Origin: Hamadaea tsunoensis DSM 44101
Lineage (GTDB): Bacteria; Actinomycetota; Actinomycetes; Mycobacteriales; Micromonosporaceae
DNA: 64,000 nucleotides
NCBI RefSeq assembly: GCF_000428945.1
Contig: NZ_AUAX01000008.1
Span: forward strand, 62,001-126,000
Direction: 5' to 3'
Shown: positions 1 to 64,000 of the stretch, in pieces
Layout: the number at the start of each line of letters is the position of its first letter
Position numbering within the stretch: the first letter of the stretch is position 1
Position numbers and translations under genes: made by a program
The notes under the pieces: model-generated
The model's database searches: none
Seen by the model: the letters and a program-made list of their open reading frames with translations, nothing else
What the model was told of the DNA's origin: nothing

Positions 1-1042
<1,042 letters not shown>

Positions 1043-1043
<1 letters not shown>

Positions 1044-2158
1044 CAGCGCTTCCCCTCGGCGAACTCGACCAGCTCCACGAACCGGTCGAACAGGTAGTCG
1101 GCGTCGTGCGTACCGGCCGCGGCTTCGGGGTGGTACTGCACGGTGAAGGCGGGCACGTCCAGCGCCCGCAGGCCTTCGACCACGTTGTCGTTGAGGCAGA
1201 CGTGCGAGACCTCGACCCGGCCGAAGTCGGTGTCGACGACCATGTCCAGCGGCGCGTCGACGGCGAAGCCGTGGTTGTGGCTGGTCACCTCGACCTTGCC
1301 GGTGGTGCGGTCCATCACCGGCTGGTTGATCCCGCGGTGGCCGTAGCCGAGCTTGTAGGTGCCGAAGCCGAGCGCGCGGCCGAGGATCTGGCTGCCGAAG
1401 CAGATGCCGAACAGCGGGATGCCCCGGCGCATGACCTCGCGGGCCAGCGCCACCGGGTGGTCGGCCGTGGCCGGGTCGCCGGGTCCGGGCGAGAAGAAGA
1501 CCGCGTCCGGGTTCACCGCGAGCAGGTCGTCCAGAGTGGACGACACCGGCATGATGTGCGTCGTCACGCCGCGCGCCGCGAGCCGCCGCGCCACGTTCCG
1601 CTTGATGCCCAGATCCAGCGCCGCGACCGTGTAACGCTTGTCCCCCACCGCTTCCACCGTGTACGCCGTCGGCGTGCTCACCTCGGCGGACAGGTCGGCG
1701 CCGGCCATCTCGGGCGACTGGCGTACCTTGGCGAGCAGGGCGAGGTGGTCGGTGTCCACACTGGAGATGCCGACCCGCATCGCGCCGCGCTCGCGCAGGT
1801 GCCGGGTCAGCGCCCGGGTGTCGATGCCGGCGATGCCGACGACGCCTTCGCGCTTGAGCCGGTCCTCCAGTTCCCCGGTGGAGCGCCAGTTCGACGCCTC
1901 CCGCGAGGGGTCGCGCACCACGTAGCCGGCGACCCAGATCCGGTCCGACTCGTCGTCCTCGTCGTTGACGCCGGTGTTGCCGATGTGCGGGGCGGTCTGC
2001 ACGACGACCTGGCGGTGGAAGGACGGGTCGGTCAGCGTCTCCTGGTAGCCGGTCATGCCGGTGGTGAACACCGCCTCGCCGAACGTCTCGCCGATGGCAC
2101 CGAAGGCCTCGCCGGTGAAGGTCCGCCCGTCTTCGAGGACCAATATCGCTTTGCTCAC
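1043..2158 (-). CDS. carA: Carbamoyl-phosphate synthase small subunit (glutaminase)
   Basis: A 371-residue glutamine amidotransferase that releases ammonia from glutamine for CarB. The N-terminal CPSase small-chain domain begins [20 protein letters not shown]. The C-terminal class I amidotransferase domain carries the nucleophile loop [10 protein letters not shown], where most CarA proteins have GICLGHQ, and the histidine-glutamate pair in QYHPEAAAG. The GTG start at 2158 overlaps the pyrC stop by four bases (GTGA). A longer frame open upstream of this start is only an alternate-frame reading through pyrC. Many actinobacteria have a small membrane-protein gene between pyrC and carA; here it is absent. 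Confidence 0.97.
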
Positions 2159-3417
2159 TGGCTTGCCTTTCCGTCGAAAGCCGTGCGTACGCCGCGCAGG
2201 AACGTCGCCACCACGCGGCCGGGCAGCTCCATCCCCGCGTACGGGGTGTTGGAGCTGAGGCTCGCGAGGGCGCCCGGATCGACGGTGATCCGGGCCTGCG
2301 GGTCGAAGAGCGTGAAGGTGGCGGGCGCGCCGTCCGCCGGGGTGTGCCCGTGCTCGGCGAGCCCCGCGATCCGGGCCGGCGTACGCGACATCCGGTCGGC
2401 GATCAGCTCCCAGTCCGGGCCGAGCACGGAGAAGACGATCCCGAGCGCGGTTTCCAGGCCGAGCATGCCCGGGCGCGCGTACGCCCACTCGCAGTCCTTG
2501 TCGTGCCCGGCGTGCGGGGCGTGATCGGTGGCCACGATGTCGATGACCCCGTCCGTGAGCCCCTGCCGCAGGGCGTCGACGTCGGACTGCGTACGCAGTG
2601 GCGGGTTGACCTTGTAGACCGGGTCGTAGCCGCCGGCCTTCTCGTCGGTCAGCAGCAGGTGGTGCGGCGTGACCTCGGCCGTGACGCGTACGCCGCGGGC
2701 CTTCGCCTGCCGGATGATGTCGACCGAGCCGGCCGTCGAGACATGGCAGACGTGCAGCCGCGCGCCCGTGTGCTCGGCGAGCAGCACGTCCCGGGCGATG
2801 ATCGCCTCCTCCGCGACGCTGGGCCAGCCGGTCAGCCCGAGCCGGGCCGACACCTCGCCCTCGTGCATCTGCGCGCCCTGGGTGAGCCGGGGCTCCTCGG
2901 CGTGCTGGGCGATGACACCGTCGAACGCCTTGACGTACTCCAGCGCGCGGCGCATGAGGCGCGGGTCGTGCACGCACATGCCGTCGTCGGAGAAGACGCG
3001 TACGCGCGCCGCCGACTCGGCCATCGCGCCGAGCTCGGCCAGCTGCTCGCCGGCCAGGCCCACGGTGACGGCGCCGATCGGCTGCACGTCGACCAGGCCC
3101 GCCTCGCGGCCGAGCCGCCAGACCTGCTCGACGACGCCGGCCGTGTCCGCGACCGGGGTGGTGTTCGCCATCGCGCAGACGGCCGTGAACCCGCCGAGCG
3201 CCGCGGCGCGGGAGCCGGTCAGCACCGTCTCGGCGTCCTCACGGCCGGGTTCGCGCAGATGGGTGTGCAGGTCGACCAGGCCCGGCAGGGCGATCAGGCC
3301 GGTGCCGTCGATGACCTCTTCGTCACCGGTCGGGGTTCCGCCGATCAGCCCGTCGCGGACGACGAGGTCGGTGGGGTCGCCGCCGAGCACGGAGACGTTG
3401 CGGATCAGATAGCTCAC
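2155..3417 (-). CDS. pyrC: Dihydroorotase
   Basis: A 420-residue dihydroorotase of the amidohydrolase superfamily that cyclises carbamoyl-aspartate to dihydroorotate, the third pyrimidine step. The zinc-binding motif [10 protein letters not shown] lies near residue 50, with further ligands in AQHAEEP and HVCHVST and the catalytic aspartate in [10 protein letters not shown] near residue 300. It starts with GTG at 3417 ([13 protein letters not shown]) and overlaps the pyrB stop by four bases. The length and motifs are normal for class I bacterial PyrC. It is the third gene of the operon and is co-translated with its neighbours. Confidence 0.97.
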
Positions 3418-4334
3418 GAGCGGCCTCCGAGCAAGAGATAGAGACAGGCCATCCGGACCGAGACCCCGTTGGCGACCTGTTCGACGATGGTGGAGCGGGG
3501 CGAGTCGGCCACGTCCGGAGCGATCTCGACGCCCCGGTTCATCGGGCCCGGGTGCATGACGATCGCGTGGTCCGGCAGCCGGCGTACGCGCGCGGCGTCG
3601 AGCCCGTACCGGCGGGAGTACTCGTGCCAGGACGGGAAGAACGCGGCGTTCATCCGCTCCTTCTGCACCCGCAGCATCATCACGACGTCCGCCTCGGGCA
3701 GCACGGCGTCGATGTCGTAGCCGACGCGTACGTCGGGGGTCAGGGTCTCGAACACCGGCGGGACCAGCGTCGGCGGCCCCACCAGGGTGACCTTCGCCCC
3801 CAGCGTGTGCAGCAGCAGCGCGTTCGACCGGGCGACCCGGCTGTGCAGGACGTCGCCCACGATCGCCACGTTCAGCCCGGCGACCGTCCCCAGCCGCGAG
3901 CGCATCGTGTACGTGTCGAGCAGCGCCTGGGTGGGGTGCTCGTGCGTACCGTCGCCGGCGTTCAGGACACTGCCGTGCACCCAGTTGACCAGCCGGTTGG
4001 GCGCGCCGGAGGCGGGATGGCGGATGACGACCGCGTCGGCGCCCATCGCCTGCAACGTCCAGGCGGTGTCCTTGAGCGACTCGCCCTTCTCCACGCTCGA
4101 CCCCTTGGCCGAGAAGTTCACCACGTCCGCGCTCAGCCGCTTCGCCGCCACCTCGAAGGATGTACGCGTCCGCGTACTGTCCTCGTAGAAGAGGTTGACC
4201 ACGGTGCGGCCGCGCAGGGTCGGCAGCTTCTTGACCTCGCGGCCGGCGACGGTGGCCATCTCGGCCGCGATGTCGTGGATGAGGGTGGCGGTCGGCGCGT
4301 CCAGGTCGGCGGCGCTGAGCAGGTGCTTGATCAT
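3414..4334 (-). CDS. pyrB: Aspartate carbamoyltransferase catalytic subunit
   Basis: A 306-residue ATCase catalytic chain that joins carbamoyl phosphate to aspartate. The carbamoyl-phosphate loop STRTRTSFE is near residue 55, followed by the [12 protein letters not shown] loop and the [11 protein letters not shown] and [12 protein letters not shown] signatures. The C-terminal aspartate-binding [12 protein letters not shown] is complete. No pyrI regulatory subunit is present, as expected in actinobacteria. The ATG at 4334 overlaps the pyrR stop by four bases. The SerThrArgThrArgThr stretch uses rare codons AGT and ACA, which create GTAC tetramers. Confidence 0.98.
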
Positions 4335-4873
4335 GCCGGGGTCCCCTCGGTCAGCCGGACCTCATCGGTGCCGTCGGTCTCCTTGAGCAGGACGCGGACC
4401 TGCTCGGCGAGCGCGGTCGGGATGTTCTTGCCGACGTAGTCGGCGCGGATCGGCAGCTGGCGGTGGCCGCGGTCGACGAGGACGGCGAGCTGGACGGCGG
4501 CCGGCCGGCCGAGGTCACTCAGCGCATCCAGTGCGGCCCGGACGGTACGCCCGGAGAACAGCACGTCATCGACCAGAATTACTCTGCGTCCATCGATGCC
4601 GCCGGTCGGCAGCTCGGTGTGGCCCACGGCTCGCGTGGAGTGACGGTTCAGGTCGTCGCGGTAGAGCGTGATGTCGAGCGTGCCGACCGGGGTCGGCTGC
4701 TGCTCAAAGGCGAGGATGCGCTCGGCGAGGCGCTGGGCCAGCGGCACGCCCCGGGTCGCGATGCCGAGGAGGACGACGTCCCCGGCGCCCTGCGTCTTCT
4801 CCAGGATCTGATGAGCGATCCGGTCGAGTACGCGATGAATGTCGGTTTCCGCGAGTATAACTTTGTACGCCAA
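4331..4873 (-). CDS. pyrR: Bifunctional pyr operon regulator / uracil phosphoribosyltransferase
   Basis: A 180-residue PyrR. It binds pyr mRNA when UMP is abundant and has weak uracil phosphoribosyltransferase activity. The PRPP-binding motif [18 protein letters not shown] is near residue 95 and the N-terminal [20 protein letters not shown] is typical. The start is TTG at 4873, chosen because the purine-rich GGAAGGAGAG lies 7 nt upstream; no in-frame ATG or GTG fits better. It is the first gene of the pyr operon. A PyrR-binding loop (4894-4903) sits directly before the ribosome binding site, so it probably represses its own translation and that of the coupled downstream genes. Confidence 0.97.
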
Positions 4874-4880
4874 AGCGCAC

Positions 4881-4907
4881 CTCTCCTTCCCCGCCTCACG
4901 GGACGGG
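4881..4907 (-). promoter_or_regulatory. PyrR-binding hairpin overlapping the pyrR ribosome binding site
   Basis: On the minus strand the sequence TCCCGTGAGG (4903 to 4894) matches the PyrR-binding loop consensus UCCNGNGAGG at every fixed position. It is flanked by CCCG (4907-4904) and CGGG (4893-4890), which form a closing stem. The purine-rich Shine-Dalgarno GGAAGGAGAG (4890-4881) follows at once and shares its first base with the stem. In Bacillus such loops control attenuation. Here no terminator is visible and the loop adjoins the ribosome binding site, which fits the translational repression known for mycobacterial PyrR. The motif is seen; the mechanism is inferred. Confidence 0.8.
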
Positions 4908-5009
4908 TCTTAAAGGAAACGGCTTTACGGAATGGTCGAGGATCCCGAGTCCGGACGCGAGCCATCCTCAAGATCTTCGCCAGATGACCCTATCAAACGG
5001 CGCTGACCA

Positions 5010-5024
5010 GCCCCGAGTCGGGGC
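5010..5024. repeat. 15-bp inverted repeat between pyrR and bldD
   Basis: The sequence GCCCCGA-G-TCGGGGC is a perfect palindrome with a one-base centre, in the 339-bp gap between the divergent pyrR and bldD genes. It could be an operator or a small hairpin. The rest of this gap holds the PyrR site, the bldD promoter and no gene. Confidence 0.4.
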
Positions 5025-5095
5025 GCTCCGGCGATTCGGGCGGACGTACGCCAGCCGTTCGGCCATGGCGCTTCCAACAACTGGCCTAGCAGCAC

Positions 5096-5125
5096 TTGAC
5101 CACGGGCAGTAATCGCGGATACCGT
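5096..5125 (+). promoter_or_regulatory. bldD promoter
   Basis: A vegetative-type promoter: -35 TTGACC (5096-5101), 18-bp spacer, -10 TACCGT (5120-5125). The transcript would begin near 5132, about 80 nt before the bldD start codon. It is well placed and oriented for bldD and is the best promoter match in this gap. Confidence 0.6.
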
Positions 5126-5141
5126 CACGCTGCGTAGCGAT
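5125..5141 (+). promoter_or_regulatory. Possible BldD operator half-site at the bldD promoter
   Basis: TCACGC (5125-5130) overlaps the last base of the -10 box and matches the left half of the streptomycete BldD consensus TNACNC(N5)GNGTNA. The right half (AGCGAT) matches poorly. BldD is known to repress its own gene in Streptomyces from a site over the start of transcription, so the position is right, but the match is only partial. Confidence 0.3.
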
Positions 5142-5212
5142 CACCGGCCGGCGGCGAGACCACCTCGCCCGGGCCGTCGGACTTTGCAGTCAGCACTGTG
5201 GGAGGGATCTCG

Positions 5213-5719
5213 ATGTCGACGGAATACTCCAGGTCACTGGGTGCCCGGCTGCGATCCATCCGCACCCAGCAGGGCCTTTCCCTGCAGGGCGTGGAGGAGA
5301 AGTCGAACGGGCGCTGGAAGGCCGTGGTCGTCGGCTCCTACGAACGCGGCGACCGCGCCGTCACCGTGTCGCGCCTCGCGGAACTCGCCGACTTCTACCG
5401 CGTACCGGTCTCGGAGCTGCTGCCCGACGGTGCCGAGGTCAAGCAGTCCGAGGAGCGCGCCCAGAAGATCGTGCTGGACCTGGAGAAGCTCTACGAGTCC
5501 TCGAACGAGGAGCTCGGCTTCGTGGCCCGGTACGCCCGTGCCATCCAGCAGCAGCGCGGCGACTACAACGGCCGCATCCTGACGATCCGCGCCGACGACA
5601 TGCGCGCCCTCGCGATCGTCTACGACAAGAGCCCCTCGGAGCTGACCGACCGCCTGGCCGAACTCGGCGTGCTCGTCCCGGACCCGCGCGCCTTCTTCGC
5701 CAACCAGCAGCAGCAGTAA
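5213..5719 (+). CDS. bldD: Developmental master regulator BldD (c-di-GMP sensor)
   Basis: A 168-residue protein closely resembling streptomycete BldD, which represses sporulation genes during vegetative growth when dimerised by tetrameric cyclic-di-GMP. The N-terminal XRE-type HTH covers about residues 8-72, including RTQQGLSLQGVEEKS and the strongly conserved RWKAVVVGSYERGDRAVTV. The C-terminal domain carries the c-di-GMP signature RxD-X8-RxxD as R115-G-D117 and R126-A-D-D129. The ATG at 5213 is chosen over an in-frame GTG 15 bases upstream because GGGAGGG lies at the right distance and the product then starts MSTEYSRSLGARLR as in the family. Next to pyrR and nusB, this matches the Streptomyces order. 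Confidence 0.97.
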   Translation: MSTEYSRSLGARLRSIRTQQGLSLQGVEEKSNGRWKAVVVGSYERGDRAVTVSRLAELADFYRVPVSELLPDGAEVKQSEERAQKIVLDLEKLYESSNEELGFVARYARAIQQQRGDYNGRILTIRADDMRALAIVYDKSPSELTDRLAELGVLVPDPRAFFANQQQQ

Positions 5720-5866
5720 TATGGCCCGCCCTTCGGGCGGAGCAGGGCACTCGGCCCTTATGCGACGTCCGTCGGCACAGAGATCCTCAACCGCTTCGCG
5801 CTTGCGGATCTTGCACCGCCGGACGTCGCGGCCGAGCGCCGACGTGGTCCAGCGACGTGAACGTCG

Positions 5867-5898
5867 AAAGCCCGCCACCTTTCGGTGGCGGGCTTTTT
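5867..5898 (+). terminator. Intrinsic terminator after bldD
   Basis: AAAGCCCGCCACC, a TTTC loop, then GGTGGCGGGCTTTTT: a 12-13 bp stem followed by a T run on the plus strand. It is 147 nt after the bldD stop. A shorter CCGCCC/GGGCGG hairpin lies just after the stop (5727-5741). The A run on the other side means it may also stop transcripts coming from nusB. Confidence 0.85.
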
Positions 5899-5919
5899 CG
5901 TGTCGCGCCGATCCGCGGC

Positions 5920-6030
5920 GAAGGATGCGTCGCCCCACTCACCTGGCAGTGCAGGCCCCGCCCGGGTTTGGCGGGGCCGGAGCGGTCTCCCGCGCGAGGA
6001 GCGGAGGTGAGATCGACGAACCCGGGACAA
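5920..6030 (-). repeat. Dispersed 3'-end element, copy 1 (candidate structured RNA)
   Basis: A 111-bp copy of an element also found at 28467-28577 and 63220-63319. Read on the minus strand it begins TTGTCCCGGGTTCGTCGATC, 29 nt after the nusB stop. The outer blocks CTCACCT (5938-5944) and AGGTGAG (6005-6011) are complementary. Between them lies a copy-specific hairpin, GGCCCCGCC/GGCGGGGCC (5954-5978). The flanks are nearly identical to the other copies. The extension seen beyond the core in the other two copies is lost here, where the bldD terminator begins. Confidence 0.85.
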
Positions 6031-6059
6031 AATGCCTATAAAAGGATCTTGATCTTGAT

Positions 6060-6491
6060 CTAGTGGGAGTAGTCCGCGATACGTCCCAGGAGGCCGTTGA
6101 GGAAGCGCGGGCTGTCATCCGTGGACAGCTCCTTCGCCAGCTCCACCGCCTCCGTGATCGCCACCGGGTCGTCCACCTCTTCGACGTAGAGGATCTCGTA
6201 GACGGCGATGCGCGCCAGGTTGCGGTCGACGACCGGCATGCGGTCGATCGTCCAGCCCTCGGCGTAGCTCGCGATCAGCTCGTCGATCCGGTCCAGGTGC
6301 TCGGCGACGCCCTCGACGACACTCACCGCGTACGGCAGATGCTCCGGACGCGGGTGTTCCAGTCGCTCGACGTACTCGCTCAGCGTGCGGGCGATGTTGC
6401 GGTCGCGCAGGTCGGCCTCGTAGAGGACGTCCAGTGCCCGCTTGCGTGCCTTGCGGCGGGCGGGCATCTGCGACTTCGGAGCCTCAGCCAT
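6060..6491 (-). CDS. nusB: Transcription antitermination protein NusB
   Basis: A 143-residue all-helical NusB that, with NusE (S10), NusA and NusG, prevents premature termination on rRNA operons. It has a basic N-terminus MPARRKARKRALDVLYEADL and the conserved C-terminal region VDDPVAITEAVELAKELSTDDSPRFLNGLLG. The ATG at 6491 follows the efp stop by 27 nt, so it is likely co-transcribed with efp. Immediately after its stop is a GATC-rich stretch and then the dispersed 3'-end element. Confidence 0.97.
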   Translation of the reverse strand: MAEAPKSQMPARRKARKRALDVLYEADLRDRNIARTLSEYVERLEHPRPEHLPYAVSVVEGVAEHLDRIDELIASYAEGWTIDRMPVVDRNLARIAVYEILYVEEVDDPVAITEAVELAKELSTDDSPRFLNGLLGRIADYSH

Positions 6492-6518
6492 CAGCCACCC
6501 CTGCGGTGTGCGAGGCCA

Positions 6519-7076
6519 TTACGAGCGACCCAGGTAACGCCCGTCGCGGGTGTCGACCTTGATCTTCTCGCCGGTGGTGATGAACAGCGGAACCTGGATG
6601 GTCGCGCCGGTCTCGAGCGTGGCGGGCTTGGTGCCGCCGGTCGAGCGGTCGCCCTGCAGGCCCGGCTCGGTGTAGGTGACCACGAGGAAGACCGAGGTCG
6701 CCATCTCGACGTAGAGCGGGACGCCCTCGTGGGTCGCGACCACGACCTCGGCCTCGGGCAGCATGTAGTTGGCGTTGTCGCCGACCGTCGCCGAGGGCAC
6801 GTGGATCTGGTCGTAGGTGTCGAGGTCCATGAAGACGAAGTCGTCGCCGTCCGGGTAGAGGTACTGCATCGCCCGCTTGTCGACGTTGGCGGTCTCGACC
6901 TTGGTGCCGGCGTTGAAGGTCTTGTCCACGACCTTGCCCGACAGCACGTGCTTGAGCGTCGTACGCACGAACGCCGGGCCCTTGCCTGGCTTCACGTGCT
7001 GGAACTCGACTACGGTCCACAGCTCGTTGTCGAGGTTGAGCACCAAGCCGTTCTTGAGATCGTTCGTGCTGGCCAC
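6519..7076 (-). CDS. efp: Elongation factor P
   Basis: A 185-residue EF-P, which binds between the P and E sites of the ribosome and rescues stalling at consecutive prolines. It has the three expected beta-barrel domains. The tip loop reads [12 protein letters not shown] with Lys32 at the site that is modified in other bacteria; the PGKGP context is the actinobacterial type. The C-terminal signature covers [23 protein letters not shown]. The GTG start at 7076 has CGGGAG seven bases upstream. A promoter lies about 75-100 bp upstream. Confidence 0.97.
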
Positions 7077-7148
7077 TGCGAAGCTCCCGAATGTGATCCC
7101 GCCGGGCTGAGCCCGCGCGCTGGAGATTGAAAACGAACAAGTCGAACC

Positions 7149-7178
7149 AGTTTACCGGGGTCTGATCAGGTGCCCCAA
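7149..7178 (-). promoter_or_regulatory. Probable efp-nusB promoter
   Basis: On the minus strand: -35 TTGGGG (7178-7173), 18-bp spacer, -10 TAAACT (7154-7149). It lies in the 140-bp gap between aroQ and efp and would give a leader of about 65 nt. It suggests that efp-nusB is transcribed separately from the aro genes. Confidence 0.5.
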
Positions 7179-7216
7179 GCCGAGGGTGCGCATGATCACC
7201 GGCCGTGACCGGCGCC

Positions 7217-7657
7217 TCACGCCGCGCTGGTGAGGCGGATCGCCAGGTGTTCGAGCGCCAGCCGGTACCCGTCGACGCCGAGTCCGCAGATCACACCGGC
7301 GGCCACAGCGGAGATCACCGAGTGGTGCCGGAACTCCTCGCGCGCGTGGATGTTCGACAGGTGCACCTCGACGAGCGGCCCGGTGAGCTGGGCGCACGCG
7401 TCGCGCAACGCGTACGAGTAGTGGCTCCAGGCGCCCGGGTTCAGCACGACCGCCGCGCCCTCGTCGGCCGCGCCGTGGATCCACCGGATCAGCTCGGCCT
7501 CGTCGTCGGTCTGGCGGCACTCGACCGCCAGCCCGAGCCGCTCGCCGTCCGCCACGCAGTTCTTCACCAGGTCGGCGTACGAGGTCAGGCCGTAGATGTT
7601 CGTCTGGCGCGTACCGAGGCGGCCCAGGTTGACCCCATTGAAGACGTAGACCTTCAT
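7217..7657 (-). CDS. aroQ: Type II 3-dehydroquinate dehydratase
   Basis: A 146-residue type II dehydroquinase that converts 3-dehydroquinate to 3-dehydroshikimate, the third shikimate step. The N-terminus MKVYVFNGVNLGRLGTRQ carries the loop (usually NGPNLNxLGxR; here V replaces P and G the second N) with the catalytic arginine and the following tyrosine (NIYG). The active-site histidine and binding motifs are in LNPGAWSHYSYALRDA and EVHLSNIHAREEFRHHSV. The ATG overlaps the aroB stop by four bases. Confidence 0.96.
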   Translation of the reverse strand: MKVYVFNGVNLGRLGTRQTNIYGLTSYADLVKNCVADGERLGLAVECRQTDDEAELIRWIHGAADEGAAVVLNPGAWSHYSYALRDACAQLTGPLVEVHLSNIHAREEFRHHSVISAVAAGVICGLGVDGYRLALEHLAIRLTSAA

Positions 7658-8733
7658 GCCGCCGGCTCCCGCGTCAGTTCCTCGTAGGCCGCGCGCAGCA
7701 GCTCCTCGTCGTCCACCGCCACGGTCTCCGGCTTGCCGACGTCCGCGAGCAGCACGAACCGCAGAGCGGCTCCGCGCGCCTTCTTGTCCACCCGCATCGC
7801 CGCGAGCAGGTCGTCCCAGGCGTCCGCCCGGTAGGTGGTCGGCAGGTCGAGGCTCGTCAGGATCCGCCGGGTCCGCTCCACCACGTCCACCCTGCCCGTA
7901 CGCCGGGAGACGATCGCCGCGTACACCATGCCGACGGCGACCGCGTGCCCGTGCGGCCACCGGTACGCCTCGACCCGCTCGATCGCGTGGCCGAGGGTGT
8001 GCCCGTAGTTGAGGATCTCGCGCAGCCCCTGCTCGGTGAGGTCCTCGGCGACCACGTGGGCCTTGACGCGGACCTTGCGCTCGACGAGTTCGCGCAACAC
8101 CGGCCCGGCCGGGTCGACGGCGGCCGCCGGATCGGCCTCGACGAGGTCCAGGATCACCGGGTCGGCGATGAAGCCGCCCTTGACCACCTCGGCGAGCCCG
8201 GCGCGCAGCTGGGCGGGCGGCAGGGTGTCCAGTGCGGACAGTTCACACAGGACACCGACCGGTGGGTGGAAGGCGCCGACGAGGTTCTTGCCGGCGCCGA
8301 GGTTGACGCCCGTCTTGCCGCCGAGCGCCGCGTCCACCATGCCGTTGATGCTGGTCGACAGCGACACCCAGGGCACGCCGCGCAGCCAGCAGGCGGCGAC
8401 GAAGCCGGCCAGGTCGGTCGCGGCTCCCCCGCCGACCCCCACGATCGCGTCCGTACGCGTGAACCCGGCCGCGCCGAGCGCGTCCCAGCACTGCTGGGCG
8501 GTGGCGATCGTCTTGCCGGCCTCGGCGTCGGCGACCTCGATCGGCAGAACGGTGTAGCCCGCCTCGATCAGGGCGTGCGTCGCGTGCTGGGCGTAGTGCT
8601 CGACCGTACGCGTGAAGACCACCGCGACGCGGGTCGCCTTGCCGACCAGCGCGGGCAGCTCGGTATGCAGCCCGCGGCCGACGAGAACGTCGTAGGGCTG
8701 CTCGCCGCCAACGGGAATGACCGTGTTTTCCAT
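7654..8733 (-). CDS. aroB: 3-dehydroquinate synthase
   Basis: A 359-residue NAD-dependent enzyme that cyclises DAHP to 3-dehydroquinate. It has the NAD-binding GVGGGAATDLAGFVAACWLRG and the metal-site segments LREILNYGHTLGHAIE and WPHGHAVAVGM. Lysine-rich catalytic segments (ALGGKTGVNLGAGKNLVG) are intact. A TAGGCT box at 8747-8742 ends 8 nt before the ATG, so the message may be leaderless. aroQ is translationally coupled downstream. The shikimate kinase gene, usually just upstream, is displaced here by a plus-strand lipoprotein gene. Confidence 0.97.
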   Translation of the reverse strand: MENTVIPVGGEQPYDVLVGRGLHTELPALVGKATRVAVVFTRTVEHYAQHATHALIEAGYTVLPIEVADAEAGKTIATAQQCWDALGAAGFTRTDAIVGVGGGAATDLAGFVAACWLRGVPWVSLSTSINGMVDAALGGKTGVNLGAGKNLVGAFHPPVGVLCELSALDTLPPAQLRAGLAEVVKGGFIADPVILDLVEADPAAAVDPAGPVLRELVERKVRVKAHVVAEDLTEQGLREILNYGHTLGHAIERVEAYRWPHGHAVAVGMVYAAIVSRRTGRVDVVERTRRILTSLDLPTTYRADAWDDLLAAMRVDKKARGAALRFVLLADVGKPETVAVDDEELLRAAYEELTREPAA

Positions 8734-8783
8734 CGCTGTACAGCCTATCCGATCACATGATCATCAAGATCGGCGCGCGCGGG

Positions 8784-8812
8784 TTGTCCCGCGTATCGGT
8801 CGGTCCTAGCGT
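8784..8812 (+). promoter_or_regulatory. Promoter for the lipoprotein gene
   Basis: -35 TTGTCC (8784-8789), 17-bp spacer, -10 TAGCGT (8807-8812), then 8 nt to the GTG start at 8821. The spacing suggests a leaderless transcript, and no ribosome binding site is visible before the gene. Confidence 0.55.
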
Positions 8813-8820
8813 GTCCGACC

Positions 8821-9402
8821 GTGCGTAGGACATTCTTCACGGGGGCTGCCACGATCGCCGTCGCGGCGCTGGCAGCCCTGGCCCTCACCGGTTGCGGGCC
8901 CGACGAACCGGCGGTTTCCGCCCCCACGATCGCCGCCACCGTGGCCTCGGCCGATCCCAGCCCGCCCGCGTCGCTCGCAGCGAGCGCGTCCCCGAGTGCG
9001 AGCGCATGGGCGGCGAGCCCCAGCGGCGTACCCTCGAAGTCGCCAGCGGCGTCGCCCCGGCCCGCCTCCCCCAAGCCGAAGCCGTCCCCGAAGGGGAAGC
9101 TCGTCGTCAAGTCTGTGCAGGTCACCGCAGCCTTCTCGGGATCGACCTTCCAGGTGACCGTGACCGTCAAGACGACCGGCTACGGAACGGCGAGCGCCGA
9201 GTACTTCATCGGCGGCGTCGGCAGCGCGGGCGGCGGCAAGCGCGGATCGCTGACCGTCACCGGGACGGGCACCAATACGATCGTGAAGCGCGTGTCGTTC
9301 GCGCCGCCGTGGTGCCACGGCGGCGCGACGACGGCCTTCTTCGACCTGATGGACCCCGGGATCTGGCCGAAGCCCGGGCTCGTCGAGAAATCCTGTCCGT
9401 GA
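8821..9402 (+). CDS. Putative lipoprotein of unknown function
   Basis: A 193-residue secreted lipoprotein. The N-terminal signal (MRRTFFTGAATIAVAALA) ends in the lipobox LTGC with the lipidated cysteine near residue 25. A Ser/Ala/Pro-rich spacer (about 28-95) typical of cell-surface tethers follows, then a compact beta-rich domain (KLVVKSVQVTAAFSGSTFQ onward) with two cysteines that could form a disulfide. No catalytic motif is recognised. It sits on the opposite strand between aroB and aroK and is probably a late insertion into that cluster. Confidence 0.8.
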   Translation: MRRTFFTGAATIAVAALAALALTGCGPDEPAVSAPTIAATVASADPSPPASLAASASPSASAWAASPSGVPSKSPAASPRPASPKPKPSPKGKLVVKSVQVTAAFSGSTFQVTVTVKTTGYGTASAEYFIGGVGSAGGGKRGSLTVTGTGTNTIVKRVSFAPPWCHGGATTAFFDLMDPGIWPKPGLVEKSCP

Positions 9403-9423
9403 GCCCCGCTCCGGGATGCCCCG

Positions 9424-9930
9424 CTACGCGGTGGTGAGGGCGTCCCGGAGTTCGGCGACGATCTCCTCCGGCTCGCGCCCGTCGGTCTTCGCCGTGACCA
9501 CCGCGACCTCCTCGTAGAGCGGCCGCCGCTGGTCGAGCAGCACCTTGAGGGTCGCGCGCGGATTCAGCGACAGCAGCGGCCGGCCCTGGCCGAGGTCGAT
9601 CCGCTTGATCGCCTCGGTGAACTCGACGCTGAGGTAGACGACGGTGTGCCCGGCGAGCCCCGCGCGGGTCTCGGCGGCGAGGATCGCCCCGCCGCCCAGC
9701 GAGACGACTCCTTCGGCGGACTCCAGCGCGTCGGCGACCGCCTGGCGTTCGAGCGCCCGGAAGTGGTCTTCGCCGTCGTCGACGAAGATCTCCGGGATCG
9801 GCTTGCCGGCCCGCTCGACGATGAGCTCGTCCACGTCGGTGAACGGTACGCCGAGCGCCTCGGCCAGCAGCGGCCCGATGGTGGACTTGCCGCTGCCGGG
9901 CGCGCCGACGAGGACCGCGACGGGCTTCAT
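9424..9930 (-). CDS. aroK: Shikimate kinase
   Basis: A 168-residue kinase phosphorylating shikimate at the 3-hydroxyl. The P-loop GAPGSGKST is at residues 9-17, the shikimate-binding [18 protein letters not shown] follows, and the GGG motif ([10 protein letters not shown]) and the lid with RPLLSLNPR are present. It overlaps the aroC stop by four bases. It converges on the lipoprotein gene with only 21 nt between stops. Confidence 0.96.
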
Positions 9931-11105
9931 CGGACGACCAGGTTCTCGAGGTAGCCGGCGACGTTCCGGCGGATCTCCGCGATCGAGTCGCCGCCGAACT
10001 TCTCCAGCGCGGCCTCGGCGAGGACCAGGGCGACCATGGCCTCGGCGACGACGGCGGCGGCCGGCACGGCGCAGACGTCCGAGCGCTGGTTGATCGCGGT
10101 CGCCTGCTCGCCCGTGGTGACGTCGATCGTGCTGAGCGCCCGGTTGAGCGACGAGATCGGCTTCATGGCCGCGCGTACGCGCAGCGGCTGGCCGTTGGAG
10201 ATGCCGCCTTCGAGGCCGCCGGCCCGGTCGGTGCTGCGCAGGACGCCGTCGGGACCGGGGAAGATCTCGTCGTGCGCGACCGAGCCCCGGGAACGGGCCT
10301 GGGTCCACGCGTCGCCGATCTCCACGCCCTTGATCGCCTGGATCGACATCAGCGCGGCGGCGAGCCGGGAGTCGAGCTTGCGGTCCCACTGGGTGTGGCT
10401 GCCGAGGCCCGGCGGCACCCCGTACGCGAGCACCTCCACGACGCCGCCGAGGGTGTCGGCGTCCTTCTTGGCCGCGTCGACCTCGGCCACCATGAGCGCG
10501 CTCGCCTCGGGGTCGAGGCAGCGCAGCGGGTCGGCGTCGATGCGCTCGGCGTCGGCCGGCACCGGCACGAGTCCCGGCTTGGCGGCGACCGGGCCCAGCT
10601 CGACGACGTGCGAGACGATCTCGATGCCGAGGCCCTGCAGCAGCAGCGCCTTCGCGACCGCGCCGACCGCGACGCGGGCCGCGGTCTCCCGGGCGCTCGC
10701 GCGCTCCAGGATCGGGCGGGCGTCGGTGTGGCCGTACTTCTGCATGCCGGCCAGGTCGGCGTGGCCGGGCCGGGGCCGGGTCAGCGGCGCGTTGCGGGCC
10801 AGGCTGGCCAGCAGGTCGGGGTCCACCGGGTCGGCCGCCATGACGGTCTCCCACTTCGGCCACTCCGAGTTGCCGACCTCGATCGCGACCGGGCTGCCGA
10901 GGGTGAGACCGTGGCGTACACCGCCGGTGACCGTCACGACGTCCTGCTCGAAGGACATCCGCGCCCCGCGGCCGTAACCGAGCCGTCGACGGGCGAGGTC
11001 GCGCCCGATACCGGCGCTCGTGATCTCGATTCCGGCGGGCAGGCCGTCGAGCACGGCCGTCAGCGACGGTCCGTGCGACTCTCCCGCGGTGAGCCAACGC
11101 AACAT
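9927..11105 (-). CDS. aroC: Chorismate synthase
   Basis: A 392-residue FMN-dependent enzyme that forms chorismate from EPSP. It begins [20 protein letters not shown], the first signature, and has [20 protein letters not shown] and the [12 protein letters not shown] motif that binds FMN and substrate, and ends with the [18 protein letters not shown] region. The length is normal. aroK follows with a 4-base overlap. Upstream lies the foreign-looking block 11197-14629 that separates it from aroE. Confidence 0.97.
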
Positions 11106-11196
11106 CCGATCAGTCTGTCACGCTGGGGCGGCGGCCCGTTCCGGGTGGTGGCGCGTCCCACGATCCGCGCATCCGGGCCGCACCCCGGAGGCACGG

Positions 11197-11457
11197 TCAC
11201 AGGCGCTGTGCGAGGAATTCCAGGGCCTCGTCGAGCTTCTCGAAGATCTCGTCGTACCCGGCGATGAAGTAGCCCCGGTCGCGGATCAGGGTCACGCCCC
11301 ACTGCGACCGGTCGGCCATCCCGTCGAGCACGGCCACCCGGCCCTCCCGGGAGACCGTGATCGCGACAGCGCCCGTCGGATAGGTCAGTACGTCGACCGG
11401 AGCGGCTCCCAGAACGCCCGAAACTATCTGGCTGAGCCGCGACACCTCGTCTTCCAT
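11197..11457 (-). CDS. Small protein of unknown function
   Basis: An 86-residue acidic protein (MEDEVSRLSQIVSGVLGA...). A central segment (TYPTGAVAITVSREGRVAVLDG) reads as beta strands, followed by an amphipathic C-terminal helix (YDEIFEKLDEALEFLAQRL). There are no signal peptide, membrane segment or cysteines. The layout of alternating strands and one helix resembles small regulatory or chaperone-like proteins, but no family is recognised. It is oriented like aroC and may be co-transcribed; a divergent methyltransferase gene starts 53 bp away. Confidence 0.65.
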   Translation of the reverse strand: MEDEVSRLSQIVSGVLGAAPVDVLTYPTGAVAITVSREGRVAVLDGMADRSQWGVTLIRDRGYFIAGYDEIFEKLDEALEFLAQRL

Positions 11458-11497
11458 GGCACCCTCCGATGGCAGGCGGCAACAGTAACTTCCCGCG

Positions 11498-11503
11498 TAC
11501 TCT
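11498..11503 (+). promoter_or_regulatory. -10 box of the methyltransferase gene (leaderless)
   Basis: TACTCT is followed by 7 nt and the ATG at 11511. No Shine-Dalgarno sequence precedes either candidate start, which supports a leaderless transcript from this box. Confidence 0.45.
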
Positions 11504-11510
11504 CCGCGCT

Positions 11511-12113
11511 ATGGACCTGGAGATCCGCGACACCCGATCGACGTACGAGGTGGTGGCGGGTGAGTTCGCCCGGGCGCAGGCCGAAGGCCATCCCGAACTG
11601 CGACATGACATCGATTCATTCGCGCGCATGCTTCCGCCCGCACTCCTCGTCGCCGACGTCGGCTGCGGTCCGGGAAGAGACCTGACTCTGTTGCGGGCGG
11701 CGGGAATGCGGGCCGTCGGGTTCGACCTGACCGAGGCGATGCTGCGCGTCGGCGGGCGGTCCGGGGTCGCCCAGGCGGACATGCGCCACCTGCCGGTGCG
11801 TACCGGGGCGCTGGACGGAATCTGGTGCCAGGCGGCACTGCTGCACATCCCCCACCGATACGCGCCGGCCGTCGTGGCCGAGTTCGCCCGCTGCGTACGC
11901 GCCGGCGGGGCGGTGCACCTGGCGGTCGCCGAAGGCTCCGGCGAGGGCTGGGAGGAGTTCGCCTACGGGAGCGACGGGCGGCGCTGGTTCGCGTACCACA
12001 CCGAGGAGTCGCTGGGCGGACTGCTGGCCGCGCACGGGCTGGCGGTCGTCGAGGTCCGGCGCCACCACCACCGCCGCGACTGGCTGAGGATGCTGGCTGT
12101 GCGCAACGCGTAA
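11511..12113 (+). CDS. Class I SAM-dependent methyltransferase
   Basis: A 200-residue Rossmann-fold methyltransferase. Motif I is VADVGCGPGRDL near residue 48, followed by the acidic residue at the end of strand 2 (VGFDLTEAML) and the motif IV region GALDGIWCQAALLHIP. The substrate is unknown; the family includes small-molecule and quinone methylases. An in-frame ATG at 11469 would add 14 residues, but 11511 is preferred because a -10 box lies 7 nt upstream and the product then starts MDLEIRDTRSTYEVVAGEFA, the normal lead-in of this fold. It begins the plus-strand block inserted in the aro cluster. Confidence 0.85.
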   Translation: MDLEIRDTRSTYEVVAGEFARAQAEGHPELRHDIDSFARMLPPALLVADVGCGPGRDLTLLRAAGMRAVGFDLTEAMLRVGGRSGVAQADMRHLPVRTGALDGIWCQAALLHIPHRYAPAVVAEFARCVRAGGAVHLAVAEGSGEGWEEFAYGSDGRRWFAYHTEESLGGLLAAHGLAVVEVRRHHHRRDWLRMLAVRNA

Positions 12114-12145
12114 TCCGTTTGTAAGGACCATGGCGGCGGGCCAGG

Positions 12146-13408
12146 ATGTACGCCGTGACCGTGACCGCCGCCCCGACCTACCGCGAACTGCTCGCCGACT
12201 CCCGTTACCGGGCGTTCTGGCTCGGGCAGGTCACCAGCGTCACCGGGAACGCGATCTCCCTGATCGCCCTGCCCGCGCTGATCCTGCCCGCCCGGGGCCC
12301 GGGGGCGTTCGGGCTCGTCGTCGCCGCCGACGCGCTGGCCGGCGTACTGCTGCTGCTGTTCGGCGGGGTCATCGCCGACCGGTACTCGCGCAGCGCCGTC
12401 ATGGCCGTCTCCGACGTGCTCAGCGTCGGCGGGATCACCGGCTTCATCCTGCTGGCCGAGGCCGGGCCGCTGTGGGCGGTCATGTTCGCCGCGTGCCTCG
12501 TCGGCATCGGCGGCGCCCTCTACAACCCCGCGCACCGGGCGGCGATGCCGCAGGTCGTGCGGACCGAGCTGCTGCAGAAGGCGAACGCGCTCGACTCGGC
12601 CACCAAGCGCCTCGGCTCGGCGGCCGGTGCCCTGCTCGGCGCGCTGCTCGTCGTGTCGGTCGGGGCGAAGGGCGCGTTCGCCGTGGACCTCGCGACCTTC
12701 GCCGTCAGCCTGGCGACTCTGCTGTGGCTGCGGCTGCCCTCGGTGCGTACCGAGGCGACGGCAGGCGGCGGCGTGCGGGCGGTGCTGGCCGAGGCGCGCG
12801 AGGGCATCCGCGAGGTACGCCTGCGCCCCTGGGCCCTCGTCATCATGATCCAGGGGACCGTGCAGGTCTTCTTCCTGTTCGCGCCGAACTTCACCCTGGT
12901 GCCGATCGTCAGCCAGGAGCGGTGGGGCCCGCAGGCGTACGGCTGGATCACGGCGGCCGGCTCCATCGGCATGATGGCGGGTTCCGCGCTGGCCGGGAAG
13001 ATCTCGACGAAACGGCCCGGCCTGTGGGCGATGAACGCGCTGCTGCCCTGCACCCTGCTGCCGCTGTGCCTGTGGCTGCCGGTGCCGCTGGCCGTGTGGT
13101 GCGCGGTGATGGCCCTGTCCTGGGCGGGCATCGGGATCTTCTTCGTGCTGTGGTTCACCGCGTTGCAGACCGAGTTCCCGCAGGAGGTGCAGGGGCGGGT
13201 CTTCTCGCTGGAGTCGATCGGCAACTTCGCCCTGCAGCCCATCGCGATCGCGGTCGCCCCGCTCATCGCGAGCTCGATCGGGTACGGCGCGTTCTCCATC
13301 GGCGCAGTTATCATCCTGATTGCCTCGACGTACGGGGTGTTCCTGGTCAAGGGCACCGTCACGCTCTCCTCCGCGCGCCCCGTCACAGTCGCGCGGGCCG
13401 AGGCGTGA
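12146..13408 (+). CDS. MFS transporter (EntS-like exporter family)
   Basis: A polytopic membrane protein of 420 residues with about 12 hydrophobic segments. The N-terminus YRELLADSRYRAFWLGQVTS and the loop GGVIADRYSRSAVMAVSD between helices 2 and 3 match the MFS_3 group, which contains enterobactin and macrolide exporters. The cargo is unknown. The ATG at 12146 is used; a GTG at 12155 is an alternative. A second exporter follows after 30 nt, so the two are probably one unit. Confidence 0.85.
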   Translation: MYAVTVTAAPTYRELLADSRYRAFWLGQVTSVTGNAISLIALPALILPARGPGAFGLVVAADALAGVLLLLFGGVIADRYSRSAVMAVSDVLSVGGITGFILLAEAGPLWAVMFAACLVGIGGALYNPAHRAAMPQVVRTELLQKANALDSATKRLGSAAGALLGALLVVSVGAKGAFAVDLATFAVSLATLLWLRLPSVRTEATAGGGVRAVLAEAREGIREVRLRPWALVIMIQGTVQVFFLFAPNFTLVPIVSQERWGPQAYGWITAAGSIGMMAGSALAGKISTKRPGLWAMNALLPCTLLPLCLWLPVPLAVWCAVMALSWAGIGIFFVLWFTALQTEFPQEVQGRVFSLESIGNFALQPIAIAVAPLIASSIGYGAFSIGAVIILIASTYGVFLVKGTVTLSSARPVTVARAEA

Positions 13409-13438
13409 CAGCCGCGCCGACCGTGTTGGCTTGACGAC

Positions 13439-14629
13439 GTGCATCAGCTGCCGCGCCCCGCCGTCCTCGTCTCCATCCTCGGGGGGCTCACCGCCTTCGG
13501 CGCGTTCTCCTTCGACATGTACCTGCCCGCGTTCCCGGCGATCGCCGCCGATCTGCACGTGCCCGCCGCCCAGGTTCAGCTCACCCTCACCGCCGCCCTG
13601 GTCGGCCTCGGCCTCGGGCAGTTCGTCGCGGGCCCGCTGTCGGACCGCTACGGGCGGCGCGCGCCGGTACTCGCCGGCACGGTCGTCTTCGCCGTCGCGT
13701 CCGCCCTCATCGCGGTCGCCCCGAACATCGCGGTCTTCGTGATCCTGCGCCTGCTGCAAGGGTTCGGCGGCGGCATCGGCACCACCGTCTCCCGCGCCGT
13801 CGTCCGCGACCTCTACTCCGGGGCCGCGGCCTCCCGCTACCTCTCGCGCATCCTGCTCGCCTTCGGCGTCGCCCCGATCGTCGCGCCCACCGTCGGCGCA
13901 GCCGTGCTGCGGGTGACGAGCTGGCGCGGCATCTTCCTGCTGCTGTCGGCGTACGGGGTGCTGATCACGTTCGTCGTGCTGCGCCTGCTGCCCGAGACCC
14001 TCCCGGCCGAACGCCGTCGCACCGGCGGTGCCGCCGAGATCGTCGCGGGCTTCCGCCGGCTCGGTTCCGACCGCCTCTATCTCGGGTACGCCCTGGCGCA
14101 GAGCCTGAGTTTCGCCGGGTTGTTCGCGTACCTGTCGAGCAGTTCGTTCGTGCTCCAGGACGGGTTCGGCGTGTCCCCGCAGGCGTACGGGCTGATCTTC
14201 GGCCTGAACTCGGTCGGCCTGGTGGCCGCGGGGCAGCTGAGCGCCCGCGCCGTGACCCGGCGTACGCCTCGGCGGCTGCTGTTCGCCGCGCTGTTCGTCG
14301 GGCTCGGCGCGACGGTGATCCTGCTGGCCGGGGCGGGCCTGCACCGGCTGGCCCTGGTGATACCGATGATGTTCCTGTTCGTCGCCAGCCTCGGTGTCGT
14401 CTTCCCGAACAGCACCGCGCTCGCCCTCGACCAGTACCCGGAGATGGCCGGGACCTCGGCCGCCCTGCTCGGCGCGTTGCAGTCGCTGATCTCCGGATTC
14501 GCCGGCCCGCTGGTGGCGTCGCTGGGCGCCGCGACCGGCGTACCGATGGCGGCGGTCATGCTCGGCTTCGCGGCCGTGTCGCTGGTGACGGTCAGCGTGC
14601 TGACCCGGCCGGTTCAGGCGGCTGCGTAG
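13439..14629 (+). CDS. Bcr/CflA-type drug efflux MFS transporter
   Basis: A 396-residue, 12-TM proton-driven exporter. Hallmarks of the Bcr/CflA group are FDMYLPAFPAIAADLHV in helix 1, GPLSDRYGRRAPVLAG in loop 2-3, RLLQGFGGGIGTTVSRAVVRD in helix 4-5 and the antiporter motif region AFGVAPIVAPTVGA. Members export sulfonamides, bicyclomycin or amino acids. The GTG start is at 13439. Its last 16 bases overlap the 3' end of aroE on the other strand, so no terminator separates these convergent genes. Confidence 0.88.
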   Translation: MHQLPRPAVLVSILGGLTAFGAFSFDMYLPAFPAIAADLHVPAAQVQLTLTAALVGLGLGQFVAGPLSDRYGRRAPVLAGTVVFAVASALIAVAPNIAVFVILRLLQGFGGGIGTTVSRAVVRDLYSGAAASRYLSRILLAFGVAPIVAPTVGAAVLRVTSWRGIFLLLSAYGVLITFVVLRLLPETLPAERRRTGGAAEIVAGFRRLGSDRLYLGYALAQSLSFAGLFAYLSSSSFVLQDGFGVSPQAYGLIFGLNSVGLVAAGQLSARAVTRRTPRRLLFAALFVGLGATVILLAGAGLHRLALVIPMMFLFVASLGVVFPNSTALALDQYPEMAGTSAALLGALQSLISGFAGPLVASLGAATGVPMAAVMLGFAAVSLVTVSVLTRPVQAAA

Positions 14630-15435
14630 AGGGCCGTGCGCATCGCCTCGACCGGTGCCGTCCGCCCGGTGAACTGCTCCCACTGGCGTACGCCCTGGGC
14701 CAGCAGCAGGTCGAGGCCGGAGACGATCGGGCAGCCGGCCGCCAGTGCCGAGGCCGCCAGCGGGGTCGGCCACGGCTTGTAGACCGCGTCGAACACTACG
14801 GTGGCCGGGTTCCAGTCGACGGCGAGCTCGTCGGCGATCCCGAACGGCAGCGTCGAGAAGACGACGTCCACATCGGACAGCCGGGCCGCCGACGGCCACG
14901 GGACGTGTTCCAGGTCCGCGAGCCCGAGGTGCTCCGCGACCGGCCGCAACTCGTCCACCGCCTCGGTACGCCGGGCGTGCACCTCGACGGCGGACGCCTT
15001 CAGCCCGGCGGCGGCCGCCAGCGCCGCCCGTGCGGTGCCGCCCGCCCCCAGCACCGCGACCCGGTCCGCGCCCGTGATCCCGGCCCAGCCGAGCGCGTCG
15101 AGCATCCCGGGAGCGTCGGTGTTGTCCGCGTGCCAGGATCCGTCCGGCCGGCGTACCAGGGTGTTGCAGACTCCCAGCGCGGCCGCGACGGGCGCGACGT
15201 GCCCGGCCAGCGCGAGGCCGGCCTCCTTGAGAGGCATGGTCAGGGAGAGGCCGGCCCACTCCGGGCCGAGACCGGCGACGAAGGCCGGCAGCTCGGGGAT
15301 GGTGACCTCGATGCGGTCGTAGTGCCAGCCGGTGAGGCCGGCGGCGGCGTAGCCGGTGTTGTGGATGACCGGCGACAGGGAATGGGTGATGGGGCTGCCC
15401 AGAACCGCGGCCCGCCGGATCGTCTCGTCCCGCAT
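14614..15435 (-). CDS. aroE: Shikimate dehydrogenase
   Basis: A 273-residue NADPH-dependent enzyme reducing 3-dehydroshikimate to shikimate. The substrate pocket motif GSPITHSLSPVIHN is near the N-terminus, the catalytic lysine in LSLTMPLKE near residue 69, the dinucleotide loop VLGAGGTARAAL near residue 127, and the C-terminal GLDLLLAQGVRQWEQFTG. It lies between mltG and the foreign block, as in other actinobacteria where mltG-aroE-aroC are neighbours. Confidence 0.95.
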   Translation of the reverse strand: MRDETIRRAAVLGSPITHSLSPVIHNTGYAAAGLTGWHYDRIEVTIPELPAFVAGLGPEWAGLSLTMPLKEAGLALAGHVAPVAAALGVCNTLVRRPDGSWHADNTDAPGMLDALGWAGITGADRVAVLGAGGTARAALAAAAGLKASAVEVHARRTEAVDELRPVAEHLGLADLEHVPWPSAARLSDVDVVFSTLPFGIADELAVDWNPATVVFDAVYKPWPTPLAASALAAGCPIVSGLDLLLAQGVRQWEQFTGRTAPVEAMRTALYAAA

Positions 15436-15496
15436 GAGCGATCAGAGTACGCGGAAGGGCGGCAGGCCATCGGCCCACCGCCCTTCGCGCACAGCG

Positions 15497-17341
15497 CTAT
15501 CCGTTGCAGGTGCCGTTGAGGATCCCGGCCTTGACCGCCTTGGCGTAGTTGGCGCAGTGGCCGTTCCAGTCGGTCGCGTAGCCCATGGTGCCGGCCTTGT
15601 CGATCGTCATGAAGTAGGTCCACGGTCCGGTCGCCGGCGACATGGCGCCCTTGAGCGCCGCCTCACCGGGGTTGCTGATCGGCCCGATCGGCATGCCGGA
15701 ACCGGCCGGAGCGTCGAAGGTGTTGTACGGGTCCTTCGGGTTGTGCTGCTCGCCGCGCAGGATCTGGCTGGAGTCCTTCGGCACCTTGCCGGTCGTGCGC
15801 AGCCAGTAGTTGACCGCGCTGTCGATCTGCAGGCACTTGCAGGGGAAGTTGTCGGTGTACACGCGGTTGTAGAGCACCCGCGCCACCTTGGGGTAGTCCG
15901 CCGCCTTCACCACTTCGGCCTGCCCGATGGACGCGGCGACCAGCGCCTCGTAGGGCGAGATGTGCAGGTTGCCCTGCACGGTGTCGGCGAAGTTGAGGTT
16001 GCCCGTGACCGTCAGGAACCGGTCGACCATGGTCTTCAGCGCCGACTCGGCGGTGACGTTCGGCGGGAAGGCGTAGGTGTCCGGGAACAGGAAACCTTCG
16101 ACGCCACCCGCGACCTTCTTGCCGTCGGTGCGTTTGTACCACCAGTCGGGGATGCCGAGTTTGACCGGGTCGGCCGCCTTCTGGAAGTCCGCGAGCGGGA
16201 GCTTCAGCTTCTCGGACAGCAGGGAGTAGATCTGAATCGCGATGAGACCCTCGGGGATGGTGACCGCGTTGGTCAGGCGGTTCTTGGGATCGAGCATCGC
16301 CAGAACCGCCGCGTTGCCGCTCATCTGCTTGTGCATCGTGTAGAAGCCGGGCTGGATCTTGGTCGAGTCCTTGTTCGCCTCGGCCGCCGACACGAACGCC
16401 TTCGCGCTCTTCACGACGTCCGCCTTGACCAGCGTGTTGCCGATCTCGGCGAGCAACTGGCCCTGCTTGACCTCGATCTGGACGGTGCCCGTCCCGTTGC
16501 CGTCGTAGTCCGGGGTCAGGAAGTAGTTCGAGATCTTGTTGTAGCCGAAGTAGGCCGCCCCGCCGAGGCCGCCGAGCAGCACGAGGGTGAGGAAGAGCGC
16601 GAGGTAGCTGCGACCCCGCCGCTTCTTCTTGGACTTCTTGACGCGCCGGCGCCCGCCGTCCTCACCGCCGCCACCGCCACCGCCACCGCCACCGGTGCCG
16701 CCACCGCCACCGCCGCCGAAACCGTCGTCGAAGAACCCGCCGCCACCGCCACCGCCGCCACCGCCCTGGGTGTCGTAGCGCGGGTCGTACCGGTCGTCGG
16801 CCAACTGCTCGTAGCGGCGCGACCCGGTGTCGTAGCGCGGGTCGAACTGGCGCTCCTGCCGGGGCTCGGCGTACCGCTGCTGGCCGCCGGTGTCGAAGCG
16901 GGGCTGCCCGCCCGTGTCGTAACGCTGGCCGCCCTGCTCGTACCGCGGGTCGTACTGCCGCTCCTGCCGGGGGTCGGCGTACCGCTGCTGGCCGCCGGTG
17001 TCGTACCGGGGCTGGCCACCGGTGTCGTAGCGCGGCTGGCCGCCGGTGTCGGGGCGGCCGGTGTCGTACCGCTCGTCGTAGCGGGGGTCGGCGTAACGCG
17101 GCTGGCCACCGGTGTCGAAGCGGGGCTGGCCGCCGGTGTCGTAACGCTCGGGCGGCTGACCGCCGCGCCCGCTCCAGGTCTGCTCCCGCGGATCGGGCTG
17201 GGCTTCGCGGCCGTACTGCTGCCGGCTGTCCCAGCTTCCCTGACCACGATCAGCGGCGCGCTCGTCGGCACGCTCAGCCCGACGGCGCCGGCCGCGACCG
17301 CGATCATGATCCTCGAAATCGAGGTTCAGGTCGTCGATCAT
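15497..17341 (-). CDS. mltG: Endolytic murein transglycosylase MltG with Tyr/Gln-rich repeat tail
   Basis: A 614-residue type II membrane protein that cuts nascent glycan strands. The first 200 residues are disordered and repetitive, built from units such as RYDTGGQPR and ADPRQERQYDPR, followed by a polyglycine tract and a basic stretch (RRVKKSKKKRRGR). One TM helix (about 245-265) leads to the extracytoplasmic YceG domain. The catalytic region reads YEALVAASIGQAEVVK, keeping the second glutamate of the usual ASIVEKE motif but replacing the first with Gln. SGMPIGPISNPG and the C-terminal YFMTIDKAG are present. GGAGG lies 5 nt before the ATG, which overlaps the ruvX stop. Confidence 0.93.
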   Translation of the reverse strand: MIDDLNLDFEDHDRGRGRRRRAERADERAADRGQGSWDSRQQYGREAQPDPREQTWSGRGGQPPERYDTGGQPRFDTGGQPRYADPRYDERYDTGRPDTGGQPRYDTGGQPRYDTGGQQRYADPRQERQYDPRYEQGGQRYDTGGQPRFDTGGQQRYAEPRQERQFDPRYDTGSRRYEQLADDRYDPRYDTQGGGGGGGGGGFFDDGFGGGGGGGTGGGGGGGGGGEDGGRRRVKKSKKKRRGRSYLALFLTLVLLGGLGGAAYFGYNKISNYFLTPDYDGNGTGTVQIEVKQGQLLAEIGNTLVKADVVKSAKAFVSAAEANKDSTKIQPGFYTMHKQMSGNAAVLAMLDPKNRLTNAVTIPEGLIAIQIYSLLSEKLKLPLADFQKAADPVKLGIPDWWYKRTDGKKVAGGVEGFLFPDTYAFPPNVTAESALKTMVDRFLTVTGNLNFADTVQGNLHISPYEALVAASIGQAEVVKAADYPKVARVLYNRVYTDNFPCKCLQIDSAVNYWLRTTGKVPKDSSQILRGEQHNPKDPYNTFDAPAGSGMPIGPISNPGEAALKGAMSPATGPWTYFMTIDKAGTMGYATDWNGHCANYAKAVKAGILNGTCNG

Positions 17342-18036
17342 CTTTGCCTCCGTCGACTCTCCAGATACTGCTGCAAGATCTCCACCGCGGCCGCCTGGTC
17401 GACGACACTGCGCTGGCGCTTTCCCTTGACGCCTCGATCGGAGAGCCTACGGGCTGCCGTAACGGTTGACATCCTCTCGTCCGCCATGACAATTGGGACA
17501 GGCGCCAGCGCTTCACCCAAAATTCGGGCATATTCGCGGACCTTTTTCGCCGCCAGACCCTCTTTTCCCGAGAGGTCGACCGGTAACCCTACGATGACTT
17601 CGACGGTTTCATACTCGTGCGCGAGTCGCACGATCTCCGCGATATCGGTGGGTATAGGCGGAATTTCCGGCCCGGCAACCTGGTCGCTGACGTTACCGGG
17701 CGTGATGACCGACGCGCCGTCGGAGATCCGCTGGTGGTCGTCACTGTCCGTAGTGGGCTTGGGTCGTTTGTGCCGGGCCTTGACCCGTTTTCCCGGTACG
17801 GCGTCGGCAGTGGATACTCCCTCGCCCCCCTCGCCGGCGATGGAAGCCCGTTCGCCGGCGGTGGACGCTTCGGCGCCCGCCGGGCCGCGCTCCGAGGGCA
17901 GGACGAACGACTGATCGCGCGGCACGGTCGCCACGGGAGTGGCGAGAATGCCGTCGGGGTCGCACACGGCGACCCCGACGCGCACCGATCCGACGTCGAC
18001 ACCGAGGCGTACGCCCCGGACCCAGCCTGCCGTCAC
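17338..18036 (-). CDS. ruvX: Holliday-junction resolvase-like RuvX/YqgF with a large internal insertion
   Basis: A 232-residue RNase H-fold protein of the YqgF family, implicated in pre-16S rRNA processing. The core motifs are [14 protein letters not shown] near the N-terminus, [16 protein letters not shown] and the C-terminal [15 protein letters not shown]. The family is usually 135-170 residues. Here about 85 residues (roughly 42-127), rich in Gly, Ala, Ser and Pro, are inserted between the first beta hairpin and the first helix. The frame stays open and the fold residues on each side are intact, so this is an insertion and not a frameshift. The GTG start overlaps the alaS stop. Confidence 0.93.
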
Positions 18037-20717
18037 GCGGCCTGCCGGACGGCCGCCTCGACGGCGGCGAGCAGCTTCGGCGTCTCCTCCGCGGCCACGC
18101 CACCACCCTGCGCCAGGTCGGCGTTGCCGCCACCCCGGCCCGAGAGCGCGCCCTTGACCAGCGCGGACGCTTCGAGCCCGCGGGCCTTCGCGGCGGCGTT
18201 GACCGCCACGATCAGGGACGCCTTGCCGCCGGCCCGGCTCGCCACGGCCACCACCGCCGGCTTCTCGGCCGGGATCTGGCCGCGCACGTCCTGCGCGAGC
18301 GTGCGCACGTCGTTGGCGGCCGCGCCCTCCGGCGCCTCCGTCGCGACGAACGCCACGCCGTTCAGGTCACGCGCCGCCTGGGCGATCGAGGCGCTGCCCG
18401 CGAGCACCATCTGCGCGCGCAGCTTCTCCAGCTCCCGCTCGGCGTCGCGCAGCTGCGCCACCGTCTGCTCCACCCGGTCCGCGACCTGCTCGTTGGGTAC
18501 GCGGTACAGCTCGGCCAGGCGCGACACGAGCAGGTGTTCCTTGGCCAGGTAGGAGAACGCGTCGATACCGACGAGCGCCTCGACCCGGCGTACGCCGGAA
18601 CCGATCGACGACTCCGACAGGATCTTGACGAGGCCGAGCTGCCCGGAGCGCTCGGTGTGCGTACCGCCGCACAGCTCGCGGGCGTACTCGCCGACCTCGA
18701 CGACCCGCACGACGTCGCCGTACTTCTCTCCGAACAGGGCCATCGCGCCCATCGCCCGGGCCTCGGCCTGCGAGGTGAGGAAAGCCCGTACCTCCAGGTC
18801 CTCCAGCAGCACCTCGTTGATCCGCTGCTCGACGTCGACCAGGACGCCGGCCGACACGGCGCTCGGCGTGTTGAAGTCGAACCGCAGCCGGCCCGGCGCG
18901 TTGAGCGAGCCCGCCTGCGTGGCCGCCTCGCCGAGGAAGTTGCGCATCGTCTGGTGCACGAGGTGGGTCGCGGTGTGCGCCCGGGAGATCGCCTTGCGGC
19001 GGGCCACGTCGATCTCGGCGTACCCCTCCTCGCCGGGGCGTACCTCGCCGGAGACGACGCGTACCTTGTGGATGATCAGACCCGGGATCGGCTTCTGGAC
19101 GTCGAGCACCTGGACCTTGCCGCCGCCGACCGTGATGAGACCGGTGTCGGCCTGCTGGCCGCCGCCCTCGGCGTAGAACGGGGTCGCGTCGAGGACCAGC
19201 TCGATCACGTCACCCTCGCCGGCCGCCCGCAGGACCTCGCCGGCCGGGGTCAGCAGCGTACGCACCCGGGACTCGCGGGCGATCTCGGCGTACCCGGTGA
19301 ACTCGACCTCGCCGCCGTCCTCCAGCGACGACCGGTACGCCGAGAGGTCCGCGTGGCCGGTCTTACGGGCCTGCGCGTCGGCCTTGGCCCGCTTGCGCTG
19401 CTCGGACATGAGCGACTTGAAGCCCTCGGTGTCGACCGACAGGCCCTGCTCGGCCGCGATCTCCAACGTCAGGTCGATCGGGAAGCCGTAGGTGTCGTGC
19501 AGCTGGAACGCCTTGTCGCCGGACAGGCTCTTGCGGTTCTGCTGCTTCGTGTCGGCGATCGCCGTGTCGAGGATCGTCGTGCCGGCCCGCAGGGTCGACA
19601 GGAACGTCTCCTCCTCCGCGTACGCGTACTGGGAGATGCGGTCGAAGTCGGACGCGAGCTCGGGGTAGGACGGCGCCATGGCGTCCCGGGCGACCGGGAG
19701 CAGGTGCGGCAGCGCGGCCTCCTGCCAGCCCAGCAGCCGCATGGCCCGGATGGAGCGGCGCATGATGCGGCGCAGCACGTAGCCGCGGCCCTCGTTGGAC
19801 GGGGTGACGCCGTCGCCGATGAGCATGAGCGCGGTGCGCACGTGGTCGGCGATCACCCGCAGCCGCACGTCGTCCGGCGCGGACTCGCTCGCGGTGTGCG
19901 TGTGCGTGACGTTGTACCGCTTGCCGGTCAGCTCGCAGGCCTTGTCGATGAGCGGGCGGACCTCGTCGATCTCGTAGAGGTTGTCGACGCCCTGCATGAT
20001 CGACGCCATGCGCTCCAGGCCCATGCCGGTGTCGATGTTCTTGGCCGGCAGCTCGCCCAGGATCGGGTAGTTCTCCTTGTCGGTGCCGGGGCCGCGCTCG
20101 AACTGCATGAAGACGTTGTTCCAGATCTCCATGTAGCGGTCCTCGTCGACCTCCGGGCCGCCCTCGCGCCCGTACGCCGGCCCGCGGTCGACGTAGATCT
20201 CGGAGCAGGGTCCGCACGGGCCGGGAATGCCCATCGACCAGAAGTTGTCGGCCTTGCCCCGGCGGACGATCCGCTCCGACGGCAGCCCGACCCCGCGCCA
20301 GTACTCGATCGCCTCGTCGTCGTCGAGGTAGACGGTCGCCCAGACCTTGTCCCCGTCGATGCCGAACCCGCCCTGGTCGACCGGCTTCGTGATGAGGTCC
20401 CAGGACAGCGCGACGGCCTCGGCCTTGAAGTAGTCGCCGAACGAGAAGTTGCCGTTCATCTGGAAGAACGTGCCGTGCCGGGACGTCTTGCCGACCTCGT
20501 CGATGTCCGGCGTACGGATGCACTTCTGCACGCTCACCGCGCGCTTGAAGGGGGCCGCCTGCTGCCCGAGGAAGTACGGCACGAACTGGACCATGCCGGC
20601 GTTGATGAACAGCAGGTTCGGGTCATCGATGGCCGGCAACGGGGCGCTCGGCACGACCGTGTGCCCGTTCGCCTCGAAGTGGGCCAGGAACCGCCGCTTG
20701 ATTTCCGCGGTACGCAT
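18033..20717 (-). CDS. alaS: Alanyl-tRNA synthetase
   Basis: An 894-residue class II synthetase with all domains. The catalytic core starts [19 protein letters not shown] with motif 1-3 elements including [16 protein letters not shown] and GMGLERM; the editing domain has the zinc site HxxxH in AHTATHLVH (about residue 575) and CGGTH (about 680). The C-terminal DHHA1 domain ends [15 protein letters not shown]. It is part of the conserved order alaS-ruvX-mltG-aroE. Confidence 0.98.
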
Positions 20718-20726
20718 CCTCGTGCG

Positions 20727-21044
20727 TCACCCTTCCTGCTGTCGCTGGACGATCTCGCTGTTGTAGAACTTCTGGCCGACGCCGCGGGCCCAGGACAGGT
20801 CCGCGCCGCCGTCGAGCGCCTCGCCGTCGGCGAACGCCCGGTGTATCTCATCTTCCCGCTCGGCCATGCCGTAGCGGACGTCCTCCAGGAAGTCGCGGGC
20901 CTCGTCGACCAGCCCGCGTACGCCCTCCGTCGCCGAGCCGGCCAGCGCCGCCGGGGTGAACTGGCGGGCCTTCTTGGTGACCATGCGTACGACGACCACG
21001 CCGACGCCGATCCCGATGCCGAGCCAGAGCAGCCGCTTCACCAT
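20727..21044 (-). CDS. Small membrane-anchored protein (DUF6167-like)
   Basis: A 105-residue protein with one N-terminal TM helix (LLWLGIGIGVGVVVVRMV) and a charged cytoplasmic helix-rich tail (VDEARDFLEDVRYGMAEREDEIHRAF). Similar small proteins sit between alaS and the DUF948 gene in many actinobacteria, but their function is unknown. It is 3 nt downstream of the next gene and 9 nt upstream of alaS, so it belongs to the same transcript. Confidence 0.8.
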   Translation of the reverse strand: MVKRLLWLGIGIGVGVVVVRMVTKKARQFTPAALAGSATEGVRGLVDEARDFLEDVRYGMAEREDEIHRAFADGEALDGGADLSWARGVGQKFYNSEIVQRQQEG

Positions 21045-21047
21045 GGC

Positions 21048-21503
21048 CTACCGCCCCCTCTGGGCTTTCTTCTGCTCCTTCAGGTACGCGCGCGCCGCCT
21101 TGTCGTCCTCGGCGCCCTTGCGAGCGGCGTTGGCCCGGCGTACGCCGTAGCCGAACGCGGCCACCTTGACCAGCGGACTGGCCGCGGCCGACGAGACGAC
21201 GCCGACCAGGTTCGCGATGTTGGCCGTGGCGGCCTGCGCGTGCGAAGTCATCACGTCGACCTTCGCCAGCTGCACGTTGACGCCGTCGAGCGTCACCTGG
21301 GCCTGGCTCAGCGCGGTGTTCACGTTGTCGACGGTCCCGTGGACCTCGTCGAGCAGCGGACCCGTACGCACCTGCACGTCGCGCAGCGTCTGCGTGGCCG
21401 CGTCGATCGTGTGGCGCAATCGCAGCACGGGCACGGTCAACGCGAGCATCAGCACCGCGAATCCACCGGCGGCCACCAGTGCCGCGATCTCCCAACCACG
21501 CAT
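21048..21503 (-). CDS. DUF948 family membrane protein
   Basis: A 151-residue protein: N-terminal TM helix (WEIAALVAAGGFAVLMLALTV), then a long amphipathic heptad-like region (HTIDAATQTLRDVQVRTGPLLDEVHGTVDNVNTAL...) typical of DUF948, which resembles methyl-accepting or phage tape-measure coiled coils. The C-terminus is basic. The function is unknown; conserved linkage to alaS suggests an envelope or division-related role, which is inference only. Confidence 0.85.
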   Translation of the reverse strand: MRGWEIAALVAAGGFAVLMLALTVPVLRLRHTIDAATQTLRDVQVRTGPLLDEVHGTVDNVNTALSQAQVTLDGVNVQLAKVDVMTSHAQAATANIANLVGVVSSAAASPLVKVAAFGYGVRRANAARKGAEDDKAARAYLKEQKKAQRGR

Positions 21504-21616
21504 GGCGCGGCTCCCCTCGACTCAGCCCGACGTGCAGACCTTACCTTTTCAGCCACGTTGAGCCGCTTGCGCCCCGCTGTCGGCGGCCGGGGTCGTCGTC
21601 CCCGGCCGCCCGGCGG

Positions 21617-24600
21617 TCAGGAGCCGATACCCGGTACGGGCGCGTCGGCGGGCGGCGCGTTGCCGTCGGGCGGTGCGGAACCGTCCCCCGGCGGCTGGTT
21701 CAGCCGGTCGTCGGCGATGGCGTTGTACACCTTGAACGACACCAGCGAGCCCTTGCACTGCGGGGCGGCCTGGCTCTGGTCGGCGTTGGTCGTCGGCCGG
21801 TTCGACAGGAGCTCGTTGGCGCACGGGTTGTCCCTTACCCACAAGTCCAAGGTGTACTCGTCGCGCCGCCAGCACGTGTAGTGCCCGCTGACACCCTTGG
21901 CCGGCGGGCAGTTCGCCACCTTCCACCGGACCCAGCCGGAACTCTCCAACGCCTGCACGTACGCCGCGTTGGTCTCGTCGGGCGACTTCTCCGAGGCCAC
22001 GTCCCGTTCCCGGTACCGGCACTCGATGATGCACCAGCGGCTGCCGGACACCTCGTCGGTGGTCTGGCCGGCCGCCCACGCCGGCACCTCGAGCGAGTTG
22101 AGCGAGGTGAACACGGGATCCTTGGTGGCCGCCCGGACGACCAGGAACAGCGGCAGCGCGCCGAGCACGGTGATGATGACGGCCATCAGGGTCAGCATCC
22201 GCAGCCGCTGCTGTTCACGCATCTGCTTGCGCAGCTCGGAGCGGGCGCCCCGGATCGCGCCCATGCCGGCCTGCAGACCGGCGCGGGCGCCGCGCGGCTG
22301 CGGGCGTCCGTCCGGACCGGACATGCCGGGGCGCGGTTCGGGGATCCCCTGCTGGGGCATCCCGGGCGGAGCCATGCCGGGCGCGTTCATGCCGGGCGGG
22401 TTCATACCGGGCGCGCCCATGCCGGGGCCGCCCATGCCCGGGCCGCCGGGACCTGGACCGTGCGGGCCCGGGCCGTTGGGGCCGCCGAGACCGGGGCCGC
22501 CGGGCTTGCCCATACCCGGGCCGCCGGGACCACCAGGGCCGGCGGGAGCACCAGGGCCGCCCGGCTTGCCCGGACCGCCCGCACCGGGACCACCCGGACC
22601 ACCGGCACCGGGACCGCCGGGTCCGCCCATGCCGGGACCGGGACCACCGGCACCCGGACGGCCGGGGCCGCCCGCGCCCGGGCCGCCGGCACCAGGACCA
22701 CCGACACCAGGACCGCCGACGCCAGGACCACCCGCACCGGGACCGCCGAGGCCGGGGCCACCGCTCTTGCCCGGTCCGCCGGGTCCGGCCGGACCCGCGC
22801 CACGTCCGCCGGGACCGGCGAGGGCATCGCGCCCGCGGCCGCCGCCGCCCGGACCGCCTGCGCCCGGACCACCGCTACCAGGGCCGCCGCCACCGGGTCC
22901 ACCGCTGGGACCGCCCAGGCCGGGGCCGCCGGAGCCGGGACCACCGGGGTCGCCGCTACCGGGTCCGCCCCTGCCGGGGCCGCCCTTGCCAGGACCGCCA
23001 CTGCCGAGACCACCGAGACCGGGGCCGCCCGAACCGGGTGCACCGGCGATGCCGGGACCACCGCCCGGACCGGACCCACCGGGCCCGCCGGCGCCGGAGC
23101 GACCCGCCGGGCCGCCGAGGCCGGGACCACCCGACACCGGGCCGTCCAAGCCACCGGGTCGTCCCCCACCGGAGCCGGGGCCGCCCGAACCGGGACCGCC
23201 GGCACCTGGACCACCCGCGCCGGAACCGGGGCCCGCCGAACCGGCGGGACCCGGGCCGCCGGGAGCACCGGGCGCACCAGGGCCGCCGCGACGCCGGCCG
23301 AGCAGGCCGCCGAGCGCTCCCTGGGCCGCGCCGAACGCCCCCTGGACACCGCCGCGTGGGCCGCCCGCGCCGGGCGGGCCGGATGCCGGACCGCGACCGG
23401 GGCCGGACACCGGCTGGGCCGGCGACGCGGGACCGCCGGGGCGGCCTCGGCCGGGATCGGCGTCGGGGGGCTGCACCGCAGAGGCGTTGTCGCCCATGCG
23501 CGGGCCGCCGTCGCCCGGCTGCGTATTGCGAGGAGCACTGTCCCGCTGCATCAGCGGGCGGAACCGCGCGCCGAGCGTGTCGGTCATCGGGTTGCGCGCG
23601 GGCGGACGCGGCGTCGCGGGTGGCGCGGGCGGCGTCTCACCGCCGCGGCCGGGCTGCTCCGGCTCGCGCGTCTTGCCGAGCGGGTCGCGATCGGCCCGGC
23701 CGCCGCGGCGGCGTTCGGGCTCGGGTTCCCGCGGGTTGCCCAGCAGGTCGCGGTCGGCTCCTCCGGGACGGTCGGCGGTACGCGCACGCTCCGGCTCCCG
23801 GGGGTTGCCGAGCAGGTCCCGGTCGGCGCCGCCGGGACGGTCGGTACGCGCGGCGGCGGCCGGCGGTTCCCGGTCCGGGCCGACTGGCCGATCGGATCGC
23901 GGGTTGCCCAGCAGATCGCGTTCGGGCCCGCCGGGACGGTCCGCCCGCCGCCGTCCGGCCTGCGTACGCGATTCCTCCTCGGCCCGGCGCCGGCCGGTGG
24001 TCTCCTCGTCGACCCGGCGGTGCCCACCGGTCACGGGCTCGTCGTCGACCCGGCGGTGGCCGCCGGTCACGGGTTCGTCGTCCAGTCTTCGGCGACCGCC
24101 CGCAGCCGGCTCCTCCGGGGTACGCCGTCCCAGCAGATCGTCCAGCGAGCGCCGCCCGCTCGGCTCCTCCGCGGCCCGGCGGCCCGGGGGCTCCTCGGCG
24201 GCACGACGGCCGACAGGCTCTTCGGCGGCCCGGCGACCCGGCGGCTCCTCGGCCGCACGACGGCCCACAGGCTCTTCGGCGGCCCGGCGACCCGTGGGCT
24301 CTTCGGCGGCGCGGCGACCCGGCGGCTCTTCGGCGGCGCGGCGGCCGGTCGGCTCCTCCGCGGCGCGGCGGCCGGTCGGCTCCTCCGCGGCGCGGCGGCC
24401 GGTCGGCTCGTCCGGGGCGCGACGGCCGGGCGGTTCCTCCGCGGCACGGCGGGCGGCGCGGGCGGGCGGTTCCGGGTCGGCGGAGCGACGGCGGCCGGGC
24501 GGCGTACCGGGGGCGGCGCCGGGTTCCTCACCGCGCAGTCCGGCCCAGCGGGCGTCACGACCCGCCGGCTCGGCGGCCGGCTCCTCGCGGCGGGGCGTAC

Positions 24601-24742
24601 CCGGGCCGATCTCGGTCTTCGACTCCTTCGCCTGCCGGAGGTCGTCGAGCCAGCCGGTCTCCTCCTGGGGGACCTCGATCGGCTCGCCACTCCGGGCCTT
24701 GCGACGGCCTCGACCGTCCTCGGTCCGATCGTCACGCGCCAT
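21617..24742 (-). CDS. Giant low-complexity membrane protein with Arg/Glu and Gly/Pro repeats
   Basis: 1041 residues. The N-terminus MARDDRTEDGRGRRKARSGE is followed by around ten tandem RRAAEEP(T/P/V)G units (about 100-205), then DRPGGADRDLLGNPREPE units (about 260-340), and then a collagen-like Gly-Pro stretch of GGPGxGGPG type (about 480-800). A single TM helix (LTLMAVIITVLGALPLFLVV, about 850-870) leads to a small cysteine-containing C-terminal domain (about 875-1010). The topology suggests a long cytoplasmic tail and a short exposed domain. The ATG follows the rarA stop directly, with GGGGAGGA upstream. The function is unknown; the exposed domain is the only part that looks folded. Confidence 0.85.
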   Translation of the reverse strand: MARDDRTEDGRGRRKARSGEPIEVPQEETGWLDDLRQAKESKTEIGPGTPRREEPAAEPAGRDARWAGLRGEEPGAAPGTPPGRRRSADPEPPARAARRAAEEPPGRRAPDEPTGRRAAEEPTGRRAAEEPTGRRAAEEPPGRRAAEEPTGRRAAEEPVGRRAAEEPPGRRAAEEPVGRRAAEEPPGRRAAEEPSGRRSLDDLLGRRTPEEPAAGGRRRLDDEPVTGGHRRVDDEPVTGGHRRVDEETTGRRRAEEESRTQAGRRRADRPGGPERDLLGNPRSDRPVGPDREPPAAAARTDRPGGADRDLLGNPREPERARTADRPGGADRDLLGNPREPEPERRRGGRADRDPLGKTREPEQPGRGGETPPAPPATPRPPARNPMTDTLGARFRPLMQRDSAPRNTQPGDGGPRMGDNASAVQPPDADPGRGRPGGPASPAQPVSGPGRGPASGPPGAGGPRGGVQGAFGAAQGALGGLLGRRRGGPGAPGAPGGPGPAGSAGPGSGAGGPGAGGPGSGGPGSGGGRPGGLDGPVSGGPGLGGPAGRSGAGGPGGSGPGGGPGIAGAPGSGGPGLGGLGSGGPGKGGPGRGGPGSGDPGGPGSGGPGLGGPSGGPGGGGPGSGGPGAGGPGGGGRGRDALAGPGGRGAGPAGPGGPGKSGGPGLGGPGAGGPGVGGPGVGGPGAGGPGAGGPGRPGAGGPGPGMGGPGGPGAGGPGGPGAGGPGKPGGPGAPAGPGGPGGPGMGKPGGPGLGGPNGPGPHGPGPGGPGMGGPGMGAPGMNPPGMNAPGMAPPGMPQQGIPEPRPGMSGPDGRPQPRGARAGLQAGMGAIRGARSELRKQMREQQRLRMLTLMAVIITVLGALPLFLVVRAATKDPVFTSLNSLEVPAWAAGQTTDEVSGSRWCIIECRYRERDVASEKSPDETNAAYVQALESSGWVRWKVANCPPAKGVSGHYTCWRRDEYTLDLWVRDNPCANELLSNRPTTNADQSQAAPQCKGSLVSFKVYNAIADDRLNQPPGDGSAPPDGNAPPADAPVPGIGS

Positions 24743-26134
24743 CTACTGTTCCTCCCCTGTCTCGGCCGTGGCTGCCGCGGACCTGCCGCGGACGACCGCA
24801 CGGAGTTTAGGCAGTCGCGCCGCGATCGTGCGCTCCGCTCCGTGCTCGGTTGGGCGATAGTAGTCGGCCTCGGTCAGTTCGTCCGGAGGGTACTGCTGCG
24901 TCACGACACCGCGCGGGTCGTCGTGCGGATAGCGGTAGCCCTTGCCGTGCCCGACCTTCGCCGCACCGGAGTAGTGCGCGTCCCGCAGCGCCGGCGGGAC
25001 GCTGCCCGCCTTCCCCGCGCGGACGTCCGCCATGGCGGCGAAGAGCGCCGTCGTCACCGTGTTCGACTTCGGCGCGGTCGCCAGATGTACGCACGCCTGG
25101 GCGAGGTTCAGCTGCGCCTCGGGCAGGCCGACGTACTCGACCGCGTGGGCGGCCGCGGTGGCCACCGACAGCGCCACCGGGTCGGCCATGCCCACGTCCT
25201 CGGACGCGAAGATGACCATGCGCCGGGCGATGAACCGGGCGTCCTCGCCCGCGACCAGCATCCGGGCCAGATAGTGCAGGGCCGCGTCGACGTCGGAGCC
25301 GCGCATGCTCTTGATGAACGCGCTCACCACGTCGTAGTGCTCGTCCCCGGCCCGGTCGTAACGCAGGGCGGCCGTGTCGACCGCCTTCTCGGCAGTGGCC
25401 AGGTCGATCTCGGTCACGCCCAGTTCGGCGGCCGACCCGGCGGCCGCCTCCAGCGCCGTCAACGCCTTGCGGACGTCGCCGGCCGCGAGGCGTACAAGAT
25501 GATCTTCTGCGGCGGCGGAGAGGGCGACCGCTCCGCCCAGACCGCGCTCGTCGGTGGTCGCGCGCCGCACCAGGCCGCGCACGCCGTCGTCGTCGAGGGG
25601 CTTGAGAGTCAGCAGTACGCAGCGCGACAGCAACGGCGAGATGACCGAGAAGTACGGGTTCTCGGTGGTGGCCGCGAGCAGCGTGATCGTGCGGTCCTCG
25701 ACGGCCGCGAGCAGCGAGTCCTGCTGCGCCTTGGAGAAGCGGTGGACCTCGTCGAGGAACAGGACGGTGGCGGGGCCGCCGCGGCGGCGCTCGTGCCGGG
25801 CGACGTCGATGGCCGCGCGGACGTCCTTGACCCCGGCGGTGAGCGCGGACATCGCGACGAAGCGGCGGTCGCTGGCGCGGGCGACGAGGTGCGCGATCGT
25901 GGTCTTCCCACTACCCGGCGGTCCCCAAAGGATTACGGAGAGTGGCGGCCCGCCGCCGACGAGCCGGCGCAGCGGTGCACCCGGGGCGAGCAGGTGGTCC
26001 TGGCCGACGAGTTCGTCGACGTTCGCCGGCCGCATGCGTACGGCCAGCGGCGCGTCGGGTCCGGGATCATCGAAGCCCACGGCCGGGGCGCCGGACGCCG
26101 GCAGCGCGAAAAGACCGTCCGGGTGGGCTTCCAT
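24743..26134 (-). CDS. rarA: Replication-associated recombination protein A (AAA+ ATPase)
   Basis: A 463-residue AAA+ protein acting at stalled replication forks. Walker A is [10 protein letters not shown] near residue 71, Walker B is [10 protein letters not shown] near 127, sensor 1 is [13 protein letters not shown] and the arginine finger segment is SPLLSRC. The C-terminal MgsA-type domain ends [20 protein letters not shown]. The ATG at 26134 ([12 protein letters not shown]) is used; TATTCT lies 7 nt upstream, suggesting a leaderless message. It is directly followed by the low-complexity protein gene with no gap. Confidence 0.95.
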
Positions 26135-26178
26135 CGGCAGAAGAATACTCCGCGTCACCGACGCTCCCGCGCGCTCGG

Positions 26179-27180
26179 TCAGCTCTCCCGCCGCATCGCC
26201 GCGAGCGAGGATCTCGACGCGCGTTTCAGCCAGGCCGACACCGGGCGCTCGATGTAGCGGTGCACCAGCCAGGCCAGCCCGAGCAGCCCCGGAATCAGCA
26301 GCCCCAGCAGGACGCCGGGCGGAACGTCGTCGTGCCAGGCGTGGATCGCGGCCACGCCGAGACTCTGATGCAGCAGGTAGAGGGGGTAGGTGAGGGCGCC
26401 CGCCGTGGTCAGCACCGGCAGCCGCGCAGCGGTGAGCCTTCCGGTCGCCACCGCCGCCATCAGCGCGTAGATCATGGTGATGAGGACGGCCGCGATCACC
26501 CAGTCCCGGCCGCCGTCGGAGTGGATCGTCGCGGCCATGTGGGACTGGACCCGGTAGAGGGCGAGCAGCCAACTGGTCGTCACCAGCGCCCAGAGCAGCG
26601 GCGTCGCCCCGAACCGGTAGATCAGGTACAGCGCCGTCCCGCCCGCGAAGTAGGGCGCGTTGTCGGCCGAGATCAGCCAGTTCAACCAGGGCAGGCCGCT
26701 CGCGAACGCGGCCGCCGCGAGCCACAGCGCGCAGAAGTAGACCATCCGCCGGTAGGTGACCCCGATCGCCAGCACGACCGCGAACAGCAGGTAGAAGCGC
26801 AGCTCCACGCCGAGCGTCCAGTACGACGGGTCGACGTCCTGTACGCCGAGCGGGTTCTGCAGCATCGTCAGGTTGGCCGCGATCTGCGCGCCGGTGAGTT
26901 CGCGCGTACCGGCCAGGAGCACGACCGGCACCGAGATCACGATCGCCACCCAGTACGCCGGATACAGCCGGGCCACCCGGGACGCCGCGAAGTCCCCGAC
27001 CGGCCGCCCCCAGCCGGACATGCAGATCACGAACCCGGAGATGAGGAAGAACAGCTCGACGCCGAGCCAGCCGAACCGGCCGACGGGGCTGAGCGGCTGC
27101 CCCCAGCCCGCCGACGGCGAGCTGACCAGATGCCAGGACAGAACGGCCAGCGCGGCCAGCAGACGGAGTCCGTCCAGCAC
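26179..27180 (-). CDS. Acyltransferase 3 family membrane protein
   Basis: A 333-residue integral membrane O-acyltransferase. It starts with the family signature [18 protein letters not shown], followed by [19 protein letters not shown], the [13 protein letters not shown] segment and [13 protein letters not shown]. About ten hydrophobic helices follow, ending in [16 protein letters not shown]. Such proteins acetylate or acylate cell-wall sugars, exopolysaccharides or antibiotics; the substrate here is unknown. GTG at 27180 is chosen; a TTG one codon earlier is possible. No ATG is in frame. The promoter overlaps that of the divergent thioesterase gene. Confidence 0.85.
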
Positions 27181-27196
27181 CAAGAGGCGGGGACGT

Positions 27197-27206
27197 TGGA
27201 TATCCT
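27197..27206. promoter_or_regulatory. Shared palindromic -10 region of a divergent promoter pair
   Basis: TGGATATCCT gives a plus-strand -10 (TATCCT, 27201-27206) seven nt before the thioesterase ATG, and a minus-strand -10 (TATCCA, 27202-27197) 13-16 nt before the acyltransferase start. The two hexamers overlap by two bases, so the two polymerases should exclude one another. Confidence 0.5.
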
Positions 27207-27213
27207 TGGCCCC

Positions 27214-27597
27214 ATGGAGTTGACCGTCGGCCTGTCCGCCCAGGTCCAGCTGCGGGTGAGTGACGCGGACACCGCCCAGGCCCTCGGCTCCGGCGACGTC
27301 CCCGTGCTCGGCACCCCCCGCGTACTCGCGCTCGCCGAGGCCGCCACGGTCGCCGCGACCGCCCGTCACCTGCCGGACGGAAGCACCACTGTGGGCGTAC
27401 GCGTCGAGCTCGACCACCGCTCGCCGACCCCCGTCGGGCGTACCGTCGTCGCGCGGGCCGGCCTGGTCGAGGTGGAGGGCCGACGCCTCACCTTCGACGT
27501 GACGGTGCACGATGGGGACCTCCTCGTCGCCGACGGCCGGGTCGAACGAATCCTCGTCGACCGTCATCGTTTCGTGGAGAAGGCGACCACCGCATGA
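27214..27597 (+). CDS. Hotdog-fold thioesterase (FlK-like)
   Basis: A 127-residue single hotdog domain. The order of catalytic residues matches fluoroacetyl-CoA thioesterase relatives: Thr in [10 protein letters not shown], Glu in LAEAATVAA, and His in [12 protein letters not shown]. It hydrolyses an acyl-CoA or acyl-thioester, substrate unknown. The ATG at 27214 appears leaderless (TATCCT seven nt upstream). Its stop overlaps the start of the metallo-beta-lactamase gene (ATGA), so the two are coupled. Confidence 0.8.
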
Positions 27598-28436
27598 TCA
27601 CCTTCCATGAGATAGCCGACCGGGTCTACCTGGCGACCGAGCCGATGCTCCGGGTCAACGTGACACTCGTGGTCGGCGACGGTCAGGCGCTCGTGATCGA
27701 CACGCTCTCGATCGACGATCACGCGCGGCAGCTCCTCGAGGGCGTACGCACCGTGACGCCATACCCGCTCACGCTGGTCAACACACATCACCACTTCGAC
27801 CACTCGTTCGGCAACGCCGTGCTGTCCGCCGACGGCGCGCCGATCTGGGGACACGAGACGGCCGCCCGCCACCTGCGCGAACGCGGGCCGGTCCTGCAAC
27901 GCGGGTGGTACGAGGAGGCGCTGCCGTCGGACCTCGCCTTCGCCGACGCGCTCGGCCGGGTCACGATCGTGCCGCCGGGCCACACCTTCCACACCGAGTC
28001 CACACTAGACGTCGGCGGACGCGCGGTCACCTTGCGGCACCTCGGCCTCGGTCACACCGACGGCGACCTGGTCGCCGAGATCCCCGACGCCGCCGTCGTC
28101 GTGGCCGGCGACCTGATCGAGGAGGGCGCCGCACCGGGGTTCGGCGACGCGTACCCGATCTCGTGGCCGGACACGCTCGCGGGCCTGCTCGCCCTGGTCG
28201 GACCGTCGACGAGGGTCGTACCGGGCCACGGGACGGTCGTGGACCTCGGCTTCGTCCGCGCCCAGCACGACGAGCTCACCGCGCTGTCCTGGCTGATCCG
28301 CGAGGGGCACCGGGACGGGGCGGACCCGGCCCAGGTAGCGGCGAAGGCGTCGCTGACCCGCTTCGGCGAGCGCGGCCTGATCGAAGCCCAGCACGCGGTC
28401 ACCCGAGGATTCCTGGAGCTCGACGCCGCCCTTTAA
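27594..28436 (+). CDS. Metallo-beta-lactamase fold hydrolase
   Basis: A 280-residue MBL-fold hydrolase. The dizinc motif THHHFDH is near residue 64-70, the third-site histidine is in LGLGHTDGDLV, the bridging aspartate in VVAGDLIEEG and the last histidine in VVPGHGTVVD. The arrangement fits the glyoxalase II or SoxH-like group and is not typical of true antibiotic lactamases. It is coupled to the thioesterase, so both may act on the same thioester or lactone class. The dispersed 3'-end element begins 30 nt after the stop. Confidence 0.88.
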   Translation: MITFHEIADRVYLATEPMLRVNVTLVVGDGQALVIDTLSIDDHARQLLEGVRTVTPYPLTLVNTHHHFDHSFGNAVLSADGAPIWGHETAARHLRERGPVLQRGWYEEALPSDLAFADALGRVTIVPPGHTFHTESTLDVGGRAVTLRHLGLGHTDGDLVAEIPDAAVVVAGDLIEEGAAPGFGDAYPISWPDTLAGLLALVGPSTRVVPGHGTVVDLGFVRAQHDELTALSWLIREGHRDGADPAQVAAKASLTRFGERGLIEAQHAVTRGFLELDAAL

Positions 28437-28466
28437 ACTCACATCCAGATCATTCAAGATCAATTC

Positions 28467-28577
28467 TTGTCCCGGGTTCGTCGATCTCACCTCCGCTCCT
28501 CGCGCGGGAGACCGTTCCGCCCCTATCGCTGCGCTCCGGGGACTCCACTGCCAGGTGAGTGGGGCGAAGCATCGTTC
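28467..28577 (+). repeat. Dispersed 3'-end element, copy 2 (candidate structured RNA)
   Basis: A 111-bp copy starting TTGTCCCGGGTTCGTCGATC, 30 nt after the MBL stop. CTCACCT and AGGTGAG blocks pair at long range. The internal variable segment here is CCCC-14 nt-GGGG (28519-28540), unlike the other copies in sequence but again self-paired. Similarity to copy 3 continues beyond the core to TTGTCGCGACTGTCCGACTT (28618-28637), giving an extended unit of about 170 bp. Confidence 0.85.
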
Positions 28578-28745
28578 ACCGTCGTCCGGTCACCGTTTCA
28601 CCCCTCGCCCTCGGCTTTTGTCGCGACTGTCCGACTTACGGGCGCGATTCACCTAGCGGAAGAGCGTTCCCGCATCTTCCATATCGGACAGTCGGGACGA
28701 AGTCCGGGCAGCCCGTCCGAATGCGGCAAGATCACTCTGATCCTC

Positions 28746-28809
28746 TTGATCATGTAGCACTATTTCGGCAAGAAAACGCTCTCCTGCCGATATGGCAGCA
28801 CATGATCAA
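28746..28809. repeat. Long palindrome with GATC ends (28.7 kb cluster, first)
   Basis: TTGATCATGTAGCACTATTT pairs with the right arm ending GCAGCACATGATCAA, with inner TCGGCA/TGCCGA arms and a 14-nt loop. It lies in a 527-bp gap between the convergent MBL and sugar-kinase genes; no gene is seen there. Confidence 0.7.
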
Positions 28810-28841
28810 GGTCGAGTAGTCTCCGTCGCCGGAATGGCGTT

Positions 28842-28943
28842 ACATGATCATGGCAAAGGCTCGCCGGTTCGATGCCGTCATGATCATGTGATGCGTATAC
28901 GTCGCCAGGCAGGGGTTTTCGACGTATACGCATCACATGATCA
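28842..28943. repeat. Nested palindromes with perfect 24-bp arms downstream of the sugar kinase
   Basis: The inner hairpin has perfect 24-bp arms at 28881-28904 and 28920-28943 (TGATCATGTGATGCGTATAC... and its complement) around a 15-nt loop. A second pair, ACATGATCATG (28842-28852) and CATGATCATGT (28879-28889), overlaps it. The block ends 20 nt after the stop of the minus-strand kinase gene and may act as its terminator. Confidence 0.75.
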
Positions 28944-28963
28944 GGGCTGGGCAGCTGAAGCGG

Positions 28964-29902
28964 TCACAGGTCGCTGGCGAAAGGCATTGCTGTCGCTCCG
29001 CCCGGGCGCTGCGCCACCCAGGCGGCGACGCGCAGGGCGTACCGGAGGGCGTCGATCCAGGCGTCGTCGTCATCGGCCAGGCCCGCGGCCAGCGCGTGCA
29101 TGAGCGCTCCGGTCACCGAGTCGCCGCAGCCGGTCGTGTCGCTCACCGGTCCGGGCGAGATCGGCAGGCCGAAGACCCGGTCGGAGGGGTGGATGGCGTG
29201 CGCGGCCATGGCCGAGGGCCGGGAGCCGCGATCCGGTCGGGCCAGGATCGCACCGCCCTCGCCGAGCGTCACCACCACGTTCCGGGCGCCGAGCGCCCGC
29301 AGGCGCAACGCCGCGGCCGACGGCGAGGTCCGGCCGTAGAGCAGTTCGGCGTCGGCGTCCGACAGTTTCACCAGGTCCGCGGTTGCCGCGAACTCCTCGA
29401 TCAGCGCCCGGCAGTCCGCCCGCTCACGCTCCGTGCCGAGCAGGAAGGGCCGAAGATTCGGATCGAGTACGCGTACCACGCCCTCGGTACGCCAGGCCGC
29501 CCGGGCGACGTCGACGAACGGGGTGCTCAGCAGCGCGATGGATCCACAGTAGAGGACCGATTCCGGCGGGACGTCGGCCGCCGACAGCCGGGCGTACGCG
29601 GGCGGGTCCCCGTAGAACGAGAACTGCGGCTCGGCCGCGGCGAAGGTCGCGACGGCCAGTGGGGTCGGCCCGGGGACCCGTTCGCAGCCGGAGACGTCCA
29701 CACCGGACGATGCCGCGAACTCCAGCAGCCGGTCGCCGAACGCGTCCGTGCCGACGGCGGTCGCGAGGCGGGCCGGCGTACCGAGGCGGGCCAGGCAGAC
29801 GGCGACGTTGAGGGGCGCACCGCCGACAGCCGGGCGTAGGTCACCGCCCGGCTGTTCCAGCAGATCTATGAGCGCTTCTCCAAGTACGACTGCGAGGGGC
29901 AT
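28964..29902 (-). CDS. PfkB family carbohydrate kinase (fructokinase-like)
   Basis: A 312-residue ribokinase-fold sugar kinase. The N-terminal GEALIDLLEQPGGDLRPAVGGAPLNVAV contains the substrate loop with the paired glycines, and the C-terminal signature DTTGCGDSVTGALMHALA holds the catalytic aspartate near residue 260 (GCGD instead of the usual GAGD). The likely substrate is fructose or another ketose, but this is not certain. It stands alone, 24 nt downstream of asnB on the same strand, so it may be co-transcribed with asnB. Confidence 0.88.
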   Translation of the reverse strand: MPLAVVLGEALIDLLEQPGGDLRPAVGGAPLNVAVCLARLGTPARLATAVGTDAFGDRLLEFAASSGVDVSGCERVPGPTPLAVATFAAAEPQFSFYGDPPAYARLSAADVPPESVLYCGSIALLSTPFVDVARAAWRTEGVVRVLDPNLRPFLLGTERERADCRALIEEFAATADLVKLSDADAELLYGRTSPSAAALRLRALGARNVVVTLGEGGAILARPDRGSRPSAMAAHAIHPSDRVFGLPISPGPVSDTTGCGDSVTGALMHALAAGLADDDDAWIDALRYALRVAAWVAQRPGGATAMPFASDL

Positions 29903-29926
29903 GCCGTGAAGCCTAGGAGACGATGC

Positions 29927-31870
29927 CTAGGAGACCATCGAGCCGACGACCGGCTTGGTCAGCAGGGCCGACTGGTTGCGCTGAATGCCCGGGTCGAGCG
30001 TACGCGTGACGAAGATGGCGTGCCAGATGCAGAAGACCAGGACGGTCCAGATCTTGCGGGAGTGGTCGGCGGTGCCGGCCTTGTGCTCCTGCAGGAGCTT
30101 GTCGGCGTAGTTCAGGTCGAGCAGCGAGCCCGCGCCGGACGTCGCGAAGATCTCGCGGGCCCAGTCGTACATCTCCCCCGCCAGCCAGACCCGGGTCGGG
30201 GTCGGGAAGCCGAGCTTCTTGCGGTTGACGATGGCCGGCGGGACGACCTGCTGCAGGGCCATGCGCATCGCGTACTTGGTGATCTCCGAGCGCGGCGGCA
30301 GCTTGAGGTCCACCGGGACGGTCGCCGCGACGTCGAACACCTCCTTGTCCAGGAACGGTACGCGCAGCTCCAGCGAGTGGGCCATGGACATGCGGTCGGC
30401 CTTGACGAGGATGTCGCCGCGCAGCCAGGTGTACAGGTCGATGTACTGCATCGTGGTCACGTCGTCGAGGTCGAGCGCCTCGGCGTAGATCGGCGCGGTG
30501 ACGTCGGTGTAGCGGACCGAGGGGTCGTAGTTGCGCATCAGCCGCTGCTTCTCGGCCTCGTTGAACATCCGCGCGTTGCCGTAGTACCGCGCCTCGATCG
30601 GCGTGGTGCCCCGCTCCAGGAAGCTCTTGCCCTTGACGCCCTGCGGGATGACCTTGGACACCGCCCGCAGGCCCTTCTGCAGCGGGTCCGGCAGGTCGTT
30701 GACCATCGCGAGGGACAGCGGCTCGCGGTAGATCGTGTAGCCGCCGAAGAACTCGTCGGCGCCCTCGCCGGACAGCACGACCGTGACGTGCTCGGCGGCC
30801 TTCTTCGCGACGAAGTACAGCGGCACGAGCGCCGGGTCGGCCACCGGGTCGTCGAGATGCCAGACGATCTTGGGCAGCGTCTCCATCATCTCGCGCGGCC
30901 CGATCTTGGTGGGGATCGTGGTCACGTCGAGGTGGCGGGCCGAGTCCTGGGCCACGTCGATCTCGGAGTAGCCGTCGACGTCGAAGCCGACCGTGAAGGT
31001 CAGGATGTTCGGGTTGAACTCCCGCGCCAGGGCCACCACCGCGGTCGAGTCGATGCCGCTGGACAGGAACGCGCCGACCGGCACGTCCGAGCGCATGTGC
31101 ATGCGTACGCTCTCGCGCAGCGTGTCGCGGATGCGGGCGAAGAGCGCCTCGGGGTTGTCGGTCGGGGTGGGCCGGAAGACGGGCCGGTAGTACCGCCGGG
31201 TGCGTACGCCCTCCTCGGCGCTCCACGTCAGGCATTCACCCGAACCGATCCGCGAGATGCCCTTGTGCAGGGTACGCGGCTCCGGCACGTACTGGAGCGT
31301 CAGGTAGTGGGACAGGTTGGCGGTGTCCACCCCGGCGTCACCGGCGTACGCCGACTGCGCGAACGGCAGCAGCGCCTTCTTCTCGCTGGCCAGGTAGAGG
31401 CCGTCGCCCGTCTCCAGGTAGTGCATCGGCTTGATGCCGAACGGGTCGCGGGCGCCGAACGCGCGGCGCTCCTGGCGGTCCCAGATCACGAAGGCGAACA
31501 TGCCCCGCAGCTTGTCGACGACCCGCTCGCCCCAGTAGTGGAAGCCGGCGACGATCGCCTCGCCGTCGCCCTGGGTCGCGAACTCGGCCCCGAACTCCCG
31601 GGTCAGCTCCTCGCGCAGCTCCAGGTAGTTGTAGATCTCGCCGTTGAAGGTCAGCACGTACCGCCCGTGCAGGTACGGGATCGGCTCGTGGGACAGCGCC
31701 ACGTCGATGATCGACAGGCGCTTGTGCGCGAAGATCGCGTCCACGCCGACCTGCTCCATGCCCGTCTCGTCGGGTCCGCGGTGGTGCAGACATTCGAGGG
31801 CCTCGGCGAGCGCCTGGTCGTGTCGGTACGCGTCGCCGTGGGAGCTGAAGAACGCAAGGATGCCGCACAT
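29927..31870 (-). CDS. asnB: Asparagine synthase (glutamine-hydrolysing)
   Basis: A 647-residue class II amidotransferase making asparagine from aspartate, ATP and glutamine. The start MCGILAFFSSHG places the catalytic cysteine at position 2, which fixes the ATG at 31870; an open frame further upstream has no support. Glutaminase motifs RGPDETG and FNGEIYNYLELREEL follow. The synthetase domain has the pyrophosphate loop FLSSGIDSTA near residue 270 (SSGIDS instead of SGGLDS) and VVLSGEGADEFFGGY. It matches the long actinobacterial AsnB form. Confidence 0.95.
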   Translation of the reverse strand: MCGILAFFSSHGDAYRHDQALAEALECLHHRGPDETGMEQVGVDAIFAHKRLSIIDVALSHEPIPYLHGRYVLTFNGEIYNYLELREELTREFGAEFATQGDGEAIVAGFHYWGERVVDKLRGMFAFVIWDRQERRAFGARDPFGIKPMHYLETGDGLYLASEKKALLPFAQSAYAGDAGVDTANLSHYLTLQYVPEPRTLHKGISRIGSGECLTWSAEEGVRTRRYYRPVFRPTPTDNPEALFARIRDTLRESVRMHMRSDVPVGAFLSSGIDSTAVVALAREFNPNILTFTVGFDVDGYSEIDVAQDSARHLDVTTIPTKIGPREMMETLPKIVWHLDDPVADPALVPLYFVAKKAAEHVTVVLSGEGADEFFGGYTIYREPLSLAMVNDLPDPLQKGLRAVSKVIPQGVKGKSFLERGTTPIEARYYGNARMFNEAEKQRLMRNYDPSVRYTDVTAPIYAEALDLDDVTTMQYIDLYTWLRGDILVKADRMSMAHSLELRVPFLDKEVFDVAATVPVDLKLPPRSEITKYAMRMALQQVVPPAIVNRKKLGFPTPTRVWLAGEMYDWAREIFATSGAGSLLDLNYADKLLQEHKAGTADHSRKIWTVLVFCIWHAIFVTRTLDPGIQRNQSALLTKPVVGSMVS

Positions 31871-32000
31871 GGACCCCATCTTGTCACGGCGATGATCCAA
31901 GGGTGGGTGCAAGGGCCACCCGACGCGATCCGACCGCCTGGGTACGCGTACCGGCAGGTAGGGTCGGTGGAACCCCACGACGAGGAAGGTGTGACCCGCC

Positions 32001-33437
32001 ATGAGCGAGGCTGACGGCGCCAAGACCGAGACCCACGACCCGGCTTACCCGCAGAAGTACCTGGAGTTCATGCGGACCGGCTGGCGGGACGCGCAGCTGA
32101 CGCCGCAGGCGGCCGACGGCGCGGCCCGGTACGCGGCCCGGCGCGCCCGGCTCGCGGCGGCCTTCCCCGGTGAGACCCTGATCGTCCCGAGCGGGCACGA
32201 GCAGGTGCGGGCGAACGACACGAACTACAACTTCCGGCCCGGCAGCGACTTCTTCTACCTCACCGGCGAGTTCGACCCGGAGAGCGTGCTGATCATCCGC
32301 CCGGACGGCGAGGCGACCCTGTTCGTACGCCCCCGCTCCCCGCGGGACACCGACGAGTTCTTCAAGGACCGGATGTACGGCGAGCTGTGGATCGGCCGCC
32401 GGCACACCCTCGACGAGAAGGCCGCCGAGCTGGGCATCGCCACCGCGAACCTGGCCGACCTGCCGGACGTCCTGTCGGGCCTGGCCCCGCGCGGCACCCG
32501 GGTCCTGCGCGGCTTCGACCACACCGTCGACGCGGCGGTCCTGCCGTGGGGCGAGCGCGACCGCGAGCTGGCCTGGACGATCTCCGAGCACAAGCTGGTC
32601 AAGGACGCCTGGGAGATCGCCCAGCTGCAGGACGCGATCGACGCCACGGTCCGCGGCTTCGAGGACGCCGCCCGCGTCATCCCCGGCGACCGGCCGGTCT
32701 CCGAGCGCCTCATCGAGGGCGTCTTCGGCCTGCGGGCCCGCCACGACGGCAACGACGTCGGCTACTCCTCGATCGTCGGCTCCGGCGCCCACGCGACGAT
32801 CCTGCACTGGATCCGCAACGACGGCCGGACGAACCCCGGCGACCTGCTGCTCATGGACATGGGCGTGGAGAACCGGAACCTGTACACCGCCGACGTGACG
32901 CGTACCGTGCCGGTGTCGGGGTCCTTCACCCCGCTGCAGAAGCAGGTCTACGACCTCGTGTACGCCTCGCAGCAGGCCGGCATGGACTTCATCAAGCCCG
33001 GCGTGAAGTTCGAGGACGTCCACACCACCTGCATGCGCGTACTCGCCGAGGGCCTGCACGACATGGGCATCCTGCCGGTGCCGGTCGAGGAGGCCATGCA
33101 GAAGGACTCCATGCTCTACCGCCGCTGGACGCTGCACGGCTTCGGCCACATGCTTGGCATCGACGTGCACGACTGCGCCAACGCCCGGTCCGAGAACTAC
33201 AACAAGGGCGAGCTGGGCGAGGGCTACGTGCTCACCGTCGAGCCCGGCCTCTACTTCCAGGCCGAGGACGACCTGGTCCCCGAGGAACTGCGCGGCGTCG
33301 GCGTACGCATCGAGGACGACGTCCTGGTCACCGCCGAGGGCTGCGTCAACCTGTCGGACGGGCTGCCGCGGACGAGCGGCGAGGTGGAGGCCTGGCTGGG
33401 AACGCAGCGGGAGCAGGGTTTCCGGCTTCCGTCCTGA
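32001..33437 (+). CDS. pepP: Xaa-Pro aminopeptidase (aminopeptidase P)
   Basis: A 478-residue pita-bread metallopeptidase that removes N-terminal residues before proline. The N-terminal creatinase-like domain has NYNFRPGSDFFYLTGEFDPE. The dimetal ligands are Asp in LLMDMGVEN (about 285), Asp in YTADVTRT (about 298), His in HGFGHMLGIDVHD (about 382), Glu in TVEPGLYF (about 413) and Glu in RIEDDVLV (about 437). AGGAAGG lies upstream of the ATG at 32001. Confidence 0.94.
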   Translation: MSEADGAKTETHDPAYPQKYLEFMRTGWRDAQLTPQAADGAARYAARRARLAAAFPGETLIVPSGHEQVRANDTNYNFRPGSDFFYLTGEFDPESVLIIRPDGEATLFVRPRSPRDTDEFFKDRMYGELWIGRRHTLDEKAAELGIATANLADLPDVLSGLAPRGTRVLRGFDHTVDAAVLPWGERDRELAWTISEHKLVKDAWEIAQLQDAIDATVRGFEDAARVIPGDRPVSERLIEGVFGLRARHDGNDVGYSSIVGSGAHATILHWIRNDGRTNPGDLLLMDMGVENRNLYTADVTRTVPVSGSFTPLQKQVYDLVYASQQAGMDFIKPGVKFEDVHTTCMRVLAEGLHDMGILPVPVEEAMQKDSMLYRRWTLHGFGHMLGIDVHDCANARSENYNKGELGEGYVLTVEPGLYFQAEDDLVPEELRGVGVRIEDDVLVTAEGCVNLSDGLPRTSGEVEAWLGTQREQGFRLPS

Positions 33438-33519
33438 TTTTTCCCATTTCAGCCCGCTCTGGCGGTTCGGGCTCATAGGGTCGATCTCGGCCTGGGGTCC
33501 GTTACCGAAGGAGTACGCA

Positions 33520-33603
33520 ATGGGTCTGGTCGGAGAGCTGCTCTGGTCCGTCGGTCACCTGGTCCACGGACTGCTCGGCGGCTGGTGGCATCCGCACTGG
33601 TGA
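33520..33603 (+). CDS. 27-residue small protein with strong RBS and own terminator
   Basis: An 84-base frame encoding MGLVGELLWSVGHLVHGLLG followed by GWWHPHW. GAAGGAG lies 6 nt before the ATG, and a 14-bp perfect terminator hairpin with a T run begins 2 nt after the stop codon. The first 20 residues could form a short amphipathic or membrane helix; the last seven contain three Trp and two His. A TAGGGT box lies at 33476-33481. No family is recognised. The RBS and terminator make it much more likely to be real than a random frame of this size. Confidence 0.6.
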   Translation: MGLVGELLWSVGHLVHGLLGGWWHPHW

Positions 33604-33605
33604 AA

Positions 33606-33648
33606 GATGGGGCGCCCGCGTCTTTGCGGGCGCCCCATCACACTTTTT
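33606..33648 (+). terminator. Intrinsic terminator after the 27-residue gene
   Basis: A perfect 14-bp stem (GATGGGGCGCCCGC / GCGGGCGCCCCATC) with a GTCTTT loop, followed by ACACTTTTTG. It is the best canonical terminator in the window and would end transcripts of the small gene and of pepP. Confidence 0.9.
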
Positions 33649-33689
33649 GAAGGCGGCTCGGTCACCGTCGGGATGCGGACGAAGCAAAG

Positions 33690-33739
33690 AGATCTTGAAT
33701 AGAAACTGCTGCCGGAACAACAGTTTCTATTCAAGATCT
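33690..33739. repeat. Palindrome with perfect 19-bp arms after the pullulanase gene
   Basis: AGATCTTGAATAGAAACTG (33690-33708) and its exact complement (33721-33739) flank a 12-nt loop. It lies 18 nt downstream of the minus-strand pullulanase stop. It is AT-richer than its surroundings and starts with the GATCTTG also found at the ends of other palindromes in this window. It probably works as a terminator. Confidence 0.75.
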
Positions 33740-33757
33740 AGTGCGGCACTCCGCCAG

Positions 33758-36700
33758 TCAGCGGACGAAGACCGCCACCGACCGCGCTGGTACCGACAGC
33801 GAACCCGACGTGGACGCCGTGGCCGTACGCAGGACCGGGTCCGCCGACGAAGCGAGGATCGGGTCCAGCGAGAGCCCGGACAGACCCACCTGCTGCGTGA
33901 CCGCCGACGGGGATCCGTTGAACACCACCACGTACTGCCGGTGGGCTCCGCCGAGACCGGTCCCATCCAGGACCATGGTGATCACGCCCGGAACCGCGGA
34001 GGCCGTGCCCGACAGCGGGAACGACACCCGCTGCTGGACCTGGGCCGCCGTGGTCAGCGAGAACACCGGCGAGGACGACCGGATCCGCATCAGCTCCGCG
34101 AATCGCGCGTCCGCCATCGCGATGTCCGCGCAGGACGGGACGATGGCCGGGTCGGCCAGGAGCGGCCGGGCGTACGCCCAGCGGGACTGGTTGTCCGCCG
34201 CCATCGGCAGGCCGGCCCCGAATCCGTTGCCGGACGCGCAGTCCCAGCGGATCTCGTTGAACCAGTCGCCGGCGTTGAAGCTGTTCTTGTCCAGGGACTT
34301 CGACCGCAGCCGCGACGAGCCGAGCGTCACGAATCCGGTGCCCTGCGAGAACGCGACCGTCGAGAGGGCCAGTACCTGCATGCGGGCCCGGTCGGTCGCC
34401 GAGGTCCCGTCCGGCAGCTTGTACGCCAGCGCGTCGAACAGGATCTCGTTGTCATGCGCGTCCACATAGGTCACGGCTTCGCCGGGCCGGGCGGCGTACC
34501 CGGCGGGTGAGCCGTTGTAGTCGACCTGCGAACCGGAGTGCACCGCGCCGTCGGAACCCCGGAAGGAGTAGGAGGCGAGGTTCCCCGCGAGGCCCAGCTC
34601 CACCAGATCCGTGTTGTGGCCGAGCGCGGACAGCGACGAAGCAGGACCGCCGTTGGGATCCGTGTACTGGCCCGAGGCGAACCCCTGGATACGCGGGTCG
34701 CCGTCGAACGGGCCGCCGCCGCGTACGGCGTCGCGCTGGCGGTCGCTGAACGTCGCGATCCCGGTGCCGGCCATGTTCTTCTGCGTCGCCTGGACGAACC
34801 GGGCGTTGCCCGCGACCTCCCCGAAGTCCCAGCCCTCGCCGTACAGGATGATCGACTTGCCGTCGACGCCGTCCTTCGCGGGCGTCAGGTCGTCCAGGGC
34901 GGCGCGTACGGCCAGGATGTTGGCCTTCGGGTGGTGGCCCATGAGGTCGAACCGGAACCCGTCCACCTTGTACGCCTTGGCCCACGTGACCACGGAGTCG
35001 ACGACGAGCTTGCCCATCATCGCGTGCTCGGGGGCGGTGTTGGCGCAGCAGGTGGAGGTGGCCACCGTGCCGTCGTCGAGCAGCCGCTGGTAGTAGCCGG
35101 GCACGATCTGGTCGAGGACCGAGTTCGGGTCGGTGCCCGCCGCGGACGTGTGGTTGTAGACCACGTCGGCGACGACGCGCAGCCCGGCACCGTTGATCCC
35201 GGCGACCATCCGCCGGTACTCCTCGACCCGGTCGGCCGGGTCGACGGCGTACGAGCCCTCGGGCACGGTGTAGTGCAGCGGGTCGTAGCCCCAGTTGTAG
35301 CCGTCGGTGTTCTGCACGGCCGCGACGCACGCCTGCTGCCGGTCCGAGTCGCGCGGCAGCGACGGGAGGTCGCAGGCCGGCTGGGCCTGGTCGGCCCGCT
35401 TCTCGGGAGTCGAGGAGAAGTCGAACGTGGGCAGCAGGTGCAGGTGCGTCACCCCGGCCGACGCCAGCGACTTCAGCTCCGTCATGCCGGCCGAGGACGG
35501 CTCGGTGAACGCCAGGTAAGTGCCCCGCTCGGCGGCGGGAACGGTCTGGTCGGCGATGCTGAAGTCGCGTACCGAGGCTTCCTGGATCTGCGGGCGGCCG
35601 GTCAGGGTCGGCTTGCGCAGCCGGTCCCAGCCCGCCGGCTTCGACCCGGCGTCGTTCAGGTCGACGAGCCGGCTCGCGGTCGAGTTCGCCGACAGGTCCA
35701 GCGAGTAGGGGTCGGTCACGCTCGCCGTCACGAACCGTCCCGCCGCCGGCTGCCACACGTCCACCCGGAACCGGTAGTACATCCCCTTCCAGGCACGCGT
35801 ACCGGTCGCCGTCCAGACGCCCGTGGTGTCGTTGCGCTGCATGGGAACCAGCGTGGGCGCCGCGTCCGGCGCCGCCATCAGCTCCAGCTGCACGCCGCGC
35901 GCCGTCGGCGCCCACACCGCGACACCCGCCTTCACCGGGCCGATCGCCGGCCCCAGCCGCACGTGGCTCGCGTCATAGACGTCATCGAGTACGCCGGGAG
36001 TCTGCACCGAGGTCGCGGACAGCAGGTTGCCCAGGTGGTCGGATTCGGTGACCACCAGTTGCGCCCGCAGATCGGCCTTTACGTCGGTCGCCCCGACCGC
36101 GAAGCCGCCGTAGTTCCACAATTGCGGGTACGCCTGCCGCTGCTTCTCCGTCAAGCCGTCCGGCCGGGCGGTCAGCGGGACCGACGTGAAGTCGCCGGAC
36201 AGCTTGCCGTCCACGATGGACAGCCCGCCGGCCGGGGCGACCGCCAGCGCGTACACCTTGCCGTCGTTGTCGGCCTTGTTCCACACGATCGTGCCGCGGT
36301 CGATCCACTGCGCGTACGCGTGGTTCAGGTCGATGTCGTGCGGCGCGCTCTTGACGAGCGGCCGCAGGTAGCCGGGGGTGGACTGCTGGAGCCAGACCTC
36401 GTTGCCGTTCTTGGCGAGATCGAGGCGCTGGTCGTCGGGCAGGTCCTTGCCGTCGCCGTTGTGCACGATGTAGCTGAGCGCGGTGGCGCCGGCGGCGAGC
36501 GGAACCCGCCAGTACGCGCCGTACGCGTCCGTGCCGGTGGGCGGCATCGGCGATCCCCAGTCGGTGCCGGTGGCCGCCCCGTCCCACAGGTGCAGTCCCC
36601 AGCCGGAGTAGTCGCCGCCGGTACGCCGGTAGTGCAGCACGGCGACGTGTGAGGCGGCCGCTTCCGAGGCGTACACGGTGGTGTCACCGCTCGTCACGAA

Positions 36701-39445
36701 GGCGTCGGCGGCCTGGGTCGGGTCGACGGAGCCGTCCGGCCCCGGATCCTTCGTGTCTCCCTTGTGGATGATGAAGTTCACCGGCTTGGCCGCGTCCTTC
36801 AGCGCCACGTCCCAGTACGCGCCGAACCCGTCGGTGCCGGTGGGCGGCATCGGCGTACCCCAGTCGGTGCCGGAGGCGACGGCGTCGCCCCAGAGGTGCA
36901 GGCCCCAGCCGGAGTAGTCGCCGTCGGCGCGGTGGTAGTGGATCGTCTGGTGGCCGAGTGCCGCGGCGGGCGAGGAGTAGATCGCGGGATCGCCCTGCTT
37001 GAGCCAGATCTCGCCGGTCTTGCCCGGGTCCACGCTGCGGTCGGTCTCGACGTCCTTGGTGCCGTGGGAGTCGACGACGAGGAAGCCGACGTTCGCGGCG
37101 CCGGGCTTGACCTTCACCCAGGCGAAGCGGCCGTAGGAGTCCTCGCCGGCGAACGGCTGCCCGGTCGGCCAGTCGTGCTGCGAGGACGGGTCCGAATCAC
37201 CCCAGTTGTAGACGCCCCAGCCCGCATAGTTCCCATCCGTACGCCGATAGTGCACGAGCACGTACTCGCGCTGGGCGCCCTGGACGGGGGTGGCCACCGA
37301 GATCTGGGACTCGTCGCTCGCCAGGTGCCCGCCGCTGGACACGACGGCCTTGTAGCGGATCGGCACCTTGCCGCCGATGCCGTCGAGGTCCTGGTAGACG
37401 CTGTACCTGCCGTCGGCGTCGGGCTGCCGGGCGGTGCCGAGCAGCTGCCAGCGGCCGCCGCCGACCTGGGCCGCGAACGTGACCGTGGCGGCCGGGTCCG
37501 CACCGCCGAGCGTCGCGCTCACCTTGGCCTGCGTCGCCACCGCGGCACCGTCACCGGGCGAGGTGATCGTGATGGTGGGCGTACCGGCGGCGGGGGCGAT
37601 CGGGGCGGCGGCCTTGTAGACCACGGTGGACAGCGCTGGGACCGTGACCGTGATCTTCCCGTCGGCGTCGGTGTCCGGTCCGCTGCCCGCGGTCGGATAC
37701 AGCTGCGCGAAGGCGCCGTGCGACGAGGTCTGGATCGTCACCGTCTTCGCCGTCGTCGAGCTGTTGGCGGCCACCACGTACTCGGTCCGCTGGGCGGCGT
37801 CGATCCGGCTGAACGCGAACACGCCGTCGCCGGAGTAGCGGGTGGTCTGCGTACCGGTGGCGAGGCCGGGCTCCTGGGCGCGCAAAGCTCCCAGGGCGGC
37901 GATCGTCCGGTACAGCGGGTGGTTCGGGTCGTAGTTGTCGACGGCGTGCGTCCGGTCGGTGCCGATCAGGTCGTCGTCGAGGTAGTCGGCGACCAAGCTT
38001 GCGAACATGTCCTGCCGCGCGTCCTTGTCGCCGCCGGGCCCGGTGAACCCCTGCTCGTCGCCGGAGTAGACGACCGGCTGGCCGCGGGTGAGGAACATCA
38101 GCTCATGGGCGAGCTTGTCCCGGTCCAGGTAGGTGGAAGCGTCCACACCGGACTTCTCGATGAATCCGCCGACACGGCCCATGTCGTGGTTGCCGAGGAA
38201 GGTCGGCAGCGCGTTCGCGTCGGTGTTGCCGGACGCGTAGAGGGCGTCGGACGCGTACATGTCGGAGAGCGCCTGGGCGTTGCCGTTGGTGACGAACGAC
38301 TGGGCGGCCGCCTGGAACGGGAAGTCCAGCGTCGCGGGCAGCTTCCCCTGCCGCACGTACGCCGACGTCTTCGTCGCGTCGGAGGTGTACACCTCACCGA
38401 ACATGAAGAAGTTCGGCTTGCCGTGGGCGGCCGCGTAGGTCGTGATCCCCCGGGTGAACTGCGGCCAGAACTGCATGTCGACGCTCTTGGCGGTGTCGAT
38501 GCGGAACCCGTCGACCCCGGCCGAGCCGATCCAGTCCTGGTAGACCTTGGTCATCCCGGCGACCACCTCGGGCCGCTCGGTCCACAGGTCGTCGAGGCCG
38601 TAGAAGTCGCCGTCGGTGTCGCTCTCGCCGGCGAACGTGGAGTTCCCGCGGTTGTGGTACATCGTCGGGTCGTTGAGCCAGGCCGGCTTCTTGGCCGTCT
38701 TGTCGGCGGCCGTCGGGAACACCGGCGTGTACGGGCCCGAGTTCACGTCCACCTTCGGGAAGCCCTGCGTGCCGTCGGCGTAGTTCGCGTCGTCGAACGA
38801 GTGCCCGGCGGCGTCCACGTACGGCGTCGTCTTCTTGTCCACGTAGTCGTACTTGTTCTCGGCGTACTGGAGGACGTCGGCGGTGTGGTTGACGATGACG
38901 TCCAGGTAGATCTTCATGCCGCGCTGGTGCGCCTTGCCCACCAGCCGCTTCAGGTCCGCGTTGGTCCCGAAGTGCGGGTCGACCTGGGTGAAGTCGGTGA
39001 TCCAGTAACCGTGGTACCCGGCGCTCGCGTCCGCGCCCGAACCCTGCACCGGCTTGTTCTTGAAGACGGGTGCCAGCCAGATGGCCGTGGTGCCCAGGCC
39101 CTGGATGTAGTCCAGCTTGTCGATCACGCCCTGCAGGTCGCCGCCGTGATAGAAGCCCTTGTCGGTCGGGTCGTAGCCGGTCGACAGGCGGTCACCGGCG
39201 TACCCGCCCTTGTCGTTGGACTTGTCGCCGTTCGCGAACCGGTCCGGCAGGACGAAGTAGAACTGCTCGTGGGGCACGTCGTTCGATGCGCGCGACGCGA
39301 GCGCGCTGTCGGACGGCTCCGAGCTCCACGACACGACGCCGTCGGCGGGAGCTGTGTTCTGTGGTTTCGCCTCGGCCGGCGCGGTCAGCACACCCAGAAC
39401 GATCAGGGCGGCCGCAGCCTGGCTGAGGATGCGAGAAGTGCGCAT
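33758..39445 (-). CDS. pulA: Secreted amylopullulanase with two GH13 catalytic modules
   Basis: 1895 residues. A signal peptide ([20 protein letters not shown]) ends at AEA-KP. Module 1 (about 50-610) is an alpha-amylase with DVIVNHTAD (about 185), [11 protein letters not shown] (about 312), MFGEVYTS (about 350) and FLGNHDMG (about 417). Three pullulanase-associated carbohydrate-binding domains begin near 728, 835 and 935, each with HYxRxxGxYxGWG. The C-terminal type I pullulanase module has [28 protein letters not shown] (about 1427), [10 protein letters not shown] (about 1493), [11 protein letters not shown] (about 1530) and YVDAHDNE (about 1660). It debranches and cleaves starch or glycogen outside the cell. 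Confidence 0.95.
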   Translation of the reverse strand: [1895 protein letters not shown]

Positions 39446-39549
39446 GGTGTCCCTCGGGGTTCGGTGGCACGCATCGGCTCGGCCACACGTGTGTGCGCCG
39501 AACGTGATTGCGGGGCGCTCGCGCTCCGCAAGGCACTACAGTCCGCCGC

Positions 39550-39579
39550 AACATACGCGTAACCGAAAGGTCACCGCAA
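39550..39579 (-). promoter_or_regulatory. Pullulanase promoter
   Basis: On the minus strand: -35 TTGCGG (39579-39574), 18-bp spacer, -10 TATGTT (39555-39550). The transcript would have a leader of about 100 nt before the ATG at 39445. Confidence 0.55.
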
Positions 39580-39581
39580 GA

Positions 39582-39630
39582 CTTGCTCAGAATCCGGCAG
39601 CAGTCTTGCAACACCTTCCAAACCTTGCAG
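39582..39630 (-). promoter_or_regulatory. Direct repeats upstream of the pullulanase promoter
   Basis: Three copies of a heptamer, CTTGCTC (39582), CTTGCAA (39605) and CTTGCAG (39624) on the plus strand, lie just upstream of the -35 box relative to the pullulanase gene. GCAAGACT/AGTCTTGC also forms an inverted repeat here (39577-39584 and 39603-39610). CTTGCAG-type repeats are associated with maltose-regulator control of streptomycete amylase genes. The role here is inferred; the upstream position would suit an activator. Confidence 0.4.
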
Positions 39631-39676
39631 GACCTGGCCCCCGGCCGCCCAGCGCCCGGCCCGTCGCCGCAAACGC

Positions 39677-39757
39677 CAAGATCCCGCTTGGATCAGGGTT
39701 CCCACCCGAATCTTGGCTCATGATTCGGGTGATTTCCCTGATCCAAACGGGATCTTG
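39677..39757. repeat. Palindromic element family B, copy 1 (after purC)
   Basis: Near-perfect 36-bp arms (39677-39712 and 39722-39757), ends CAAGATCCCG / CGGGATCTTG, inner CACCCGAATC / GATTCGGGTG. The right half matches the copy at 52730-52804 almost base for base (GATTCGGGTGATTTCCCTGA). It lies 36 nt downstream of the minus-strand purC stop. The rest of the 348-bp gap holds the pullulanase promoter and repeats; no gene is seen. Confidence 0.8.
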
Positions 39758-39793
39758 GGGATCGATGTCGGGGCGGCGCCAGGTGGGGGCGGG

Positions 39794-40624
39794 TTACGTC
39801 CAGGCTTGGCCGGTCAGGCGTTCGTACGCCGCTACGTAACGCGCCCGCGTCTGCGCCACCACGTCGGGCGGCACCACCGGGCCGGGCTCGGTCTTGTCCC
39901 ATCCACTCGCGACGGCCCAGTCCCGCAGCGGCTGCTTGTCGAAGCTGTCCTGGACCTTCCCCGGCGCGTACGCGTCCGCGGGCCAGAACCTCGACGAGTC
40001 CGGCGTCAGCACCTCGTCGGCCAGGATCAGGGTGCCGTCGGCGTCCCAGCCCAGTTCGATCTTCGTGTCCGCGATGAGGATCCCGCGTTCGGCCGCGATC
40101 TCCGCGCCCCGCCGGTACACCGCCAGCGTGATGTCGCGTAGCCGCTCCGCCGTCTCCGGGCCGACCTTGGCGACGACGTCGGCATAGGTGATGGGCTCGT
40201 CGTGCTCACCCATGACCGCCTTGGTCGACGGCGTGAAGATCGGCTCCGGCAGCTTCGAGCTCTCGACGAGGCCCGCCGGCAGCTCCACACCGGACACGAC
40301 ACCGGTCGCGTCGTAGTCCCGCAGCCCCGACCCGGTCAGGTAGCCGCGGGCGACGCACTCCACCGGGACCATCTGCAACTTCTTGCAGCGGATCGCCCGG
40401 CCCGCCCACTCGGCCGGCACGTTCTCGTCGATCACGTGGTTGGGCAGCAGGTCGGCGAGCTGCCGGAACCACCACAGCGAGAGCTGGGTGAGGATGGCGC
40501 CCTTGTCGGGGATCGCGGTCGGCAGAACGACGTCGAAGACGGACATGCGGTCGGAGGCGACGAGAATCAAGTCGTCGCCATCTTGGTAGACGTCCCTGAC
40601 CTTGCCTGAATGCAGCAGCTCCAC
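39794..40624 (-). CDS. purC: Phosphoribosylaminoimidazole-succinocarboxamide synthase
   Basis: A 276-residue SAICAR synthetase joining CAIR and aspartate in purine synthesis. The ATP-binding start LLHSGKVRDVYQDGDDLILVASDRMSVFDVVL, the signature MVPVECVARGYLTGSG, and LIADTKIELG and LTPDSSRFWP motifs are all present. The GTG start at 40624 follows a TAGGAT box by 6 nt, so the message is probably leaderless. It stands apart from other pur genes. Confidence 0.96.
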   Translation of the reverse strand: MELLHSGKVRDVYQDGDDLILVASDRMSVFDVVLPTAIPDKGAILTQLSLWWFRQLADLLPNHVIDENVPAEWAGRAIRCKKLQMVPVECVARGYLTGSGLRDYDATGVVSGVELPAGLVESSKLPEPIFTPSTKAVMGEHDEPITYADVVAKVGPETAERLRDITLAVYRRGAEIAAERGILIADTKIELGWDADGTLILADEVLTPDSSRFWPADAYAPGKVQDSFDKQPLRDWAVASGWDKTEPGPVVPPDVVAQTRARYVAAYERLTGQAWT

Positions 40625-40630
40625 GCCCGC

Positions 40631-40636
40631 ATCCTA
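40631..40636 (-). promoter_or_regulatory. -10 box of purC (leaderless)
   Basis: TAGGAT on the minus strand, 6 nt before the GTG start codon. No Shine-Dalgarno sequence fits between them. Confidence 0.5.
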
Positions 40637-40681
40637 TGCGACCCCGCCCCCGCCCTTCCCCTCCCGCCACCTCCCCCGCGA

Positions 40682-40761
40682 TTCCGACGATCTTGCGCGA
40701 ATGTCTCGAAATTCGTCGGCAATGCCCGGAATGCCCGAACATTCGCGCAAGATCGTCGGAA
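40682..40761. repeat. Palindromic element family A, copy 1 (after padR)
   Basis: Perfect 23-bp arms (TTCCGACGATCTTGCGCGAA... and its complement) around a 34-nt centre; 80 bp in total. It lies 11 nt downstream of the minus-strand padR stop. Other copies are at 56361-56433 and 62358-62431. Confidence 0.85.
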
Positions 40762-40772
40762 AAGGGGGAGGG

Positions 40773-41378
40773 TCAGGGTTCGAAGTGGGCGGCCATGTCG
40801 GCCAGCCACTCCGGCGACCAGGTCAGCCGGCCGGCCGCGAGGTCCCCGGCCACACCCCGGACGAAGTCCAGTTCCGTACGCGTCGCCGCCAGCGCGTACT
40901 CGGTTTCGAGCACGAAGAGGCGGGGCAATCCCATCCGGTCGCTCGTCTCGATGTCACCGGCCAGGGTGGCGAGGCGGGCGGCCAGCGCCGAGGCCCGCTT
41001 CTCCAGCTGGACCCGGGCGTCCTGCGCGTCCAGCAGCATGACGAAGGCCAGCGCGGCCGGGAATTCGGGGAACTCCCGGGCCGGCGTCGACAGCATCGCG
41101 CGCAGCCGGTCGATGAGCATCGCCCGGCCGGCCGGGGTGATCTCATAGACCGTGCGCTCCGGCCGGCCGCCTTCGCGATCGGTGTGCCGGACCGCGGCGT
41201 ACCCGTCCCGGACCAGGCGCTCGATGGCCTGGTAGACGCTGTTGCGCTGGGCGACGTTGACGATCTCGTCCTGGCGCCGCGAGCGGATCTTCGACTGGAT
41301 CCGGTACGCGTGCATCGGCTCCTCCGCGAGCAGCGCGAGCACGACCATCGCCAGGGGTGAACGCCGTTCGGCAGCCAT
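40773..41378 (-). CDS. PadR family transcriptional regulator
   Basis: A 201-residue ligand-responsive repressor. The N-terminal winged helix (about 5-85) starts RSPLAMVVLALLAEEPMHAY and includes NSVYQAIERLVRDGYAAV and the wing GRPERTVYEITPAGRAML. The C-terminal helical domain (about 100-190) dimerises. It is divergent from the flavin monooxygenase gene, and a large palindrome lies between them, so it most likely represses that gene and responds to the monooxygenase's substrate. A TAGGAT box (41390-41385) ends 6 nt before its ATG, suggesting a leaderless message. Confidence 0.9.
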   Translation of the reverse strand: MAAERRSPLAMVVLALLAEEPMHAYRIQSKIRSRRQDEIVNVAQRNSVYQAIERLVRDGYAAVRHTDREGGRPERTVYEITPAGRAMLIDRLRAMLSTPAREFPEFPAALAFVMLLDAQDARVQLEKRASALAARLATLAGDIETSDRMGLPRLFVLETEYALAATRTELDFVRGVAGDLAAGRLTWSPEWLADMAAHFEP

Positions 41379-41419
41379 GCGGACATCCTACGGGCCTGGT
41401 CACGAAGCACTGGGCGACA

Positions 41420-41455
41420 CTTAGTCATGTCATGTATAGTCATGGCATGACTAAG
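41420..41455. promoter_or_regulatory. Palindromic operator over the leaderless monooxygenase promoter
   Basis: CTTAGTCATG (41420-41429) and CATGACTAAG (41446-41455) are perfect 10-bp arms separated by 16 bp. Between them lies the -10 box TATAGT (41435-41440), and the right arm contains the ATG at 41447, six nt after the -10. A protein bound here would block both RNA polymerase and, on the DNA, the very start of the coding region. The nearby PadR gene is the obvious source of the repressor. Confidence 0.75.
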
Positions 41456-42670
41456 ACTCAACGTACCCGGACGGCGGCCGTCATCGGCGGCGGGATCGCC
41501 GGCACCGTGACCGCGATCGCCCTCCGGGAGGCGGGCATCGAGGCCGACGTCTACGAGGCCTACGACTACTCGGCCGACGGGGTCGGTGCGTACCTGACCG
41601 TGCAGGTGAACGGGCTGGCCGTGCTGCGGGAGCTGGACCTGCTGCGGGCGATCGACGGGCTGGGCTTCGACACGCCCCGCTTCACCTTCCACTCCGGCGC
41701 CGGCAAGCTCCTGGGCAGCATGGACACCACGGGCAGCCGGGGCGACGGGCTCGTCACCCGCACGATCCGGCGCGCCGAGCTGTATCAGGCCCTCCGGGAC
41801 GAGGCCGGCCGCCGCGGCGTCCGCATCCACTACGGCAAGCGCCTGGCGAGCTACGGCGACCGCCCGGAGAGCTACAAGGACACGGAGCACGCCGACCGAG
41901 CCACCGCCCGGTTCACCGACGGAACGGCGGCGGAGGCGGACGTTCTCGTCGGCGCCGACGGCCTGCTGTCGCGGATGCGTACGCTCATCGATCCGGGGGC
42001 GCCCCGGCCGCGCTACGTTCCGCTGCTCAACACCGGTGGCTACGCCGGGATCGACGTCGGCGCCGAGCCCGGCACGATGCACATGGTCTTCGGGCGCGAG
42101 GCGTTCTTCTGTTACATGGCGGCGCCCGGCGGGCAGACCTGGTGGTTCGCCAACGTGCCGCAGCAGGCCGAGCTGACCCCGGCCCAGCTGGCCGTGGCGA
42201 ACGAGGGGTGGCGCGACCGTCTGCTGAGGACGTTCGCGCCGGACCGCGTACCGGCGACGACGATCATCCAGGCGACCGGGGACATCCTGGCTCCCTGGAA
42301 CACGTACGACTTTCCGCGCGTACCGCACTGGCACCGGGACCGGATGATCGTCATCGGGGACGCCGCGCACGCCACCTCGCCGACCTCGGGGCAGGGCGCC
42401 TCGATGGCGATGGAGGACGCGCTCGTGCTGGCCCAGGCGCTGCGGGACCATCCGGTGCCCGAGGCGTTCACCCGCTACGAGGCCGCGCGCCGCGACCGCG
42501 TCGAGAAGATCGTGGCCGACGGCAACAAGAAGAGCGGCGAGAAGATGCCCGGGCCGGTGGGCCGGATCGTCCGGGACGCCATGCTGCCGCTGGTCTTCCG
42601 GCGGGAGGCCCGCAAGCCCTCGACGGCCTGGGTTGTCGATCACCGGATCGCGTGGGGTGCGACAGTGTAG
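41447..42670 (+). CDS. FAD-dependent monooxygenase (PHBH fold)
   Basis: A 407-residue group A flavoprotein monooxygenase. The Rossmann start AAVIGGGIAGTVTAIALREAG binds the ADP part of FAD, VLVGADGLLSRMR is the DG motif that touches FAD and NAD(P)H, and IGDAAHATSPTSGQGASMAM (about 303) is the GD motif. Relatives include Tet(X)-like and aromatic hydroxylases; the substrate is unknown. Control by a divergent PadR repressor points to detoxification of a xenobiotic or antibiotic. It is followed 2 nt later by a gamma-glutamyltransferase gene. Confidence 0.9.
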   Translation: MTKTQRTRTAAVIGGGIAGTVTAIALREAGIEADVYEAYDYSADGVGAYLTVQVNGLAVLRELDLLRAIDGLGFDTPRFTFHSGAGKLLGSMDTTGSRGDGLVTRTIRRAELYQALRDEAGRRGVRIHYGKRLASYGDRPESYKDTEHADRATARFTDGTAAEADVLVGADGLLSRMRTLIDPGAPRPRYVPLLNTGGYAGIDVGAEPGTMHMVFGREAFFCYMAAPGGQTWWFANVPQQAELTPAQLAVANEGWRDRLLRTFAPDRVPATTIIQATGDILAPWNTYDFPRVPHWHRDRMIVIGDAAHATSPTSGQGASMAMEDALVLAQALRDHPVPEAFTRYEAARRDRVEKIVADGNKKSGEKMPGPVGRIVRDAMLPLVFRREARKPSTAWVVDHRIAWGATV

Positions 42671-42672
42671 GG

Positions 42673-44193
42673 GTGCGCTCACCGATCTACGCCCGCAACG
42701 GAGTCGTGGCCACCAGCCAGCCCCTCGCCGCCCAGGCCGGCCTGGCCCTGCTGCGCGAGGGCGGCTCGGCGGTCGACGCCGCGGTCGCGGCCGCGATCAC
42801 GCTCGCCGTGGTCCAGCCCGGCTCCAACGACATCGGCTCCGACCTGTTCGCCATCGTGTGGGACGGCGAGCGGCTGCACGGCCTCAACGCCTCCGGCCGC
42901 TCCCCCGCCGCGCTCACGCTCGGCCATTTCGCCGGCACCGCGCCGGGTCGCGGCTGGCCGTCCGTCACGGTTCCCGGCGCCCCCGCCGGCTGGGCGGACC
43001 TGCACGCCCGGTTCGGCCGGTTGCCCTTCGAGCGCCTTTTCACCAGTGCCATCGAGTACGCCGAGGGCGGCTACCCGGTCTCCCCGGTCACGTCCCGGCA
43101 CTGGTCGGCGGCGGTACGCGTACTCCCGCGTCTCCGGGAGACCGGCGAGTGGGCGAAAGTGTTCACAGTGGACGGACGTGCCCCGGCGCCCGGGGAGCGG
43201 TACGCGAACCCGGCGGCCGGCCGGACGTTGCGCCGCCTGGCCGGGACCTACTGCCGGGACTTCTACACGGGTGAGACCGCGGAGCACATCACCCGGTACG
43301 CGCGGGCGACCGGCGGGCTGCTGACCGGTGGGGATCTGGCGGCCCACGAGTCGGAGTGGGTGACGCCGCTGAGCGCGCGGTACCACGGGCACGAGGTGCA
43401 CGAGCTGCCGCCCAACGGCCAGGGTGTGGCGGCCCTGCAGGCGCTGGCGCTGCTCGACGGCCTGCCGGGCGCGGGCCTGCACGAGCAGGTGGAGGCGATG
43501 AAGCTCGGCTTCGCCGACGCGCACGCCCACGTGGCGGATCCGGCCTTCGGCGCGCCGGCGGACCTGCTGCGACCCTCCTATATAGAGGAACGGCGGAAGC
43601 TGATCGGCCCGCGGGCCGCGCTGCCGGCGCCGGGCGACCCGATGCGCGGCGGCACGGTCTACCTCGCGGCGGCCGACGCGGACGGCATGATGGTTTCGCT
43701 GATCCAGTCGACCTACATGGGTTTCGGCTCGTTCGTGACGATCCCGGAGGCGGGCATCGTGCTGCAGAACCGGGGCGCGGGATTCCGGCTGGAGCCGGGC
43801 CATCCGAACGTCGCCGCCGGGGGCAAGCGGCCGTTCCACACGATCATCCCCGGCTTCCTGACCCGCGACGGCGCGCCGGTCGGCCCGTTCGGTGTGATGG
43901 GCGGCCACATGCAGCCGCAGGGCCATCTCCAGCTGATCAGCGCCACCCTCGACGAGGGGCTCGACCCGCAGGCGGCGCTCGCGCGGCCGCGCTGGTACTG
44001 GGACAAGGGCCTGCGGGTGCTCGTCGAGCCGGACTTCGCGGGCGCGGCGGAGCTGTCGGCCCGCGGCCACGACGTCGTCGTCGAACCGGAGCCGGGCACG
44101 TTCGGCATGGGCCAGGCGATCTGGCGGCTGCCGTCGGGTGACTACGTGGCCGGTTCCGAGCCGCGCGCCGACGGCCTCGCGGCCGCGTACTAG
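42673..44193 (+). CDS. ggt: Gamma-glutamyltransferase family Ntn hydrolase
   Basis: A 506-residue gamma-glutamyl transpeptidase relative. The N-terminal MRSPIYARNGVVATSQPLAA and GGSAVDAAVAAAITLAVVQP are typical. The likely autoprocessing nucleophile is Thr328 in MRGGTVYLAAADADG, where classical GGTs have a TT pair and DxxGN; here V follows the Thr and M replaces N. PFHTIIPGFLTRDG and GVMGGHMQPQGHLQ are conserved. No signal peptide is seen, so it is probably cytoplasmic. GTG at 42673 lies 2 nt after the monooxygenase stop, so both are expressed together; it may process a glutathione or glutamyl conjugate. Confidence 0.87.
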   Translation: MRSPIYARNGVVATSQPLAAQAGLALLREGGSAVDAAVAAAITLAVVQPGSNDIGSDLFAIVWDGERLHGLNASGRSPAALTLGHFAGTAPGRGWPSVTVPGAPAGWADLHARFGRLPFERLFTSAIEYAEGGYPVSPVTSRHWSAAVRVLPRLRETGEWAKVFTVDGRAPAPGERYANPAAGRTLRRLAGTYCRDFYTGETAEHITRYARATGGLLTGGDLAAHESEWVTPLSARYHGHEVHELPPNGQGVAALQALALLDGLPGAGLHEQVEAMKLGFADAHAHVADPAFGAPADLLRPSYIEERRKLIGPRAALPAPGDPMRGGTVYLAAADADGMMVSLIQSTYMGFGSFVTIPEAGIVLQNRGAGFRLEPGHPNVAAGGKRPFHTIIPGFLTRDGAPVGPFGVMGGHMQPQGHLQLISATLDEGLDPQAALARPRWYWDKGLRVLVEPDFAGAAELSARGHDVVVEPEPGTFGMGQAIWRLPSGDYVAGSEPRADGLAAAY

Positions 44194-44199
44194 CGCGCG

Positions 44200-45072
44200 T
44201 CAGACCTTGCCGCGACCCTTGAGCGAACCGGTCGTCGTCTGCTTGTCCAGCCAGATGAAGCAGTGCACCGTACGCCGCCCCGAACTCCAGTACGCGAAGT
44301 CGTCGGCGAACCACAGGGCGTCCCCGACCGTGTAGTCGACCTTCGCCCGGGACACCCCGAGGTACGGCGCGATAAGGTCGAAACACTTGTCGTGCAAGGG
44401 ATCCATCGCCTTGCCGGCCGGCTTCTTCGCGGCCGCCGGGGCCAGGAACGCGCCGGCGTACTCCCCGTCGTGCTTCTTGGCGCAGTCGACCTGCGGCCAG
44501 TCGGCGCCGCTCAGGTCCGCGCAGGCGGTCGGCAGCCACGCGTCCTTCAGGCTGCCCTTGCGGGCCACCGGATCGGCCAGGCCCCAGCCGGTCTGCACGA
44601 GGTCGCACCGGAACCAGCGCAGGCCCGCCTGCCACGCGGCCGCCGTCGGCAACGTCACGTCCAGGTCGAGCCGGACGTCGAACCACGGATGCCCCAGGTA
44701 CGCCGTCGCCCGGTCGCTGCACTCGGCGTACGCGCGGGACTGGGCCTCGGCGTCCGCCCCGGTCGCGTTCTCCCGCAGCAGCGGCGCGTCGGCGGCCTGG
44801 GTGACGGTCCCCTCGAACCGTCCCACGTAGACGGTCTCGGCGACGTGCTCGGCCGCGCAGTCGACCGGCGCGACCGTCGCGGACACCTGCTCGTCGAGGT
44901 CCGCGTGGCACTCGCCGGCCTTCGGGGTGACACTCTGCGGTGCGGACAGCGCGGCCCAGTCGTCGGTCAGGTCGCCGTCGGAGCCGCCGGGGCCCGGCCA
45001 GAACACCAGCGCCGCCACGGCCACCGCCACGACGGCACCCGCCGCACCGGCCACCCAACCGACTCTGCGCAC
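44200..45072 (-). CDS. Septum-formation-domain protein, membrane-anchored paralogue
   Basis: A 290-residue protein with an N-terminal TM anchor (VGWVAGAAGAVVAVAVAALVFW) and an extracellular cysteine-rich domain. Two repeats of the same pattern can be seen: KAGECHADLDEQVS...VDCAAEHVAETVYVGRF and TACADLSGADWPQVDCAKKHDGEYAG, matching the septum-formation family (Septum_form). The function is unclear despite the family name. It is 101 nt downstream of a paralogue on the same strand. The GTG start at 45072 is used. Confidence 0.8.
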   Translation of the reverse strand: MRRVGWVAGAAGAVVAVAVAALVFWPGPGGSDGDLTDDWAALSAPQSVTPKAGECHADLDEQVSATVAPVDCAAEHVAETVYVGRFEGTVTQAADAPLLRENATGADAEAQSRAYAECSDRATAYLGHPWFDVRLDLDVTLPTAAAWQAGLRWFRCDLVQTGWGLADPVARKGSLKDAWLPTACADLSGADWPQVDCAKKHDGEYAGAFLAPAAAKKPAGKAMDPLHDKCFDLIAPYLGVSRAKVDYTVGDALWFADDFAYWSSGRRTVHCFIWLDKQTTTGSLKGRGKV

Positions 45073-45172
45073 GCGACCTCCTCCGGATCGACGCGGAGTC
45101 TAGCGCCCTCGCCTCACCTGCATACCGCGGCCGCCGGGCAGGACGGCGAGGACGGCTGCGGCCGCGAGGCCG

Positions 45173-46066
45173 CTACGCACGTTTCTTGACGCTCTTGGTG
45201 AAGGTGGACTTCTCGCCGGACCAGACGTAGCACTCGGTGACCCGCCGGCCCGACTTCCAGTAGTCGAGGCCCTCCTGCCAGGACACGCCGTCGCCCCACG
45301 CGAGCTTCGACAGGCTGATCCCCGTGTACTTGGAGATCATCAACTCGCACACCGCGTGCAACGGGGCGAAGTCCTTGTCGCCCTTGGGCAGCGTCGTGCG
45401 TACCGGCATGAGGAAGGCCCCGACGAACTCGCCGCTGTGCTTGGCCGTACAGGGACGCTCGGGCCAGCCGTCGATGTTCATCTCGACGCAGAGCGTGGCC
45501 GGCCAGTCCCGGCGCAGGCTCGCCGTCCGCTGGATCTGCTGGCCGCCGGTCATCTCGGTGCTGGAGTCGTACTTGATCTCCTCGATGTCACAGCGGTACC
45601 ACCGCACGCCGGCCTGCCACGCGGTCCGGACCGGCAGGGTCACGTGCAGCCGCAGGCGCGGGTCGTACCACGGGTGACCGAGGTACCTGCTCGCCTGGGC
45701 GTTGCAGTCGAGGTAGGCGTCGCTCTGCGCCTTCGCGACCTCGGCGGTCGCCCGGGTGTACAGCGGCGGCGGCTCGGCGAGCTGCGCGGCCGCACCGGTG
45801 AACCGGCCGACGTAGACGGTCTCCCGGATGTGGGGGCCGTCGCAGGGCACGGGATCGCCGACCGCGTCGCTCCGCGCCTCCTCGCCGTATACATAGGAGT
45901 GACAGTCGCCCGCCTTTGGCAGCGTCTGCTCCGCTTCCGCCGGCATCGGCCAGCCGTCGACCAGCCGGCCGTCCACGCCCGCGGGCAACGACGAGCAGCC
46001 GGCGGCCAGCGCGAGCACCATCACGGCGGCGGCCAGCAGGCGGCCGCGCCTCCCCTGCGTACGCAC
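45173..46066 (-). CDS. Septum-formation-domain protein, lipoprotein paralogue
   Basis: A 297-residue paralogue of the neighbouring gene, but with a lipoprotein signal: RGRLLAAAVMVLALAAGCSS, lipidated cysteine near residue 24. It shares KAGDCHSYVYG, CDGPHIRETVYVGRFTG, YLGHPWYDPRLRLHVTLPVRTAWQAG and the C-terminal KSGRRVTECYVW with the paralogue. Eight or more cysteines suggest disulfide bonding outside the cell. GGGAGGA lies 4 nt before the GTG start. The pair arose by tandem duplication with a change of anchor. Confidence 0.8.
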   Translation of the reverse strand: MRTQGRRGRLLAAAVMVLALAAGCSSLPAGVDGRLVDGWPMPAEAEQTLPKAGDCHSYVYGEEARSDAVGDPVPCDGPHIRETVYVGRFTGAAAQLAEPPPLYTRATAEVAKAQSDAYLDCNAQASRYLGHPWYDPRLRLHVTLPVRTAWQAGVRWYRCDIEEIKYDSSTEMTGGQQIQRTASLRRDWPATLCVEMNIDGWPERPCTAKHSGEFVGAFLMPVRTTLPKGDKDFAPLHAVCELMISKYTGISLSKLAWGDGVSWQEGLDYWKSGRRVTECYVWSGEKSTFTKSVKKRA

Positions 46067-46220
46067 AGGTTCCTCCCAAGGTCGAGACCCGGGGAGCCTA
46101 AATGATCTACGACGCCGCGTGGGGGCGGGTACCCGCGCCGAACGGGCGGTTTCCGCGCGCTGATCGGTCAGCGGCTGTTCCGGTCGCCCGCTCTTCCGGT
46201 CGGCCCGCTTCAGTCAGCCG

Positions 46221-46574
46221 CTATTCGGGGAGGAACTCGATGCGGTTGCCGTTGCAGTCTTCGGTGTGGAACCGGCGCTGCCCGGTCTCGGCGAAGTCCG
46301 CCCAGGTCACCGGATATCCCGCGGCCGTCAGCCGGTCGGCGAGGCCGTCGAGGTCGGCGGTCGTCAGGGCGGGATGGGCCTTGCGGGCCGGGCGGAAGTC
46401 CTCCTCGACACCGAGGTGGAGTTCGGCACCGGACGGGTCGACGAACCAGCAGCCGCCGCGTACGGCCAGCAGCGGAGGTTTGGGCTTCTCGGTCAGGCCG
46501 AGGACACCGACGTAGAAGGCGCGGAGGGCTTCTTCGGTGCCCGGCGGGCAGGCGACCTGCACGTGGTGAATCAT
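46221..46574 (-). CDS. VOC family (glyoxalase-like) protein
   Basis: A 117-residue vicinal oxygen chelate protein made of two beta-alpha-beta-beta-beta units. Features are MIHHVQVACPPGTEEALRAFYVGVLGL at the start, PSGAELHLGVEEDFRPARKAH in the middle and GQRRFHTEDCNGNRIEFLPE at the end, so His5, the central Glu and the C-terminal Glu could bind a metal. The ATG at 46574 is chosen because VOC domains start there. The function may be a dioxygenase, lyase or resistance protein. It is divergent from acnA. Confidence 0.82.
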   Translation of the reverse strand: MIHHVQVACPPGTEEALRAFYVGVLGLTEKPKPPLLAVRGGCWFVDPSGAELHLGVEEDFRPARKAHPALTTADLDGLADRLTAAGYPVTWADFAETGQRRFHTEDCNGNRIEFLPE

Positions 46575-46595
46575 GGAAGCGAGCCTAGAGCGAAG

Positions 46596-46624
46596 TTGCG
46601 ATTTAAACAAGACGGACGTACGGT
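46596..46624 (+). promoter_or_regulatory. acnA promoter with possible AcnR operator
   Basis: -35 TTGCGA (46596-46601), 17-bp spacer, -10 TACGGT (46619-46624). The palindromic sequence GGACGTACGG (46614-46623) overlaps the -10 box. The octamer ACGTACGG also occurs in the 12-bp palindrome at 55716-55727 upstream of the acnR-like gene. The promoter match is good; the operator assignment is inference. Confidence 0.5.
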
Positions 46625-46761
46625 ATGGGATGTGGGTTCCCCTGAGGCGACACCGCTTCGGTTAGGCGGCCCTTATCCGAGCCCCGGACGCCCCGGTGCG
46701 GAAGACTTGCCCTTGTAGCGGGGGTGCCTGCCCCGCAGGAGACGGTTAAAGGAGTGCGACG

Positions 46762-49494
<2,733 letters not shown>

Positions 49495-49514
49495 GCTCGA
49501 AGCACCGTCCGCAC

Positions 49515-49546
49515 AGGAGGGCCCCGCGGCGACGCGGGGCCCTCCT
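49515..49546 (+). terminator. Terminator after acnA
   Basis: A perfect 14-bp stem, AGGAGGGCCCCGCG / CGCGGGGCCCTCCT, with a GCGA tetraloop, 20 nt after the stop codon. There is no T run, but GC-rich hairpins of this strength end transcripts in actinobacteria. It also faces the 3' end of the convergent haemoglobin gene. Confidence 0.8.
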
Positions 49547-49563
49547 GGCGTTGCGATGGCGGG

Positions 49564-49929
49564 TCAGGCCGTCACGATCTGCGGCGCGACCGAGGTCAGC
49601 GTCGCCACGACCGACTCCACGACGTGTTCCGGTACGCCGAGCTCGCGCAGCACCGCCACCAGATGGTCGCCGACCTTGCCGAAGGCCGTGGCGTCGATGT
49701 GCAGATCCGCGTGGGCCGTACCGAGATCGCGCCCCGTGTAGTTCGACGGTCCGCCGAGGACCATCGAGATCATCTCCACCTGGTGCCGTTTGAGGGTGGG
49801 CAGATCGACGCCGCTGAAGTAGCCGGCGAGGTCGGGATCGGCGAGCAGGCGGTCGTAGAAGCGGGTGACCGCTTCCTTGACGGCCGGCGTACCGCCGATC
49901 AGTTCGAAGTGCGTTCCTACAGCAGTCAT
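49564..49929 (-). CDS. glbN: Group I truncated haemoglobin
   Basis: A 121-residue 2-on-2 globin that may bind oxygen or detoxify nitric oxide. It has the N-terminal HFELIGGTPAVKEAVTRFYDRLLADPDLAGYF with the TrHb N-terminal and CD region, KRHQVEMISMVLGGPSNYTGRDL around the E helix, and the proximal histidine in HADLHIDATAF. The ATG at 49929 is chosen since TTGGAGG lies 5 nt upstream; an ATG 12 nt earlier has no such site. An inverted repeat lies 32 bp upstream. Confidence 0.92.
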   Translation of the reverse strand: MTAVGTHFELIGGTPAVKEAVTRFYDRLLADPDLAGYFSGVDLPTLKRHQVEMISMVLGGPSNYTGRDLGTAHADLHIDATAFGKVGDHLVAVLRELGVPEHVVESVVATLTSVAPQIVTA

Positions 49930-49960
49930 GAGAACCTCCAACTCATGTCCGCCCTAACGG

Positions 49961-49987
49961 TTGACTTGACTATAGAGATCAACTCAA
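49961..49987 (-). promoter_or_regulatory. Inverted repeat upstream of the truncated haemoglobin gene
   Basis: TTGACTTGA-9 bp-TCAACTCAA, complementary at 8 of 9 positions, in an AT-rich patch 32 bp upstream of the globin ATG. It has the size and spacing of an operator for a redox- or NO-responsive regulator, but no specific consensus was matched. The rest of the 338-bp gap to the chitinase gene holds the chitinase leader; no gene is seen. Confidence 0.45.
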
Positions 49988-50267
49988 ATATGTGGAAGAT
50001 TCTCAGCCGAGAAAACTCACGCTTCGCGATTGTTAGACTGCCCTGAGTGACAACTGCGCGGTGCATCTTGCATTTCTACTGCACATAGCCCCGCAGCCGG
50101 AGTAGATCAAGAGTAAGGACCGAACCCGGCGGCACTCCGAACGCCAGCTGGAAGGTCTCTTTACTTATCGCGAAACGTTAATTTATCTTTGCCTCAATGT
50201 CGTGCACCCACCGCAGGACAGGCACATCTGCGCTGAACCCCTACTCCCCCAGGCAGGTGGCTATCCC

Positions 50268-52076
<1,809 letters not shown>

Positions 52077-52153
52077 CCTCCGGCCGGACGCGGGGGCGCG
52101 GGTCTACGGGTCCGTGCCCCCGCTCTCGCCATGCGCGTCCCGTCGACCGGCGC

Positions 52154-52159
52154 TATCCT
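52154..52159 (+). promoter_or_regulatory. -10 box of a leaderless membrane-protein gene
   Basis: TATCCT, 7 nt before the ATG at 52167: the same box and spacing as before the thioesterase gene at 27214. No Shine-Dalgarno sequence is present. Confidence 0.5.
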
Positions 52160-52166
52160 GCGCCGC

Positions 52167-52712
52167 ATGACATTCCCCTCGCCACAGGCGTCGTCCCCGT
52201 CGGACGCCGTCAAGGGGCTGCGCCCGCTGTTCGCCTGGGCGCTGCTCGCGTACACCGCGCTGCGGCTGTTCTTCTCGTTCCTGAGCTGGATCGTGAACTC
52301 GGACTACGGCTCGTTCGCGGCCCGCTCGGCGAATGCCGGGTTCGTCGGCCTGTACACCATCGTGCTGCCGCTGGTGGCGGTGCTGATCGCGACCCAGATC
52401 CAGCCCGCGCTGCGCGGCGCGAAGCTGATCGCGATGGTCGCCCTGGGCGAGTACGCGTTCGCGCTCCTCTTCGGCGCGCTGACGTTCCTGATCAGCCTGC
52501 TGTGGGGGCCGGGGGGCTCGAACTTCGCCGCCAAGGCGGTCAACTACCTGAGCCACGTGGTGCTCGGGGCCTTGGAGCTGGGCCTGATGCTGCTGGCGGC
52601 GTTCGCCGTGCTGCGCGTCTTCACCTCCCTGGGCGGCCAGCTGCCCAAGTTCCAGTCCGGTACGCCGAAGCCGCCTGCCACCGGTGACGCTCCCACCCAG
52701 CCGCTCAACTGA
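52167..52712 (+). CDS. Integral membrane protein of unknown function
   Basis: A 181-residue protein with four hydrophobic helices (starting ALLAYTALRLFFSFLSWIV, LYTIVLPLVAVLIATQI, VALGEYAFALLFGALTFLI and VVLGALELGLMLLAAFAVL) and a short Pro-rich C-terminal tail (TPKPPATGDAPTQPLN). The N-terminus (MTFPSPQASSPSDAVKG) is polar. No family is recognised. A family B palindrome begins 17 nt after the stop. Confidence 0.8.
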   Translation: MTFPSPQASSPSDAVKGLRPLFAWALLAYTALRLFFSFLSWIVNSDYGSFAARSANAGFVGLYTIVLPLVAVLIATQIQPALRGAKLIAMVALGEYAFALLFGALTFLISLLWGPGGSNFAAKAVNYLSHVVLGALELGLMLLAAFAVLRVFTSLGGQLPKFQSGTPKPPATGDAPTQPLN

Positions 52713-52729
52713 CGAACGCCGAGCGTCTT

Positions 52730-52804
52730 GATCCCGTTGGGATCAGGGATCCGCACGTAATCTTGGACCAAGATTCGGGTGATTTCCCTGATCCCAACGG
52801 GATC
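52730..52804. repeat. Palindromic element family B, copy 2
   Basis: Left arm GATCCCGTTGGGATCAGGG (52730-52748), exact complement at 52786-52804, with an inner AATCTTGG/CCAAGATT pair. The right half is nearly identical to the copy at 39722-39757. It lies 17 nt after the stop of the membrane protein gene. Confidence 0.8.
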
Positions 52805-52909
52805 TTCGGGCTTGCGTCATGGGATGTTCGGCCAGTGGTCGCGCTCCCGCGCTGGACTGTTGCGGGCCCGCCGGGCGATGGTCGCCCGCGCCGGCCGCGG
52901 GAGCATTCC

Positions 52910-54028
52910 ATGGCAGACAGACGAAGCCTGTTGAAGATCGGTACGCTCGCGGCGGGCAGCATCCCGCTCGTCGCCGCCGCCACCCCGGCGTCGGCCCACG
53001 ACGGCCGGGAGCAGCCCCGGCACCGCACGCTGGTCATCGGCCACCGCGGCGCGGCCGGCTACCGCCCCGAGCACACCCTCGCCTCGTACGAGCTGGCCGC
53101 GCGGATGGGCGCCGACTTCATCGAGCCCGACCTGGTGTCCACCAAGGACGGTGTGCTCATCGCGCGGCACGAGCCCGAGATCGGCGGCACCACCGACGTG
53201 TCGAAGCGGCCGGAGTTCGCCGGCCGGCGCAAGACGGTCCTGCTCGACGGCGTCTCCGTCACGGGCTGGTTCACCGAGGACTTCACCCTCGCCGAGATCA
53301 AGACCCTGCGCGCCGTCGAGCGGCTGCCCGCCGTCCGCCAGCGCAACACCATGTACGACGGCCTCTTCGAGGTGCCCACCTTCGAGGAGGTCCTTCAGCT
53401 GCGCGAGCGCCTCTCCCGCGAGCTGCGCCGCGAGATCGGCGTCTACCCGGAGACCAAGCACCCGACCTACCACCGCGCCATCGGTCTCGCGCTCGAACCC
53501 GCCCTGATCAAGGCGGTCCGCAAGCACGACCTCGACCACCGCGACGCGCCAATCTTCATCCAGTCCTTCGAGTACGCGAACCTGAAGGCGCTGCGCCAGC
53601 AGTCCGGTGTACGCGCGCCGCTGGTGTTCCTGCAGAGCGCCGCCGGTACGCCGTTCAGCGACCCGCGCCCGTACGCGGACTACGTGTCGCCGGCCGGGCT
53701 CGCCGAGATCTCGAAGGTCATCAACGGTCTCGGGCCGGACAAGTCCATGATCATCCCCCGCAACGCCGACGGTACGCTCGCCCAGCCCACCCCGCTGGTG
53801 GCCAACGCGCACGACGTCGGGCTAGTGCTGCACCCCTACACCTTCCGGGCGGAGAACCAGTTCCTGCCGGCCGACTACCGGGTGCCCACCGGGACCGTGC
53901 CCGCCGTCGACCCGAACGCGTACGGGCGGGCGATCGACGAGCAGGTGGCCTTCCTGCGGGCCGGTATCGACGGCCTGTTCACCGACCAGGCCGACATCGG
54001 CGTCCTGGCGCGCTCGTACGCCTTCTGA
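52910..54028 (+). CDS. Secreted glycerophosphodiester phosphodiesterase (Tat signal)
   Basis: A 372-residue GDPD. The N-terminus MADRRSLLKIGTLAAGSIPL has a twin-arginine motif (DRRSLLK) with a cleavage site at ASA-HD, so it is probably exported folded. The catalytic motif VIGHRGAAGYRPEHTLASYE (first His), FIEPDLVSTKDGVLIARHEP (metal Glu and Asp, second His) and the C-terminal GLFTDQADIG are present. It releases glycerol 3-phosphate from lipid head groups. The ATG at 52910 has GGGAG upstream; an open frame from 52763 runs through the palindrome and is not supported. Confidence 0.93.
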   Translation: MADRRSLLKIGTLAAGSIPLVAAATPASAHDGREQPRHRTLVIGHRGAAGYRPEHTLASYELAARMGADFIEPDLVSTKDGVLIARHEPEIGGTTDVSKRPEFAGRRKTVLLDGVSVTGWFTEDFTLAEIKTLRAVERLPAVRQRNTMYDGLFEVPTFEEVLQLRERLSRELRREIGVYPETKHPTYHRAIGLALEPALIKAVRKHDLDHRDAPIFIQSFEYANLKALRQQSGVRAPLVFLQSAAGTPFSDPRPYADYVSPAGLAEISKVINGLGPDKSMIIPRNADGTLAQPTPLVANAHDVGLVLHPYTFRAENQFLPADYRVPTGTVPAVDPNAYGRAIDEQVAFLRAGIDGLFTDQADIGVLARSYAF

Positions 54029-54065
54029 CGCGCTACGGGGCGCCCTGGGACCCTTCCCGGGGCGC

Positions 54066-54149
54066 CTCAGCCTTCCGGCGCCTCAGCCTTCCGGCCTCAG
54101 CTCTCCGGGGTCTCAGCTTTCGGGGGCCTCGGCTCTCCGGGGCCTCAGC
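54066..54149. repeat. Tandem 14-16-bp repeat array between convergent genes
   Basis: About five and a half degenerate units of CTCAGCCTTCCGGCGC fill the space between the GDPD stop and the HAD gene stop; the last unit contains the HAD stop codon. The first two units are nearly identical and the later ones drift (CTCAGCTCTCCGGGGT, CTCGGCTCTCCGGGGC). The array has no frame function for either gene. Confidence 0.75.
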
Positions 54150-54804
54150 GCACCGAGTGCGACAGGGACATGACCGCCGCCACGGCCTGGATGACGCCGT
54201 TGACCGCCTTCGTCGGGGCGAACCGGCGCTCGGACCACTCCCGGCCGCGCCGGATCCAGACGCTGGGCAGGCCGAGCCCGGCCGCGCCGCCGATGTCCGC
54301 CTCGGGGCTGTCGCCGATCATCCAGGCGCCGCGCAGCCGCAGCCGCGCCCGTTCGGCGGCGATCTCGAAGATGCGCGGATTGGGCTTGCGGCAGTCGACC
54401 TCTTCGGAGATCACCCAGTCGGCCACGAACCGGTCGAGCCCGGTACGCCGGATCTTCGCCTCCTGCGTGCGTACGGCGCCGTTCGTCACGATCACGGGGA
54501 CCCAGCCGGCGTCCTCGGCGATCCGCAGCGCGGCGCCCACCATCGGGTCGAACCGGGTGTTCTCGATCAGGCCCTCGAACAGCTCGTCCACGAGGTCGAC
54601 GATCGAGACGCGGAGGTTGTAGCGGTCCCGGATGGCCTCGGCGACGTCCCACCGGTCGGTCATCCCGTCGGCGTCGACGTCGAGCAGCCAGTCCACGTCG
54701 TATTCGGGCGCGCCGGCCTCGGCGAGGAACCTGCCGGCCCACGCCCGAAACGCCCCGGTCCGATCGATCAGGGTGTTGTCGAGGTCGAGGAGAAGCAGTG
54801 GCAC
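54145..54804 (-). CDS. HAD family hydrolase
   Basis: A 219-residue haloacid dehalogenase-type phosphatase. Motif I is LLLDLDNTLID at the N-terminus, motif II VIVTNGAVRTQ near residue 106, motif III lysine in EEVDCRKPNPRIFE, and motif IV MIGDSPEADIGGA. The helical cap after motif I places it in subclass I; substrates include sugar phosphates and phosphoglycolate. GTG at 54804 is preferred to an ATG 24 nt earlier because TATTGT lies 6 nt upstream (leaderless) and motif I then starts at once. Confidence 0.9.
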   Translation of the reverse strand: MPLLLLDLDNTLIDRTGAFRAWAGRFLAEAGAPEYDVDWLLDVDADGMTDRWDVAEAIRDRYNLRVSIVDLVDELFEGLIENTRFDPMVGAALRIAEDAGWVPVIVTNGAVRTQEAKIRRTGLDRFVADWVISEEVDCRKPNPRIFEIAAERARLRLRGAWMIGDSPEADIGGAAGLGLPSVWIRRGREWSERRFAPTKAVNGVIQAVAAVMSLSHSVR

Positions 54805-54810
54805 GGCCGC

Positions 54811-54816
54811 ACAATA
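54811..54816 (-). promoter_or_regulatory. -10 box of the HAD gene (leaderless)
   Basis: TATTGT on the minus strand, 6 nt before the GTG at 54804. TTCGCA lies 17 bp upstream as a possible -35. Confidence 0.5.
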
Positions 54817-54846
54817 CGTGACCTGCACCTCATTGCGAAAGGGCCC

Positions 54847-55695
54847 TCACGTATAGACCTGCTCGCGACAACCGTCTCCACCGGCGAAAATAGTCTTCGG
54901 ACGATCTATAAGCATCTGATGAGAACTTCGTGTCCGGGCGATTTCGTCCGCGGACAGGGCCGCCACCAGCACAGATGTACCCGTGTTCGGTCCCTTCACG
55001 ACGGCCCGGCCTTCCGGGTCGTAGACCGCCGCGCCACCGTTGAAAAGCCACGGATCGGTCCCGTCGACGCAATTCGAGTAGATCACGTAGCCGGTGTTGT
55101 CGAGCGCGCGGGCGGCGTAATAGACGTCGCGCCGGTGCTCCGAACCGGTCACGTACGCCGCCGGATAGAGCATTCCGTGCACGTCATCGGCCTGCGCCTG
55201 GCGCGCGTGCTCCGGGAAGCAGCCGTCGTAGCAGATGCCCAGTCCGAACCGCCAGCCGTCGGCGACGTGCAGCGTGGCGCCCTGCCGGCCCGGCACGAAA
55301 AGGTCACGTTCTATGTCACCGCACAAATTTTCCTTAGCGTAGGCCGATCGCACGGTCCCGTCGGCCGCCACGACGAGCGCCGCGCAGATCCGGTCCTGCC
55401 CGGCTGTGCGTACGGCCGCGCCTATGACGACGACGACCTGCCGGTCGCGCGCCACGGCCCGCAGCGGATCGAGCCGCGCGTCGGCGACGACCCCCGCGGC
55501 GTCGGCGTGGACGTCGGTGGCCGGGTCCGCCAGGGCCGGGGGGTGATACGCGCAGAGGAACAATTCCGGCAGGACCGCGAGCCGGGCGCCCTGGTCGGCC
55601 GCTTCGCCCACGAGCCGGGCGGCCGTACGCGCGTTGCCGACGACATCGCCGGGGGTCGATTCCGCCTGGATGGCGGCCACGATGAGGTCCTGCAT
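54847..55695 (-). CDS. Carbon-nitrogen hydrolase (nitrilase superfamily)
   Basis: A 282-residue amidase-type member of the nitrilase superfamily. The catalytic triad is visible: Glu44 in LPELFLCAYHPP, Lys121 in YAKENLCGD and Cys155 in GICYDGCFPEH. It probably cleaves an amide or carbamoyl group of a small metabolite. The ATG at 55695 gives the usual QDLIVAAIQAE start; an earlier ATG at 55734 would add 13 unusual residues. It is divergent from the AcnR-like gene, with a 12-bp palindrome between them. Confidence 0.87.
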   Translation of the reverse strand: MQDLIVAAIQAESTPGDVVGNARTAARLVGEAADQGARLAVLPELFLCAYHPPALADPATDVHADAAGVVADARLDPLRAVARDRQVVVVIGAAVRTAGQDRICAALVVAADGTVRSAYAKENLCGDIERDLFVPGRQGATLHVADGWRFGLGICYDGCFPEHARQAQADDVHGMLYPAAYVTGSEHRRDVYYAARALDNTGYVIYSNCVDGTDPWLFNGGAAVYDPEGRAVVKGPNTGTSVLVAALSADEIARTRSSHQMLIDRPKTIFAGGDGCREQVYT

Positions 55696-55715
55696 GCTGC
55701 CCTGCTTCCAGCAAG

Positions 55716-55727
55716 CCGTACGTACGG
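55716..55727. promoter_or_regulatory. 12-bp perfect palindrome between the amidase and acnR-like genes
   Basis: CCGTACGTACGG, placed 36 bp before the acnR-like start and 20 bp before the amidase start. It shares ACGTACGG with the acnA promoter region. It is a candidate operator for the TetR-type product, but CGTACG is common in this genome, so the evidence is modest. Confidence 0.4.
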
Positions 55728-55763
55728 ATTGCATTACCGGAGGTGACCTGGGAAAATCCGAGT

Positions 55764-56339
55764 GTGCCCAGGGTAAGCCAGGACCAGCTGGACGCGCGCC
55801 GCGAGGAGATCCTCAGCGCCGCGCGCTCCTGCTTCGCCCGTTACGGATACGAGGGCGCGACCGTGCGGCGCCTGGAGGAGGCGACCGGGCTGTCCCGCGG
55901 CGCCATCTTCCACCACTTCCGCGACAAGGACTCCCTGTTCCTGGCGGTGGCCGAGGACGACGCCGCCGAGATGGTCGCCACCGTCACCCGCAACGGCCTC
56001 GTGCAGGTCATGCGGGACCTGCTGGCGCAGGCCGCGGACCCGGACTCCTCCGGCTGGCTCGGCACGCAGCTCGAAGTGTCCCGCCGGGTACGCACGGACC
56101 CGGACTTCGCGGCCCGCTGGGCGCAGCGGATCAGCGCGATCGAGAGCGCCACGGCGGACCGCCTCAAGCGCCAGCGCGACGCCGGGGTGCTGCGCGACGA
56201 CGTGCCGCTGCCGGCGTTGATGCGGTTCCTGGAGCTGGCGTACGACGGGCTGGTGCTGCACCTGGCGATGGGGCGGCCGGCCGGCGACCTCGGCCCGGTC
56301 CTCGACCTCGTCGAGGAAGCCGTCCGCAAACGCCCCTGA
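55764..56339 (+). CDS. acnR: TetR family regulator, AcnR-type aconitase repressor
   Basis: A 191-residue TetR-family protein with the features of actinobacterial AcnR: VSQDQLDARREEILSAARSC, the HTH core TVRRLEEATGLSRGAIFHHF followed by RDKDSLF, and the ligand-domain segments NGLVQVMRDLL, WLGTQLEVSRRVRTDP and DRLKRQRDAGVLRDDVP. In corynebacteria AcnR represses aconitase and senses citrate with a metal. GTG at 55764 is chosen to match the family start. It is usually next to acnA, but here eight other genes lie between. A family A palindrome follows 21 nt after the stop. Confidence 0.88.
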   Translation: MPRVSQDQLDARREEILSAARSCFARYGYEGATVRRLEEATGLSRGAIFHHFRDKDSLFLAVAEDDAAEMVATVTRNGLVQVMRDLLAQAADPDSSGWLGTQLEVSRRVRTDPDFAARWAQRISAIESATADRLKRQRDAGVLRDDVPLPALMRFLELAYDGLVLHLAMGRPAGDLGPVLDLVEEAVRKRP

Positions 56340-56360
56340 CCCCCACCCCCCCCCCATTTC

Positions 56361-56433
56361 CGACGATCTTGCGCGAATGTCCGGGCCATTCGGGCATTCG
56401 CCGCGAAATTCGGGACACTCGCGCAAGATCGTC
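56361..56433. repeat. Palindromic element family A, copy 2 (after acnR)
   Basis: CGACGATCTTGCGCGAATGT and ACACTCGCGCAAGATCGTC arms with one or two mismatches around a 30-nt centre. It begins 21 nt after the acnR stop. Confidence 0.85.
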
Positions 56434-56477
56434 AGGAGCTGGGGCGGGCGGCGCGGGAAGGCGGGGCGGAAAACCGG

Positions 56478-56508
56478 TTGACACGGGGCGGGGTGCGCTC
56501 GTTATGCT
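56478..56508 (+). promoter_or_regulatory. Promoter of the RIO kinase transcript
   Basis: A consensus -35 TTGACA (56478-56483) with TTATGC/TATGCT at 18-19 bp as the -10 (56502-56508). It is the best -35 in the window. The leader to the kinase start is about 160 nt. Confidence 0.6.
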
Positions 56509-56525
56509 TTCCGCGTCTTGATCAA

Positions 56526-56574
56526 GGACCGCCTCCGTGCGGTCCGAACCAGCGGCGGGCTCCACTGCGGAGCC
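56526..56574 (+). promoter_or_regulatory. Structured leader with two hairpins before the RIO kinase
   Basis: Two stem-loops at the start of the transcript: GGACCGC-CTCCGT-GCGGTCC (56526-56545) and GGCTCC-ACTGC-GGAGCC (56558-56574). They precede a small upstream frame and the kinase gene. A regulatory RNA role is inferred. Confidence 0.5.
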
Positions 56575-56600
56575 GCGCGAAGCGAAGGGAGGGAAGACCG

Positions 56601-56720
56601 ATGGCCGTCTTTGTCATGACCCGTGCCCGGTTCACAGTCCTTCCCCTTCCGCTTTCGCTCAAGGAGCCGCTGAAGTGCGCAAGCAGCGCAAGTTCGACGA
56701 CGACGATTTCTCGGTAGCCG
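56601..56720 (+). CDS. Possible 39-codon upstream frame overlapping the RIO kinase start
   Basis: ATG at 56601 with GGGAGGG about 6 nt upstream, encoding MAVFVMTRARFTVLPLPLSL and 19 more residues, ending 46 nt inside the kinase gene in another frame. The kinase Shine-Dalgarno AAGGAG lies within this frame. It could be a leader peptide coupling translation, or a chance frame. No homology is recognised. Confidence 0.35.
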
Positions 56721-57586
56721 ACGACCCGTCCTTCGAGAAGTTCCTCGATCAACCTGATACATGGGATGAGAATCCCGACGGTCCCGACACCGGCGACCGA
56801 TGGTCCACATGGGACCTGTCCTCCCCCACCGAGCGCGGCCCGCTGCCGCACCCCGAGTGGGTCGTCACCGAACTCGCCGCGGTGGACATCGAGCGGGGCA
56901 TGCTGAAGACCGGCAAGGAAGCCGACGTCTTCCTCGTCTCCCGCGAGGTTCCCGGCACCGAGATCGGCGTACTCATGGCCGCCAAACGCTACCGGGACGC
57001 CGAGCACCGCATGTTCCACCGCGACGCCGGCTACCTCGAAGGACGTCGCGTACGCGAAAGCCGCGTCATGCGGGCCATGACCTCCCGGAGCGCCTTCGGC
57101 AAGGAGGCGATCGCCGGGCAGTGGGCGGGAGCCGAGTTCGGCGCGCTCTGCTCGCTGTGGGAGGCGGCCGCGTCGCTCGGGGCGCCCGCGTTCACGCCCT
57201 ACCCGGTGCAGATCCTCGGCACCGAGATCCTGATGGAGTTCATCGGTACGCCCGACGGCGTGGCCGCGCCCCGACTGGCCGCGCTGCGTACCGAGGATGC
57301 CGACCTGCTCGACCTGTGGGAGCAGCTGGTCCTCGGCCTGCGTATCCTCGCCCGCACCGGGTACGCCCACGGCGACCTGTCGCCGTACAACATCCTCGTC
57401 CACGAAGGACGGCTGGTCGTCATCGACCTGCCGCAGATCGTGGACATCGTGGCCAATCCCAACGGCCGCAAGTTCCTGGCCCGGGACGTGCACAACGTGC
57501 TCACCTGGTTCCAGGCCCGCGGACTGTCGGGTGTGGACGAGAACGCGATCGTCGACGAGCTGGCCGCGGAGGCGGGGCTGCGATGA
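56675..57586 (+). CDS. RIO-type atypical serine kinase
   Basis: A 303-residue RIO1/RIO3-like kinase. The acidic N-terminus MRKQRKFDDDDFSVADDP is followed by the ATP-binding TGKEADVFLVSR, the catalytic loop GYAHGDLSPYNILVHEG (HGDLSxxN) and the metal-binding VVIDLPQIVDIVANPN (DLPQ in place of DFG). In eukaryotes RIO kinases act in ribosome maturation; bacterial ones are poorly studied. GTG at 56675 has AAGGAG 8 nt upstream. Its own strong promoter and a structured leader suggest stress or growth control. An 11-bp GC hairpin follows the stop. Confidence 0.9.
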   Translation: MRKQRKFDDDDFSVADDPSFEKFLDQPDTWDENPDGPDTGDRWSTWDLSSPTERGPLPHPEWVVTELAAVDIERGMLKTGKEADVFLVSREVPGTEIGVLMAAKRYRDAEHRMFHRDAGYLEGRRVRESRVMRAMTSRSAFGKEAIAGQWAGAEFGALCSLWEAAASLGAPAFTPYPVQILGTEILMEFIGTPDGVAAPRLAALRTEDADLLDLWEQLVLGLRILARTGYAHGDLSPYNILVHEGRLVVIDLPQIVDIVANPNGRKFLARDVHNVLTWFQARGLSGVDENAIVDELAAEAGLR

Positions 57587-57614
57587 AGGCCCGTACGCGG
57601 GCCGGTTCCGGTTC

Positions 57615-57643
57615 GGCGGGACGGGCCTGGTCCCCGTCCCGCC
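57615..57643 (+). terminator. Hairpin after the RIO kinase gene
   Basis: GGCGGGACGGG / CCCGTCCCGCC, an 11-bp stem with a 7-nt loop, 28 nt after the stop. There is no T run. A short in-frame overlap ATG (57583) opens only a 41-residue basic frame through this hairpin and is not called as a gene. Confidence 0.6.
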
Positions 57644-57768
57644 GCCCCTTCTACGCGGGTGCCGTCTCGCCGGTCCGCGGCGGCGTCACCCGGACGCGGC
57701 CTCGCTAGCCGGTCAGACGTGCGGACGCGGCTTCCTAACCCGTCGGGCGGCACGCGGTCGGGTCGGCG

Positions 57769-59691
57769 TCAGGCGGATGCGGCCTCGGTGAACGTCGCGG
57801 CGGCGCGGGCCGGGGAGTCGGCGAACTGCGTCCGGTAGAGGTCCGAGTAGAGGCCCTCCGCGGCGACGAGCTGCTCGTGCGTACCGCGCTCGACGATGGT
57901 GCCGCCGTCGAGGACGAGGATCTGGTCGGCCTCGCGGACGGTCGACAGCCGGTGCGCGATCACCAGCGCCGTACGCCCCGCGAGCGCCACCGACAGCGCC
58001 CGCTGGACGGCCGCCTCGCTCTCGGAGTCGAGGTGGGCGGTCGCCTCGTCGAGGATGACGATGGACGGCGCCTTGAGCAGCAGCCGGGCGATCGCGATCC
58101 GCTGCTTCTCGCCGCCGGAGAAGCGGTAGCCGCGCTCGCCGACCACGGTGTCGAGGCCGTCGGGCAGCGTGCGGACCAGGTCGGCGACCTGGGCCCCGGT
58201 CAGCGCCGCCCAGATCTCCTCGTCGGTCGCGTCGGGCTTGGCGTACCGCAGGTTCTCGGCGATCGTCTCGTGGAACAGGTGCGCGTCCTGCGTCACGACG
58301 CCGATCGTGTCCCGCAGCGAGTCCAGCGTCGCGTCGCGGACGTCGACGTCGCCGACGTGTACAGCGCCGTCGGTCACGTCGTAGACCCGGCTCACCAGCA
58401 TCGAGGTCGTCGACTTGCCGGCGCCGGACGGGCCGACCAGCGCCACGAGCTGGCCGGGCTCGACCGTGAAGCTGACCCCCCGCAGCACGGGCTCGGACAC
58501 CTTGCGGTCCAGCGACGCGACATCCTCCAGCGAGGCCAGCGACACCTCGGCGGCCGACGGATAGCGGAACCAGACGTCGCGGAACTCGACCCGGCTGGTG
58601 CCCTTGGGAATCGCCACCGCCGCCGGCTTCTCCGAGATGGCCGGCGGCAGGTCGAGCACCTCGAAGACGCGGTCGAAGCTCACCATCGCGCTCATCACGT
58701 CGACCCGCACGTTCGACAGGTCGGTCAGCGGGCCGTAGAGGCGCAGCAGCAGCATCGCCAGGGCGACGACCGTACCGGCGGAGATGACGCCGTGGACCGC
58801 GTACCAGCCGCCGAGGCCGTAGACGAGCGCCTGGGCCAGGGAGGCGACGAGCAGCATGGCGACGAAGAAGGTCCGGCCGTACATCGCCTGACGGATGCCG
58901 ATGTCGCGGACCCGCGCGGCCCGCCCCGAGAACCGCTCGGACTCCGCGCGCGGGCTGCCGAACAGCTTCACCAGCAACGCGCCCGCCACGCCGAAGCGCT
59001 CGGTCATCGTCGCGTTCATGGTCGCGTCGAGCTGGTACGACTCCTTGGTGATGGCGGCCAGCTGGCGGCCGATCCGGCGGGCCGGCAGCACGAAGAGCGG
59101 CAGCAGCACCAGCGAGAGCGCGGTCACCTGCCAGTTGAGGCTGAGCATCACACCGGCCGTCAGGGCCAGCTGGATGACGTTGCTGACGACACCGGACAGG
59201 GTCGAGGTGAACGCCCGCTGGGCGCCCATGACGTCGTTGTTGAGCCGGGACACGAGCGCGCCGGTCTGCGTACGCGTGAAGAACTGCAGCGGCATGCGCT
59301 GGACGTGGTCGTAGACCTGGCTGCGCAGGTCGAAGATGATGCCCTCGCCGATCTTGGCGGAGTACCACCGCTGCACGACGGACAGGCCCGCGTTGGCCAC
59401 GGCGAGCCCGGCGATGATGATCGCGAGCCGGACGACGGTCGCCCCGGCCGTGGGGTCCTTGCTGCTGATGGCGTTGACGACGTCACCGGCGAGGACCGGG
59501 GTCGCGACCCCGATGACCGCGGCGACGACGATCGTGATCAGGAAGAACACGATGTCCCGCCGGTACGGCCCGGCGAACCGCTTGACCCGGCGGAACGTGC
59601 CCTGGGTCAGCTTGTGCTTCTTGACGTTCTCCTCTTCGCGGAGGGCACGCATGGTGCTCCACCCGCCGCCGCCCCCGCCCATCATCGACAT
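57769..59691 (-). CDS. ABC exporter, fused membrane and ATPase domains
   Basis: A 640-residue half-transporter that should dimerise. The N-terminus MSMMGGGGGGWSTMRALREEE is cytoplasmic; six TM helices follow (about 45-340) with the coupling segment MPLQFFTRTQTGALVSRLNNDV. The ATPase has Walker A VGPSGAGKSTT (about 419), Q-loop VVTQDAHLFHETI, signature YRFSGGEKQRIAIARLL (about 522), Walker B SIVILDEATAHLD (about 542) and the switch histidine in VIAHRLSTV. The cargo is unknown; it resembles lipid and multidrug exporters of the MsbA type. Confidence 0.93.
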   Translation of the reverse strand: MSMMGGGGGGWSTMRALREEENVKKHKLTQGTFRRVKRFAGPYRRDIVFFLITIVVAAVIGVATPVLAGDVVNAISSKDPTAGATVVRLAIIIAGLAVANAGLSVVQRWYSAKIGEGIIFDLRSQVYDHVQRMPLQFFTRTQTGALVSRLNNDVMGAQRAFTSTLSGVVSNVIQLALTAGVMLSLNWQVTALSLVLLPLFVLPARRIGRQLAAITKESYQLDATMNATMTERFGVAGALLVKLFGSPRAESERFSGRAARVRDIGIRQAMYGRTFFVAMLLVASLAQALVYGLGGWYAVHGVISAGTVVALAMLLLRLYGPLTDLSNVRVDVMSAMVSFDRVFEVLDLPPAISEKPAAVAIPKGTSRVEFRDVWFRYPSAAEVSLASLEDVASLDRKVSEPVLRGVSFTVEPGQLVALVGPSGAGKSTTSMLVSRVYDVTDGAVHVGDVDVRDATLDSLRDTIGVVTQDAHLFHETIAENLRYAKPDATDEEIWAALTGAQVADLVRTLPDGLDTVVGERGYRFSGGEKQRIAIARLLLKAPSIVILDEATAHLDSESEAAVQRALSVALAGRTALVIAHRLSTVREADQILVLDGGTIVERGTHEQLVAAEGLYSDLYRTQFADSPARAAATFTEAASA

Positions 59692-59794
59692 CTGTTCGCT
59701 CGCCTGCCCGTTCGTCGCTCTCGTCCGGCAGGCACAACCTACTCCGTAAGGCCGACATTCCCCGTCCTGGCCTTACGCCGAGCGCTGAACGGCG

Positions 59795-60625
59795 CTATTC
59801 GGACAGGCCCGCGAGGGTGCGGATCCGGCGTACCTGGGCCTGGCGCTCCGCGAGCTCCTGCTCCGCCGCGGTACGCCCGCCGGCCCCCGCGATCAGCGCC
59901 TTGATCTCGATGAGGGCGTCGCGGTCGGCGCTCAGCAGGGCGGCGGCGAGGTCGCGGGTGGCCTCCTCCAGCTGCTCCCCCGGTACGCTCACCGTGGCCA
60001 GCCCGATCCGCACGGCCTCGTCGGCGGTGACGGCCCGGCCGGTCGCGCACAGTTCGAGGGCCCGCGAGTAGCCGACGAGGTCCACGAGGCGCTTGGTGCC
60101 GGTGAGGTCCGGGACGAGCCCGAGCGTCACTTCCTTCATCGCGAACTTGGCATCCTCGGCCACCACCCGGAAATCGCACGCGAGCGCGAGCTGGAAGCCG
60201 GCGCCGATGGCGTGCCCGCGTACGGACGCGATGGTGAGCAGGTCGTTGCGGCGCAGCCAGGAGAACGCCCGCTGGTAGCCCGCGATGACGTCCTCGGCTT
60301 GCTCGGGGGGCACCGCGGCGAGCCCGGCCAGACTGGCCTGGGCTTGGGCGAGGTCTAATCCGGCCGAGAAGGCCCGCCCCTCGCCGCGGAGCACCACTAT
60401 CCGAGTCTCGGCGGTCAACGCCGAGTCGATCTCACGCAGGGTCGACCACATGTCGGCCGTCTGCGCGTTGAGCACAGCGGGACGGTTCAGGATCACCGTC
60501 GCGATCGGACCGTCCACCTCCAGGCGTACGTCACCGGAGAATGGCTTTTTTTCTGCCTCCGTTCGTACACCGGCCGGCGGGGTTTCGCCGGCCGGGTGCA
60601 CGTCCTGTGGCGATCGCGAGGTCAT
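59795..60625 (-). CDS. Enoyl-CoA hydratase/isomerase family protein
   Basis: A 276-residue crotonase. Features are VTVILNRP-like ATVILNRPAVLNAQT, the first oxyanion loop GRAFSAGLDL and the second oxyanion segment RGHAIGAGFQLALACDFRV. The catalytic glutamates are partly kept: KFAMKEVTLGLVPDLTGTKRL has the second position as Asp or Leu-rich, so true hydratase activity is uncertain. An N-terminal Pro-rich extension of about 25 residues precedes the domain. The ATG at 60625 lies 33 nt downstream of the small HTH gene stop, so they may be co-transcribed. Confidence 0.88.
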   Translation of the reverse strand: MTSRSPQDVHPAGETPPAGVRTEAEKKPFSGDVRLEVDGPIATVILNRPAVLNAQTADMWSTLREIDSALTAETRIVVLRGEGRAFSAGLDLAQAQASLAGLAAVPPEQAEDVIAGYQRAFSWLRRNDLLTIASVRGHAIGAGFQLALACDFRVVAEDAKFAMKEVTLGLVPDLTGTKRLVDLVGYSRALELCATGRAVTADEAVRIGLATVSVPGEQLEEATRDLAAALLSADRDALIEIKALIAGAGGRTAAEQELAERQAQVRRIRTLAGLSE

Positions 60626-60658
60626 GCCTGTAGATCGTATCCGCTGTCGAGAAGGAGG

Positions 60659-60886
60659 TCAGGCCTTCTTGCGACGCCGGGCCCCACCGCGCTGGCGCAG
60701 CTGGACACCCGCCTCGGTGAGCACCCGGTGAATGAAGCCGTACGAGCGGCCCGTCGACGAGGCGAGAGCGCGGATGCTCTCCCCGGAGGTGTATCGCTTG
60801 ACGAGATCCTTCGCCAGCGTCTGCCGCTCGGTCCCGACGATCCGGCGACCCTTCTCAGTGGTGGTAGCTGTGCCGGTGGCTGCCAT
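60659..60886 (-). CDS. Small helix-turn-helix protein
   Basis: A 75-residue protein with one HTH: RQTLAKDLVKRYTSGESIRA followed by LASSTGRSYGFIHRVLTEAG, ending in a basic tail RQRGGARRRKKA that should bind DNA or RNA. Very similar short proteins are widespread in actinobacteria, with unknown targets. The ATG at 60886 is preferred over an upstream in-frame ATG at 60958 because GAGGG lies 8 nt upstream and the extra residues are not family-like. Confidence 0.85.
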   Translation of the reverse strand: MAATGTATTTEKGRRIVGTERQTLAKDLVKRYTSGESIRALASSTGRSYGFIHRVLTEAGVQLRQRGGARRRKKA

Positions 60887-61013
60887 CGTGAATCCCTCAC
60901 GTCCGAAAAATTGGTGCGGTTGTGCGGTCTCATCTATTAGACCGCCTGGAACGATCATGCGCTAGATATCAACTACACGCCAACCGACACGCACGGCACT
61001 GTCGGCTACCCGA

Positions 61014-61019
61014 TAGCCT
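61014..61019 (+). promoter_or_regulatory. -10 box of the polytopic membrane protein gene
   Basis: TAGCCT, 8 nt before the GTG at 61028, with no ribosome binding site between: a probable leaderless start. Confidence 0.4.
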
Positions 61020-61027
61020 GATGTGCC

Positions 61028-62344
61028 GTGGTGAGCGATGACGTGGCGGCGGCCCGTGGACGCGAACGTGACGACCTTTTCCGGTGGGTCGTCCTGGTCG
61101 GCGTGGGCACACTCGCGACGTGGTGGGCGGTGCGATCGGGCGCCGGTCTCGGTACGGCGAGTGCGCCATTCCTCGGCCGTTATCGAGTCGAGATCGGACC
61201 CGGAAGCGTTTTGGCACCGCTCATTGCCATGGCCGTCCTCGTGTGTGCGCAACGGGGCTGGTTCCACACCGCACGGTGGCCATTACTTGTAATCGTTTCC
61301 TATTGCGGATTATTGCTCTGGTCCGCCGCACTGGCCTTCGTGGACGGTGCCGACGGCTTCACCCGGGCACTGCTCAGTCCCGAGAGTTACCTGAACGATG
61401 TCACCGCAGTGGGTGATCACCCGGGTGAGTACTTGCGCACCTTCACGGCGACAGCCGCGGAGAAGTCATTCGCGACTCGCGGCCACCCGCCGGCACCCGT
61501 TCTCCTGCTGTGGGCGGCCGAAAAGGCAGGCATCACCAACCATTTGCTCCTCGGGCTCGCCGTGACGGCCCTCGGCGCCCTCGTCGCCCCCCTCGTCCTG
61601 AGCACCGTACGCGACGTCTGCGGCGAGGCGGCCGCCCGCAGCTACGCTCCGCTGCTGATCCTCGCCACCTGGGCGGTCTGGCTGGCGGTCTCGATGGACG
61701 CGCTGGTCGCGACGCTGGGGGCGGCCGCGATCGCGGCAGGCGTACGGGCCACATCGAAACATAGATGGAAGGCGGGCGGCTGGGCGCTGTCCGCCGGAGT
61801 CCTCTTAGGCTTCGCCGCGCTGTTCTCCTATGCGGCGGCCTGGCTCGGACTCTCGCTGGTGTGTCTCAATTTCGCCCGCCGCCGCGCCGCGCTCAACTGG
61901 GCCGCCGGATTCGGCGCATTGATTCCCGTCTTACTCGCCTGGGCCGCGGGATTCAATTGGTTCGACGGACTACTGAGCGCCCACAACGATTTCACGGCCC
62001 GCGTCGACCCGGTCCGCCCCGCCCTGCCGTGGGCCGGCATCAGCCTCGTCGCCCTCCTGCTGGCCGCCGGACCCGCGCTGGTGACCGGCGTACGCAAGAT
62101 GCGCAACACCCCCGCCTGGGCCTTCCTCGCCGGCGCCGGCGCGGCCGTCCTGTTCTCGATCCTGGCCGGCCTGGCCCGTGGCGGGGTCGAACACGCCTGG
62201 CTGCCGTTCTTCCCCTGGCTCACCATCGCCGCGGTGGCCCCCGAAGAACGCGGCGGCCCCATCCCGCCGGCCCCCATCGTGCTGACAGCGGCGGGAGCGA
62301 TCACGGCCATCATCGTCGAGGCGGTCCTGGCGACCACCACCTGA
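61028..62344 (+). CDS. Polytopic membrane protein, possible GT-C glycosyltransferase
   Basis: A 438-residue protein with about 10-11 TM helices. After the second or third helix, a long extracytoplasmic loop contains YLNDVTAVGDHPGEYLRTFT and then ATRGHPPAPVLLLWAAEKAG. An acidic-aromatic first loop followed by an HPP segment is typical of polyprenyl-phosphate-sugar-dependent GT-C enzymes, but the classic DE/DD motif is not clear. The function is therefore tentative. It starts at GTG 61028. A family A palindrome begins 13 nt after the stop. Confidence 0.7.
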   Translation: MVSDDVAAARGRERDDLFRWVVLVGVGTLATWWAVRSGAGLGTASAPFLGRYRVEIGPGSVLAPLIAMAVLVCAQRGWFHTARWPLLVIVSYCGLLLWSAALAFVDGADGFTRALLSPESYLNDVTAVGDHPGEYLRTFTATAAEKSFATRGHPPAPVLLLWAAEKAGITNHLLLGLAVTALGALVAPLVLSTVRDVCGEAAARSYAPLLILATWAVWLAVSMDALVATLGAAAIAAGVRATSKHRWKAGGWALSAGVLLGFAALFSYAAAWLGLSLVCLNFARRRAALNWAAGFGALIPVLLAWAAGFNWFDGLLSAHNDFTARVDPVRPALPWAGISLVALLLAAGPALVTGVRKMRNTPAWAFLAGAGAAVLFSILAGLARGGVEHAWLPFFPWLTIAAVAPEERGGPIPPAPIVLTAAGAITAIIVEAVLATTT

Positions 62345-62357
62345 CCCCCGCCCCGTT

Positions 62358-62475
62358 CGACGATCTTGCGCGAATGCCCCGAGTTTCGTCCGGAATACGG
62401 GAAATGCCCGGACATTCGCGCAAGATCGTCGCGGCTGGGGACCGGACACTCGTGCAAGATCGTCGCCGCTGGGGG
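62358..62475. repeat. Palindromic element family A, copy 3, with duplicated right arm
   Basis: CGACGATCTTGCGCGAATG (62358-62376) pairs with CATTCGCGCAAGATCGTCG (62413-62431). The right arm and its flank (62408-62441) are repeated in tandem at 62442-62475 with a few changes, a 34-bp duplication. Confidence 0.85.
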
Positions 62476-62633
62476 ATCGAGGCCTCACCCCCGAGCCGCC
62501 GGCCTCACCCCCGGGCGGCGGCCGCGCGTGTGTCGTTGTCGCCGTGTTCGGCGCCTCGCACCCTTTGCGACCTTGTCGCGACTGTCCGATACGGGCATTC
62601 GGGGTGGCCGACGCGGCAGCCCATCGGGTCGGG

Positions 62634-62705
62634 GATCTTGACGGATGTCCGGTTGTCGACGTCGGAAGAGATCAACTGCGGGGCAACCGGGCATCCGTCA
62701 AGATC
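62634..62705. repeat. 72-bp palindrome with GATCTTG ends
   Basis: GATCTTGACGGATGTCCGGT.. (62634-62655) and its complement at 62684-62705 pair at 21 of 22 positions around a 28-nt centre. It shares the GATCTTG/CAAGATC ends of families A and B but not their inner sequence. Confidence 0.75.
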
Positions 62706-62988
62706 GCCCACGGATCGGCGGCCCGACCGCACTGCACGGCGGCGCCGAATCAGGGCTGCGGTGATCGTTTGCGGGTGCGATGTAATTTTCGGGCCGCTCC
62801 CTCGATCCAGTCCGGCTGAGATGTAGCCGTGGGCCAGTTTCCTCCATCGGAACCGCTTTGGATCATGGGCGAGCGGTGCGGTTGGACATCTGGGCCGCTG
62901 TGGATCACGTCCGAGCCGTCCGGCCCCCGGTCGGGGTCCGTGGTGCGGGAACGATCTTCCGCCCAGTGGATAGGCGTCGTCGACCTGC

Positions 62989-63134
62989 TGATCGTTTACG
63001 GCTGGGGTGTAATTCCGGCCCGATCTGCATGATCGAATACGCGTGAGGTGTAGCCGGATCCGGTCAGCGTGCTCCGCAACCGTAAACGATCATGCACAAG
63101 GCGGCCATATTTACACCGCAGCCGTCAACGATCA
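62989..63134. repeat. Large nested palindrome with GATCGTTTACGG arms
   Basis: TGATCGTTTACGGCTGGGGT.. (62989-63020) pairs with 63103-63134 at 27 of 32 positions. Inside it, GCATGATCG (63027-63035) pairs with CGATCATGC (63087-63095). A related single arm, TGATCGTTTGCGGGTGCGAT, occurs at 62762. Confidence 0.65.
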
Positions 63135-63219
63135 CTCCGTCGGCGATACGCCCGGCACACAAGTCGGACAGTCGCGACAAAGGCCGGGGTGAAGGGGTAG
63201 ACGGTGACCGGACCGCGGT

Positions 63220-63319
63220 GAAGGATGCGTCGCCCCACTCACCTGGCAGTGGAGGCCCCCCAGGGCCGGAACGGTCTCCCGCGGGAGGAGCGGAGGTGAG
63301 ATCGACGAACCCGGGACAA
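63220..63319 (-). repeat. Dispersed 3'-end element, copy 3 (candidate structured RNA)
   Basis: A 100-bp copy; on the minus strand it begins TTGTCCCGGGTTCGTCGATC 20 nt after the ABC-F stop. The variable inner stem is GGCCC/GGGCC, the shortest of the three. Similarity to copy 2 extends to 63161 (the TCGGACAGTCGCGACAA block). An AAAGATC/GATCTTT hairpin lies between it and the stop codon. Confidence 0.85.
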
Positions 63320-63339
63320 AAAGATCTTCAAATTGATCT

Positions 63340-64000
<661 letters not shown>

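Follow-up and report, generated by a model that had tools for sequence, protein, structure and literature searches.

A structured intergenic repeat anchored behind stop codons in Hamadaea tsunoensis and other Micromonosporaceae, a probable non-autonomous mobile element

The repeat that occurs three times in the window (the whole 64,000-nt stretch of Hamadaea tsunoensis DSM 44101 DNA analysed here) is probably a mobile element, structured and non-autonomous, whose targets are GATC-type sequences next to stop codons. Two options had been left by the original prediction, a family of structured 3'-UTR elements and a mobile repeat; the latter proved the better one, and the former did not hold in the sense of a strand-fixed 3'-UTR RNA. 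The best explanation for the abundance in Hamadaea is that one version of the element multiplied to about two hundred copies and became part of mosaic spacers together with other palindromes.

The three copies lie where they had been placed, at 5920-6030 (minus strand), 28467-28577 (plus strand) and 63220-63319 (minus strand); the proposed length of 100-111 nt was too short, as defined by the nhmmer profile. Copy A (5908-6033, minus strand, profile positions 2-116) is truncated at its 3' end and stands between the nusB stop codon and a terminator made of a hairpin and a T-run. Copy B (28464-28640, plus strand, positions 2-167; 5' end TTCTTGTCCCGGG, 3' end TTTGTCGCGACTGTCCGACTT) and copy C (63157-63322, minus strand, positions 2-168) are full-length, with cores delimited by the covariance model at 28467-28569 (plus strand) and 63228-63319 (minus strand), respectively. 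As anticipated, the middle segment is variable and still pairs in each copy. The apical stem-loop is closed by GGCCCCGCC/GGCGGGGCC in copy A (5954-5978, minus strand; arms 5954-5962/5970-5978), by CCCC/GGGG in copy B (28520-28541, plus strand; arms 28520-28523/28538-28541), a stem type common to many copies, and by GGCCC/GGGCC in copy C (63254-63267, minus strand; arms 63254-63258/63263-63267). Pfam agreed with the names given to the upstream genes, namely nusB ahead of copy A (6060-6467, minus strand; PF01029), a metallo-beta-lactamase-fold hydrolase gene ahead of copy B (27594-28436, plus strand; PF00753) and, ahead of copy C, an ABC ATPase gene that continues beyond the window (63340-64000, minus strand; PF00005 on 63340-63999); genes were called with a home-made caller, and individual start codons may be wrong. 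The profile-defined 5' ends lie 25, 26 and 16 nt behind the respective stop codons, near the claimed 20-30 nt, and the DNA in between is in each case an AT-rich GATC-type tract (6034-6059, minus strand; 28437-28463, plus strand; 63323-63339, minus strand). The gene on the other side of copy A, at 5291-5719, codes for a BldD-like regulator (PF21179). The common orientation of the three copies to their upstream genes was correctly observed; it is nevertheless uninformative on strand preference, because all three lie in convergent spacers, which always put the same-strand gene on the 5' side.

Further copies were found throughout the 9.48-Mb genome, in which the 27-base core was matched 222 times when as many as 3 mismatches were allowed (115 forward and 107 reverse) and the reversed pattern not at all. 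In 0.93 Mb, most of it chosen for containing copies, 127 matches were obtained with a profile built from 70 rows (62 distinct sequences), and 123 of them keep the 5' end. The full element measures 120-175 nt in this genome (126-177 nt for the window copies), with a folded core of about 85-95 nt (92 positions in the covariance model), internal stems and a GC content of 69-86%; its first 120 nt or so are the part kept by shortened copies such as copy A, and many copies extend to ...TTTGTCGCGACTGTCCGATATG. Inverted pairs are frequent, and 15 of them span 587-1348 nt with their outer ends toward genes; judged from the sequence, the interiors of these 0.6-1.3-kb mosaics consist of other palindromic repeats. 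Copies were also observed within about 500 bases of the contig ends of C1, C5, C10, C12, C28, C31, C34, C38, C40, C50, C51, C55 and C56 of G000. The mosaics may break the assembly, in which case the copy number would be a lower bound.

The element has its 5' end fixed a short way downstream of stop codons, at GATC-type motifs. In this genome, the 123 copies comprise 57 in convergent spacers, 19 tandem sense, 23 tandem antisense, 10 divergent and 14 for which no gene was called on one side. When 0.46 Mb not chosen for its copies was taken (the window and 400 kb of contig 1; spacers of at least 60 nt), a copy occupies 7 of 42 convergent spacers versus 6 of 180 others (Fisher p 0.004). The expected non-random placement relative to gene ends was evident among the convergent copies here, for which a stop codon lies within 35 nt of the 5' end in 40 of 57 cases and of the 3' end in 4 of 57, the low second count being partly due to inverted partners that occupy the 3' side. 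In tandem spacers, the distance to the stop is smaller for sense than for antisense copies (p 0.001). A set of 100 distinct copies from outside this genome, picked by score and not at random, comprised 43 in convergent spacers, 23 in tandem sense and 20 in tandem antisense position and 3 divergent ones, with 5 overlapping a called ORF and 6 at sequence edges. Of the 43 convergent copies there, 28 have a stop codon within 35 nt of the 5' end and 5 have one within 35 nt of the 3' end; a stop that close to the 5' end was found for 16 of the 23 tandem sense copies versus 2 of the 20 antisense ones. The equal standing of both orientations in tandem spacers (19 sense and 23 antisense here, 23 and 20 elsewhere) led to the rejection of a strand-fixed 3'-UTR RNA as the full story. 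Of the 127 copies in this genome, 111 carry the motif AAGATC/GATCTT in their 5' flank, versus 22 of 161 element-free stops and 200 of 3000 random intergenic windows, and outside this genome a wider set of motifs was found on the 5' side of 28 of the 100 copies versus the 3' side of 7.

Homologues in other Micromonosporaceae are diverged. A 21-base core pattern with up to 2 mismatches was absent from 60 relatives, including three of the same genus, and blastn among the relatives gave a single weak match, in G021, reading GGTCCCGGGTTCGTCGTGGGCACGACCGCTGCTCCCGCCGG...CTGCCAGGCCCGCGAC. With this G021 sequence as query, matches at E ≤ 0.001 were obtained in 88 of 300 genomes of the family, the Hamadaea genome among them; two candidates were scored per genome, and the weakest matches may have arisen by chance. 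The 16 matches here and the 0-5 in others that a pattern search gave across 300 family genomes were attributed to chance. The covariance-model search that had been proposed as a check (23 sequences in the model, three of them from the window; threshold E ≤ 0.01) retrieved diverged homologues in 35 of the 121 genomes and 13 of the 44 genera searched, this genome included. Matches numbered at least 35 in the Hamadaea genome and in each of six genomes of g19, which we infer to be Asanoa; five genomes of g7 had 25-30 apiece, two of g66 had 16, and the others had 1-7. A pattern scan of named genomes yielded 17 loci in Asanoa, Phytohabitans flavus and one Hamadaea MAG. The word CACCTCC, whose identity to the anti-Shine-Dalgarno core had been pointed out, turned out to belong to the version of this species; the family consensus has GGGCACGACCG and other genera have no such match, so that a meaning of the match was not supported. 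Rfam gave no match above a gathering cut-off in the window and none at the element over 14 homologue loci (E up to 1), viral contigs searched with two patterns and plasmids searched with one Asanoa copy as query did not contain the element, and no description of it was found in the literature searched through titles and the starts of abstracts. In Asanoa ishikariensis (L221, 1875-2292), a tandem array with a period of 81 nt was observed, made of four 5'-half units and a joining stretch and followed by a complete copy. One homologue lies close to a SAM riboswitch (RF00162, 74 bits; L184, 1277-1408, minus strand).

Taken at the level of the alignments, the base pairing is selected or concerted. 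In the 23-sequence alignment A2, 85.8% of the cells of the apical stem are paired, and both sides have changed in 5 of its 6 pairs. For the whole structure, which was drawn from the same sequences on which it was tested, the percentage paired exceeded all 500 shuffles, as did the number of cells changed on both sides (28 versus 13.0 in shuffles) and the covariation score (0.186 versus 0.103, with slid versions reaching at most 0.077). Pairs with changes on both sides were no more numerous than shuffling allows (8 versus 6.2, 83 of 500 shuffles being as good), the number of further pair types did not go beyond the shuffles (162 of 500), and RNAalifold returned an empty structure for the raw alignment. 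When mutual information with average-product correction, a measure that is not phylogeny-aware, was calculated over 101 distinct sequences (Neff 47), 7 of the 10 top scores were base pairs (apical 58-127, 62-124, 61-125, 63-123, 64-122 and 54-130, plus 6-46), and three were column pairs of another kind (4-46, 56-127 and 16-22). Fitting this alignment to the model gives the inner stem pairs an advantage, but 6-46, 33-45 and 54-130 are absent from the model structure. Pair 6-46 is C-G in 66 and T-A in 32 of 100 sequences, and pair 33-45 alternates between G-C (87) and C-G (11 of 101). The expected covariation was borne out for the apical stem and further pairs across genera, with some A2 measures remaining within the shuffles.

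The claim that conserved pairing without conserved sequence reflects selection on RNA held in part: the apical stem covaries across genera, but within this genome the copies use few shared stem types and not copy-by-copy compensation, with 47 distinct apical sequences among 116 copies falling into few shared cassette types. In 93 sequences from outside this genome, the 508 cells of the apical stem comprise 479 Watson-Crick pairs, 3 G-T, 2 A-C and 24 other combinations. In the H1 helix, 32 G-T versus 5 A-C cells were counted, which lean to the sense strand with base composition uncontrolled. Because wobble pairs are few, stem types are limited and the types differ between orthologous Asanoa sites, these patterns suggest that whole stem cassettes were exchanged rather than slowly compensated. 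The flank words CTCACCT and AGGTGAG are present in all three window copies, but the long-range pairing predicted between them is not kept in this genome, where 58 of 114 parsed copies are fully paired, the mean (5.886) equals that of shuffles (5.889) and no covariation was found; across genera, pairing of columns 14-20 with 140-146 is just moderately kept.

Evidence on mobility came from orthologous loci, and at one of them the element appears, from the sequences compared, to have inserted. The covariance model scored 30 Asanoa loci, with nine further loci left out, and eight loci of the Asanoa genome G112 were compared with five other Asanoa species, presence being judged by eye. The element stood behind the orthologous gene in 29 of 47 species-by-locus cases (21 of 39 without the source genome G112), with per-locus values of 6/6, 6/6, 4/5, 4/6, 3/6, 3/6, 2/6 and 1/6. 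Two loci are therefore filled in all six species, as expected for old insertions or selected retention. At L338, one absent case has an antisense copy farther along, and at L259 the gene was matched at about 80% identity only, so that paralogues are possibly included. At L255, G097 carries an empty site (...CACTACCGCTACTGATCAAAATCAAGGACGATGGCCC, then the terminator), and in G078 28 and 27 nt are alike on the two sides of the element, CGACCACTACCGGTACTAGATACAAATC before and CGAGCACTACCGTTACTGATCAAAATC after it, a likeness equalled by none of 2000 shuffles. The duplication is more decayed in G124 (15 of 2000 shuffles as good), ten bases are alike in G112 (115 of 2000), and nothing significant was found in G133 (330 of 2000); a clear target duplication is accordingly limited to one locus and to two of the four filled species there. 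It covers about 27 nt, spans the stop codon and lies beside the terminator hairpin, with its AAATC end 3 nt ahead of TCCCGGG. Over 110 copies, left and right flanks were not significantly alike (p 0.05), the top scores coming from tandem arrays.

In the nusB spacer, G001 has no element and keeps the terminator, and copy A in this genome stands between the stop codon and the terminator. In G002 (L167) and G003 (L165), both of the same genus, a different palindrome of about 110 nt, GAAAATCGGCCGTCATTTGGCC...GGCCAAATGACGGCCGTTTTC, was seen where copy A stands. A transposase search that covered the Y1 family (PF01797) linked no transposase to the element and found none in this genome, the control being positive in 5 of 14; gene calls on the small contigs C52-C68 (translations limited to the first 90 residues and to C55 and above) suggested no cognate transposase. 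Contig C59 of G000 (L134) carries a pSAM2-like integrative element with a phage integrase (PF00589) and RepSA (PF20199).

The mechanism proposed for the mobile element would start with insertion 3' of short GATC-type motifs, which in these GC-rich genomes are located at and just behind stop codons, with duplication of about 27 nt of target, stop codon included. The duplication would leave the gene intact, and the element would become a hairpin-rich 3' spacer. A duplication across the stop would explain the position of the 5' ends near stops, the GATC-type motif found there and the survival of the genes. The scheme supposes that the one duplication is typical of insertions, that a putative enzyme acting in trans would recognise a folded single strand and mobilise the copies, and that apical stems would be exchanged between copies by gene conversion; a 3'-end function may be added to it. 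A much bolder version, which we regard as improbable, would make these repeats a new family-wide class of mobile folded element, in which a single strand with several helices, either RNA or single-stranded DNA, would be recognised, a long staggered insertion would occur at a GATC-type motif overlapping the stop, the gene would be restored by the duplication, and the result would be a portable 3' end with a cassette-exchanged apical hairpin.

Among known repeats, YPAL/RU-2 of Yersinia offers the closest parallels; it is described as an intergenic element of about 168 bp with internal inverted repeats and without A+T-richness, whose target duplications measure 3-26 bp and whose targets span or adjoin dyad symmetry (PMC2229807). 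Compared by description alone, the Hamadaea/Asanoa element is likewise intergenic, not A+T-rich and provided with internal stems, and its duplication of about 27 nt, seen at one locus only, lies beside a terminator hairpin. By this analogy, the element would work like YPAL. It differs in its phylum, in the anchoring of its 5' end behind stops at GATC-type motifs and in a fold whose pairs covary and that is retained between genera. Correia/NEMIS, RUP, ERIC and other bacterial MITEs are given there as non-autonomous elements, some 100-200 bp long, whose transcripts fold strongly and most of which have target duplications (PMC2229807). According to the same account, most of them have terminal inverted repeats, 5'-TA-3' ends and A+T-richness, none of which was found in the present element, whose 5' end TTTTGTCCCGGG and 3' end GACTGTCCGATATG, compared by eye in this genome, are not mutually inverted. 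The CIR elements of Caulobacter and Brucella are intergenic, have more than one structured arm and are kept between genera (PMC2229807). As far as that description goes, they share several structured helices and conservation between genera with our element, and differ by the GANTC methylation motifs in the CIR loop, of which there are none in the core consensus here.

The most serious rival reading, although a rather unlikely one, is a plain DNA palindrome of the REP/BIME type, which would serve, if it has a role, as a cruciform or as a site for protein binding and whose pairing would be a by-product of palindrome-perfecting repair and gene conversion. REP/BIME sequences of the GTAG and CGTC superfamilies are described as high-copy palindromes downstream of genes and in convergent spacers, often as inverted dimers (PMC3733652). 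The context of our element, downstream of or between convergent ORFs, resembles that of these published REPs, and the inverted pairs and mosaics, the few exchangeable apical stem types and the near absence of wobble pairs agree with such an origin. A single hairpin, however, does not explain the covarying pairs 6-46 and 33-45 outside the apical palindrome, and size and end motif are unlike those of REPs, which are single hairpins of 20-40 bp, whereas the core here measures 85-95 nt and has several helices. The terminal GTAG/CGTC tag is lacking, since the consensus starts with ATGTCCCGGGTCCG, its conserved part ends with GGTCCGCGG and CGTC occurs internally only, and RAYT, of the Y1 transposase family, is absent from this genome. 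Identity with REPs was thus ruled out by size, end tag and the lack of a Y1 transposase.

A selected 3'-end RNA, that is, a factor-dependent or U-tract-free terminator or a 3'-end stabiliser retained behind certain genes, seems less probable still and is best called doubtful. It would agree with the anchoring near stops of sense but not antisense copies in other genomes, with the two Asanoa loci filled in six of six species, with the GC hairpin that, by eye, follows the stop in several element-free species, and with the excess of G-U over A-C on the sense strand of H1, uncorrected for composition. It is at odds with the lack of sense preference in tandem spacers, with an apical stem nearly devoid of G-U and so unlike an RNA-only helix, and with a hairpin not followed by a U-tract; in the copies inspected, the sense strand lacks the T-run immediately after the core that an intrinsic terminator would have. 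Two simple scans of our own were run for terminators, and the counts come from the laxer one, the strict version having found few anywhere. A hairpin precedes 9 of 14 copies located 51-130 nt from the stop, compared with 122 of 267 element-free stops that have one within 130 nt, which argues weakly against this reading; none of the 57 copies within 50 nt, where there is little room, has a hairpin ahead. Hairpins with a T-run after near copies (4 of 57) were not clearly rarer than behind element-free stops (38 of 267). An attC-like site, in which a single-stranded hairpin with a variable end behind stops would be used by a tyrosine recombinase, is highly improbable. The place behind stops and the variable paired apex do resemble attC, but attC sites carry GTTRRRY/RYYYAAC boxes, which are absent from the consensus; the copies lie behind core genes such as nusB and not in cassette arrays, a target duplication of about 27 nt would not be expected from attC recombination, and the sole integrase seen is part of the pSAM2-like element. 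The mobile element anchored at GATC-type motifs is the reading that we prefer.

Small structured repeats have been reviewed mostly for Proteobacteria, with a few other phyla, in the literature consulted (PMC2229807, PMC2267715, PMC2864571, PMC3733652), and Actinobacteria, Streptomyces and Micromonospora appear nowhere in the text of the paper on REPs (PMC3733652). With the present element, Actinobacteria have a family-wide structured repeat with covariation, a defined target beside stops and one pair of empty site and duplication, so that what mobilises such repeats and whether they serve as transcript ends become directly testable questions. Insertions, and not inherited terminators, could account for some of the hairpins behind actinomycete genes.

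Other repeats were also observed in this genome. A second palindromic family, CGACGATCTTGCGCGAATGTC...GACATTCGCGCAAGATCGTCG, carries GATCTTG and occurs in the window at 40685-40758, 56361-56434 and 62358-62431 as well as within element-bounded mosaics. Two more palindromic families are represented in the window, GATCCCG..GGATCAGGG...CCCTGATCC..CGGGATC at 39680-39760 and 52730-52810, and GGGGATCTTGACGGATGTCC... with arms at 62628-62655/62684-62711. Many enriched intergenic 8-mers of contig 1 match GATC-bearing palindromic repeats, and long tandem repeats with units of 15 and 27 nt occupy 22376-23290 and 24108-24479 of the window.
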